From contig JAFTVY010000061.1 in NCBI GenBank assembly GCA_017465545.1, positions 1 through 43,219 of the forward strand: a stretch of 43,219 nt of DNA, given 5' to 3'. Shown in pieces: positions 1 to 43,219 of this stretch. The translations under genes were made by a program, and so were the position numbers. Source of the stretch: Ruminiclostridium sp. Lineage in GTDB: Bacteria; Bacillota; Clostridia; Oscillospirales; Ruminococcaceae. How positions within the stretch are numbered: the stretch's first letter is position 1; every line of letters begins with the position of its first letter. A model generated the notes under the pieces. It was not told where the DNA came from and did not search any database. It saw nothing but the letters and a program-made list of their open reading frames with translations.

Positions 1-17
1 AGCGACCGCCTTAAATA

Positions 18-491
18 TTACTTAGCGGCAAATTCTCCGATAATCTCACCGCTTTGCAAAATATGACTTTTTGCTTTTTTCAGAAAACCTCTTTTTGTTG
101 TATTCGAAGATATATTCATTTCGCAATCTAAAGCGTATAATGTGAATTTATATAAATGCTTTTTTCCTTTTGGCGGTTTCGGCCCTGCATATCTGTGCCA
201 CCCATACGCTATGCCTTGTTTTGCGTTGCCGAGTGTACCGATGATTTTTCCGCGCGAAACAGCCTTTTTGATAACATCTGCCGCAGGAATATTCCAGATA
301 ATCCAATGCGTAAAGTCCTTTATCGGATGGCTTGTATCCTCTAACGTAATCGCTATTGTTTTTGTTTGAGGTGATAGATTCTTTATTACAAATTCCGGAG
401 AAATATCCTGACCATATCCTGTATGTTCAATAATGAAATTGCCCCGAAAGTCAATTCCACGGCACTCAAATTCCAAAATTCTATTATTCAT
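18..491 (-). CDS. YbhB/YbcL (PEBP) family protein
   Basis: This 157-residue protein belongs to the phosphatidylethanolamine-binding / Raf-kinase-inhibitor-like fold of the bacterial YbhB/YbcL type. The family core can be read in order: AITLEDTSHP, where family members usually have a DPDAP-like ligand-pocket motif, then FTHWIIWNIP, and near residue 97 GWHRYAGPKPP followed by HLYKFTLYALD, which matches the conserved GxHRY-GPxPP segment. There is no signal peptide, so it is probably cytoplasmic. The ligand and role of bacterial members are largely unknown. GAGGG lies nine bases before the ATG and supports this start. It stands alone, with its own promoter squeezed against the terminator of the preceding GGGtGRT operon. 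Confidence 0.85.
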   Translation of the reverse strand: MNNRILEFECRGIDFRGNFIIEHTGYGQDISPEFVIKNLSPQTKTIAITLEDTSHPIKDFTHWIIWNIPAADVIKKAVSRGKIIGTLGNAKQGIAYGWHRYAGPKPPKGKKHLYKFTLYALDCEMNISSNTTKRGFLKKAKSHILQSGEIIGEFAAK

Positions 492-526
492 TTCGTATCC
501 CTCACTTCGAGTTTTCAGCTGATTTT

Positions 527-555
527 ATTATATCAAACGCCACTAAAAAAGTCAA
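527..555 (-). promoter_or_regulatory. Promoter of the PEBP gene
   Basis: On the minus strand TTGACT (550-555) and TATAAT (527-532) are separated by exactly 17 bases. The -35 box starts only about eight bases after the terminator stem of the upstream operon, so the terminator U-tract and the promoter are almost fused. Confidence 0.75.
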
Positions 556-556
556 C

Positions 557-587
557 ACAAAAAGGCGGTCACTATACGGCGACCGCC
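557..587 (-). terminator. Terminator of the nifU-like / GGGtGRT operon
   Basis: A GGCGGTC/GACCGCC stem (564-570 with 581-587) is followed on the minus strand by TTTTTG. It lies about 40 bases past the GGGtGRT stop codon. Confidence 0.75.
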
Positions 588-626
588 TCTGTTGTTCAAT
601 TAATTTATCAGCGCAACGTTTATTGC

Positions 627-1625
627 TTACTTGTTAGCCTCTTCAACTGCAACTGCACAAGCAACTGTAGCGCCAACCATGGGGTTGTTACCCATACCGA
701 TGAGACCCATCATTTCAACGTGAGCAGGAACAGAAGAAGAACCTGCGAACTGAGCGTCACCGTGCATACGTCCCATTGTGTCTGTAAGACCGTAGGAAGC
801 AGGGCCTGCTGCCATGTTGTCGGGGTGAAGTGTACGACCTGTACCACCACCGGAAGCAACTGAGAAGTACTTCTTGCCGTTTTCGATAGCCCACTTCTTG
901 TATGTGCCTGCAACGGGGTGCTGGAATCTTGTGGGGTTAGTGGAGTTACCTGTGATGGAAACTTCAACGCCTTCCATCTTCATGATAGCAACGCCTTCTG
1001 TAACGTCGTTACAACCGAAGCAACGAACCTTAGCCTTGTCGCCGTTTGAGTATGCGATTTCCTTAACTACTGTAAGAACGTCGTTGGAAATATCATATTC
1101 TGTCTGAACGTATGTGAAGCCGTTGATTCTGGAAATGATCTGAGCGGCATCCTTACCAAGACCGTTTAAGATAACTCTTAAGGGTTCTTTTCTTGCCTTG
1201 TTAGCTGTTCTTGCGATACCGATAGCACCTTCAGCAGCTGCGAAGGATTCGTGACCTGCTAAGAAGCAGAAGCACTTTGTATCTTCTTCAAGAAGCATCT
1301 TGCCGAGGTTACCGTGACCAAGACCAACGCTTCTGTTTTCAGCAACAGAGCCGGGAATGCAGAAAGCCTGTAAGCCTTCGCCGATAGCAGCTGCAGCTTC
1401 GCTTGCCTTCTTGATTCCTCTCTTGAGAGCGATTGCTGTACCGAGTGTGTATGCCCATACAGCGTTTTCGAATGCGATGGGCTGTACGCCCTTAACGATT
1501 TCTTCTACGTTGATTCCCTTGGAAAGGCAAAGATCTTTTGCTTCTTCGATTTCCTTCATACCAAGGGTTTCGAGACATGCTGCAATCTTGGCTGCACGTC
1601 TTTCCTGACCTTCAAATTTAGCCAT
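627..1625 (-). CDS. GGGtGRT family protein
   Basis: The 332-residue product carries the signature ASGGGTGRTLHPDN that gives the GGGtGRT family its name, followed by GPASYGLTDTMGRMHGDAQF and a glycine/methionine-rich end (MMGLIGMGNNPMVGATVA). The family is widespread in anaerobes and has no established biochemical function to my knowledge. It typically sits next to a NifU-like scaffold, exactly as here, where the upstream gene ends 21 bases before this start with AGGAAGGAG in the gap. There is no signal peptide or membrane segment. A role tied to iron-sulfur or sulfur metabolism is an inference from the neighbour only. Codon use is strongly biased (for example GGT, AAG), which hints at high expression. 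Confidence 0.88.
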   Translation of the reverse strand: MAKFEGQERRAAKIAACLETLGMKEIEEAKDLCLSKGINVEEIVKGVQPIAFENAVWAYTLGTAIALKRGIKKASEAAAAIGEGLQAFCIPGSVAENRSVGLGHGNLGKMLLEEDTKCFCFLAGHESFAAAEGAIGIARTANKARKEPLRVILNGLGKDAAQIISRINGFTYVQTEYDISNDVLTVVKEIAYSNGDKAKVRCFGCNDVTEGVAIMKMEGVEVSITGNSTNPTRFQHPVAGTYKKWAIENGKKYFSVASGGGTGRTLHPDNMAAGPASYGLTDTMGRMHGDAQFAGSSSVPAHVEMMGLIGMGNNPMVGATVACAVAVEEANK

Positions 1626-1646
1626 TATATCTTTACTCCTTCCTAA

Positions 1647-2342
1647 TTATTCTTCACGGGGATCGATCTTCTTAACAGCTTCATCATATCTGCCGTACTG
1701 ACCCATGTTAGCCTTGTAAGCTTCATCAGGAGTCTTGCCGTGACGGATGTCTTCGAGCATCTTGCCAAGACGGATGAACTGGTAACCGATGATTTCGTTG
1801 TTTTCGTCAAGACCGAGGGATGTGATGTAGCCCTCTGCCATCTCCATGTAACGTACACCCTTTTCCTTTGTGGAGAAGATTGTACCGATCTGTGAACGAA
1901 GGCCCTTACCTAAGTCCTCAAGACCTGCACCGATGGGAAGACCATCTTCGGAGAAAGCTGTCTGTGTACGACCGTAAACGATCTGTAAGAAAAGCTCACG
2001 CATAGCTGTGTTGATAGCGTCACAAACGAGGTCTGTGTTGAGAGCTTCTAAAAGTGTCTTACCGGGGAGGATTTCACCTGCCATAGCTGCGGAGTGTGTC
2101 ATACCTGAGCATCCGAGTGTTTCAACTAATGCTTCTTCGATGATACCATTCTTAACGTTGAGTGTCAGCTTGCAGGCACCCTGCTGGGGTGCACACCAGC
2201 CTACACCGTGTGTAAGACCGCTGATATCGGAAATCTGATAGGCTTTAACCCACTTGCCCTCTTCGGGAATGGGTGCGGGACCGTGCTTGGGGCCTTTGGC
2301 AACCACGCACATGTTCTGAACTTCATGAGAAAAACTTGCCAT
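1647..2342 (-). CDS. NifU-like iron-sulfur scaffold protein
   Basis: The 231-residue protein resembles the IscU/NifU N-terminal scaffold domain, with candidate cluster-ligand cysteines at about positions 50 and 57 (GVGWCAPQQGAC), 78 (LGCSGMTHSAAM) and 107 (LVCDAI). The canonical scaffold has three cysteines plus Asp, so the spacing here is a variant, and the protein is longer than IscU (about 130 residues) with an extra C-terminal region from about residue 115. The start MASFSHEVQ is chosen because GAAAGGAG precedes it by seven bases. The upstream in-frame ATG at 2420 lies before the -10 box and cannot be on the transcript. It forms an operon with the GGGtGRT gene. Confidence 0.82.
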   Translation of the reverse strand: MASFSHEVQNMCVVAKGPKHGPAPIPEEGKWVKAYQISDISGLTHGVGWCAPQQGACKLTLNVKNGIIEEALVETLGCSGMTHSAAMAGEILPGKTLLEALNTDLVCDAINTAMRELFLQIVYGRTQTAFSEDGLPIGAGLEDLGKGLRSQIGTIFSTKEKGVRYMEMAEGYITSLGLDENNEIIGYQFIRLGKMLEDIRHGKTPDEAYKANMGQYGRYDEAVKKIDPREE

Positions 2343-2371
2343 TTTTCTGCTCCTTTCAAAATTGTTACAGT

Positions 2372-2393
2372 TCCTGTCCGCTTTCGGACAAGT
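2372..2393 (-). promoter_or_regulatory. Leader inverted repeat upstream of the nifU-like gene
   Basis: On the minus strand TTGTCCG-AAAG-CGGACAG forms a short perfect stem just downstream of the -10 box and before the ribosome site. Its position suits an operator for a dimeric repressor or a small RNA hairpin. Nothing identifies the regulator. The same hairpin recurs in the duplicate at 5690-5711. Confidence 0.5.
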
Positions 2394-2408
2394 CACATAT
2401 ACAAATAT

Positions 2409-2437
2409 ATTATATACCATTCTGAAGAAAATTTCAA
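2409..2437 (-). promoter_or_regulatory. Promoter of the nifU-like / GGGtGRT operon
   Basis: On the minus strand TTGAAA (2432-2437) and TATAAT (2409-2414) are separated by 17 bases. The whole promoter lies inside the 124-bp direct repeat described separately. Confidence 0.78.
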
Positions 2438-2490
2438 TAGTTTTGAGAAAAATCCGTCAATAAAATAACAAAGTTTTTTGCATAAAATAT

Positions 2491-2518
2491 AGTCCCCGCC
2501 GAAAAGCAGGGACTATGA
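2491..2518 (-). terminator. Terminator of the C1 protease gene
   Basis: ATAGTCCC/GGGACTAT forms the stem, followed on the minus strand by an A/T-rich tail (ATTTTAT). It sits about 35 bases after the protease stop codon. Confidence 0.6.
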
Positions 2519-2552
2519 TATTTGAATAACGTTTGTCGTGAAGGGTTTTCCT

Positions 2553-5369
2553 TTAAAGCGTTTTACCGCTTACAGTCTTGTATTCGCTGTAAAGTGCCGT
2601 TTCTCCGATCATGTTATAGGTTCTTACCCTGAACTTGTAGGTTGTAGCACCTGCAAGGCCGGTTACCTTGTATTCGGTGGTGGCGTTGCTGTTTACGTCG
2701 GCAATCTGTACCCACTTGCCATCCTTGTACTGTTCGATAAGATAGCCGTCGGCAGAGGTGTTCTTGTTCCAGGCAAGTCTTATAGCAGTCTGTGACTTGC
2801 TCTTTACCGTAAGACCTGAAATAGCAGAGGGGTTAGTTGTCTTTGCAAGTACGTCGGTATACGTGCTGTAGGTCTTATCGCCGTACTTTGTGATAGCGTA
2901 AGCCTTCATTCTGAAGCTGTACTTTGTAGAGGCTTTAAGTCCCGTTACCTTATATTCGGTAGTTGCGTAATTATCAATATCGGCAATCTGTACCCATTCG
3001 CCACCGATCTTCTGTTCGATTACGTAGCCATCGACTGCTGCGTTCTTTGTCCACTTGAGACGAAGCGCTGTGGAAGATCTGCTCTTCAGAGCAAGGCCTG
3101 TAACTGCGGAAGCCTGGGTATTTGCCGTAAGTGTGTCTGTTTTTGCACCGTAGATAGTAACGCCGTACTTGGTAATAGCATATGCCTTCATTCTGAACTT
3201 GTATGCTGTACCTGATTTCAGACCTGTCACCTTGTAGGTGATCGTTTCGCCGTCGGTGATATCCGCAATCTGTACCCACTTGGAGCCGTCGTACTGTTCG
3301 ATAACGTAGCCGTCAGCGTATGCATTCTTTTTCCAGTTAAGACGGATTGCCGAGGTGGATCTGCTGGGTGATGTGAAGTTCTTTACAGAGGTCATCCGAG
3401 CATTCACGGTAACGGTAGGTGAATACTTGCTGGCAACCAGCTCGCCGTTCATTGTACGTACGGTTCTCATTCTGAACTTGTGAGCGTCGCCGGGTGTGAG
3501 CCCGCTTACTTCATAGCTTTCGGTTTCACGGTCTGTAATAGTAGCAATCGTTTCCCATTTATTATCGGTATACTGCTGAATCTCATAGCCTCTGCCGCTG
3601 GTGTTCTTTGTCCAGCTGAGTGTAGCCGTGGTATAGCTTGTATCGGTTACAGTTATTGAAGGCTGGGAGAAGGTAACGTTGTACCGGATTTTTATCTCGT
3701 CGGATTCCACTACTGTGAGTCCGTCGTCTGCGAATGCCTTCAGTAGGAATCTGTATTCGGCGTTTATGAGATTTGTCAGATATGCACCGGTTGAGCTTGC
3801 GTTCTTGGAGGTAATAAGCCACAGATCTTCATCGCCCTTTGCTACGTACAGCTCGTAGGATTCTGCACCTTCTACCTTATCCCAGTCTACGTGTATGCGG
3901 GTATCCTCGAGCATAGTAGTATTCAGCACGGGCTTTGCAAGAGGTGTCTTGTCATCGGTATATACCTTTATTCTTGCGTTTCCACGGGTTTCTGTGTCTA
4001 TAGAATCATTCCAGTATTCGCCTGAATATGAAATATAGGATTCACCGGGGTTGCAGTTTGCCACGACCTGGAACTGCGTATCTGTTGAAGGCTTGCGACT
4101 TTCGTAGCTTGCTGATACGGTTTCGCCGTTCCTTGTTTCCTGCTTTAAGACTACCGCATATTTATCGCCCTTGTTTACAGATACGCCCTTGGGGAAGTTT
4201 ACAGTATAAGAACCGGGTGTGTCTATTGTGATGGTGCCGGTTGCCGCAAGTGTACCTGACGAGGGGTTTCCTTCTTCAGGATTAAGATAAAGCATTACTT
4301 CGGCATCTGTGAGGACTGTTGTAGTAGCGTAGAAGGAAGCCGCCTTTATTATTTCTTCCTTTTCAGCTGTGAATACAGCCGCTGAGTGGACCATGGGTTT
4401 TCCGTAGGAAACGGATACGGTTGAGGGTGCGCCGTCCATGGTGATGAGGTTATCGTAATAATCCGCATCACCCTCCATAGCAAAGTCATAGGCATAGGCT
4501 GTGTTGATGGACTTATCGTAATATGACATCCAGAAATAACCGCCGTTGTGGCTGTAATCGCCCCAGCTGTTCTTGATGAGCCATGCACCATCGCCTTCGG
4601 GAGTGCATCCGTTATTGGTGAATTTTTCCTTGGGGATGGAATCGTCATAGCCCACAACCGCTATATTATGGTTGGAGCTGTTATCAAAGGGGCAGTAATA
4701 GTAATGCTCGCCCTCGATGATATTCATAGGATTTTCCGTGGTATCGGTTTCGCCCATATGGTGATAACCCATAGACACGCCGCCGTAGGTATATACAAGT
4801 CTCTTGATTTTCTGTATGTAATCGGGATCGCTTGAATTTACGCTGAAAAATCCGGTGAGCTGTGCCACCTGAGAATCAAGGATAGCTGTCCATTCACTTT
4901 CTGTGAACTGCTTTCCTGCAATGGTGGGATCGCCACTTGAATTGTAGGGGTAATCCTCGTTTTCGGGGAAGGGACCTACCCATTCCATCATATAGTGGGA
5001 AGGGTTATAGGCGTTTCCGCCTCTGAGAAAGCCCGTGCTTGTTTCAAACTGGCTTATTATATCGTCGTTTCCGAGCTGGTTGTATAAGTCAGGATAACCG
5101 CAGGCGTAGATAAGGAGCATTTCGGATAAATCCAGCTTTACGTTATGCTCTTTGGCTATAGAGGATTCTGCCGCCGCTGTTGAACCGAAGCCCCAGCATA
5201 CGCCCCATTTGCCCTGACTTTTTACCGACGTTACGTACCCTGACTCGACGGAATTGACGTACGAGGGCAGAGTAGTATCCGCATAGGCGGTGGCTCCGAG
5301 CATAAAGCCTGCAGCTACCGCTGACAGCACAACTGCCGACAGGGTTCTGATTACTTTGTTTTTTGCCAT
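2553..5369 (-). CDS. Secreted papain-like (C1) protease with five FnIII domains
   Basis: The product has 938 residues. A Sec signal peptide (about 1-30, ending GATAYA) is followed by a C1 peptidase domain with catalytic Cys58 in GKWGVCWGFGS, His234 in NHNIAVVGYDD and Asn267 in WLIKNSWGDY. About residues 300-440 resemble the lectin-like domain that often follows bacterial C1 peptidases. Five FnIII domains of about 90 residues then run to the end, three of them sharing near-identical KWVQIAD...YKVTGL...TAYKFRMKAY strings. There is no sortase or dockerin motif, so it is probably secreted or held by its FnIII domains. ATG at 5375 is an alternative start. 5369 is preferred because GAAAGG is then 10 bases away rather than 4. 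Confidence 0.87.
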   Translation of the reverse strand: MAKNKVIRTLSAVVLSAVAAGFMLGATAYADTTLPSYVNSVESGYVTSVKSQGKWGVCWGFGSTAAAESSIAKEHNVKLDLSEMLLIYACGYPDLYNQLGNDDIISQFETSTGFLRGGNAYNPSHYMMEWVGPFPENEDYPYNSSGDPTIAGKQFTESEWTAILDSQVAQLTGFFSVNSSDPDYIQKIKRLVYTYGGVSMGYHHMGETDTTENPMNIIEGEHYYYCPFDNSSNHNIAVVGYDDSIPKEKFTNNGCTPEGDGAWLIKNSWGDYSHNGGYFWMSYYDKSINTAYAYDFAMEGDADYYDNLITMDGAPSTVSVSYGKPMVHSAAVFTAEKEEIIKAASFYATTTVLTDAEVMLYLNPEEGNPSSGTLAATGTITIDTPGSYTVNFPKGVSVNKGDKYAVVLKQETRNGETVSASYESRKPSTDTQFQVVANCNPGESYISYSGEYWNDSIDTETRGNARIKVYTDDKTPLAKPVLNTTMLEDTRIHVDWDKVEGAESYELYVAKGDEDLWLITSKNASSTGAYLTNLINAEYRFLLKAFADDGLTVVESDEIKIRYNVTFSQPSITVTDTSYTTATLSWTKNTSGRGYEIQQYTDNKWETIATITDRETESYEVSGLTPGDAHKFRMRTVRTMNGELVASKYSPTVTVNARMTSVKNFTSPSRSTSAIRLNWKKNAYADGYVIEQYDGSKWVQIADITDGETITYKVTGLKSGTAYKFRMKAYAITKYGVTIYGAKTDTLTANTQASAVTGLALKSRSSTALRLKWTKNAAVDGYVIEQKIGGEWVQIADIDNYATTEYKVTGLKASTKYSFRMKAYAITKYGDKTYSTYTDVLAKTTNPSAISGLTVKSKSQTAIRLAWNKNTSADGYLIEQYKDGKWVQIADVNSNATTEYKVTGLAGATTYKFRVRTYNMIGETALYSEYKTVSGKTL

Positions 5370-5407
5370 AATCATTTTACCTTTCACAATTTATTCATAC
5401 ATAGAAT

Positions 5408-5436
5408 ATTTTACTACTTTCTGACTATTAAGTCAA
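5408..5436 (-). promoter_or_regulatory. Promoter of the C1 protease gene
   Basis: On the minus strand TTGACT (5431-5436) and TAAAAT (5408-5413) are 17 bases apart, about 40 bases before the start codon. Confidence 0.7.
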
Positions 5437-5461
5437 TAGCTTACGGGAGTGATTTCCTGAA

Positions 5462-5498
5462 TAAAAAACAGCTCATCCCCTTGAAAGAGAGGATGAGC
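5462..5498 (-). terminator. Terminator after the FnIII gene remnant
   Basis: GCTCATCC/GGATGAGC forms a stem that is followed on the minus strand by TGTTTTTTATT. It lies about 15 bases beyond the stop codon of the FnIII fragment. The lost gene therefore left both its tail and its terminator. Confidence 0.75.
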
Positions 5499-5510
5499 CG
5501 ATGAGTATTC

Positions 5511-5673
5511 TCAGAGTGTCGTTCCGTTTATATATGCATAAGCGCTGTAGAGAGAGGAGTTTTCGGTTACTATATAGGAGGTTACTCTGAATCTGTATTC
5601 TGTGGCTGACGTAAGACCTGCCACACGGAGAGTCAGGGTTTCGTTGGATTCGATTTTTGCAATTCTTGTCCAC
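5511..5673 (-). pseudogene. 3' remnant of an FnIII-containing gene
   Basis: Only about 53 codons remain: WTRIAKIESNETLTLRVAGL, then TSATEYRFRV, ending YINGTTL and a stop. These correspond to the second half of an FnIII domain and closely parallel the last domain of the neighbouring protease (WVQIADV...TTYKFRVRTY...SGKTL). Upstream the frame runs straight into the 124-bp promoter duplication. The only in-frame ATG there (5738) lies before the -10 box, so no functional start is visible. It is a truncated relic of a paralogous surface-protein gene joined to foreign upstream sequence. Confidence 0.8.
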
Positions 5674-5797
5674 TCAAAATTGTTACAGTTCCTGTCCGCT
5701 TTCGGACAAGTCACATATACAAATATGTTATATACCATTCTGAAGAAAATTTCAATAGTTTTGAGAAAAATCCGTCAATAAAATAACAAAGTTTTTT
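5674..5797. repeat. 124-bp direct repeat, copy 2 (displaced promoter/leader)
   Basis: This is a near-identical copy of 2356-2479, placed directly against the FnIII remnant. The single difference turns the -10 box from TATAAT to TATAAC (5727-5732), and the -35 box (5750-5755) and spacer are intact. The junction with coding sequence is exactly at 5673/5674. The similarity resumes weakly (ATATAGTCCC) in the flanking terminators, which may be where recombination occurred. Confidence 0.95.
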
Positions 5798-5802
5798 CTT
5801 AT

Positions 5803-5834
5803 AAAAAAATATAGTCCCTGTTTTCAGGGACTAT
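5803..5834 (-). terminator. Terminator of the large surface-protein gene
   Basis: A perfect 10-bp stem (ATAGTCCCTG / CAGGGACTAT) with an AAAA loop is followed on the minus strand by ATTTTTTT. It lies about ten bases after the stop codon. Confidence 0.88.
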
Positions 5835-5845
5835 AATTTTTTAGG

Positions 5846-8800
5846 TCATCTTCTCTTTTTTGAGAGGATTGCAATTCCTGTCAAAGCAAATACAACGCTT
5901 GCTGCAACCGCCATACCCTCCGCACCCGTATCGGGAGCAGGCTTTACGGGATCGTCAGTTTCGGGATCGTCAGTTTCGGGATCGTCAGTTTCGGGATCGT
6001 CAGTTTCGGGAACATCAGTTTCGGGAACATCAGTTTCGGGAACATCAGTTTCGGGATTGCTATCCTCCTGTACTTCCTTCACTTCCACTATGTTTGAACA
6101 TTCTGAACGCTGAATTTCATTGCCGTCCTTTTTTGTAAGTATGATTCTGAAGCTCCATTCATCCGACGCTTCAAGTCCATCTACCGTATAATTACCTACG
6201 CTTGCGTCGTCAAGCTCGGCAATTTCCTTCCAATTACCATCAATAAGCTGTTCAATCTCCACGCCATAGATGTCGCTCACTTCATCCCATGTAAGAATCA
6301 CAGAATCTTCATCGTATTCTGTGCCGTACAACTGAACAGGACATTCGGTTCCGATATAGTGAGTCTGGGTATTATTATACACAAGATTATCGTTGCCGTG
6401 TGTTGTTTCCACTGTTACCGTCACCATTTTAGAAAGATCTTCTTTGCCGATGATTTTCTCTTCATCAAGGTCAAAGAATATCATATCCTCTGCTGTAAGA
6501 TTTTCAAAAGCCTCGGTATATATCACGCTTCCCCTGCTGTCTGATACATTTATTGTACCGCTTGCGGGAACGTGATTTTCATTTTTGACCATTACATAAA
6601 GCAGATTTTCCTTATCGGATTTGTAATCATCAATATATACACGGATAGCTGTAGTTGAAAAATCCACAGGATGCTTATTATTATCAGGAGAATCGTCAGA
6701 AGGCTCGATATCGTTTGTTTCGCTTATTTCTTCAGCTGTAACGTAGAATTTCTCTCCGACAATGTTAGCGCTGTCAGAAACAGAAATAGTGAATTCTTGC
6801 GATTCTCCCGTTTCTAAATCCGCATCTTCAAGCAGATGACTGCCGATGTTGTTGCCATTTTCATCTGTGAAGCTGAATAATATCATATCAACGTCGTCGC
6901 TGCCGTTATTGGTCAGGTAAACATCCATAGGGATATCCGAATTTTCCAAAAGATCATAAGCGTCAACATCTACGTAATCAACTCTTATATCCGACTTTTC
7001 CTTTATAGTTTTAAGATACAGATTGCATATCTCAAAGGATTGCTCACCATCCGACAAATTACAGAGAATCGTGTTATCTCTGACGATCATTCTACCTATA
7101 TTTTCACTTACCGTATCGTATTCAAAAGGTGCTGTCAGCTTTTCGCCGTGACGTGCCATTACATAAAATACGCTATCGCCTTCAGGATCGGGTTTTCCGA
7201 CATAGCAGATACTACCATCATCAAGCACGCAGAAGAGGTTGGAAATCTCTTCCTGTGCAAATTCAGTCGGCGATTCTCCTGCCGCGGCTACACTGTAAAG
7301 CCTTGTACCATTCTGCCATACAAGCATACCGTTGTTATAGTCGGTAAACTGCACAGTTTCTATATTTCCTTCGCTTACAAGAACAGGCTCACCGCCGTTT
7401 ACATCAAGAAGATACAGCTTGGTATCGCCGTTTGTTTCATAATTTCCATCACCTTCAAGAGTGTAGGCGATGTATGTTTCACCGGAAATGTTGCCAATCC
7501 TGAGTGCAAGGATATGAGGCAGACCTTCCTTTATAACCTTGGATTCCTCACCATCGAAAAGAACGATATTATTGTTATTGGTATTTCCGAAGGGATCGCC
7601 GTCCATATTGTGATACCATACGCTGTAGCCCTTGTCTGTAGCAAGAGAGAAATTGTAGCCGTCAGCGCCATATATCAGCTCCGTTTCACCGAAGGTCATA
7701 GTTTCCTTATCAAGCCTTGATAAAGCTATACCAACTGAACCGGTAACCTTATTTGCATCAGCATCATCACCGAAAATTTCCGTTGCCTGCTGGTATATAA
7801 GGAATATGTCCTCACCCTTCTTATAAAGTCTGGGAGAAAATTCTGCATACCTGCTATTATTTACAGCAGTAGTCTCACTCCATTTGCCTTCTGAGTAAAC
7901 AGATGTAACAATATACGTCTGATTATTTATACCGCGTGAAGTATCGGTATTGACAGCCGCAATGATAGTTGTGTCGCCGTCAACCAGAACGTCGGCGTCA
8001 GAGAAGGGAGATACGTTTTCTGCGATCACTCCCTGCTCATTGTCATTCAGAGAAAGTTGGTCATTGCTTGATTGTGTGGCGGAATAATTATCCGCATTCA
8101 GCATACTTTCCAAAGTATCACGCTCGAAGGAGCAAGGGGTGGTATATGCCACCTCATCACGGACGGCAATTGTCTTTGCTATATAATTCTTCCTTGTATA
8201 TATATTATACTCTCCTGACAATAGTTGTTTCGTGTATTTAAAGAACAGGAAGCTTGCCTGTATACCAAGCTCGCCCGTCAGATCTATAGTATTAAGTCCT
8301 ACCTTGCTTGCATCGTCATTGTAAATGCAGATTGATACAGGCAGTGAAGCGCCGCCATATATACCCAGACTTGCCACTTTTTTTAGTCCGACGCCTGCAA
8401 AAAACTTGACATATGGCTTTATCTTAAGGTCGAAACTGCCACTGACCTTGGTATCCTCACCAAAATCACTTATTTTCAGTTCGGCGACTGTAGAAACGTT
8501 GACGCCCGCACTTATATCAAAAACAAAAGGTATTACCCAGATCAGAGTCTGCCACGAATGATTCACGCATACGTCTATAGAAAGAACGACCTTTACGCTG
8601 ATTGCATTCAGAGCCCTGCCGGCTGTATCAATCTTGGCAGAACCATATCCGGCTATGTTTACTTTACACTTCACAGGTATTCCGGGAACATTAGAATTGC
8701 TTTGAGAGTTTACGTAATTTATCCATGTTTCCTTTGAACGCATAGCCGCCAATCCGGTAAGACCGTTATCCACGTCTTCAAGCCAGTCTTCAAGGGAATT

Positions 8801-9763
8801 CGTGAAACCATTCCATTTGCTATCGTCCTTCATAACGTCCTTGTTTACTCCTACTGCAACACGAACTTCATCGTTGACATAGGAAGCATAGACAGGAAAT
8901 TCCGGCAAGCTTAACGAAAGCGAACCAAGCCAGCTATATTCGTCAGGCAGAGTTATATCCAGACTTCCTACGTCGAGTTTGAAATCCAGCTCACTTGAGT
9001 TGTCCTTGACTTTAAGATAAATAGGCTTTTCCAGCTTATACCCGTCCTTGAATTCTACTTCAACAGAAAGCTTTCCGCCGCCTGAGATCGACTCGGTGTT
9101 TATACGTATATTGTTTTCCTTTGTTGAGCTGATAAGCTTGTTATCACAGTAAACCATAAAGTTTTTGGCTTCAGTTCCGGATGTACTGACGCGCAGAAAA
9201 ATATCATAATAGGTGGGGTTCAGAACTGTGATCTGACGATTTATAGTGTGTGCGGAGTTAAGTACGTCTACGCCATTTCCATCCTCGGTGTCAGAATAAT
9301 ACACATTGTCTATTGAATATGACGCACTATTCATCCTTATGACAGTCACCTGATCTTCTTTAGTAATGTCGTTTACAGACACAGACTCATATCCTTGGGC
9401 GAAAACTTTGACACTGGGCCAGTAAACGCTTTTAACCGTTGCTTCGCCGCCACTCCCGGTGACAGTACTATATGAGTTACTCATTTCACTCCATTCGACC
9501 TTTGCACCTGATATAGGATTGTTATCCTGATCAACCACCTTTATCAGATATGTGTGTATTCGTCTGACCTGTGGTCCGAACTGCGGCCATGATACCGCAT
9601 CCTGAGTTTCAGAATCAGACGCTGTAATTTCTTCCGCTCCTGCCGCAAAAGCATTGGGTACGCCGAAATAATTCAGCACATCATAAAGCGGCGACGCTGT
9701 TACGGATAATATCATAACAAACGCCATTATTCCTGATAGCAATCGTTTTGCTGTATTTCGCAT
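5846..9763 (-). CDS. Large cell-wall-anchored multidomain surface protein
   Basis: The product has 1305 residues. It starts with a signal peptide (about 1-40, ending NAFAA). About 65-125 look like a Cna-B/carboxypeptidase-regulatory beta domain (VVDQDNNPISGAKVEW). A long unrecognised beta-rich region follows. About 590-880 read like a propeller of repeated strands, about 905-1130 resemble two CARDB-type domains, and about 1138-1225 form one FnIII domain. The end is a 15-bp-repeat-encoded ETDVP/ETDDP spacer, APDTG (an LPxTG-like sortase signal), a hydrophobic stretch and KKRR. GGAGG precedes the ATG by seven bases. No sortase gene is in the window. Adhesion or polymer binding is an inference from architecture, and no enzymatic site was recognised. 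Confidence 0.82.
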   Translation of the reverse strand: MRNTAKRLLSGIMAFVMILSVTASPLYDVLNYFGVPNAFAAGAEEITASDSETQDAVSWPQFGPQVRRIHTYLIKVVDQDNNPISGAKVEWSEMSNSYSTVTGSGGEATVKSVYWPSVKVFAQGYESVSVNDITKEDQVTVIRMNSASYSIDNVYYSDTEDGNGVDVLNSAHTINRQITVLNPTYYDIFLRVSTSGTEAKNFMVYCDNKLISSTKENNIRINTESISGGGKLSVEVEFKDGYKLEKPIYLKVKDNSSELDFKLDVGSLDITLPDEYSWLGSLSLSLPEFPVYASYVNDEVRVAVGVNKDVMKDDSKWNGFTNSLEDWLEDVDNGLTGLAAMRSKETWINYVNSQSNSNVPGIPVKCKVNIAGYGSAKIDTAGRALNAISVKVVLSIDVCVNHSWQTLIWVIPFVFDISAGVNVSTVAELKISDFGEDTKVSGSFDLKIKPYVKFFAGVGLKKVASLGIYGGASLPVSICIYNDDASKVGLNTIDLTGELGIQASFLFFKYTKQLLSGEYNIYTRKNYIAKTIAVRDEVAYTTPCSFERDTLESMLNADNYSATQSSNDQLSLNDNEQGVIAENVSPFSDADVLVDGDTTIIAAVNTDTSRGINNQTYIVTSVYSEGKWSETTAVNNSRYAEFSPRLYKKGEDIFLIYQQATEIFGDDADANKVTGSVGIALSRLDKETMTFGETELIYGADGYNFSLATDKGYSVWYHNMDGDPFGNTNNNNIVLFDGEESKVIKEGLPHILALRIGNISGETYIAYTLEGDGNYETNGDTKLYLLDVNGGEPVLVSEGNIETVQFTDYNNGMLVWQNGTRLYSVAAAGESPTEFAQEEISNLFCVLDDGSICYVGKPDPEGDSVFYVMARHGEKLTAPFEYDTVSENIGRMIVRDNTILCNLSDGEQSFEICNLYLKTIKEKSDIRVDYVDVDAYDLLENSDIPMDVYLTNNGSDDVDMILFSFTDENGNNIGSHLLEDADLETGESQEFTISVSDSANIVGEKFYVTAEEISETNDIEPSDDSPDNNKHPVDFSTTAIRVYIDDYKSDKENLLYVMVKNENHVPASGTINVSDSRGSVIYTEAFENLTAEDMIFFDLDEEKIIGKEDLSKMVTVTVETTHGNDNLVYNNTQTHYIGTECPVQLYGTEYDEDSVILTWDEVSDIYGVEIEQLIDGNWKEIAELDDASVGNYTVDGLEASDEWSFRIILTKKDGNEIQRSECSNIVEVKEVQEDSNPETDVPETDVPETDVPETDDPETDDPETDDPETDDPVKPAPDTGAEGMAVAASVVFALTGIAILSKKRR
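5944..6055. repeat. 15-bp tandem repeats encoding ETD(V/D)P
   Basis: About seven tandem 15-base units (gatcgtcagtttcgg, then aacatcagtttcggg on the plus strand) encode the acidic, proline-containing spacer before the wall-anchor signal. There are four ETDDP-type and three ETDVP-type units. Such spacers usually vary in copy number between strains by slippage. Confidence 0.85.
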
Positions 9764-9797
9764 AGACTTTCCTCCATTGCTGTAATAAAGTGCTTTA

Positions 9798-9826
9798 ATT
9801 ATACACTTTTATCCACTTTTTGTCAA
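9798..9826 (-). promoter_or_regulatory. Consensus promoter of the surface-protein gene
   Basis: On the minus strand TTGACA (9821-9826) and TATAAT (9798-9803) are exactly 17 bases apart, about 35 bases before the start codon. This is a full-consensus housekeeping promoter. Confidence 0.85.
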
Positions 9827-9880
9827 TCGGTAAAGTGCACAAGAATTCACCTTACTTTTTGAAGCTTACCTCATACTAAA

Positions 9881-9912
9881 AAGCTCCGGGAGAAACCATT
9901 CCCCCGAAGCTT
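9881..9912 (-). terminator. Terminator after the gene remnant
   Basis: AAGCTTCGGGGGAA pairs imperfectly with TTCTCCCGGAGCTT and is followed on the minus strand by TTTTTAG. It lies about 40 bases beyond the stop codon of the decayed ORF at 9952. Confidence 0.7.
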
Positions 9913-9951
9913 CTGCTTTACCCGTCGTATATTTGTATACTGTTAAATTTG

Positions 9952-10196
9952 CTATATCACAGTTATCGAATTCGCAAGCTTGATTTTACAGAGCTTTTCC
10001 GTCTTTCCGTCAGCACGTATTATACGAACAAAAGCGCCGTCGGAATAAACTATCTCGCCCTCATCGGTGATATGATAATCCATAACGCCCTTTTTAAGCA
10101 CGGTTTCCTTGCCATTTTCGTTCTTTATAAGCTCCCAGCCTCCGATTGATTTTTGTAGTAAGACTGCCGCAGATTATTGCGACAGCAGAATATCCG
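9952..10196 (-). pseudogene. Decayed 3' end of an unrecognised gene
   Basis: Reading the minus strand to the TAG at 9952-9954 gives GGWELIKNENGKETVLKKG, then VMDYHITDEGEIVYSDGAFV and a tail ending in LANSITVI. This is protein-like beta-strand sequence resembling one or two blades of a propeller. The frame closes upstream at TAA (10174-10176) with no usable start. The preceding bases give protein-like sequence in another frame (GYSAVAIICGSLTTK), which suggests a frameshift. With its own terminator, it looks like the tail of a gene whose 5' part was lost next to the response regulator. The family cannot be named. Confidence 0.5.
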
Positions 10197-10820
10197 TTAA
10201 AGTACCTCGAATTTGTAGCCTACGCCCCAGAGGAATTTAAGGCTCCATGCTGACGATAAGCCGTCTATCTTTTCCTTAAGGCTGATTACAGCGTCCTCTA
10301 TTACCTTTTCACCGCTGGCGGCATCTACGCCCGATACCTCATAGGCAAGCTGACTGCGGCTGAAAACACGGTTGGGATTTTTTGAAAGGCAGTAAAGTAC
10401 GTCATATTCCGTAAGCTCCAGGGGGATTTCCTTTCCCTCTGCCGTTATCGTCATTCTGCTTTTATTGAAGGTGATAAGATTATTTTTGCTTTCGCTATGC
10501 TTATCGAATACTGCCGCAAGCTCCGTCATATCTATGGGATAGGATAAAAGGCTTATATCGTCGGGGTTGCTCTTTGTTCCGACAACTGAATATACGTCCG
10601 CCATAAGCGAAGCATGGGTGCATTCGTCATCCTCGTCAGCATAGGAGCCGCTCAGTATAACTATATCAGCGCCCCAGAGAGTGCATTCACGGATAACTTT
10701 CTGCTCCTCGTCACGTATGTCGCAGATTACCTTTACCTCAAAGCCTTCTTTTTCAGCGTAGTTTGAAAGAAAATCGCAAAGCTCTTCGTTTTCTCCGGCA
10801 ATAAGTACTTTTTTCGCCAT
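10197..10820 (-). CDS. OmpR-type regulator with degenerate receiver domain
   Basis: The 207-residue protein has an N-terminal receiver-like domain (about 1-105) and a C-terminal winged-helix DNA-binding domain (about 112-205: ITAEGKEIPLELTEYDVLYC, NRVFSRSQLAYEV, LKFLWGVGYKFEVL). In a normal receiver the third beta strand ends in the phosphorylated Asp. Here it reads ADIVILSGSY, with Ser in that place, so control by His-Asp phosphotransfer is unlikely. No histidine kinase is adjacent. The start at 10820 (MAKKVLIAGE) is set by the promoter: the alternative ATG at 10883 lies inside the -35 box. It could sense a ligand or act as a constitutive regulator. Confidence 0.8.
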   Translation of the reverse strand: MAKKVLIAGENEELCDFLSNYAEKEGFEVKVICDIRDEEQKVIRECTLWGADIVILSGSYADEDDECTHASLMADVYSVVGTKSNPDDISLLSYPIDMTELAAVFDKHSESKNNLITFNKSRMTITAEGKEIPLELTEYDVLYCLSKNPNRVFSRSQLAYEVSGVDAASGEKVIEDAVISLKEKIDGLSSAWSLKFLWGVGYKFEVL

Positions 10821-10854
10821 TTTACGTCCCGCCTTTTCTGTATTAGTTATCTTT

Positions 10855-10883
10855 ATTATACAACGGAATATTGCTTTTTTCAA
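10855..10883 (-). promoter_or_regulatory. Promoter of the orphan regulator
   Basis: On the minus strand TTGAAA (10878-10883) and TATAAT (10855-10860) are 17 bases apart. The leader is about 30 bases. No gene lies between here and groES, and the rest of that gap holds the groES promoter and CIRCE. Confidence 0.72.
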
Positions 10884-10996
10884 GCAGGTCAGCGGTTTTT
10901 TGACGGAATATTTAAAGAGGTATAATCAAATTATACAAATGGTGGAATTGATTTATGTGAATATAGCACAAAATTATAGAAATTGCCCGTTACCCC

Positions 10997-11025
10997 TTGA
11001 TTTTTTTACATAAAAATATTACAAT
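10997..11025 (+). promoter_or_regulatory. groES-groEL promoter
   Basis: TTGATT (10997-11002) and TACAAT (11020-11025) are 17 bases apart, directly upstream of the CIRCE operator. HrcA binding there would cover the transcription start. Confidence 0.72.
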
Positions 11026-11037
11026 AATGAATAGCGG

Positions 11038-11064
11038 TTAGCACTCACAGACAAAGAGTGCTAA
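11038..11064 (+). promoter_or_regulatory. CIRCE operator (HrcA binding site)
   Basis: TTAGCACTC, nine bases, then GAGTGCTAA: a perfect match to the CIRCE inverted repeat. It places groES-groEL under HrcA heat-shock repression. hrcA itself is not in the window. Confidence 0.97.
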
Positions 11065-11095
11065 AAACGAAAGATCGGAAGCTTAAATATATTAA

Positions 11096-11410
<315 letters not shown>

Positions 11411-11415
11411 TATAA

Positions 11416-13068
<1,653 letters not shown>

Positions 13069-13088
13069 TCCCGACATTGATGTATATT

Positions 13089-13125
13089 ATCCCGTTGTTT
13101 TTTGACAACGGGATATTTATTTTGT
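13089..13125 (+). terminator. groEL terminator
   Basis: ATCCCGTTGT pairs with ACAACGGGAT around a TTTTTG loop and is followed by ATTTATTTTG. It lies about 20 bases after the groEL stop codon. Confidence 0.82.
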
Positions 13126-13132
13126 CTAAGGG

Positions 13133-13161
13133 TTGAAATTTATGTCGTTTTGTGCTAAAAT
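13133..13161 (+). promoter_or_regulatory. Promoter of the GGDEF-pnuC pair
   Basis: TTGAAA (13133-13138) and TAAAAT (13156-13161) are 17 bases apart, about 37 bases before the GGDEF start codon. Confidence 0.68.
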
Positions 13162-13197
13162 AATTATTATATAGAACAAAAAAGGAGAAATGTCCTT

Positions 13198-14355
13198 ATG
13201 AAAGACCGACTTATCATTTTAAAAATACTTTTTGCAGTTATTGCATCCGCTCTGTATCTTGCTGTAGCTCAGACGGATTTCATAGTAAAGCTGATAGTAA
13301 CCCTGCTGATAGCGGCAGTATATATAGTTCTCACAATACTTGAGCATAAGAAGGTCAGGGAGCTTGAAGAGCAGACCGAGCACAGACTTCACACCTCCGA
13401 TACCCTTGTAGAATGCATCAGAGTCCTGTCCGATGATAAAAAGGTTGATATGGCGATGGATGACCTGCTGAAGGTAGTTACAGAGTATTACGGTGCAGAC
13501 AGAACCTATACCTTTGAAATAGATTATGAAGAGGAAAGCACCTCCAATACGTACGAATATGCGGCGGAAAACGTTACGAAGGAAATAGAAAAGCTTCAGG
13601 ACGTTCCGATAGATTCTATTGAAAGCTTCCTTGAAATGTTCAAGAAGCAGGGAACCTTCTTTATTTCCGATATCGATGATGACGTGGAAAAGGGAAGCAG
13701 TACCTATGAGATACTGGCAATGCAGAACGTTCACAGACTCATTGCAGTACCGCTTATCGAAAATGATGAGATAATCGGCTTTATGGGTGTGGATAATCCT
13801 ACTGTCAATTATCACGATTTTTCACTTTTATCCTCCGTTTCCGTCCTTATTTTAGAAAGTCTTGAAAAGAGAAAGAGACAGGAAGAGCTTGAAAGAATGA
13901 GCTATCAGGATGGACTTACAAAGCTCTATAACCGTAACAAGTTCAATTCTATCATAGATGAATATACCGAAAATGCACCCTCCTCCCTTGGTATCGCATA
14001 CTTTGACCTCAACGGACTCAAGGTTATGAACGACGAGTACGGACACGGCGCAGGCGACAGATTTATCCTCAATGCGGCAAGCACTATAAAGTATGTGTTT
14101 GAGGGAGATTCCTACCGTATCGGCGGCGACGAATTCGCAGTAATCTGTGCTGATATGCCGGAGGAAGAATTTATGGCGAAGCTTGAAGAAGAGAAAAAGC
14201 ATCTTTGGGAAAACGAAATCAGCGTTTCTATCGGTCATTCCTGGAGAGGTGCGGATAACGACATCAATTCACAGCTGAGAGAAGCGGATAACTATATGTA
14301 CGAAAACAAGCGTGAATTTTATGAACGCTCCGGCCGTGACCGTCGCAGAAGATAA
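13198..14355 (+). CDS. Membrane-anchored GAF-GGDEF diguanylate cyclase
   Basis: The 385-residue protein has two N-terminal membrane segments (about 5-25 and 28-48), a GAF-like sensor domain (about 75-222, with VHRLIAVPLIENDEIIGFMG) and a GGDEF domain (about 228-380). The active-site motif is intact at residues 309-313 (YRIGGDEFAVIC), and DGLTKLYNRNKF marks the domain start. It should make cyclic di-GMP from GTP. The product-inhibition RxxD site is absent: the equivalent place reads FEGD. AAAGGAG stands about ten bases before the ATG. Only three bases separate its stop from the pnuC start, so the two are co-transcribed. Confidence 0.9.
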   Translation: MKDRLIILKILFAVIASALYLAVAQTDFIVKLIVTLLIAAVYIVLTILEHKKVRELEEQTEHRLHTSDTLVECIRVLSDDKKVDMAMDDLLKVVTEYYGADRTYTFEIDYEEESTSNTYEYAAENVTKEIEKLQDVPIDSIESFLEMFKKQGTFFISDIDDDVEKGSSTYEILAMQNVHRLIAVPLIENDEIIGFMGVDNPTVNYHDFSLLSSVSVLILESLEKRKRQEELERMSYQDGLTKLYNRNKFNSIIDEYTENAPSSLGIAYFDLNGLKVMNDEYGHGAGDRFILNAASTIKYVFEGDSYRIGGDEFAVICADMPEEEFMAKLEEEKKHLWENEISVSIGHSWRGADNDINSQLREADNYMYENKREFYERSGRDRRRR

Positions 14356-14358
14356 CCT

Positions 14359-15045
14359 ATGGAGCTTTTAAGAGAGGAGCTTCGTGGCTGGAAAAGGTGG
14401 GAGCTTATATGGCTCGGCTTCTGCATTGCGGTTATCATAGGCATTTCCTTATGGATAGGGGATACCCTTATAGGAATAATATGTGCCGTAGCAGGAGTTA
14501 CAAACGTTGTCTGTACAGGTAAGGGCAAGCTGATGTCCTACCTTTTCGGGTTGATAAACGTTATACTGTATGCAATAATTTCCTATAACGCAAAGTATTA
14601 CGGCGAAGTGATGCTGAACGTACTTTATTATCTGCCGATGCAGTTCTACGGCTTTTTCACCTGGAAAAAGAATATGAATACCGAAACCCACGAGGTAAAA
14701 AAGCTTAAAATGACGGCAAAGGGCAGAATAATCCTTACCGTTATAATTGCGGTTATGACTGTGGTATACGGAATCATACTCCATCTTTTAGGTGGCAATA
14801 TGCCTTTTGTGGACGCCTTCAGTACGGTAGCCTCCGTGGTGGCTCTTTATATTGCTATAAAGATGTATATTGAGCAATGGATGATATGGCTGGTGGTGGA
14901 TATAGTAACGGTCATAATGTGGGCATTCGCTTTTGCAAGCGGTACCGACAGTATAGCAACTCTCGTTATGTGGGCGCTCTACATTGCAAATGCAGTCGTA
15001 ATGCACGTAAAATGGTCAAAGGAAATAAAGAAACGGAAAATATAA
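14359..15045 (+). CDS. pnuC: Nicotinamide riboside transporter PnuC
   Basis: This 228-residue integral membrane protein has about seven hydrophobic segments and PnuC family marks: LFGLINVILYAIISY, YGEVMLNVLYYLPMQFYGF with WKKN, and the late EQWMIWLVVDIVTVIMW segment. PnuC takes up nicotinamide riboside for NAD synthesis by facilitated diffusion. It follows the diguanylate cyclase by three bases and probably relies partly on coupled translation. No NAD riboswitch or NadR box was recognised upstream. Confidence 0.9.
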   Translation: MELLREELRGWKRWELIWLGFCIAVIIGISLWIGDTLIGIICAVAGVTNVVCTGKGKLMSYLFGLINVILYAIISYNAKYYGEVMLNVLYYLPMQFYGFFTWKKNMNTETHEVKKLKMTAKGRIILTVIIAVMTVVYGIILHLLGGNMPFVDAFSTVASVVALYIAIKMYIEQWMIWLVVDIVTVIMWAFAFASGTDSIATLVMWALYIANAVVMHVKWSKEIKKRKI

Positions 15046-15048
15046 AGG

Positions 15049-15084
15049 GAGCTGTAAAAACGAAGGTTTTTACAGCTCTTTTTT
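15049..15084 (+). terminator. Terminator of the GGDEF-pnuC operon
   Basis: A perfect 12-bp stem (GAGCTGTAAAAA / TTTTTACAGCTC) is followed by TTTTTT. It begins four bases after the pnuC stop codon. Confidence 0.92.
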
Positions 15085-15172
15085 ATAAATTGGAGTCTGT
15101 CGGTTGGCTGCACCCACGGGCAACGTCACCGCAGGCGAAATTTAAAATCCATCAATTGCCCTAAAGTAAGTA

Positions 15173-15333
15173 GTTATTGCCTATGGCAATAACTGCGGCA
15201 GTTGACAAAATCTATGATTTTGTCAACATATGATTCCCACAACTTCGTGCGTAGCACGAAACATCACTCCGACAGAGTCGGAACATCACACGGCGTAGCC
15301 GTGCATCACTTCGTGCAAGGCACGAAACATCAC
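15173..15333. repeat. Hairpin array A (variable palindromes, 7-nt linkers)
   Basis: Six small palindromes lie in a row. Two larger ones come first: GTTATTGCC-TAT-GGCAATAAC (15173-15193) and GTTGACAAAATC-TAT-GATTTTGTCAAC (15201-15227). Then come four compact units: ttcgtgcgtagcacgaa (15244-15260), tccgacagagtcgga (15268-15282), acggcgtagccgt (15290-15302) and ttcgtgcaaggcacgaa (15310-15326). The compact units are separated by exactly seven bases reading acatcac, acatcac, gcatcac and acatcac. The array fills the gap between the pnuC terminator and the pyk terminator, which has no gene. A related array lies at 42496-42646. Confidence 0.93.
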
Positions 15334-15345
15334 TTTGTATGTCCA

Positions 15346-15371
15346 AACCCCCGAAGAAATCTTCGGGGGTT
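15346..15371 (-). terminator. pyk terminator
   Basis: A perfect 11-bp stem (AACCCCCGAAG / CTTCGGGGGTT) around AAAT lies five bases past the pyk stop. On the minus strand only TTTGG follows, so the U-tract is weak. The hairpin array starts right behind it. Confidence 0.72.
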
Positions 15372-15376
15372 AACTG

Positions 15377-17137
15377 TTAATTATTTGATGAGCATACCAG
15401 TCCCTTTTCGGAATCTATCGTGATAGTAACGCCGCTCTTTAAAATGCTGGTGGCGTTTTCCGCACCGTAGATTACGGGAATATCAAGGGAAAGTCCTACA
15501 ACTGCCGCATGGCAATCGGGATTATTATCTTCGACTATAATACCTGCCGCTGTTTTCAGAACGGACATTATCTTGTTTGAAGTCTTGGGGATAACGAGAA
15601 TATCACCTCTGCGGAAGCGCTGTATAGCCTCCTCCTCATTCTTGCATACGCAAACGGGAGCGGTAGCAGGCTTTGTGCTGATACCCTTACCTTTGACAAG
15701 AACGTCACCCACAATATGCACCTTCATCATATTTGTAGTACCTGAAATACCTAAGGGAAGTCCTGCAGTAATTACAATAAGGTCTCCGTTATTTAAAAGT
15801 CCTTCTTCCATAGAACGCTGTACTGCGTGACTGAATAAGGAATCGCTGTCTGACATTTCCTCTGCCTTTATCGGAATAACACCCCAGGACAGATTGAGCT
15901 GTCTTTGTGCAACCTCGCTTGTGGTAGCCGCAATAATGGGGCAGGTGGGACGGTACTTTGAAAGCGTCTTTGCCGTGCCGCCTCCCTTTGTTACGGTAAG
16001 GATTGCGGTAGCACCTAAATCTATAGCGGTTGTTACCGTTGCGTGTGCGATAGCGTTAGTAACGTTAGGAGCCTTATCAGCGTCCCTTGCAAAGAATCTC
16101 TTGCGGTAGTCTATATCCTTTTCGGTGGTCTCAGCTATAGCCTTCATAGTTCTTACCGCTTCAACGGGATATGCACCTGCGGCGGTTTCGCCTGAAAGCA
16201 TAATAGCACTTGTGCCGTCATAGATGGCGTTTGCAACGTCGGTGGTCTCCGCTCTTGTGGGGCGGGGATTCTTTATCATAGAATCCAGCATCTGCGTAGC
16301 GGTGATAACCTGCTTACCTGCATTGTAGCCCTTGTGGATAAGCTCCTTCTGGATACGGGGAATCATCTCAAAGGGAATCTCAACACCCATATCGCCTCTT
16401 GCTACCATAATGCCGTCGGATACTCTTAAAATATCGTCGATATTGTTAACGCCGTCCTGATTTTCAATCTTTGCGATTATCTTTATATGCTTGCCGCCGT
16501 TTTCGTCAAGGAATTTTCTTATCTGGATAATATCGTCATCGCAGGTAACAAAGCTTGCGGCAATTATATCAAAGCCCGTTTCAATACCGAATAAAAGATC
16601 GTTCTTATCCTTTTCGCTGAGGTAGGGCATTGAAAAGTGAATGCCGGGGAAATTACAGCTCTTGTTGGGCTTTAATATACCACCGTGGATTACTCTGCAA
16701 TGAATATCGTCATAGTCTTCTTTTCTGTCGATTTCAGTTACTTTAAGCTCTAAAAGTCCGTCGTCGATAAGTATCTTTGCGCCGGTCTGAATATCGTCGG
16801 CAAGATTCTTATAGGTGATGGAAACTACCGTATCATCGCCCTCTAATTCTCTTGTAGTGAGTGTAAAATCGTTGCCCTTTTTAAGCTCGGCGGTCTTGCC
16901 ATCCTTAAAGCTCTTTACTCTGACCTCAGGTCCCTTTGTATCAAGGATAACGGGGATAGGTACACCCAGCTCCTCTCTGATTCTCTTTACCTGCTCATAG
17001 CGTGCCTTGTGGCTTTCGTAATCTCCGTGGGAGAAGTTGAAGCGGGCACAGTCCATACCGTTTCTGATAAGCTCTCTTAAAACCTCGTCATTATCGGTTG
17101 CAGGGCCTAACGTACATACTATCTTTGTTTTCTTCAT
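15377..17137 (-). CDS. pyk: Pyruvate kinase
   Basis: The 586-residue enzyme converts phosphoenolpyruvate and ADP to pyruvate and ATP in glycolysis. Landmarks are KIVCTLGPATD at the start, the CARFNFSHGDYESH substrate loop, the KIENQDGV catalytic lysine segment, and MVARGDMGVEIP followed by QMLDSMIKNPRPTRAE. The final 110 residues or so are the extra domain of many Firmicutes enzymes, homologous to the PEP-synthase phosphohistidine domain, with an internal NPDCHAAVVGLSLDIPV that resembles the TxHAA region but has Cys in place of Thr. The start is the ATG at 17137: AAAGG is eight bases before it, whereas the GTG at 17146 overlaps the ribosome site. Confidence 0.97.
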   Translation of the reverse strand: MKKTKIVCTLGPATDNDEVLRELIRNGMDCARFNFSHGDYESHKARYEQVKRIREELGVPIPVILDTKGPEVRVKSFKDGKTAELKKGNDFTLTTRELEGDDTVVSITYKNLADDIQTGAKILIDDGLLELKVTEIDRKEDYDDIHCRVIHGGILKPNKSCNFPGIHFSMPYLSEKDKNDLLFGIETGFDIIAASFVTCDDDIIQIRKFLDENGGKHIKIIAKIENQDGVNNIDDILRVSDGIMVARGDMGVEIPFEMIPRIQKELIHKGYNAGKQVITATQMLDSMIKNPRPTRAETTDVANAIYDGTSAIMLSGETAAGAYPVEAVRTMKAIAETTEKDIDYRKRFFARDADKAPNVTNAIAHATVTTAIDLGATAILTVTKGGGTAKTLSKYRPTCPIIAATTSEVAQRQLNLSWGVIPIKAEEMSDSDSLFSHAVQRSMEEGLLNNGDLIVITAGLPLGISGTTNMMKVHIVGDVLVKGKGISTKPATAPVCVCKNEEEAIQRFRRGDILVIPKTSNKIMSVLKTAAGIIVEDNNPDCHAAVVGLSLDIPVIYGAENATSILKSGVTITIDSEKGLVCSSNN

Positions 17138-17183
17138 ATCGGTCACCTTTCGTAAAGTGGAATTTTAAATTTATCCAAGTAGA

Positions 17184-17212
17184 ATTATATCATTTTATAA
17201 TTATTATGTCAA
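17184..17212 (-). promoter_or_regulatory. Consensus pyk promoter
   Basis: On the minus strand TTGACA (17207-17212) and TATAAT (17184-17189) are exactly 17 bases apart, a full consensus match. Confidence 0.87.
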
Positions 17213-17297
17213 TAAAAAGGACTTTAAAACGGATAAGAGGGGGTAAAAATGTAATAAAGACAATCGGAAGGCTGTGAAAAAATATATTAATAGTTCA

Positions 17298-17321
17298 GGG
17301 CGACCGCAATAGCGGCCGCCC
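17298..17321 (-). terminator. Hairpin terminator of the trmH-family gene
   Basis: GGGCGGCCGC pairs with GCGGTCGCCC (one G-T pair) around TATT, about ten bases after the stop codon. There is no U-tract immediately after it, so it may work weakly or protect the 3' end. Confidence 0.55.
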
Positions 17322-17332
17322 GTTTACATAAT

Positions 17333-18145
17333 TCATCTTTTCCCAAGCTGCCAGAAGGCAACGGCGCTTGCCGCCGCCACGTTCAGCGAATCTACTCCGT
17401 GGGACATAGGAATCTTTACAGTATAATCACTCTTATCGATAGTGCTTTGCTTTAAGCCTTCGCCCTCTGTACCTAAAATTATTGCAAGTCTTTCTTCCTT
17501 TGCTACGTTCTTATCACCAATGCTGACGGAATTATCTGTAAGCGCCATTGCGGCTGTCTTAAAGCCGTATTCCTGAAGTATGGAAACGTAGTTTTCATTA
17601 GTCGGCAGAAAGCTCCAGGGAATCTGAAAGACCGTTCCCATACTCACCCTTACCGCTCTTCTGTATAAGGGATCGCTACAGTCGGGAGTCAGCAATACCG
17701 CATCCATATCAAGTGCGGCGGCACTACGGAAAATAGCGCCTATATTGGTGGAATTCATTATATTTTCCATTACCGCAACTCTTTTTGCTTTTCTTATAAT
17801 TTCGGAAAAATCAGGCCTTTCGGGGCGCTTCATAGCGCATAAAGCACCTCTTGCAAGAGAATATCCCGTAAGCTGTGTAAGTACCGCAGAATCGGAGGTA
17901 AATACGGGTATATCGGGGCATCTTGCTATTATATCCTTCATCTGTGTTTCGATATGCTTTCTTTCAAGAAGCAGGGATATAGGCTCATATCCTGCGTCTA
18001 AGGCTCTTCTGATAACCTTGGGACTTTCGGCAATGAATATACCGCCCTTCGGCTCATATAAGTGCAGAAGCTCCGCTTCGGTAAGTCTTGCATATACGTC
18101 AAGCTCTTTTGCATTGAAATCAGTTATTTCTATTATCTGTGACAT
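17333..18145 (-). CDS. SpoU/TrmH-family RNA 2'-O-methyltransferase
   Basis: The 270-residue protein has a small N-terminal substrate-binding domain (about 1-105) and a C-terminal SPOUT knot domain. The three SpoU motifs are present: ENIMNSTNIGAIFRSA (N-x-GA-x-FR), LAIILGTEGEGL, and IPMSHGVDSLNVAAASAV. It should methylate a ribose in rRNA or tRNA using S-adenosylmethionine, but the target base cannot be told from sequence. The start at 18145 (MSQIIEITD) has AAGG seven bases upstream. It follows the small membrane-protein gene by ten bases and is probably co-transcribed with it. Confidence 0.88.
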   Translation of the reverse strand: MSQIIEITDFNAKELDVYARLTEAELLHLYEPKGGIFIAESPKVIRRALDAGYEPISLLLERKHIETQMKDIIARCPDIPVFTSDSAVLTQLTGYSLARGALCAMKRPERPDFSEIIRKAKRVAVMENIMNSTNIGAIFRSAAALDMDAVLLTPDCSDPLYRRAVRVSMGTVFQIPWSFLPTNENYVSILQEYGFKTAAMALTDNSVSIGDKNVAKEERLAIILGTEGEGLKQSTIDKSDYTVKIPMSHGVDSLNVAAASAVAFWQLGKR

Positions 18146-18155
18146 TTTTTCACCT

Positions 18156-18650
18156 TCAGAATTTATATATATAGTCGTTGAGATTTTCAGGCTCTTCGGT
18201 ATCGCTGAATACGCCATCCCATACGCCCTTATATTCTCCTTTTTGTATGAGAATACGAGCCTTGTTTCTGTCAGGGATGATTGTTATTTCTGCTAAGGGG
18301 AATCGGTTCCATCTGGATGTTTCCGTTTGTGTGTAAACTGTAAAATTACCGTTATCACTAAAAAATACACCTATCAGATTATGTTCCTCTTCTCCTATTT
18401 TTACAGTACCCTTTACTCTGTTTGCATTGCCGATAAGATTTCTTGTTACAGCACAGTCTATCGTAAATTCGGCTTTTTGTTTTTCCTGTTTGTTATCACC
18501 GGCTGTATCGGTGTATATGTTGCCGGATAAAAGGAAATCACCGGATAAATATATCTCCTGCGTGGTCGGTAGGAAGGTAATCAGAAACAGTCCCACAAGA
18601 ACGCCCGTTGTTATAATTGCAATTATAATGTTTCTGACAATAGGTTTCAT
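18156..18650 (-). CDS. Small single-pass membrane or secreted protein, unknown
   Basis: No family was recognised in this 164-residue protein. One hydrophobic segment (about 6-28, NIIIAIITTGVLVGLFLIT) is followed by a region predicted to lie outside the cell and rich in beta-strand-like sequence (VKGTVKIGEEEHNLIGVFFS, FTVYTQTETSRW). CAGGAGG precedes the ATG by five bases and makes the start certain. It has its own full-consensus promoter and leads into the SpoU-family gene ten bases on. Nothing points to a functional link with that enzyme. Confidence 0.75.
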   Translation of the reverse strand: MKPIVRNIIIAIITTGVLVGLFLITFLPTTQEIYLSGDFLLSGNIYTDTAGDNKQEKQKAEFTIDCAVTRNLIGNANRVKGTVKIGEEEHNLIGVFFSDNGNFTVYTQTETSRWNRFPLAEITIIPDRNKARILIQKGEYKGVWDGVFSDTEEPENLNDYIYKF

Positions 18651-18687
18651 ATAGCCTCCTGAAAATTTCTTTTTTCTACGCCCTTTG

Positions 18688-18716
18688 ATTATAACAGATT
18701 ATCTTGTAGCTGTCAA
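18688..18716 (-). promoter_or_regulatory. Consensus promoter of the membrane protein / trmH-family operon
   Basis: On the minus strand TTGACA (18711-18716) and TATAAT (18688-18693) are 17 bases apart. The rest of the 18.65-19.03 kb gap holds the divergent cellulase promoter and leader. Confidence 0.85.
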
Positions 18717-18905
18717 TCAAGTAAAAGTATAGCTATGCGGCGGTAATCTATTTTTGTATTTAAAAGGAGAATATAAATTGTGACTTTTTTATGCTAAATA
18801 ATTATTTGTAACATTTGACGGTAATTGTCTGATTTTTTGCGTTTTTAAAAAGATTGTCACTGAAATATAACAAAATTAACCCTTGAAAAAGTAAAAAAAA
18901 TTCTA

Positions 18906-18934
18906 TTGAAATCCTTGCCGAAAAGTGCTATACT
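18906..18934 (+). promoter_or_regulatory. Promoter of the GH5 cellulase gene
   Basis: TTGAAA (18906-18911) and TATACT (18929-18934) are 17 bases apart. This leaves a leader of about 90 bases that contains the inverted repeat at 18948-18982. Confidence 0.65.
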
Positions 18935-18947
18935 TTATATTAAAGAG

Positions 18948-18982
18948 TATGGCGTTTTTGTAAAATATTCAGAAACGCCATA
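18948..18982 (+). promoter_or_regulatory. Inverted repeat in the cellulase leader
   Basis: TATGGCGTTT pairs perfectly with AAACGCCATA across a 15-base A/T-rich loop, starting about seven bases after the expected transcript start. It could be an operator half-site pair or a 5' stabilising hairpin. It is not followed by a U-tract, so it is not a normal terminator. Confidence 0.55.
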
Positions 18983-19029
18983 AAAATGAAGAAAAACGGT
19001 AAACGATTTCACAAGGAGGAATCTTACAA

Positions 19030-20949
19030 ATGAAAGCAAAAAAGCTGATTTCTGCTATTCTTTCTGTAGCGGTATTTGCATCCCTGCTTCTGACAGGCTG
19101 TGCAGGAACTGACACAAGCTCTGTTGTATCAGGGGATGGCTCATCCGTTACAAGCTCAGCAGAGGACAAGACTTCATCAGAGGATGACACGTCATCAGAA
19201 GACAAGACCTCTTCAGAGGATGAGACTTCTTCAGAGGATAAGACATCATCCGATGAGGAAAGCAAGCCCGAAGATAAGCCGTCAACAGATGACGACGCTT
19301 TAAAGGAGCTTTCCGCACTTGAATTCACAAAGCTTATGGGTAACGGCATAAACCTCGGTAATACTATGGAGGCGTACAATCACAACGCTTACCTGAGCGG
19401 CTCAGATCCCTCTACCTTTGAAACGGTATGGGGACAGCCTGTAACCACACAGAAGATGATAGATGATATGAAGGCACTGGGCTTTGATACTCTTCGTGTT
19501 CCCGTGGCGTGGACAAACGGTATGAACTTCGAGTCAGGCGATTATACCATTGACGAGCGTCTTATGAAGAGAGTAGAGGAGATAGTAAATTACGCTCTTA
19601 ACGCTGATATGTACGTTATCGTCAACGACCACTGGGATGGTGGCTGGTGGGGTATGTTCGGCAACGCTGATATGGCAATGCGTGAAAAGGCTATGGAAAT
19701 GTACAAGTCCATGTGGACTCAGATAGGCGAGCATTTCAAGGATTATTCCTACAAGCTGATTTTCGAATCTGCCAACGAGGAGCTTGGCGACAGACTCAAC
19801 GATAAGGATATTGCAGGCTCAAAGGGTATACTCAAAACCTCCGAATGCTATGAAAAGGCTTACGAGATAAACAGCGAATTTGTAAAGGTCATCCGTGGTC
19901 TTGGCGGCAAGAATGAGGATCGTTTCTTACTTATTGCAGGTTATAATACCGACATCCAGATGACCTGTGACGATCGCTATAAGATGCCTGAGGATACGGC
20001 AAAGGATAAGCTTATTCTCTCCGTTCACTACTATACACCCTGGGACTACTGCGGTACGGACGCTATCGAGCAGTGGGGTTCAGTAGGTGATCTTGACGAA
20101 ATGAACGGCCTTTTAAAGTCTCTTACAAAGTTTACCGATAAGGGCTACGGTGTTATCATCGGTGAATATGCAGTTATGAAGACAAACGGTGGTATCAAGC
20201 CTGATACCGATAAGTTCTATACAAACTTCCTTGATAACTGCGATTTATACAACTACGTTCCCGTATTATGGGATTGCAGTAACCTCTACAAGCGTCACCT
20301 TGAGACGGTTTCTGATGAAAATATAGCAAATATCTTCAGAAACAGAAGTGCCGCAAAGGAAGCAGGCGTTGACTACGAAACAATAAAGGCAAACGCACAG
20401 AAGGCTATCGACGAGCTTTATCAGAAGGCAAAGGACGAAATGATGGATGAAGACTTCATCGCACCCGCAGACGATAAGGCTGTAGCGTGGATCATGTATC
20501 AGAGTAGTGACTGGAACATTGCTTACAGCGTAGGCGATACCTACGATCCTACCAATATGTCAACCGGCATCAAGGCAAAGAACGCTCTCATCACGGGCGA
20601 AGGCACATATACAATTTCTCTTGATTTATCAGGTGCAGGTAAGGCAAAGGGCTTTGCATTCTCCGCTATCGGTATTTCCAACGGTGAGCAGTTATTCCCC
20701 GGTTATATCATCACAATTGATAAGGTGCTGATAAACGGTGAGGAATACACACTTGCAACCAAGAACTACACAAGCTCCGACAACGGCAAGTGCACAAGAA
20801 GTAACCTTTACAATCAGTGGGTACCAAACGTTCCCGACGACGGAAGAATTTTAGGCGGTGACTTATCCGAGGCTTCTGCTTCTCCTATCCAGATAGGCAA
20901 GGATGAAATAAAGACTCTTGAAATCACCTTTACATATTCTGCTCCGTAA
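19030..20949 (+). CDS. GH5 family cellulase (endo-beta-glucanase) lipoprotein
   Basis: The 639-residue protein begins with a lipoprotein signal (LLLTGC, lipidated Cys24). A flexible acidic Ser-Glu-Asp linker (about 30-90) follows. The GH5 barrel (about 95-440) shows GINLGNTMEA, FDTLRVPVAW, NDHWDGGWWG, the acid/base Glu250 in FESANEELGD, SVHYYTPWDYCG and the nucleophile Glu379 in VIIGEYAVM. The C-terminal region (about 485-639) looks like a beta-sandwich carbohydrate-binding module: it is rich in Trp/Tyr (AWIMYQSSDWNIAY) but I cannot assign its CBM family. It should sit on the outer membrane face and cut beta-1,4-glucans. AAGGAGG precedes the ATG by nine bases. Confidence 0.92.
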   Translation: MKAKKLISAILSVAVFASLLLTGCAGTDTSSVVSGDGSSVTSSAEDKTSSEDDTSSEDKTSSEDETSSEDKTSSDEESKPEDKPSTDDDALKELSALEFTKLMGNGINLGNTMEAYNHNAYLSGSDPSTFETVWGQPVTTQKMIDDMKALGFDTLRVPVAWTNGMNFESGDYTIDERLMKRVEEIVNYALNADMYVIVNDHWDGGWWGMFGNADMAMREKAMEMYKSMWTQIGEHFKDYSYKLIFESANEELGDRLNDKDIAGSKGILKTSECYEKAYEINSEFVKVIRGLGGKNEDRFLLIAGYNTDIQMTCDDRYKMPEDTAKDKLILSVHYYTPWDYCGTDAIEQWGSVGDLDEMNGLLKSLTKFTDKGYGVIIGEYAVMKTNGGIKPDTDKFYTNFLDNCDLYNYVPVLWDCSNLYKRHLETVSDENIANIFRNRSAAKEAGVDYETIKANAQKAIDELYQKAKDEMMDEDFIAPADDKAVAWIMYQSSDWNIAYSVGDTYDPTNMSTGIKAKNALITGEGTYTISLDLSGAGKAKGFAFSAIGISNGEQLFPGYIITIDKVLINGEEYTLATKNYTSSDNGKCTRSNLYNQWVPNVPDDGRILGGDLSEASASPIQIGKDEIKTLEITFTYSAP

Positions 20950-21008
20950 TAGGTAATCAATAACAAAACGTAATCTCCCGGCCGAAAAGGCGATAGCCAT
21001 AAAGAAGT

Positions 21009-21048
21009 AACTCCAGAGAAGAAAACGTCTTCTCTGGAGTTTATTTTA
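21009..21048 (+). terminator. Hairpin after the cellulase gene (cassette A right end)
   Basis: A perfect 12-bp stem (AACTCCAGAGAA / TTCTCTGGAGTT) is followed on the plus strand by TATTTTAT. It is placed about 60 bases after the GH5 stop, so it plausibly ends that transcript while also forming the end of cassette-like unit A. Confidence 0.7.
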
Positions 21049-21091
21049 TATTCAGTTCGACAAATCTCCGCTATATTGGTGGAAAATGTAG

Positions 21092-21113
21092 GGGTCGGCG
21101 TCCTCGACGACCC
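21092..21113. repeat. REP-like GC-rich palindrome inside cassette A
   Basis: GGGTCG and CGACCC form the ends of a 22-base palindrome, GC-rich in an AT-rich gap. It resembles the short palindromic intergenic repeats scattered through many gut Firmicutes. Only this copy was noticed here. Confidence 0.5.
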
Positions 21114-21213
21114 GCATAAATCACCGCAATTTTTGATGGTGCAACTCGCCGCAAAATTCTTATTTATCTGTTATAGCATTGTCGATATAAAAAGTCAACG
21201 TCATAAGCAACGC

Positions 21214-21249
21214 AAAGCCACTTTTGACATAAACATCAAAAGTGGCTTT
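21214..21249 (-). terminator. Hairpin after the sensor gene (cassette A left end)
   Basis: A perfect 14-bp stem with an 8-base loop lies about 50 bases past the stop of the large sensor gene. It is symmetrical, ending in CTTT on either strand, and could terminate transcription from both sides. The same hairpin occurs at 41371-41406. Confidence 0.7.
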
Positions 21250-21299
21250 TAATACTTCTATACGACTATCGCATTAAAGGTCGGGAGATATTGTTTTTA

Positions 21300-24200
21300 T
21301 CAGTTGTTCGTTTTATCCTCAGTAACGTGGGCGGTTCTGGTTTCGGGATTGAAGAATACCTCCCAGCCCTTTTCATCCACCATTACAGTCGTTCCGGAGT
21401 CGTTTTCAGATACACGGAAGGTTGCGTTCTTTGTATAATCGGGATAGAACGTATCCACGTAATTAAATCTGCAGATTTGTATGTTGGAAGCGGGAGTAGT
21501 ACGGGATTTAGCTGTGTAAAAACCTGATATGGTGGAGAAGCCTGCTGTAGGGAAGATCTGCTCCAGTATATCGTCGCAGGGCTTTGCAGTAACCACCGCT
21601 AAAGGAAAGGCCGTTCCGAAATATTTGAATTCCCTGAGGTCAAGTACAGTATCGCCAAAGCCTTCAATATCCTCTGCGCTGATAGAGAAGTCATAGCCAC
21701 CGTTACAGATGGATTTTTCCATGCCCGTATAGTTATCATTTACGTAGAAGTATATATAGAGCGTAGTGTTGAAATTGCCGTTTTCGAGACGTGTCAGCTC
21801 TCCACCGACAATGAATTTATATTTGTCATCCGATTTACCGGTGCATATATATTCCTTTTCGGCATAGCGGACAAAATCTGTCTCTCCGACTGCCGTACTA
21901 CCGTCCTTATAGATAGCAGAATCCTTGTAATAAAGGCATTCTCTTACGTCAATATGCTGCGGATCGGTAATCTCTGTTACAGTAGCTTTTCTGTTTTCAA
22001 AGTCAAAGGTTATCCTCTTTCGGTTTGCGCTGTCCTTTAAGGATAAGCCTGATTTTATGGCGTTGGGAGAAAGATTCTTGTAATTTATAACTCCCTCAAG
22101 CGGTTCGCTGACGCCGTTTCTTACAGTAAAGAATCGTGTGAGAGAATCTGCCCCTAAACTTTCTCTTGTGTCCTCTTCCGGAATATTATATGTAACTGTT
22201 GCCAAGGGATATTCTATGCCGTTTTGCTTCATCATATAGCATTTCAGCATATCATTATAGTTATAATTTTTAGGAGCTGATACTCCGAATTGAGCTCCGT
22301 AATCTACAGTAGCGATAAACGGGCCTTTTATAGCTTTTCCGTTTTTGCTTACGATAAGTCTGAAACCACCGAAGTAATTATCAGTGTCATCAGAACGCCT
22401 TATGAAACGTCCTGCCAGGGTAAAGGTGTAGTCTCCAATGATTTTTTCTTCGACAAGAACATCTGCGTAAGGAACCTTTGATGACTCAAAGAGAGAGCCG
22501 TCATAAACGGGGATGCTACTATCCTCAAAGGGTAACAGACTGTTTAAAAGCTCCTGCTTTTCATCATCGTATAGTACCGCATCTACATAGGCGGTCTTAT
22601 TTTCAAAATCAAACTGAGTTACCCAGCCGTTTTTATCGGTACAGACGTTCCTGCTGAAGCTGTCCATTTCAAAATCGGGGTAGCAGAAGTTAAAGTTACC
22701 GTTCAAGGTGAATCTGAATGCCTGATCATCCTTTACTGAGAAGAATATCGTACCGTATTCATAATCCTCGCTATAAAACAAATCAGACAGCACCTGTTTA
22801 TCCACCCTGTTTGTAAGGGCAATAAGCGGATAGGCTTTATTGTCCTGCCATACCGTATGGATTTTCATCAGCTTGTTGTCAAACTGCTCCATATCTGCTT
22901 TTGTTATGTCAAATGCATACTGATAACCTTTTAAATCAAAGCTGCAGGGGGCGCTTATAAGCTTTTCGTCCTTGTATATATACAAGCTGAATTTTGCTTC
23001 ATATCTATCCTCTTCACGGCGGATGAAACTGCCTGCAACCACAAAACGATATTCTTCATAGCTCTTTTCAGCAAAGCGGACGAGATCTGTCTCTCCGACT
23101 GCCGTACCGTCATCCTTAAAGACAGCAGAATCCTTGTAATAAGGAAGTTGTCTTACGTCAATATCCTTTTCGTTATCCATAGAGGAAACATCGGATTTCA
23201 TTTTCAGGAAATCGAAGGTTATCTTCTTTTTGTTTGCGTCGTCTATTATAGAAAGCCCTGCTGCTCTTATATCGGATGACAAGCCGCTGTAATCGGAAAT
23301 AAAGTCTTCACCGAATCCATTATTTACTGTAAAAAATCCGGATATAGAATCACCGTTTTCTCCTGTATATATATCAGGATTTCCGTAGGTGACTACAGCT
23401 AAAGGAAATTCTATTCCATTCTGCATCATGCTATACGCCTTCAGCATATTGCTGAAATCGTAGCTTTTAGGTATTGCTATTACTCTTTCACCGTTTTTAC
23501 TGATGACTTTTCCGATATAGTCACGTATAGCCTTGCCGTCTCTGCTTATGATAATATCAAAATAACCGTAATAGTTATCAGGATAATTTTCGCTTTTTAT
23601 AAAGTTACCAAAAAGGGTGAAGGTGTATTTTCCTACCGTCTTTTCATCGATAAATACCGTTGCATAAGGAACGTTATCAGAAAGCGCAGGCGCTCCGTTA
23701 TAGACAGGTATGTTGTCATCGGTAAATGGAACAAGATTATCCTTTATTTTCTGATTGGACGGTGAAAGCAGAATCCTATCAACACGGGCACAGCCATTTT
23801 CAAAGTCAAATTCTGTTACCCAGTTTTTGTCGTCCGTCATAACGTTATTTGTTATAGCTGTACCCGGAACGTAATCGGGATATCTGTCTATTACATTGTT
23901 CAGCTTATTGTCCGTTATCATAAAGAAATCGGTTATTGTGGAAAAATCCACGCCGAAATATGATTTAAGCTGCTTGGCGTCAACCTTGCAGGTAATCGCC
24001 GCCAAAGGATATTCCTTGCCTTGTGAGTGTACTGTTCTGACCTCAAGTACGTTATCCTCAAAGCTGTCCACGTCGGATAACTGGAATCTGAAATTGCCAA
24101 AGAGACCCGGAGACATCTGGCAGATATCGATAAGTTTTCCGTCCTGATAGAGATACATATAAAGAGTCAGCTTAAAAAGTCCTTCGTTTTCAGGTTCCAT

Positions 24201-25904
24201 TTTTCCGCCTACAATAAAATCATAGTTGTTGTAGCTCTTTTCTGCAAAGCGGACTATATCATAGTAGTTTCCTTTTGCATTTCCATAGGGTTCGGTGTAG
24301 ATGTGTGAATTTTTAAAGTAGGGGCGCTTTTTTATATCCACATCCTTTTCATAAAGCATTATTATGGTTGCTTCTCTTTCTACAAAGTCAAAGGTTATTT
24401 TTTTACAGTTGACATTGTCTGTTATGGAAAGGCTATCTACCGTTACGTCTGTAGGAAGATTCTTATAATTGGTGGTACCATCTGTAAAGGAGTCCTGCGT
24501 GCCGTTTCTGACCGTAAAAAAGCGTGTAACTGATTTTGCATAGCTGTTAGCAATATCCTCGTTTGTTATATTGTAGGTGACAGAGGCTAAGGGATAATCT
24601 ATGCCATTCTGAGTCATAGTATATACCTTCAGCATATCCTTATAATTGTAATCTTTGGGAGTGTATAATCTTCCTTGCGAGTCTATGTCAACGGCGATAA
24701 GTCCATTGTTTTTGATGACTTTTCCGTTTCTGCTTACAATCAGCCCGTAATAACCATAGTAATGGTCAGGTTTCTCCGTATAGGTTATAAATCTTCCAAA
24801 AAGGGTGAAGGTGTATTCGCCACAGGTTTTTTCATCAAGTAAAACCTTTCTGTAAGGTATATCCGATGCATAGGAAAGCTCTCCGTCATACTCCATGATA
24901 TTGCTGTCATCAAAGGAAAGCAGATTATCCTTTGTTTTCTGTCCCTCTTCATCGTATAAGACTGCGTCTGCAAAGACTGTTTTGTTTTCAAAATCGAATT
25001 TTATTTTCCAGTCCTTGCTGTCGGTAATAACGTTGCCATCTACGGTTATATTTTTGCTGTCAAAGTCAGGATACCATTCTGAAAGCTCACTTAATCCGCT
25101 GAGTTTATAGCCCATACCGTCATCAGCTACAAAGAAAGAGGTTATAGTCTTAAAGCCTTCATCTTTAAAGTACTCATAATAAAAAGAATCGTAAAAGCCT
25201 GAATCATCAGGTATTGTAAGAGCTATCACAGGATACGTCTTGCCGTTTTCCGTCATAGGTATTACGGAAATCAGATTTTCAGAGAGAGATTCAAGGCTTT
25301 CTCTTGTAAACGTCAGCCGTTTATAGGCGTAGTCAAGGACAAACTCGCCGGGTACACTTATTTCCTCATTATCCTTCGTGGTGACATACAGGTAGAATTG
25401 TGCCTCGTAGAGGTTTTCTTCTCTTCTGATAAAGTTTCCTGCTACTGTAAAATTATAGCCGGAATAAGATTCTTCGGCAAATCTCACCTTGGCAAGCCCC
25501 TCATAGTTATGGGGTTGCGGTTCCATATCCATAACGGTGCTGTCTTTATAAAAAGGCAGAACGGACGGATTCTCGTGCAGAGGGTTCGTATCGCTTCCGC
25601 TGTTGTCAGAATCGGAGCTGTTACCGGATTGTGAGTCATTTTCGTCGGACTGAGTGGTACTGCTCTGAGGTGTAGAAACGTTGATAGGCTCGCCCTTGGA
25701 CGTAAGATGAACCACAAGAGCTGTAACGCCGGTTACAACTAAAACTGCGGCGGCTACAGAAGCATATTTCAGAAAGCTTCTTTTCTTCTCTTCCTTTTCC
25801 ACCTGCTCGGCGGATGAGGGGTTAAGACTATTTTCGATACGCTGAAAAAGCTCATCCTTCTGCTTGTCAGAAAGAGAGTAGTTATCAAGTGTCTTTTTAA
25901 TCAT
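21300..25904 (-). CDS. Giant modular membrane protein, probable ECF anti-sigma partner
   Basis: The 1534-residue product starts with a short charged cytoplasmic part (about 1-43, SLSDKQKDELFQRIENSLNP), one membrane segment (about 46-68) and a Ser/Asp/Asn-rich linker. The outside part is built of homologous modules of about 400 residues starting near 118, 527, 922 and 1325. Each has an A half (RFAEESYxxYxFxVAG ... YPDF ... FDFENKTAYVDAVLYD) and a B half (EKxxGxYTFTLFGRFI ... DNYYGY ... RFFTVRNG ... KKITFDF). Three modules are complete and the fourth has only the A half. It overlaps the end of the ECF sigma gene, so it probably controls that factor. The module family was not recognised. GGAG spacing favours ATG 25904 over 25910. 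Confidence 0.8.
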   Translation of the reverse strand: MIKKTLDNYSLSDKQKDELFQRIENSLNPSSAEQVEKEEKKRSFLKYASVAAAVLVVTGVTALVVHLTSKGEPINVSTPQSSTTQSDENDSQSGNSSDSDNSGSDTNPLHENPSVLPFYKDSTVMDMEPQPHNYEGLAKVRFAEESYSGYNFTVAGNFIRREENLYEAQFYLYVTTKDNEEISVPGEFVLDYAYKRLTFTRESLESLSENLISVIPMTENGKTYPVIALTIPDDSGFYDSFYYEYFKDEGFKTITSFFVADDGMGYKLSGLSELSEWYPDFDSKNITVDGNVITDSKDWKIKFDFENKTVFADAVLYDEEGQKTKDNLLSFDDSNIMEYDGELSYASDIPYRKVLLDEKTCGEYTFTLFGRFITYTEKPDHYYGYYGLIVSRNGKVIKNNGLIAVDIDSQGRLYTPKDYNYKDMLKVYTMTQNGIDYPLASVTYNITNEDIANSYAKSVTRFFTVRNGTQDSFTDGTTNYKNLPTDVTVDSLSITDNVNCKKITFDFVEREATIIMLYEKDVDIKKRPYFKNSHIYTEPYGNAKGNYYDIVRFAEKSYNNYDFIVGGKMEPENEGLFKLTLYMYLYQDGKLIDICQMSPGLFGNFRFQLSDVDSFEDNVLEVRTVHSQGKEYPLAAITCKVDAKQLKSYFGVDFSTITDFFMITDNKLNNVIDRYPDYVPGTAITNNVMTDDKNWVTEFDFENGCARVDRILLSPSNQKIKDNLVPFTDDNIPVYNGAPALSDNVPYATVFIDEKTVGKYTFTLFGNFIKSENYPDNYYGYFDIIISRDGKAIRDYIGKVISKNGERVIAIPKSYDFSNMLKAYSMMQNGIEFPLAVVTYGNPDIYTGENGDSISGFFTVNNGFGEDFISDYSGLSSDIRAAGLSIIDDANKKKITFDFLKMKSDVSSMDNEKDIDVRQLPYYKDSAVFKDDGTAVGETDLVRFAEKSYEEYRFVVAGSFIRREEDRYEAKFSLYIYKDEKLISAPCSFDLKGYQYAFDITKADMEQFDNKLMKIHTVWQDNKAYPLIALTNRVDKQVLSDLFYSEDYEYGTIFFSVKDDQAFRFTLNGNFNFCYPDFEMDSFSRNVCTDKNGWVTQFDFENKTAYVDAVLYDDEKQELLNSLLPFEDSSIPVYDGSLFESSKVPYADVLVEEKIIGDYTFTLAGRFIRRSDDTDNYFGGFRLIVSKNGKAIKGPFIATVDYGAQFGVSAPKNYNYNDMLKCYMMKQNGIEYPLATVTYNIPEEDTRESLGADSLTRFFTVRNGVSEPLEGVINYKNLSPNAIKSGLSLKDSANRKRITFDFENRKATVTEITDPQHIDVRECLYYKDSAIYKDGSTAVGETDFVRYAEKEYICTGKSDDKYKFIVGGELTRLENGNFNTTLYIYFYVNDNYTGMEKSICNGGYDFSISAEDIEGFGDTVLDLREFKYFGTAFPLAVVTAKPCDDILEQIFPTAGFSTISGFYTAKSRTTPASNIQICRFNYVDTFYPDYTKNATFRVSENDSGTTVMVDEKGWEVFFNPETRTAHVTEDKTNN

Positions 25905-26391
25905 TTTCATTGTCTCCTTCCGATTCCCCGAGAACGTCGCGGAGTAGCTTCTTTGCCTTTTGCAGGCGGTTTCTTATCGTAGAATCGTTCTCTTTTAATA
26001 TGCTTGCTATTTCCTTACTGTTGTAGCCGTGATAGTAGAACAGATATACAGGTATTTTAAGCTTGTCGGGTAGCCTCGAAAGGGCGTCAAGCACCTCGCT
26101 GTACTCATCCGTAACGCCCTCGTCCGTAACCTCTTCTAAATCCGCATTGTATCTGCTCCAATGACGGAGCATATTCTTTGATACGTTTGCCGCCACCTTG
26201 ATAAGCCAGTTTCTTTCGTGCTGTTCGTTTTCAAAGGTCATACCTTTTTCCATAAGCTTTACAAAGGCGTTATGTACCGCATCCTCCGCATCTGCGGGGT
26301 TTTTCAGATATATAAGGCAGATATGATATATCACGTCTACGTTGCGGTCGTATATCTCTCTTAAATTATCGGTGTGATTTTCTGGTACCAT
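25897..26391 (-). CDS. ECF-type RNA polymerase sigma factor
   Basis: The 164-residue protein has sigma region 2 (about 15-80: IYHICLIYLKNPADAEDAVH with NWLIKVAANVSKNML) and region 4 (about 105-155: LSRLPDKLKIPVYLFYYHGY, SKEIASILKENDSTIRNRLQ and KAKKLLRD). It should direct RNA polymerase to a small regulon in response to a signal at the cell surface. GGGAGGG lies about eight bases before the ATG. Its stop codon lies inside the start of the next gene (ATGATTAA), so the two are translationally coupled, the usual layout of an ECF sigma with its anti-sigma. Confidence 0.9.
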   Translation of the reverse strand: MVPENHTDNLREIYDRNVDVIYHICLIYLKNPADAEDAVHNAFVKLMEKGMTFENEQHERNWLIKVAANVSKNMLRHWSRYNADLEEVTDEGVTDEYSEVLDALSRLPDKLKIPVYLFYYHGYNSKEIASILKENDSTIRNRLQKAKKLLRDVLGESEGDNEND

Positions 26392-26454
26392 TTAAAATCC
26401 CTCCCGTTTTTATCTTTCTATATATATTACAATTGAGAAAGGTCATCTGTCCTG

Positions 26455-26483
26455 ATTATATCATCTTAATTTATAAATTGCAA
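26455..26483 (-). promoter_or_regulatory. Promoter of the ECF sigma operon
   Basis: On the minus strand TTGCAA (26478-26483) and TATAAT (26455-26460) are 17 bases apart. The leader is about 60 bases. An additional autoregulated ECF-type promoter may exist nearer the gene but was not identifiable. Confidence 0.55.
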
Positions 26484-26487
26484 TAAA

Positions 26488-26516
26488 AAAATAAATCCCC
26501 CGAATAAATCGGGGGA
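26488..26516 (-). terminator. Terminator of the ylxM-ffh-rpsP-khpA operon
   Basis: TCCCCCGA pairs with TCGGGGGA around a 5-base loop (26496-26516) and is followed on the minus strand by TTTATTTTTTT. It lies about 15 bases after the khpA stop. Confidence 0.88.
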
Positions 26517-26530
26517 AGCGTGTATTTATC

Positions 26531-26764
26531 TTAGTCAATCTCAACCATTACCTTCTGGTTGTACTTAACTGCGCCTGCACGCATAATGGTGCGGATAGCC
26601 TTGGCAATTCTGCCCTGCTTGCCTATTACACGGCCCATATCGTCGGGAGCAACGTGCAGATGATATACAACAGTTCCGTCCTCCTTGGGCTCGTCAACTG
26701 TTACCTGGATGGCGGACTTGTCATCTACAAGGTCTTCCACCATAGTGATAAGCAATTTTTCCAT
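26531..26764 (-). CDS. khpA: KH-domain RNA-binding protein KhpA (YlqC)
   Basis: The 77-residue protein is a single KH domain with the RNA-contacting GxxG loop in DMGRVIGKQGRIAKAIRT. KhpA works with KhpB as an RNA chaperone-like dimer linked to cell-wall growth and division in Firmicutes. It follows rpsP, as is usual. An A/T-rich hairpin between the two (26794-26817) may lower its expression relative to rpsP. The rimM and trmD genes that commonly come next are absent, because a terminator and the ECF operon follow instead. Confidence 0.93.
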   Translation of the reverse strand: MEKLLITMVEDLVDDKSAIQVTVDEPKEDGTVVYHLHVAPDDMGRVIGKQGRIAKAIRTIMRAGAVKYNQKVMVEID

Positions 26765-26793
26765 TGTTTTTTTCCTTTCAGAATATGAGAAAA

Positions 26794-26817
26794 GAAAATC
26801 AGCGTTAACTGATTTTC
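26794..26817 (-). terminator. Possible attenuator between rpsP and khpA
   Basis: GAAAATCAG pairs with CTGATTTTC around a 6-base loop and is followed on the minus strand by TTTTCTC. The stem is weak and A/T-rich, so partial termination or processing is more likely than a full stop. Confidence 0.5.
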
Positions 26818-26847
26818 CTTATTCTCTGAGTGTTGATATTCTTAGAA

Positions 26848-27087
26848 TTAGTTTTCAGCTGCAATCTTGAGGAGCTTCTTAACTGTATCTGTGGGCTGTG
26901 CGCCGTTAGCGATCCACTTGTTGGCTGCTTCTGTATCTACCTTGATTACAGAGGGTTCCTTTGTAGGATCATAGTAACCGATTTCTTCGATGAAACGGCC
27001 ATCTCTGGGGTAACGTGAATCTGCAACTACGATTCTGTAGAAGGGAGTCTTCTTAGCGCCCATACGTCTTAATCTGATTTTTACCAT
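26848..27087 (-). CDS. rpsP: 30S ribosomal protein S16
   Basis: The 79-residue protein matches bS16 from its first residues ([20 protein letters not shown], then [20 protein letters not shown]) to the end, with normal length. It is an assembly protein of the 30S subunit body. It lies between ffh and khpA in the conserved Firmicutes order. A small GAGGC/GCCTC hairpin (27110-27122) sits just before its ribosome site and could serve as a leader structure. Confidence 0.98.
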
Positions 27088-27180
27088 TGTTCTGTTTTCC
27101 TTTCTCTGCGAGGCTTTGCCTCTGTTGTTACGTTAAATAATTTTTTATATCAAAGTGTATTAACACCATGAATTACTGCT

Positions 27181-28542
27181 TTACATGGGGAAACCGCCCA
27201 TACCGTTCATACCGCCCATACCCATCGGGAATTTAGGCATACGCTTTCTCTTGCCCTTGCCGCCCATCTGCTTCATCATCTTGGACATCATATCGTACTG
27301 CTTTAACAGCTGATTTACGTCCTCGACCTTTGTGCCTGAGCCTGCCGCAATTCTGCGCTTTCTCTTTGCGTCGATTATCGAAGGCTTTTCTCTTTCCTTC
27401 TTGGTCATTGAGGAGATTATAGCCTTGGTACGATACATCTTGCGCTCGTCTATATCCTCTTCCTTTATCTTGCCGCCTACACCGGGAAGCATCTTTAAAA
27501 GGGAAGAGATACTGCCCATTTTTTCAATCTGTTCAAACTGGGCGTAAAGATCGTTCATATCGAACTTGTTTTCCTGAAGCTTCTTGGCAAGTCTTTCGGC
27601 TTCCTTTTCATCAAAGGTATCCTTTGCCTTTTCGATAAGGGAAAGCACGTCACCCATACCAAGTATTCTGTCAGCCATACGGTTGGGGTGGAACTGTTCG
27701 AGATCGTCTATCTTTTCACCGACGCCCGCAAACTTTATCGGCTTACCTGTAACGTGAAGTACTGATAACGCCGCACCGCCTCTTGTATCACCATCAAGCT
27801 TTGTAAGGATAACACCCGTGATTTCCAATGCCTCGTTGAAGGTCTTTGCTACGTTTACCGCATCCTGACCTGTCATAGAGTCAACTACTAAGAGGATTTC
27901 GTTGGGGTTTACCTCTGCCTTGACGTTTTTAAGCTCGTCCATCAGGGTTTCGTCTATGTGCAGACGACCTGCGGTATCCAGGATAACTACGTCAAAGCCG
28001 TTGTCCTTGGCGTATTTTATACCTTCCTTTGCAATGGTTACAGGGTTTATCTGTCCCATTTCAAAGACTCTTGCCTCTGCCTTTTCACCGACGACCTTCA
28101 GCTGATCTATAGCCGCAGGACGGTAAACGTCGCAGGCTACCAGTAAAGGACGTCTGTTCTGACCTCTTAAATACTTTGCGAGCTTTGCCGAATGAGTAGT
28201 TTTACCTGCACCCTGTAATCCGCACATCATGATTACGCAGGGCGGCTTTGAGGGAAAATCTATTCTTGCGGCGCTGTCACCCATAAGGGAGATAAGCTCC
28301 TCATGTACTATATCAATAACCTGCTGTGCAGGGGTAAGGCTGTTCATAACCTCGGCGCCGACAGCTCTTTCGCTGACCTTGCCTACAAATGCCTTTACTA
28401 CGGGAAAGCTTACGTCGGCTTCGAGAAGTGCCATCTTGACCTCTCGCATTGCCTCTTTAACATCCTTTTCGCTGAGCTTACCATGATTTTTAAGCTTGCT
28501 GAATACCTTGCCGAGCTTGTCGGAAAGTCCTTCGAATGCCAT
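27181..28542 (-). CDS. ffh: Signal recognition particle protein Ffh
   Basis: The 453-residue GTPase has the N domain, the G domain with GLQGAGKTTHSAKLA (P-loop), DTAGRLH and TKLDGDTRGGAALS, and a methionine-rich M domain from about residue 300, ending in a Met/Gly tail (GMGGMNGMGG). With SRP RNA and FtsY it brings membrane proteins to the translocon. AAAGGAGG lies eight bases before the ATG. The gene follows ylxM by 13 bases, the classical partner arrangement. Confidence 0.98.
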   Translation of the reverse strand: MAFEGLSDKLGKVFSKLKNHGKLSEKDVKEAMREVKMALLEADVSFPVVKAFVGKVSERAVGAEVMNSLTPAQQVIDIVHEELISLMGDSAARIDFPSKPPCVIMMCGLQGAGKTTHSAKLAKYLRGQNRRPLLVACDVYRPAAIDQLKVVGEKAEARVFEMGQINPVTIAKEGIKYAKDNGFDVVILDTAGRLHIDETLMDELKNVKAEVNPNEILLVVDSMTGQDAVNVAKTFNEALEITGVILTKLDGDTRGGAALSVLHVTGKPIKFAGVGEKIDDLEQFHPNRMADRILGMGDVLSLIEKAKDTFDEKEAERLAKKLQENKFDMNDLYAQFEQIEKMGSISSLLKMLPGVGGKIKEEDIDERKMYRTKAIISSMTKKEREKPSIIDAKRKRRIAAGSGTKVEDVNQLLKQYDMMSKMMKQMGGKGKRKRMPKFPMGMGGMNGMGGFPM

Positions 28543-28555
28543 AGGTACGCCTCCT

Positions 28556-28897
28556 TTAAATTATCTCTTCTATCTCTTCTACGTAAGATAACAGCTCTTT
28601 CATTTCCTTGCTGTCACTCTGTCCGCTTTTTTCTATTATATTCTTCATCTTGGTAAGAATTTCATTTACCATATGCGACTTTGCCGCATATTCGAGAGTA
28701 TCCTCAAGCTGTATCAGATAGTCCTCGGCACTTCTGATGCACTTGTGAACACCCTGACGTGTAATGCCGGTATTTTCGGCAATCTCGGTAAGGGAAAGAT
28801 CCTCGTCATAATAAAGCGTGAGGGTGTCCTTCTGCTTTTCTGTCAGCATATCACCGTAAACGTCAAGCAAGAGTGCCATATCCAGATTCTTTGACAT
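28556..28897 (-). CDS. ylxM: YlxM-family DNA/RNA-binding accessory protein of SRP
   Basis: The 113-residue protein has the YlxM / UPF0122 pattern: LDMALLLDVYGDMLTEKQKD, then the sigma-4-like helix-turn-helix DLSLTEIAENTGITRQGVHK, and a C-terminal helix rich in Glu/Lys. YlxM is usually the first gene before ffh and is thought to assist SRP function or expression. It has its own promoter, which drives the ffh-rpsP-khpA operon. Confidence 0.93.
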   Translation of the reverse strand: MSKNLDMALLLDVYGDMLTEKQKDTLTLYYDEDLSLTEIAENTGITRQGVHKCIRSAEDYLIQLEDTLEYAAKSHMVNEILTKMKNIIEKSGQSDSKEMKELLSYVEEIEEII

Positions 28898-28980
28898 AAC
28901 CGCTCCTTAATCCGTAAAAAGCCTTTAAAATCCGTACTTTGAGTGGTGTAATGCTATTTTGGTTTACACCCACCTATACT

Positions 28981-29008
28981 ATTATACACATTTTTTTTGG
29001 AATGTCAA
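28981..29008 (-). promoter_or_regulatory. Promoter of the ylxM-ffh-rpsP-khpA operon
   Basis: On the minus strand TTGACA (29003-29008) and TATAAT (28981-28986) are 16 bases apart, with both boxes at full consensus. Confidence 0.8.
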
Positions 29009-29029
29009 GAGCAAATCACGTAAATTTAA

Positions 29030-29075
29030 AAAAATAAATGAAATTCCGCCTTTCCCGAAGACGGAAAAGACGGAA
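29030..29075 (-). terminator. Terminator of the NSS transporter gene
   Basis: TTCCGTCTTTTCC pairs with GGGAAAGGCGGAA (with mismatches) around a 6-base loop and is followed on the minus strand by TTTCATTTATTTTTTT. It starts about six bases after the stop codon. Confidence 0.75.
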
Positions 29076-29080
29076 CGGTA

Positions 29081-30448
29081 TTAACTGAAGAAATTGATTA
29101 TACCCATTACAAAGAGAGTTATTACAATCAGCGGCAGGATAAAGGTCATATAGCCTCTCATCCATTTCTGAACCTTTATGCCCTTGCCGGTGTTGGCTTC
29201 TTCGGTAAAGTTCTTCCAACCCCAGCCGTATCTTATAGTACAGAATACTACGAAAATAAGCGAGCCTAAGGGGAGGAGTATATTGGATACTGCAAAGTCC
29301 TCTAAATCCATTATGGTACTGCCCTCACCGAAGGGAGTGATTCCCGCCAGGAGATTTGTACCCAGTGCACAAGGAAGGGACAGCAGGAACATACCTATAC
29401 CGCCTATAAGGCAGGTCTTTTTTCTGCTCCAGCCGGTAAGATCCATAATACCGGCGATTACACCTTCAAGTACGGTAAAGACTGTAGATAAAGCCGCAAA
29501 GCCCATAAATACGAAGAATAAGCTTCCCCAGAGTCTTCCGAGCGGAATATTGTTGAATATGTTGGGGAGGGTTACGAATATGAGATTCGGACCGCTGTCG
29601 GGCTGTACGTTATATGCAAAGCAGGCAGGGAAGATGATAAGACCTGAGCAGAATGCTACAAAAGTATCGAGCGCCGCAACCGTCACCGCTTCTCCCATAA
29701 GAGAGCGCTTTTTGTCGATGTAGCTACCGAAGATAGCCATACCGCCTATACCAAGGCTTAAGGTAAAGAACGCCTGATTCATTGCCGCTACTATTACGTT
29801 TACGGGGCCCTGATCTAAAAATCTGTCAACGTCGGGAACAAGATAGAAGGAAAGTCCCTTGTCACCGCCGGGGAGGAAGATGCTGTTTATCGCAAGCACC
29901 ACCATAATTGCAAGAAGGGCGAGCATCATATATTTTGTGATACGCTCAAGACCGTTTTTGACGCCGCCTGCACATACAAGAAATCCGATTACAACTACTA
30001 TAGCCATAAACAGAACGCTTGATAAGGGATCAGCCTGCATACTGCTGTAGACTTCTTTGACTCCCGAAGGATCAAGTCCCTCAAAGGTACCCGTTGCCAT
30101 CTTTACAAAATAGTTCAGCATATAGCCTGAAACCGTAGTGTAGAACATCATCAGAATGATATTACCTGCAAGGCAGAAATAGCCGTGAATATGCCATTTA
30201 CTGCCCTTTGGCTCTAATTTGTGGTACAGCTTTGCAACACTCTTCTGTGCGGCTCTTCCCATAGAAAATTCCATCGTCAGTACGGGAACGCCCATTACTA
30301 TAAGGAAGAACAGATATATCAGTACGAAGATACCGCCGCCGTTCTGTCCCGTGATATAGGGGAACTTCCACACGTTTCCTATTCCTATTGCACAGCCTGC
30401 GCTGAGCAGTATAAAGCCCAGTCGACTGCTTAATTTTTCTCTTTCCAT
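29081..30448 (-). CDS. Sodium-dependent NSS/SNF-family transporter
   Basis: The 455-residue membrane protein begins with the LeuT-fold sodium- and substrate-binding signature AIGIGNVWKFPYITGQNGGG, followed by GVPVLTMEFSMGRAAQKS. About eleven or twelve membrane helices can be seen. Members carry amino acids or related amines into the cell with sodium. The substrate cannot be read from sequence. It is a single gene ended by its own terminator. Confidence 0.93.
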   Translation of the reverse strand: MEREKLSSRLGFILLSAGCAIGIGNVWKFPYITGQNGGGIFVLIYLFFLIVMGVPVLTMEFSMGRAAQKSVAKLYHKLEPKGSKWHIHGYFCLAGNIILMMFYTTVSGYMLNYFVKMATGTFEGLDPSGVKEVYSSMQADPLSSVLFMAIVVVIGFLVCAGGVKNGLERITKYMMLALLAIMVVLAINSIFLPGGDKGLSFYLVPDVDRFLDQGPVNVIVAAMNQAFFTLSLGIGGMAIFGSYIDKKRSLMGEAVTVAALDTFVAFCSGLIIFPACFAYNVQPDSGPNLIFVTLPNIFNNIPLGRLWGSLFFVFMGFAALSTVFTVLEGVIAGIMDLTGWSRKKTCLIGGIGMFLLSLPCALGTNLLAGITPFGEGSTIMDLEDFAVSNILLPLGSLIFVVFCTIRYGWGWKNFTEEANTGKGIKVQKWMRGYMTFILPLIVITLFVMGIINFFS

Positions 30449-30524
30449 AAATCCTCCGAAGGTTTTAAAAGTACCCTTCTATGATACCATAAACTAAGGA
30501 AAAAGGCAAGAGAAAATATCAATT

Positions 30525-31214
30525 TTATACGCAGAAATAATGCGCTCCGATGACCTTCTGCACGGTTCTGCTTTTTATAAAGGCGTCATCCGTCTTGTCG
30601 GGATTATAATAGTATATGCATCCTCCCGTAGGATCCCAGCCTGAAAGAGCGTCACGGGCGGCGGAATAAGCAGAATCTACTACAGGCTCGTTGAACTGTC
30701 CGTCGGTTATAGCGGTAAAGGCTCCATTTTCGTAGATTATCCCTGCCAGAGTATCGGGGAAGGAGGGATGCTCGATTCTGTTCATAATGACCGCTCCGAT
30801 AGCCACCTGACCGATATAGGGCTCGCCTCTGCCCTCGGCGGAAATGATACGGGCAAGCAGATTGACGTTTGCTTCGGTTGCGGCGGGAATCTGCCCTATT
30901 GTAACACCCAGCAATTTTAAGGTTGCCTTATCCGCAACACCCGTCTGGGCAAGTCCCTTTATCCGCTGAAAACGGATTATAGCCTCTTCCGTCTTCTCTC
31001 CGAAATATCCGGTTATCTCTGCGTCAAAAAGTCCCCAGTCGGACAGTACCTGCTGAATAGCTTCCACCTCTGCACCCTGAGAGCCTCTTGCAGAATATAC
31101 GGGACTCGACTTGTTGTCAGCTATCATATGGGTTATAATTCCCGCTGTCAGAAGCATAGCAATAGCAATGACGGACATCTTATAAAAGCTGTTTAAATTT
31201 CTGATTCTTTCCAT
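30525..31214 (-). CDS. sleB: SleB-like spore cortex-lytic / cell-wall hydrolase
   Basis: The 229-residue protein has an N-terminal membrane or signal segment (about 12-31), a peptidoglycan-binding domain (about 43-105: GAEVEAIQQVLSDWGLF, YFGEKTEEAIIRFQ) and a hydrolase-2 domain (about 115-229) with the catalytic Glu in LLARIISAEGRGEPYIGQVA and a YYYNPDKT segment. This is the architecture of SleB lytic transglycosylases, which open the spore cortex in germination. AGAAAGGA precedes the ATG. A vegetative cell-wall role cannot be excluded. No ypeB partner is adjacent. Confidence 0.87.
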   Translation of the reverse strand: MERIRNLNSFYKMSVIAIAMLLTAGIITHMIADNKSSPVYSARGSQGAEVEAIQQVLSDWGLFDAEITGYFGEKTEEAIIRFQRIKGLAQTGVADKATLKLLGVTIGQIPAATEANVNLLARIISAEGRGEPYIGQVAIGAVIMNRIEHPSFPDTLAGIIYENGAFTAITDGQFNEPVVDSAYSAARDALSGWDPTGGCIYYYNPDKTDDAFIKSRTVQKVIGAHYFCV

Positions 31215-31281
31215 GATTTTTTCCTTTCTGAAATAATGCTTTTTAAAAGTATCTGTCAGAAAGGGGAAATTATGTACTCAT

Positions 31282-31316
31282 AATAAAAAATCCCCTTGAC
31301 TTAAGTCAAGGGGATT
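31282..31316 (-). terminator. Terminator of the HTH membrane regulator gene
   Basis: A 28-base near-perfect palindrome (AATCCCCTTGAC / GTCAAGGGGATT) is followed on the minus strand by TTTTTATT. Confidence 0.87.
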
Positions 31317-31336
31317 TTCGCATCAGCATACTCATT

Positions 31337-32305
31337 TTAAGAATTCTTTATCTTCTTGCTTTTCTCCCTATAAAATATAGTAGCCGCTATAATTTCGACG
31401 GGAGTAAGTACTATAAATATATTCCTGATGAAAATAAAGGTGTCGATATATGAATATCCATCTCCGAAAAGCAATAGCTGAAAATGAAAATCACTGCAAA
31501 TGACGATGATTAACAAGTTTATCAGAACCGCAATTGCAGTAAAGCCAATACATCCGACCTTCAGCTTTTTAAGTCTGCCCTTCTTACTGTCATCCTTTAC
31601 GTAAATAAGATAAGTCAGCAATATAGCAACCGCCGATACTGTAAGTGCGATAAAGGCTGTTATTGTGGCTTTCTTTACCCATTCCTCTATAAAAAGGAAG
31701 GGTATACCGTCTATGGTATCTGTCAGCGGTAGCATAATAGCAAAAATCGTTATAATGACAGCCGCCGTTATTTCTGTGGCGAAAATCAGAAAATATCTGT
31801 ACGAGGTCTGCTTTTCGATTGGTAGCTCCATATCCTCTATTGCAAAAAACGATCTTACTGCAAGCACGGCGGTAATTACTACGGCTACCGAGATAAAGAC
31901 GCTGCCGATGAAAAAGCCGCCCAGCGCCGACTCAAAGGAGAAGTTTGCCACCATCGACACAATAAGTCCCAGTACAGCCACTCCGACAGAAATTATGCAC
32001 CAGGTAAGATAATTCACTCTGCTTTTTCTTAAAAGTCTGTCAAGCTGTTTTTCGCTTTTCACGTAGACGGAGGGAGCTTCTTCCTTTGTCTTTGTGATAC
32101 GCTGACCTTTTAAAATCTCGTCGCAGGTAACGTCGTATATTTCCGCAAGTACAGGGATAAGTGTAAGGTCGGGAGCGCATTCGTCACGTTCCCAGCGGCT
32201 TACCGCCTTATCGGATACGTTGAGCATTTCTGCAAGCTCTCTTTGGGTAAGTCCCTTGGATTTTCTGAGTGCTGATAAAAATGCACCTATAGTTTTTTCT
32301 TCCAT
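31337..32305 (-). CDS. XRE-type HTH regulator with six-helix membrane domain
   Basis: The 322-residue protein fuses an N-terminal HTH domain (about 5-62: SKGLTQRELAEMLNVSDKAV then SRWERDECAPDLTLIPVLAE) to about six membrane helices (from about residue 100 to the end). Membrane-tethered XRE regulators of this layout are common in gut Firmicutes and their signals are unknown. The start at 32305 (MEEKTIGAF) is set by GAAAGGA upstream. The longer open frame lacks a ribosome site. It stands alone with a strong terminator. Confidence 0.85.
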   Translation of the reverse strand: MEEKTIGAFLSALRKSKGLTQRELAEMLNVSDKAVSRWERDECAPDLTLIPVLAEIYDVTCDEILKGQRITKTKEEAPSVYVKSEKQLDRLLRKSRVNYLTWCIISVGVAVLGLIVSMVANFSFESALGGFFIGSVFISVAVVITAVLAVRSFFAIEDMELPIEKQTSYRYFLIFATEITAAVIITIFAIMLPLTDTIDGIPFLFIEEWVKKATITAFIALTVSAVAILLTYLIYVKDDSKKGRLKKLKVGCIGFTAIAVLINLLIIVICSDFHFQLLLFGDGYSYIDTFIFIRNIFIVLTPVEIIAATIFYREKSKKIKNS

Positions 32306-32445
32306 TTCAGATTTCCTTTCGTTTGTGTTTTTTGTGCATGGAAGCTTCTTTGCAATTTCAATTCTACCTTTCCGACACACAAAACACAACCCCATAAACC
32401 GAAAATTTCTCTCGCAAACCGAGAATCTGCCGTAAAATAAGGCTT

Positions 32446-32901
32446 TCAGGCGTTTTCAAGGCTCATTTTCAGTAGCGGCACCCATTCGTCCTCTATCATC
32501 TTTTCGCCCGTCAGCTTAAAGCCGTTTCTTTCATAAAACGCAATACCTCTTTTGTTATATTCCAGTACCCAGAGAAAATCCGTACCGAAATTATCTATTG
32601 CAAAATGAAGTAGCTTCGCTCCGATACCCTGGCTCTGAAAGGCAGGCTCGATAAAGAGCTTTTCTATTTCCGTACCTTTTATCCTGATAAGTCCCTTTAC
32701 AACTTTGTCATCATAAACGTAGGTGTTTTTAAGATTTTCATCGTTCTCGCTGTATTCTTTTGCAAGGTCGATTACGTTCAGTTCACCGAAATAAAATTCG
32801 TCATTTTTAAAAAAGGGGTAGAAATTGTTGCGGTAATTCACAACTATTATCTCTGCAATTCTTGATATATCCGAAATATTTGCTTTTCTTATATTACTCA
32901 T
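32446..32901 (-). CDS. GNAT-family N-acetyltransferase
   Basis: The 151-residue protein has the GNAT core: IRKANISDISRIAEIIV at the start, the acetyl-CoA loop FIEPAFQSQGIGAKLLHFAI (Q/RxxGxG/A variant QSQGIG) and LEYNKRGIAFYERNGFKLTG near the end. It moves an acetyl group from acetyl-CoA to an unknown amine. The start at 32901 (MSNIRKANI) has GAGG five bases upstream. The longer frame begins inside the terminator of the upstream gene. Confidence 0.88.
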   Translation of the reverse strand: MSNIRKANISDISRIAEIIVVNYRNNFYPFFKNDEFYFGELNVIDLAKEYSENDENLKNTYVYDDKVVKGLIRIKGTEIEKLFIEPAFQSQGIGAKLLHFAIDNFGTDFLWVLEYNKRGIAFYERNGFKLTGEKMIEDEWVPLLKMSLENA

Positions 32902-32913
32902 ATTATCCTCGCT

Positions 32914-32944
32914 AAAAAATATCCCTCCGATTGCTCGGAGGGAT
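32914..32944 (-). terminator. Terminator between zinc-ribbon and GNAT genes
   Basis: A perfect 10-bp stem (ATCCCTCCGA / TCGGAGGGAT) is followed on the minus strand by ATTTTTTAG. It ends just before the GNAT ribosome site. The zinc-ribbon gene, 130 bases further up, is the likely client. Confidence 0.82.
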
Positions 32945-33076
32945 TCTTGCATATTAAGGCTGCCGCCGTGCTGTCATTTTACCTTGATACTGACCTTCCG
33001 GTTGTTCAGAATATCGGGATACGTACAAGACTTATCCTATAACCCTTTTGCCCTCTGGTGCGTATATAAGCAGAGA

Positions 33077-33349
33077 TTAGTCAGCTTTTCTCTTTGCGAA
33101 GCATTCACTGCAATATACAGGTCTGTCATCACGGGGCTGGAAAGGAATCTTTGCTTCGCCGCCGCATTCAGCACAAGTTGCAATGAACATTTCACGCTTT
33201 ACGCCGCCGTTCTTCTTAGCGTCACGGCAAGCCTTACATCTCTTGGGTTCGTTTGTAAAGCCGTTCTGTGCGTAAAATTCCTGTTCGCCTGCTGTGAATA
33301 CAAATTCTGCACCACAGTCCTTGCAAATAAGGGTCTTGTCTTCGTACAT
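33077..33349 (-). CDS. Small zinc-ribbon protein
   Basis: The 90-residue protein has four CxxC pairs: LICKDCGAEF (with KRCKACRDA completing the first ribbon) and ATCAECGGEAKIPF with VYCSECFAKRKAD as the second. The N-terminal half matches the 'probable zinc-ribbon' family, and the second half resembles the CxxC ribbon often fused to it. It probably binds two zinc ions and acts in the cytoplasm. Its partner is unknown. It follows the SigH-like gene in the same direction after about 60 bases. Confidence 0.85.
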   Translation of the reverse strand: MYEDKTLICKDCGAEFVFTAGEQEFYAQNGFTNEPKRCKACRDAKKNGGVKREMFIATCAECGGEAKIPFQPRDDRPVYCSECFAKRKAD

Positions 33350-33411
33350 AGAAATATACCTCTTTTGATTTTTTTCACGCTGTGCGTGTTATATGAAAAA
33401 GACTTTGAGTC

Positions 33412-33993
33412 TTATTTCCCCAGATTATGCTTTATCTTTGATTTTGCCCTTTGTAATGCGTTGTCTACTGATTTTTCCTTTATTCCCAGCGCTTCGCCTA
33501 TCTGCTGATAGGAATAGTGACGAAGATACATATCCAGCACAGCCATTTCCTTATCGGTAAGTATTTCGCCGAGCTTTTTATAGAACTCTCCGTTCTGTTC
33601 CTTATCTATGATTATATCATCCGTTGATTTGCCTTCGTCCTGCAGGCTGTCGAAATCGAAATCGTCATCCTTGTTTGCAGGAGAGATTTTCAGAGCCTTT
33701 GCAACGCAGGTCCTCATACTTGTATCTACGCAAAGAGATGCAAAGGTGGCAAAGGATGCGCCTTTTTTTTCGTCATAATATCTGATGGCCTTGAGCAGTC
33801 CCATAAGTCCATCTGAATAAAGATCGTCAAAATCTGCTGAGGGACATCTTTTCGCAGTCGTAAGAGCCTTGACCTTTACGACGTTCATATATCTTTCTAC
33901 AAGAACTGCCGCTTCGTCACTGCTTATCTTATCGGTGCTTTTGATATTCTTCAGTAATTCTTCGTCACTGAGCTTTTCAATTTCTGTACGCAT
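33412..33993 (-). CDS. sigH: SigH-like RNA polymerase sigma factor
   Basis: The 193-residue protein has region 2 (DFDDLYSDGLMGLLKAIRYY, then DEKKGASFATFASLC) and region 4 (ILTDKEMAVLDMYLRHYSYQ, then QIGEALGIKEKSVDNALQRA and KSKIKHNLGK). The KSVDNALQRxKxK ending is typical of SigH, the transition-phase/sporulation factor of Firmicutes, rather than of ECF factors. The start at 33993 (MRTEIEKLS) has GAGG eleven bases upstream. It has a full-consensus promoter of its own. It is short for SigH (about 215 residues), so a related sigma-30 factor is possible. Confidence 0.8.
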   Translation of the reverse strand: MRTEIEKLSDEELLKNIKSTDKISSDEAAVLVERYMNVVKVKALTTAKRCPSADFDDLYSDGLMGLLKAIRYYDEKKGASFATFASLCVDTSMRTCVAKALKISPANKDDDFDFDSLQDEGKSTDDIIIDKEQNGEFYKKLGEILTDKEMAVLDMYLRHYSYQQIGEALGIKEKSVDNALQRAKSKIKHNLGK

Positions 33994-34092
33994 ATACGTT
34001 TTCACCTCAGTAATTCGGAGTTTATAAACGGTTTTTATCGGAAAATGACGGAAAAAACCGTAAATTTGTGCCAAATTTCGACTATTTAGCTC

Positions 34093-34121
34093 ATTATAGC
34101 ATAGTTTTTTCTATTTGTCAA
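34093..34121 (-). promoter_or_regulatory. Consensus promoter of the SigH-like gene
   Basis: On the minus strand TTGACA (34116-34121) and TATAAT (34093-34098) are 17 bases apart, a full consensus match. Confidence 0.85.
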
Positions 34122-34153
34122 TATGTAAAAATAATCCTTTGCAAAATAAATTT

Positions 34154-34702
34154 TTAGTTTACTGAACAGTATGCTTTTCTGCCTTCGGTAAAGAGATTTC
34201 CGCCTTCGCAGTCGATGGCTACAATCAGCGGAAAATGGTCGAAGGTGAGCTTCTTTACACTTTCACAGCCTAAATCAGAGAAGGCTATTACCTCGCATTC
34301 GGTTATGCATCTGCAGGCAAGTGCGCCTGCACCGCCTATGGCACAGAAATACACCGCCTTGTTGCGGATAATAGCATCAATCACCGCCTGATTTCTTTCT
34401 CCCTTGCCTATCATTGAGGAGAGTCCCATATCAAGAAGCGTGGGAGCGTAAACATCCATTCTGCCGGAAGTAGTAGGACCGCAGGAGCCTATTGCCATAC
34501 CCTCCTTTGTCCCTGTAGGACCTGCATAGTATATGGATGCACCGTCAATCTCAAAGGGGAGAGGTTCACCCTTTTCTATAAGGCTTATTATTCTCTTGTG
34601 TGCCGCATCTCTTGAGGTGTAGACGGTTCCTGACAGCTCTATCTTGTCTCCCGCACGGAGAGTTTTTGCTTTTTCCTTTAATTCTTCTGTTCTGATTTTC
34701 AT
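34154..34702 (-). CDS. Beta subunit of a class I (Fe-S) fumarase / tartrate dehydratase
   Basis: The 182-residue protein matches the C-terminal/beta part of two-subunit iron-sulfur hydro-lyases: LSGTVYTSRDAAHKRIISLI, YYAGPTGTKEGMAIGSCGPT then TSGRMD, and AVYFCAIGGAGALACRCI. With an alpha subunit that carries the 4Fe-4S cluster it would interconvert fumarate and malate or act on a related hydroxy-acid. No alpha-subunit gene is next to it: upstream lies a terminator and the coiled-coil gene, downstream the SigH-like gene. GAAAGGAA stands before the ATG. Confidence 0.88.
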   Translation of the reverse strand: MKIRTEELKEKAKTLRAGDKIELSGTVYTSRDAAHKRIISLIEKGEPLPFEIDGASIYYAGPTGTKEGMAIGSCGPTTSGRMDVYAPTLLDMGLSSMIGKGERNQAVIDAIIRNKAVYFCAIGGAGALACRCITECEVIAFSDLGCESVKKLTFDHFPLIVAIDCEGGNLFTEGRKAYCSVN

Positions 34703-34724
34703 TCCGTTTTCCTTTCAGATATAA

Positions 34725-34752
34725 GAAGCGGCGTCCTGACGGTCGCCGCTTC
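34725..34752 (-). terminator. Terminator of the DivIVA-like gene
   Basis: GAAGCGGCG pairs with CGCCGCTTC across a 10-base loop and is followed on the minus strand by TTATAT. The U-tract is weak but the stem is strong. Confidence 0.68.
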
Positions 34753-34776
34753 GGTTATTCAGTTTATCAATTGATA

Positions 34777-36690
34777 TTAAAGATCGAAGAAGCCTACGTT
34801 GTCACTGCTCATCTCATCGTCTTCGTCATCGCCTGAGCCTTCCATCATCTGGAATTCCCAGTTGGGATCGAACTGTGCCGCAGAGGTATTCATATTATCA
34901 TTCAAGCCACCGAGCATAGATGAATAATCGGACATATCGATCTTGTCATCAGCCTTTGTTTCCTGTTCAACGGGAGCGTCATCGTAGGATGAGGTCATAC
35001 CGTCGTCAAGATCGCTTGCAGGAGCAGAGGGAGCTGTGAAGGTCATACCGTTCATCTGTGCCTCTAAATCCTTCCAGGGATCGTTGGGCTTTGCTTCCTT
35101 ACCTGCAACACCCATCGCAACGCTTTCGTTGAGCTTTTCACCGTTACTGCCGTAGCCCTCTCTTGAATGAGCTCTCTTGTACTTGGGAGCTTCGGGAGCG
35201 GGCGCAGGAGCTGAAGTGAAGAGGTCGGAAATGTCATCGTCAGCCTTTACTTCGGGAACAGGTGCAGGCTCTTCCTTCTTTGCAGGAGCAGGAGCGGGTG
35301 CAGGAGCTGAAGTGAAGAGATCGGAAATATCATCGTCAGCCTTTACTGCGGGAGCAGGTGCAGGCTCTTCCTTCTTTGCAGGAGCGGGAGCGGGTGCAGG
35401 AGCTGAAGTAAAGAGGTCGGAAATATCATCGTCAGCCTTTACTTCGGGAGCAGGTGCAGGCTCTTCCTTCTTTGCAGGAGCAGGAGCGGGAGCAGGTGCT
35501 GAAGTAAATAGGTCGGAAATATCATCGTCAGCCTTTACTGCGGGAGCGGGTGCGGGCTCTTCCTTCTTTGCAGGAGTGGGAGCGGCATCCATCATAAGGT
35601 CGGAAATATCGTCAAAGCCGGTAGCTGAAGGTGCAGTGATTACTACGTCCTCTTCGCCGAAGCTGTTGTCTGTGCCGGCTGACATATCGTCATCGGAGGT
35701 GTCTGCAGAGGAAATTACGGCAAAGCTGCTTAAGAGTCCGTTTTCGTCGGGGGTGATGAAATCTTCGTCTTCATCGTCTTCGTCTTCTTCTACTGCTTCG
35801 GCACCTTCGGGCATTTCTATAGTAAGCTTGAAATCGTAGGGAGCAACAGTCATAGGTTCATATTCACCAAGAGCTGCTTCTGCGGATGCTTCAAGAGCGG
35901 TTCTTGCGGCAACTACAGTCTCATCCTCGCTGAGCTTCTTTTCGTCTGCTGTGCCTGTGCTTTCGGTTTCTGCCTTTGCCTTTTCGGATGCAGAATCAAT
36001 AGCGGAGTTTACAGCATCGTTGATTTCCTGTGCTACGGCACTTAAAAGCTCGAATACGTCAACGGTTGCGGAAATCGCACCGCTACCGCTGGTTACGCCT
36101 TCAGAATACTCGCTGCCCTTTGCAAGTACGGTCTGCTTGTATTCCTGAGCCTTCTTTACCGTTTCTTCATAATAAGCCTTTGCGGCGTCAATGATATCCT
36201 GAGCCTTCTTGTTGGCGTCGGCAAGAACTTCATTAGCGTCTGCATTTGCCTTTGCGGAGATTTCTTCAAGCTGTGCTTCGCTTATAGTTCCGCCACCGCC
36301 TGATTTCTTAGCCTTTTCAAGCTTCTTTTTAGCCTTCTGCTTGAATTCGGTATATTCTTCAGCAAGAGCCTTATACTGATCCTGTAATACGTGAAGCTCC
36401 TTTTCAGTCTGAGCAAGCTTGCGTCTTTCGTCAAGTATCTGCTTGCGGCTGTCAAGTATCTGAGCGTCCAGCTCTGCCTTTTTCTTTTCAATTTCTTCTA
36501 ATGCGCTTGTATCAGGAACCTCTGCTTCTTTCGCTTCGAGTGCTCTCTTGAGATCGTCCACTTCTTCCTGAAGTGCCTTTTTGGACTTGTTGATCTGCAC
36601 TATGTAAGCCATAACCTCGTTTTTGTCAAAGCCAAGAGGCGCTGTTTTAAACTCGCCGTTTGTAGCTTCCTGCTTTTTCTGTTCAGCCAT
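34777..36690 (-). CDS. DivIVA-like coiled-coil protein with Ala-Pro repeats
   Basis: The 637-residue protein starts with a short DivIVA-like lead (APLGFDKNEVMAYIVQINKS) and a long coiled coil (about 25-205, rich in Lys/Glu/Ala). A disordered acidic middle follows (EEDEDDEDEDF). About 395-525 hold four near-exact 32-residue repeats of the form KADDDISDLFTS + APAPAPAPAKKEEPAPAPEV. The tail is again acidic and ends GFFDL. Very similar DDISDL motifs may be docking sites for a partner. A role in cell division, polarity or envelope organisation is inferred from the DivIVA-like head only. GGGGG precedes the ATG. Confidence 0.7.
   Translation of the reverse strand: MAEQKKQEATNGEFKTAPLGFDKNEVMAYIVQINKSKKALQEEVDDLKRALEAKEAEVPDTSALEEIEKKKAELDAQILDSRKQILDERRKLAQTEKELHVLQDQYKALAEEYTEFKQKAKKKLEKAKKSGGGGTISEAQLEEISAKANADANEVLADANKKAQDIIDAAKAYYEETVKKAQEYKQTVLAKGSEYSEGVTSGSGAISATVDVFELLSAVAQEINDAVNSAIDSASEKAKAETESTGTADEKKLSEDETVVAARTALEASAEAALGEYEPMTVAPYDFKLTIEMPEGAEAVEEDEDDEDEDFITPDENGLLSSFAVISSADTSDDDMSAGTDNSFGEEDVVITAPSATGFDDISDLMMDAAPTPAKKEEPAPAPAVKADDDISDLFTSAPAPAPAPAKKEEPAPAPEVKADDDISDLFTSAPAPAPAPAKKEEPAPAPAVKADDDISDLFTSAPAPAPAPAKKEEPAPVPEVKADDDISDLFTSAPAPAPEAPKYKRAHSREGYGSNGEKLNESVAMGVAGKEAKPNDPWKDLEAQMNGMTFTAPSAPASDLDDGMTSSYDDAPVEQETKADDKIDMSDYSSMLGGLNDNMNTSAAQFDPNWEFQMMEGSGDDEDDEMSSDNVGFFDL
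35190..35590. repeat. 96-bp tandem repeats encoding DDISDL...APAPAP
   Basis: Four near-identical 96-base units, preceded by a diverged partial unit (DDISDLMMDAAPTPAKKEE), lie inside the coiled-coil gene. They differ at few positions, mostly silent or Glu/Ala and Pro/Val changes, which indicates recent expansion or gene conversion. Confidence 0.9.
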
Positions 36691-36780
36691 TTTTTATAAC
36701 CCCCTGATAAATGGATATATACGGAAAGTCCGTAACGTGGATTCTCCGTCACCGAAGATACACTTCGGCAGTCTGCAATT

Positions 36781-36809
36781 ATTATAACAAATTTTTTCCC
36801 GAAATTCAA
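36781..36809 (-). promoter_or_regulatory. Promoter of the DivIVA-like gene
   Basis: On the minus strand TTGAAT (36804-36809) and TATAAT (36781-36786) are 17 bases apart. It is divergent from the ireB promoter within a 315-base gap that holds no gene. Confidence 0.7.
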
Positions 36810-36911
36810 TAGTAAATTGTAACAAATTATAGTTTTTTCAAAAGTTTTTACATTTTTTATCACTTTTTTCTTTATTTATTCTGATTTTTTCGTTATTTTT
36901 TTGCTAATCTA

Positions 36912-36940
36912 TTGTATTTTTGTTCAGGATAGTGTATAAT
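36912..36940 (+). promoter_or_regulatory. ireB promoter
   Basis: TTGTAT (36912-36917) and TATAAT (36935-36940) are 17 bases apart, about 65 bases before the ireB start. Confidence 0.65.
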
Positions 36941-37006
36941 AGCTTGTAAGGAAAGTAAAAACTATAGTAAAAAGCAACAAGATTTTTGTAAAGCGAGGTA
37001 ATCATC

Positions 37007-37252
37007 ATGATAGATAAAACAATGCCTTTTTCTCTTAAGGATGAAAGAGAAAACGAGATGAAGGAAATTCTTTCTACCGTATACGATGCCCTGAAGGAAA
37101 AGGGCTACAATCCCATAAATCAGCTTGTAGGCTATATTCTTTCAGAGGATCCGACCTACATAACGACCTACAACAATGCCCGCAGTCTTATCCGTCATAT
37201 CGACAGAGATGAGCTTCTTCAGGCTATGGTAAAGAATTATGTAAATTCCTGA
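37007..37252 (+). CDS. ireB: IreB-family regulatory phosphoprotein
   Basis: The 81-residue protein matches the UPF0297/IreB family over its whole length: [40 protein letters not shown] and [20 protein letters not shown]. In enterococci IreB is phosphorylated by the PASTA kinase IreK and lowers cephalosporin resistance. A Thr near the N-terminus is the phosphosite in that system, and Thr5 here is a candidate. GCGAGG precedes the ATG by about nine bases. The usual neighbours (ruvX, alaS) are not here. Confidence 0.95.
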
Positions 37253-37283
37253 ATCTACATTATTTAAAAAAGCATATTACACG

Positions 37284-37324
37284 CTCCTTTTCAGACAATA
37301 GTGCTGAAAAGGAGTGATTTTTTT
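37284..37324 (+). terminator. ireB terminator whose 3' arm is the next gene's ribosome site
   Basis: A perfect 11-bp stem, CTCCTTTTCAG (37284-37294) with CTGAAAAGGAG (37304-37314), is followed by TGATTTTTTT. The AAAAGGAG of the 3' arm is also the ribosome site of the deacetylase gene, whose TTG start comes right after the T-run. Read-through transcripts would therefore hide the ribosome site. Confidence 0.82.
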
Positions 37325-38144
37325 GTGTAAAAAAACGTTGATTTCGATACTTTCCGTTATATTATGTGTTGTTTCTACTGGTTGTAATGGAAATTCGACG
37401 GAAAGTGACAAGCAGGACAGCTTTGCAGAGCCCGAAAAAAGACTGCTGTCAGATCTTCCGACAAACACAAAGGTGTGTTATGGTCAGGGCTACGAAACGG
37501 ATGACAATAACCGCCCTATCGGTGCAATAAGCAGTCAGGAGGATTTTGGCGGATACAACGCTATGTTCATAGGTGACGAAGATGAGAACGTAATTTATCT
37601 CACCTTTGACGAGGGCTATGAGAACGGCTATACCGAAAAGATTCTTGATACCTTAAAGGAAAAGAAGGTCACAGCCACCTTTTACGTGACTCTTGATTAC
37701 CTGAAGAAATGCCCTGATATAGTAAAAAGGATGATAGATGAGGGGCATTCCGTGGGTAATCACACCTGCAACCACCCTTCGCTACCAGATTGCAATGAGG
37801 AGCAGGTGAGAAGTGAGATAAAGGAGCTGGAGGACTACGTAAGCCGGAATTTCGGCGGTTATAAAACCACAACCATAAGACCGCCCAAGGGCGAGTTTTC
37901 TGCCCGTACCCTTAAAATAGCGCAGGATATGGGATATAAAACGGTACTATGGTCCTTTGCCTACAGCGACTGGGACGTCGATAATCAGCCTGATAAGGAA
38001 AAAGCCTTTGACAGAATAACAAAGGCTACCCATAACGGCGCAGTTTATCTTCTTCATGCCGTGTCCGAAACGAATGCGGATATTCTGGGTGACGTGATTG
38101 ACTACTGGCAGGGTAAGGGCTATGAGATAAAGGCGGTGAAATAA
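37323..38144 (+). CDS. pdaA: PdaA-like polysaccharide deacetylase lipoprotein
   Basis: The 273-residue protein begins with a lipoprotein signal (ILSVILCVVSTGC). The NodB fold then shows VIYLTFDEGYENGY (motif 1 in the PdaA form), EGHSVGNHTCNHPSL (metal HxxxH), IRPPKGEFSARTL, VLWSFAYSDWDVDNQP and GAVYLLHAVSETNAD. PdaA removes the N-acetyl group from muramic acid for cortex delta-lactam formation. The start is a TTG at 37323, because AAGGAG (37309-37314) is eight bases upstream. The GTG at 37314 lies in the ribosome site. Its TAA overlaps the next ATG by one base, so the two genes are coupled. Confidence 0.85.
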   Translation: MCKKTLISILSVILCVVSTGCNGNSTESDKQDSFAEPEKRLLSDLPTNTKVCYGQGYETDDNNRPIGAISSQEDFGGYNAMFIGDEDENVIYLTFDEGYENGYTEKILDTLKEKKVTATFYVTLDYLKKCPDIVKRMIDEGHSVGNHTCNHPSLPDCNEEQVRSEIKELEDYVSRNFGGYKTTTIRPPKGEFSARTLKIAQDMGYKTVLWSFAYSDWDVDNQPDKEKAFDRITKATHNGAVYLLHAVSETNADILGDVIDYWQGKGYEIKAVK

Positions 38145-39088
38145 TGTGTACGGCGGTAAATTATAAAAGCTATAACCACTATTTCGGAAGAACTCTCGAT
38201 ATGAGCTATTCCTATGACGAAAGAGTGTTCATCACACCAAGAAATTATGAACTGAAGCTACGTCACAGAGCCGGGCCTATCGGTAGTCACTATGCGATTA
38301 TCGGTATGGCGGCTTATGAAGAGAGCTTTCCTCTTTATTATGACGGGATGAATGAGACGGGACTTGCTATGGCTGGTCTTAACTTTCCGTATAATTCGAC
38401 ATATATTTCACAGAGTGTAGAGTCAAAACTGCTTAAAATAGCATCCTTTGAGCTTATACCCTACGTATTGTCCCTATGCGACAGTACCGACAGGGCAGAG
38501 TGGCTTTTAAAGGATATTATCATAACCGATGACTGCTTTAATAAGGATTTTCCTCCTTCTCCGCTTCATTGGATAATATCCGACAAGAAAAGAAGCGTCA
38601 CCGTCGAGCAGACCTCGGAAGGACTCAAGGTCTATAATAACCCTGTGGGCGTACTGACAAACAATCCCGATTTTGACTATCATATGAAAAATCTGATAAA
38701 TTATACCACGGTAGCACCAGATAATCCCGAATGCACAAGGGCGGAAATATTCAGATCAGCCTACGGCTTCGGTCTTGGTACGTTGTCCTTGCCGGGAGAT
38801 TTTTCTTCTCCCTCACGCTTTGTCCGTGCCTGCTACGTAAGTCACAATACTGCCCCTGCGGAAAATGAAAGATTATCGGTAAACCGATTCTTTGATATAA
38901 TGGGAACAGTCTCAGTCCCTTACGGCTGTGTAAAGAACAATAACGGAGATTTTCATTATACTGTCTATACCTCCTGCTGTAATCTTGATAAGGGTATATA
39001 TTATTACAATACCCACGGGGATAACAGGATAAGAGCTGTCAGGATGAAGGGGTATGAGCTGGATAGCGATAAAATAATTCAGGCGTAA
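38144..39088 (+). CDS. Choloylglycine hydrolase-family (Ntn) amidase
   Basis: The 314-residue protein has the linear-amide C-N hydrolase layout: the nucleophile Cys2 after the initiator Met (MCTAVNYKS), HYFGRTLDMSYSYDE (Arg and Asp of the site), DGMNETGLAMAGLNFPYNS, NPVGVLTNNPDFDYH (Asn) and SSPSRFVRACYVS (Arg). Relatives cleave conjugated bile salts, penicillin V or acyl-homoserine lactones. The substrate cannot be told apart from sequence alone, and no signal peptide is present. It is coupled to the deacetylase gene by a one-base overlap, which makes a role in envelope chemistry worth considering. Confidence 0.88.
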   Translation: MCTAVNYKSYNHYFGRTLDMSYSYDERVFITPRNYELKLRHRAGPIGSHYAIIGMAAYEESFPLYYDGMNETGLAMAGLNFPYNSTYISQSVESKLLKIASFELIPYVLSLCDSTDRAEWLLKDIIITDDCFNKDFPPSPLHWIISDKKRSVTVEQTSEGLKVYNNPVGVLTNNPDFDYHMKNLINYTTVAPDNPECTRAEIFRSAYGFGLGTLSLPGDFSSPSRFVRACYVSHNTAPAENERLSVNRFFDIMGTVSVPYGCVKNNNGDFHYTVYTSCCNLDKGIYYYNTHGDNRIRAVRMKGYELDSDKIIQA

Positions 39089-39128
39089 ATAAACAGATTT
39101 GAGAAAGACAATAAGCCATAAATAGCAG

Positions 39129-39165
39129 AATCCGGAGAAGAATCAATTCTTCCCCGGATTTTTTT
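39129..39165 (+). terminator. Terminator of the deacetylase-amidase operon
   Basis: AATCCGGAGAAGAA pairs with TTCTTCCCCGGATT (one mismatch) around TCAA and is followed by TTTTT. On the minus strand it also lies just past the nucleoside phosphorylase stop and could serve both genes. Confidence 0.87.
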
Positions 39166-39180
39166 ACCGATTAACCGAAT

Positions 39181-39930
39181 TTATAAAAGTAACGCCACAT
39201 TAAGCGCAACGTACAGCTTTCCGAAGCTGTGGTTTGCATTGTGAAGACCTTCGATATCGTATCCGCTTGATTCCAGCACGTCGCCCGCTTCCAGAAAATC
39301 ATAAAGCTCAAGACCATAGAAGTCGCATAAAGCCTGCACTCCTGCCAGCTCCATTTCAACCGCTATACAGCCTTCGGCTTTTCGCTTTTCGACAAGTCCG
39401 ACGGTTTCTCTCAGCATAGAATCCGTTGTCCATACCCTGCCTGATACATAGGGTACCTTCAGCTTATCGAATATGGCGGAGAGCTTTTCGCTGTTTTTTA
39501 TACTGATATAGTCTGCGGGCTCGGCATAGTAGTAAGAGCAACCCTCACCACGATAGCTTTCTGTAGGGATGATAAATCTGCCCTCGGTTTTTTCTCTGTC
39601 AAGACTTCCGCAGGAGCCGAACATAATGAATTTTGTAGCACCAGTCTGCCAGTGAGCTTCGTAGCAGAAGGCCGACGCCAGCGCAGAACCTATGCCAGTC
39701 AGATAAAAAGCAATATCCCTGCCCTTATAATTCATTTTATATATAGTGATATTTCCGTTGCACGCGCCTAAAAGTCCTATTTTTTCACATTCAAAGGTTT
39801 CAAGCAGGTGATTATGTATATCTATGGAAAAGATAACCAGGCATATATCAACAATGTGCTTTGGCTCGCCGTAAAAATCCTTGAGATTTATAATGGGTTG
39901 TGTTTCAATATCATAGCAATCCGTAATCAT
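39181..39930 (-). CDS. Nucleoside phosphorylase (PNP/UDP family)
   Basis: The 249-residue protein carries PNP_UDP marks: IAFYLTGIGSALASAFCYEA, KFIMFGSCGSLDREKTEGRF (the phosphate/ribose GSCGSL loop), and CIAVEMELAGVQALCDFYGL (the ExE ribose site with EMELA). It should split nucleosides with phosphate into base and ribose-1-phosphate for salvage. Uridine phosphorylase-like activity is a guess. It is a single gene with its own promoter. Confidence 0.88.
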   Translation of the reverse strand: MITDCYDIETQPIINLKDFYGEPKHIVDICLVIFSIDIHNHLLETFECEKIGLLGACNGNITIYKMNYKGRDIAFYLTGIGSALASAFCYEAHWQTGATKFIMFGSCGSLDREKTEGRFIIPTESYRGEGCSYYYAEPADYISIKNSEKLSAIFDKLKVPYVSGRVWTTDSMLRETVGLVEKRKAEGCIAVEMELAGVQALCDFYGLELYDFLEAGDVLESSGYDIEGLHNANHSFGKLYVALNVALLL

Positions 39931-39962
39931 AATAGCACCTCATTTATTTTTTCGTTTAGCTT

Positions 39963-39991
39963 ATTATAACAAAGCATTTATATAAAGTCAA
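39963..39991 (-). promoter_or_regulatory. Promoter of the nucleoside phosphorylase gene
   Basis: On the minus strand TTGACT (39986-39991) and TATAAT (39963-39968) are 17 bases apart. Confidence 0.78.
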
Positions 39992-40083
39992 TGCCGAAGA
40001 TGATTATACCGCCATCCACAAAGGATAAATAAACAAGATATATTACTAATTGAAAAAAATATTTTATTTTTTGTAAAATATAC

Positions 40084-40112
40084 TTGACAAAATGTAATCC
40101 GTGTGATATTAT
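40084..40112 (+). promoter_or_regulatory. Promoter of the XRE regulator / membrane paralogue operon
   Basis: TTGACA (40084-40089) and TATTAT (40107-40112) are 17 bases apart. The leader to the GTG start is about 22 bases. The short dyad GATATTATAATATC (40105-40118) overlaps the -10 and could be an autoregulatory operator. Confidence 0.68.
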
Positions 40113-40139
40113 AATATCAGAAACCACGGAGGTGATTAT

Positions 40140-40337
40140 GTGGCAAAGAATTTAAAGCTGAAATCCGCCCGTGCGGCGCTTGATATGTCCCAGCAGGCGC
40201 TTGCCGAAGCGGTAGGTGTTTCACGGCAGACGATAAACGCTATTGAGAAGGGCGACTACAACCCTACAATCAATTTATGCATCGCAATATGCAAGGTGCT
40301 TGACAAAACCCTTGACGAATTATTCTGGGAAAATTAA
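40140..40337 (+). CDS. Small XRE/YozG-type transcriptional regulator
   Basis: The 65-residue protein is almost entirely one HTH domain (LKSARAALDMSQQALAEAVG, then VSRQTINAIEKGDYNPTINL) and ends LDKTLDELFWEN, as in YozG-like regulators. The start is a GTG: GGAGG lies seven bases upstream, and the ATG two bases earlier is out of frame. It is followed by two membrane-protein genes with gaps of only 13 and 2 bases, the usual context of this regulator type. Confidence 0.9.
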   Translation: MAKNLKLKSARAALDMSQQALAEAVGVSRQTINAIEKGDYNPTINLCIAICKVLDKTLDELFWEN

Positions 40338-40350
40338 GGAGGAAATTATT

Positions 40351-40836
40351 ATGAAACTTGTACCTGAGCAAACCGATTTATTAAACGACGAGGGTCTGGA
40401 CGAAATGCAGAAAACCTACGCCTACAAGCTGGCATTCAAGTGTTTCAAGGCGCTTTACTGGAGTATGTTTTTATTATCCCTGATTATGTTTTTTATTGCA
40501 ATAGCGATAGAAGAATCTGTTATCTTTACAGTTGCCGCAATTGCTATCGAGCTTGTAACCTGTATAATCTATGTTATATTTGGCACCAAAGCGTCAAAGG
40601 TCGGTGCGATAAACCCTAAATTTGCACAGAATATGGCTAAACCAAGTGTAATTATAGGCTACTTCGTTTTAGCAGTAATATATACGATAATGTATATAAA
40701 AAATTTTATGAAGGACGGAGATTTTTTCATTATATTTTTCGGTATTTATCTGCTTATCTTCTGCGGGCATTTTATTGCTCTCGGATTTATATCAAAGAAA
40801 AACAACAAGGTTATTGAAGAAACAGAGGAGGACTAA
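40351..40836 (+). CDS. Four-helix membrane protein, paralogue 1
   Basis: The 161-residue protein has a conserved cytoplasmic head (TDLLNDEGLDEMQKTYAYKL, AFKCFKALYW) and four membrane segments, then a charged tail (KKNNKVIEETEED). AAGGAGG sits about nine bases before the ATG. Its next-door neighbour is a clear paralogue. Families of such small membrane proteins next to YozG-type regulators exist, but the function is unknown and I do not assign one. Context suggests an envelope or peptide stress role under the regulator's control. Confidence 0.8.
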   Translation: MKLVPEQTDLLNDEGLDEMQKTYAYKLAFKCFKALYWSMFLLSLIMFFIAIAIEESVIFTVAAIAIELVTCIIYVIFGTKASKVGAINPKFAQNMAKPSVIIGYFVLAVIYTIMYIKNFMKDGDFFIIFFGIYLLIFCGHFIALGFISKKNNKVIEETEED

Positions 40837-40838
40837 TT

Positions 40839-41327
40839 ATGAAATCAAGATTTGAAGAACAGGACTTATTAAACGACAAGGGTCTGGATGAAATGCAGAA
40901 GGCTTATGCTTACAAGCTTGCATTCAAGTGCTTCAAGGCGCTTTACTGGTCAAATATCGCTTTTACATTCATACCGCTTATATTCCAGGGAGCGACCAAC
41001 AAATCATCCTTTTACGCTATCACATCCATGCTGTTGTTCATTGTAACAAATATTATTTATCTTGTGTTCGGCGCTAAGGCATCAAAGGTCGGCGCAATGA
41101 ACCCAACCTTTGCAAAAAATATGGCACAGCCTGCAACAATCATTTCCTACATAATAATGTTTATATTATATATGCCAGTAGCAATACTGAAATTCAATGA
41201 AATAGGTGCAGGTGTTATCATTTACTTCGGGATATACGTTGCAATTATGACAGCAACACAGATTGCCCTTGGTTGTATTGCAAAGAAAAACAACAAGTTG
41301 CTGGAAGAAGCCGAGGAAGAGGAATAA
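40839..41327 (+). CDS. Four-helix membrane protein, paralogue 2
   Basis: The 162-residue protein repeats the layout of the preceding gene, and the first 35 residues are nearly identical (QDLLNDKGLDEMQKAYAYKL, AFKCFKALYW). The membrane part has diverged more, except FGAKASKVGAMNPTFAKNMA, which is again close. Its ribosome site (GAGGA) lies in the last codons of paralogue 1, whose stop is two bases before this ATG. A tandem duplication that keeps both copies suggests a heteromeric complex or dosage need. Confidence 0.8.
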   Translation: MKSRFEEQDLLNDKGLDEMQKAYAYKLAFKCFKALYWSNIAFTFIPLIFQGATNKSSFYAITSMLLFIVTNIIYLVFGAKASKVGAMNPTFAKNMAQPATIISYIIMFILYMPVAILKFNEIGAGVIIYFGIYVAIMTATQIALGCIAKKNNKLLEEAEEEE

Positions 41328-41370
41328 AAAATCGCCAAGCCTTTAGTACGGTAGTCGTGTAGAAGTATTA

Positions 41371-41406
41371 AAAGCCACTTTTGATGTTGATGTCAAAAGT
41401 GGCTTT
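41371..41406 (+). terminator. Left hairpin of cassette B / terminator of the membrane paralogues
   Basis: A perfect 14-bp stem with an 8-base loop, about 45 bases after the stop of paralogue 2. It is the same hairpin as at 21214-21249, with one loop change. Confidence 0.7.
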
Positions 41407-41421
41407 GTGTTGCTTATTACA

Positions 41422-41450
41422 TTGACTTATTATATCAAAAATGCTATAAT
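41422..41450 (+). promoter_or_regulatory. Promoter inside cassette B (Nudix gene)
   Basis: TTGACT (41422-41427) and TATAAT (41445-41450) are 17 bases apart. The same promoter with the same spacing stands in cassette A, where the -10 is TATAAC. Confidence 0.82.
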
Positions 41451-41491
41451 TAATTGACAGATAAATTTGAATTTGAGGAGGTAAATATAAA

Positions 41492-41950
41492 ATGAATCAT
41501 ACACATTTTGTTTCTGTGGCGGGATTGGTTTGCAATGAAAATGAAGAGATTTTGTTAATAAATAGCCCATGGAGGGGATGGGAATATCCAGGCGGAATGG
41601 TAGAGCCTGGAGAAACATTTCAAGAAGCTTTGATTAGAGAAATAAAAGAAGAGGCTGGTGTTGATGTAGAGATTACTGGTTTTATTGGCTTGTGTAAGAA
41701 TATTGAAAAGGATATTGTAAATATTGATTTTTCTTGCAAATATATAGGTGGAGAACTTATGACAAGCAATGAAAGCTCAGAAGTGCGATGGGTAAAAAAG
41801 CAAGAGGCATTAGGAATGGTAACATTTCCTTTAACAAAAAAAAGATTGGAAATTATGTTATCTGAAAATAATACGGTTCATTGTTTTGGTTTTAAGAAAG
41901 AACCTTTTGAGATATTAGAGGAACGAGATTTCATTGTTGGGAATGTATAA
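41492..41950 (+). CDS. Nudix hydrolase
   Basis: The 152-residue protein has a perfect Nudix box, GGMVEPGETFQEALIREIKE followed by EAGV, which binds the metal and hydrolyses a nucleoside diphosphate linked to some moiety. The substrate is unknown (oxidised nucleotides and nucleotide sugars are common ones). GAGGAGG precedes the ATG by ten bases. Codon use (TTA, ATT, AAT, GAA) is clearly more A/T-rich than in the surrounding housekeeping genes, in line with acquisition. It is the whole cargo of cassette-like unit B. Confidence 0.93.
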   Translation: MNHTHFVSVAGLVCNENEEILLINSPWRGWEYPGGMVEPGETFQEALIREIKEEAGVDVEITGFIGLCKNIEKDIVNIDFSCKYIGGELMTSNESSEVRWVKKQEALGMVTFPLTKKRLEIMLSENNTVHCFGFKKEPFEILEERDFIVGNV

Positions 41951-41980
41951 ATTCCAATTTGTCGAACTGAATATAAAACT

Positions 41981-42018
41981 AACTCCAGAGAAGGCGTTTT
42001 CTTCTCCGGAGTTTTGTT
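41981..42018 (+). terminator. Right hairpin of cassette B / Nudix terminator
   Basis: AACTCC-A-GAGAA pairs with TTCTC-C-GGAGTT (one A-C mismatch) and is followed by TTGTTG. The matching hairpin in unit A is perfect, so this copy carries one uncompensated change. Confidence 0.72.
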
Positions 42019-42040
42019 GTGTTATAAACGAATTGTTATT

Positions 42041-42466
42041 TTACTGTTCGTTTTCGTAGTAATTAAAGGCTTCTTCGTATAATGCTCTGCATTGTTGTTC
42101 ATCGTTGTAAGACAAGCAATCACCAGCGTAACAAAACGTAAAGAAAGGTTCTTTTTCATTCATAGAAGAGGGAAGCCTTTGCCATAATTCGTACATTTTT
42201 CTGCTGAATTCCTTAATATTGCTTTCCTGATAAACAGACTTCAGAATACCCATTAAGAGAGATCCGAATTTGTCTTGATCGATTGTAGAGGTCTGCATTA
42301 AAGAAAACAAATGAAGCATTGCATCCTTGCATTTCATTCCTTCTAAATTCAGAAGCTCTTCATTCGAAGGATCGTTGAGAAACAACTTATCCAGCACAAG
42401 CTGATACTCATCGTATCTGCTATATCCTATTGAATATAATAAAGCATATACAAACAGTTCTTCCAT
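42041..42466 (-). CDS. Unrecognised helical protein
   Basis: No family was recognised in this 141-residue protein. It looks all-alpha, with no signal peptide or membrane segment (ELFVYALLYSIGYSRYDEYQ, ALYEEAFNYYENEQ at the end). It is acidic and A/T-rich in codon use, like the Nudix gene it faces. Small helical proteins of this kind are often immunity or accessory proteins, but nothing here proves it. It lies between cassette-like unit B and hairpin array B, so this short region is accessory in character. Confidence 0.6.
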   Translation of the reverse strand: MEELFVYALLYSIGYSRYDEYQLVLDKLFLNDPSNEELLNLEGMKCKDAMLHLFSLMQTSTIDQDKFGSLLMGILKSVYQESNIKEFSRKMYELWQRLPSSMNEKEPFFTFCYAGDCLSYNDEQQCRALYEEAFNYYENEQ

Positions 42467-42495
42467 AACGCTACCCTATAATTCCGTTTTTATCC

Positions 42496-42646
42496 ATCCA
42501 TTGACCTTGTCAATGGATACCACAGCTTCGTGCGAAGCACGAAACATCATTCGGCGAAGCCGTACATCACTATTGCCGACGGCAATAACATCACTTCGTG
42601 CAAGGCACGAAGCATCACTCTGAAATTTGCCTATAGCAAATTTCAG
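42496..42646. repeat. Hairpin array B (variable palindromes, 7-nt linkers)
   Basis: Six palindromes in a row: tccattgac-ctt-gtcaatgga (42497-42517), ttcgtgcgaagcacgaa (42527-42543), tcggcgaagccgt (42551-42563), tattgccgacggcaata (42571-42587), ttcgtgcaaggcacgaa (42595-42611) and ctgaaatttgc-ctata-gcaaatttcag (42620-42646). The linkers are seven bases each: accacag, acatcat, acatcac, acatcac and gcatcac (plus one base). The last hairpin contains the ahcY stop codon. One 17-base unit is identical to a unit of array A at 15310-15326. Confidence 0.93.
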
Positions 42647-43219
42647 TCCGCTTCCCAGCTACCTAAATACTTTTCCTGCTTTTCTGTAAGAGTATCTATC
42701 TGTACGTTCCAGTAGCCTAAAATTCTTCTTGCTACTTCCTTATCCACCTCGGCAGGAACGTTTACAGTCATTCTGTCGCCGTTCTTTATAGCCTTGTGAT
42801 TTTCTGTCAGATACTTTGCGGAAAGTGCCTGAATAGCAAAGCTCATATCCATGATTTCCGCAGGGTGTCCGTCGCCTGCCGCAAGGTTTACAAGTCTGCC
42901 TTGAGCTATTACGTTTATCTTCTTGCCGTTGGAGAGCTTGTAGTAGGTGATATTGTTTCTTGCAACGCCGCTTTCAACTGCGATTTCAGCAAGTCTTGCC
43001 ACGTTTACCTCTACGTCAAAGTGACCTGCATTTGATAAAATCGCACCGTCCTTCATATTCATAAAGGAATCTTCACCGATAACGTCGCAGCAGCCTGTAA
43101 CCGTTACGAAGAAATCGCCTATCTTTGCCGCTTCGACCATAGGCATTACCTTAAAGCCGTCCATAACCGCTTCCATAGCTCTGATGGGGTTTACTTCGGT
43201 TACGATAACGGATGCACCG
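42643..43219 (-). CDS. ahcY: Adenosylhomocysteinase, C-terminal part (cut by window end)
   Basis: The visible 192 codons match the C-terminal half of S-adenosylhomocysteine hydrolase: VIVTEVNPIRAMEAVMDGF, FVTVTGCCDVIGEDSFMNMK, AILSNAGHFDVEVN and DGHPAEIMDMSFAIQALSAK. The enzyme splits S-adenosylhomocysteine to homocysteine and adenosine with bound NAD. It ends EKYLGSWEAD, without the Lys/Tyr tail (KPDHYRY) of the mitochondrial-type enzyme, so it belongs to the shorter archaeal/Thermotoga-like group. The frame stays open to the window edge, so the 5' part lies outside. Its stop codon falls inside the last hairpin of array B. Confidence 0.95.
   Translation of the reverse strand, partial: GASVIVTEVNPIRAMEAVMDGFKVMPMVEAAKIGDFFVTVTGCCDVIGEDSFMNMKDGAILSNAGHFDVEVNVARLAEIAVESGVARNNITYYKLSNGKKINVIAQGRLVNLAAGDGHPAEIMDMSFAIQALSAKYLTENHKAIKNGDRMTVNVPAEVDKEVARRILGYWNVQIDTLTEKQEKYLGSWEAD

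Follow-up and report, generated by a model that had tools for sequence, protein, structure and literature searches.

A dispersed array of hairpins with a constant seven-base linker in a Ruminiclostridium genome, and its possible origin in S23p/IVP elements

The window analysed here, a 43,219-nt stretch of Ruminiclostridium sp. DNA, contains an array of hairpins joined by a near-invariant seven-base linker (array A, 15140–15333), which is a Gut-1-like array or dispersed palindromic mosaic and forms part of a larger pattern. We judge it, with a probability of roughly 0.55, to be a dispersed copy, without an open reading frame (ORF), of the array that belongs to an S23p/IVP element, its linker being the recognition word of the cognate protein. 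Array A is a one-sided element whose GTGATG (Gut-1) orientation is the minus strand, the plus strand reading ACATCAC. As the sequence-only reading had described, it consists of two larger palindromes and then four hairpins, which measure 17, 15, 13 and 17 bases and each have RCATCAC behind them. On the plus strand these units are H2 (TTCGTGC-GTA-GCACGAA, 15244–15260) with linker ACATCAC (15261–15267), H3 (TCCGAC-AGA-GTCGGA, 15268–15282) with ACATCAC (15283–15289), H4 (ACGGC-GTA-GCCGT, 15290–15302) with GCATCAC (15303–15309), and H5 (TTCGTGC-AAG-GCACGAA, 15310–15326) with ACATCAC (15327–15333). The larger palindromes are AGTTATTGCC/GGCAATAACT (15172–15194), which is part of an expanded first hairpin, H1, and GTTGACAAAATC/GATTTTGTCAAC (15201–15227). 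The flanking genes encode an NMN transporter (PF04973, 14359–15045, plus strand) and pyruvate kinase (PF00224, 15377–17146, minus strand); the latter has a terminator-like hairpin (15346–15371, minus strand), so that the minus strand reads pyruvate kinase, terminator, array A. Array B (42527–42646, minus strand) carries four hairpins in its hairpin–linker part (42527–42618), with linkers at 42544 (ACATCAT), 42564, 42588 and 42612, and a terminal hairpin H6 (42620–42646) that overlaps the stop of an S-adenosylhomocysteine hydrolase frame. The 141-aa open frame adjoining array B (42041–42466) had no Pfam match.

Taken by itself, the linker 7-mer shows no more than a mild excess in the window (12 occurrences against 7.3 expected, a count equalled in 7 of 100 shuffles), and it is the combination with hairpins that departs from chance expectation: six linker–hairpin–linker units occur in the window and none in each of 200 dinucleotide shuffles. 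Across the 2.6-Mb genome, 83 linker-pair matches were found, at least one of them in an apparent coding gene (C85), and the reversed pattern gave none. The arrays are thus dispersed and not confined to the two places seen in the window, and they are not degraded copies of one fixed sequence. The contrast between a constant linker and variable hairpins whose two arms change together, first noted from array A, holds for the wider set of units. The 13-mer hairpins are 88% paired with a covariation score of 0.396 (0.127 when shuffled), and the 15-mers are 92% paired with a score of 0.755 (0.253 when shuffled), neither score being equalled in 500 shuffles; the 15-mers were unremarkable on two of five measures, namely double-change pairs (84 of 500 shuffles) and pair types (284 of 500). 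These values come from a list in which every distinct 13-mer (15) and every distinct 15-mer (17) was typed, a set biased to pairing because the selection script required at least four matched pairs. Folded as single-stranded DNA, array A is predicted to form five separate hairpins with the linkers open, bar one base each in two of them (z of −7.9 for the plus and −7.2 for the minus strand). In the best fold predicted for it as RNA, the two TTCGTGC hairpins pair with one another (z of −4.3), and array B gives a less clear RNA fold (z of −2.3, with 6 of 200 shuffles equally good). The strand asymmetry of G.T against A.C pairs, by which an RNA might be told from a DNA, stood at 34 to 20 (p = 0.076), at 18 to 8 in the control and at 4 to 2 in the one-sided arrays, and does not separate the two.

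In the genome of the window (G000), 31 one-sided arrays were catalogued, array A among them; the catalogue omits two-sided arrays and those with CATCAT linkers by locus (L040, L045, L086 and L104–L106). Most arrays follow a common plan, in which AAATCCATC is followed by a variable H1, by H2 (mostly TTCGTGC), by H3–H5 between linkers and by H6. Within the catalogue H5 is mostly TTCGTGC and H6 mostly GAAATTTG..CAAATTTC. The order of units is therefore not free, the last linked unit being mostly TTCGTGC. Three-linker matches number 49 in G000, and the runner-up among 197 genomes has 13. Such a match occurs in 36 genomes, a count in which several cases that resemble repetitive coding sequence are included without classification, two (G022 and G171) having been set aside by eye as apparently of that kind. 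Among genomes of the same genus, high copy number is seen in G000 and G060 and, among 35 others, to a lesser degree in G028 alone. Loose linker pairs of the CATCAC type number 98 in G060 (control 10) and 31 in G061 (control 13), both of which are draft MAGs. Plasmid and phage records gave no blastn match to the array, and one exact three-linker pattern had no match in viral contigs. ACTTCAC linkers (for example ACTTCACGAGCCGAAGGCTCGCTTCAC) mark a second dispersed family, of which a few copies each are present in G000 (C10, C82), G028, G060 and G061, and other palindromic mosaics (CCCCTTTCCTCAGGGGAAAGGGGG..., GTCACCTGCGGTGAC...) recur on the upstream side of many G000 arrays, as at about 2550–2700 of L042.

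The arrays lie preferentially behind gene ends. Twelve of the 31 catalogued arrays lie between convergent genes, five between codirectional and two between divergent ones, while five fall inside an open frame (frames being uncurated and of at least 90 codons) and seven lie at contig ends, where position could not be judged. Read in the GTGATG orientation, 19 of 58 arrays have the end of a long open frame no more than 45 nt before their start; among control positions, 3 of 99 do (1/35, 2/33 and 0/31 for the opposite side at three offsets). This test used stop-to-stop frames of at least 100 codons and arrays with at least 400 nt on the tested side; among the 58 arrays are orthologous copies drawn from as many as four genomes, and L040, L045, L086, L104–L106, L074, L087, L092 and L112–L114 are omitted. 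Array A itself starts one base beyond the 45-nt limit from the end of the pyruvate kinase frame. Such a distribution is what would be expected of an RNA tail useful to the host, transcribed in the GTGATG direction, which would protect or end mRNAs and whose linker would be bound by an RNA-binding protein or RNase of the host. The placement of array A on the minus strand behind pyruvate kinase and its terminator fits this explanation, as do folds that beat those of shuffled sequences, and to this extent the earlier suggestion of a structured RNA tail agrees with the position of the arrays. We nevertheless regard a host-useful tail as unlikely, given the concentration of high copy numbers in two genomes of the genus and the comparison of orthologous sites, where relatives differ in the hairpins at one and the same gene and other genomes show no array in the stretches inspected.

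At the pyruvate kinase site, an array is present in G000, G060 and G061, with a right junction common to all three and with the usual last hairpin H6 absent from each of them. No array was found within the 420 nt inspected behind pyruvate kinase in seven further genomes (G028, G032, G014, G009, G018, G029 and G005); in G028 (C14, L239) a minisatellite of units of about 100 bp lies behind pyruvate kinase where the three other genomes have the array. Among the three orthologous arrays, H1 is wholly different; two of them have TTCGTGC as H2, and the third has ATTTGC..GCAAAT there. At a second site, L042, the linkers are of the GTGATG type in G000 and G060, one G060 linker reading GTGAAG. The same site in G061 has two GTGAAG linkers and different hairpins between unchanged outer parts, and in G028 no array was seen in the short stretch before the contig end. 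The left part of array A (15129–15242) is 99.1% identical over 114 bases to the G060 element beside the NMN-transporter gene, and its right junction (15310–15372) is 98.4% identical over 63 bases to the G060 pyruvate kinase element, these two G060 elements lying on different contigs. Array A thus looks like a mosaic of two elements. Its left part is also 99% identical over 100 bases to an element on C38 of G061, so the donor of that part cannot be named, and the parents suggested by these identities are candidates. From the site comparisons and the mosaic together it follows that hairpins, linkers and larger parts have been exchanged, which bears out the proposal, made from the recurrence of units in array B, that arrays are built by unit exchange. 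When filled and unfilled versions of the two sites were compared by eye, no clear target-site duplication was seen, nor was a terminal inverted repeat, the other mark of a MITE, seen on the arrays, the two ends of which read differently. Together with the dispersal, the filled and unfilled sites fit the other role that had been put forward for array A, that of a mobile palindrome nest.

Exchange of this kind raises the explanation that the arrays are passive DNA palindromes, spread and homogenised by homologous recombination and gene conversion alone, with no dedicated protein. The apparent two-element mosaic of array A, the exchange of hairpins and even of a linker at orthologous sites, and the tandem doubling of a 66-bp three-hairpin unit at L083 (6487–6625) would all be natural products of such a process. 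Recombination accounts for mosaics, however, and not for arrival behind many genes in one orientation, and it leaves the match between linker and protein described below unexplained; we hold it to be quite unlikely as the whole explanation.

The link to a dedicated protein comes from a second, two-sided form of the array, found on C46 of G000 and in other families of the order, in which three hairpins joined by GTGATGY are followed by three joined by RCATCAC. Hairpins with GTGATG linkers do occur in other gut Clostridia, as had been said when array A was first described. A search of 394 genomes of the order placed a core word of this form, GAACGATGTGTTCCG, in 28, with none for the reversed control among the matches listed. 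Thirty candidate two-sided loci were inspected, two of which (L124 and L141) are not arrays. A tRNA gene is present in 19 of the 30 core-word loci, and the tRNA terminator often directly precedes the array. Three ORFs behind two-sided arrays are S23p/IVP four-helix-bundle proteins (PF05635, E-values of 3e-26 to 2e-28), and the two of them tested as TIGR02436 gave E-values of 1e-29 and 6e-32; behind some other two-sided arrays the ORF is broken, shortened or swapped for another gene. Of 147 genomes of the order, 71 have PF05635; none of 14 control genomes does. A repeated 7-mer (p ≤ 0.01) was found upstream of 53 of 91 IVP-gene rows from the order and upstream of 5 of 47 control genes, the 91 rows including both pieces of L144 and excluding L130, upstream regions with N and those shorter than 250 nt. 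In the wider phylum the signal was weak (6 of 27 IVP genes). A tRNA gene on the same strand lies within 700 nt upstream in 46 of 87 IVP rows, among which are L130 and both L144 pieces, all three with a tRNA.

Individual loci of this two-sided form vary. In G000, L086 (C46) has its two-sided array directly upstream of the PF05635 gene and behind an apparent tRNA-Cys 3′ end, the tRNA being cut by the contig end here and whole in G028 (L087). At L104 (G000 C30), a two-sided array with CATCAT linkers lies directly upstream of a PF05635 gene, and part of the array is repeated at the contig start. L135 (G147 C25) has terminator and two-sided array twice, 939 bp apart, with the PF05635 gene behind the second copy and a different open frame behind the first. 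At L130, L133 and L144, small and unrelated-looking genes stand close behind the PF05635 gene or its remnant, as if they were cargo; by eye we take these to be GNAT-, nucleotidyltransferase- and pyrophosphatase-like. Two-sided copies behind GCCGAGTGTTCTTAAGGACACTCGGC or a near variant were seen at L127 and L142, where no PF05635 ORF was seen, and also at the contig-cut loci L121, L128, L129 and L138. G112, with six core-word matches, represents another lineage with its own dispersed form. Many of the upstream regions in L147–L236 have plain tandem heptamers without hairpins (such as GAGAAATTAGAAAT, CATAATTCATAATG and AGAGAAAAG) before other PF05635 genes.

Movement of REP/BIME-like palindromes by a Y1 (RAYT/IS200-like) transposase is very unlikely, for although modular palindromes with linkers resemble BIMEs and three Y1_Tnp fragments occur in G000 and one in G028, no linker pair is found in the available flanks of these four places (three of them at contig ends), G050 and G059 have two-sided arrays and no Y1_Tnp match, and the arrays go with PF05635 instead.

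Comparison of 94 PF05635-like proteins with their upstream regions revealed that the linker follows the protein. Twelve linker classes were distinguished (GTGATG, ATGATG, GTGAAG, ATGAAG, GTGAAAT, ATGAAAT, ATGAATT, GTKATA, ATGATA, AYGATGTT, GCTAAAT and GTTATGA), the repeated upstream word having been typed manually and not blind to the proteins. The remaining 30 proteins went into a 'tandem/other' group, where in many cases inspection by eye showed plain tandem heptamers and no hairpins. In a tree of the IVP proteins built without the N-terminus, linker class (13 groups) requires 19 changes, with a minimum of 12, against a shuffled mean of 60.1, and none of 200 shuffles was as low; L130 (internal deletion in the PF05635 gene) and both pieces of L144 (broken frame) are omitted from this tree, and L176, with 14 nt upstream only, is kept in 'tandem/other'. 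The first linker base goes with residue 4 of the protein, being G with Ser in 25 of 27 rows that have a letter there and A with Asn or Asp in 30 of 30, in a comparison that omits the GCTAAAT and GTTATGA classes (four rows, with Ser in two and a gap in two). L131 is an exception to this rule. Six more loci from G028, G060 and G061 fit it without fail, two of them being near-identical orthologues. Likewise, all 12 rows with GAAG linkers have Gln and all 19 with GATG types have Leu or Ile, Leu being found in other classes too. L195 has Gln and a GAAG linker even though the rest of its protein places it in a supported clade where GATG types prevail. Independent linker/residue pairs number two on supported branches and eight on all branches; because just two independent switches are on supported branches, we treat the residue code as a lead and not as a result. 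Joint inheritance of neighbours could give a match between linker and protein too. The match nonetheless suggests that the linker may be the word recognised by the IVP protein.

Array A shares its linker class, GTGATG, with the heptamer array upstream of the IVP gene on C46, one of four PF05635 matches in G000 (on C30, C46, C60 and C87). There is no PF05635 ORF beside array A. Nor was a PF05635 protein of the GTGATG class found in G060, in spite of its many CATCAC-type arrays, its three genes having GTGAAG, ATGAAA and ATGATA linkers; in G061 one GTGAAG PF05635 gene was found and a C-terminal fragment to which no class was assigned. These two genomes count against the reading preferred here, as does the failure to see a target-site duplication or a terminal inverted repeat.

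In the reading we prefer, that of array A as a dispersed passenger of an IVP element, the protein-linked members of the array family would be those directly upstream of S23p/IVP four-helix-bundle genes. The hairpins would act as interchangeable struts that keep the seven-base linkers apart and largely unpaired, presenting them as single strands, and the linker would be what the matching protein subfamily recognises (GTGATGY/RCATCAC in the case of SKLRELSM). The IVP protein, probably a pentamer to judge by its relatives, could then bind several linkers together. Together, array and protein would form a small element able to move by its own means and to settle behind tRNA genes, and one-sided copies such as array A would be the docking array alone, spread behind gene ends and later swapping hairpins and recombining among themselves. 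A more far-reaching version is tentative and, in our estimate, falls short of an even chance. It holds that a simple code would let S23p/IVP proteins read the seven-base word (near the N-terminus, Ser for G and Asn/Asp for A as the first base, and Gln for GAAG), that array and protein would form a class of mobile elements without a known transposase behind tRNA genes, that Gut-1 would be half of its docking array, and that array A would be an ORF-less passenger. Compared with the sequence-only reading, whose interpretation is partly supported, what has been added is the association with PF05635 and tRNA genes, the link to Gut-1 and the constraint on unit order, all of which it had missed. If an IVP protein were found to bind its own linker and not its neighbour's, this would give a widespread protein family its target and an orphan RNA family its partner, and would bring to light a small mobile element of unknown mechanism.

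Among known systems, a CRISPR array was rejected, the repeats being 7 nt long (against about 20–40 nt) and the 'spacers' being recurring palindromes. Behind genes of enterobacteria, BIME and REP elements form dispersed intergenic mosaics in which palindromes are joined by linkers. The present array family is likewise a dispersed intergenic palindromic mosaic; unlike BIME and REP, it leaves the hairpin sequence free and keeps the linker fixed, and no Y1 partner was seen nearby. For linker–hairpin arrays with PF05635 genes we found no description in the openly licensed literature, which does not by itself prove novelty. PF05635 proteins have been described as resembling Avd, an accessory protein of diversity-generating retroelements (PMC10053308), and cas loci are reported to contain PF05635 genes (PMC3936711).

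The closest RNA counterpart is Gut-1 (RF01706), entered by Weinberg et al. 2010 (PMC2864571) under 'Human gut only' as a noncoding RNA from environmental sequences only. At the gathering score, the window had no Rfam match. A weak match to Gut-1 covers 15259–15335 on the minus strand (29.2 bits, with a gathering score of 50), with an E-value of 4e-4 in 201 bases; in 341 bases the score is 23.3 bits and the E-value 0.021. Within this match, array A has three hairpins with a repeated linker on one strand, as the Gut-1 consensus does, and like Gut-1 it comes from gut bacteria and has no assigned function. The Gut-1 linker is GUGAAAU and that of array A GUGAUGU, and array A has more hairpins and no adjoining PF05635 gene. 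Among the PF05635 loci, nine matches to Gut-1 above the gathering score were found in the upstream arrays of 8 of 16 loci, all with GTGAAAT, ATGAAAT or ATGATA linkers, and four GTGATG-class loci that were compared were below the cut-off. The arrays thereby connect S23p/IVP proteins with Gut-1 RNA. Because its Gut-1 score fails and it has no ORF, array A is itself filed neither under Gut-1 nor as an IVP element.

On the protein side, S23p/IVP proteins are described in print as without known function, the X. campestris (Xanthomonas) S23p is a homopentamer, and the intervening sequence of Coxiella 23S rRNA has tandem GACAGAT heptamers before its S23p ORF (PMC4990558). A relative in the PDB, 2rld, has five chains. 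The S23p/IVP elements of Coxiella and others lie inside 23S rRNA and have plain tandem heptamers, whereas in the present arrays, which lie behind tRNA or protein genes, hairpins separate the heptamers, and the S23p ORF is missing from array A. What S23p/IVP elements and these arrays have in common is an S23p ORF with heptamers upstream and the idea of a selfish element.
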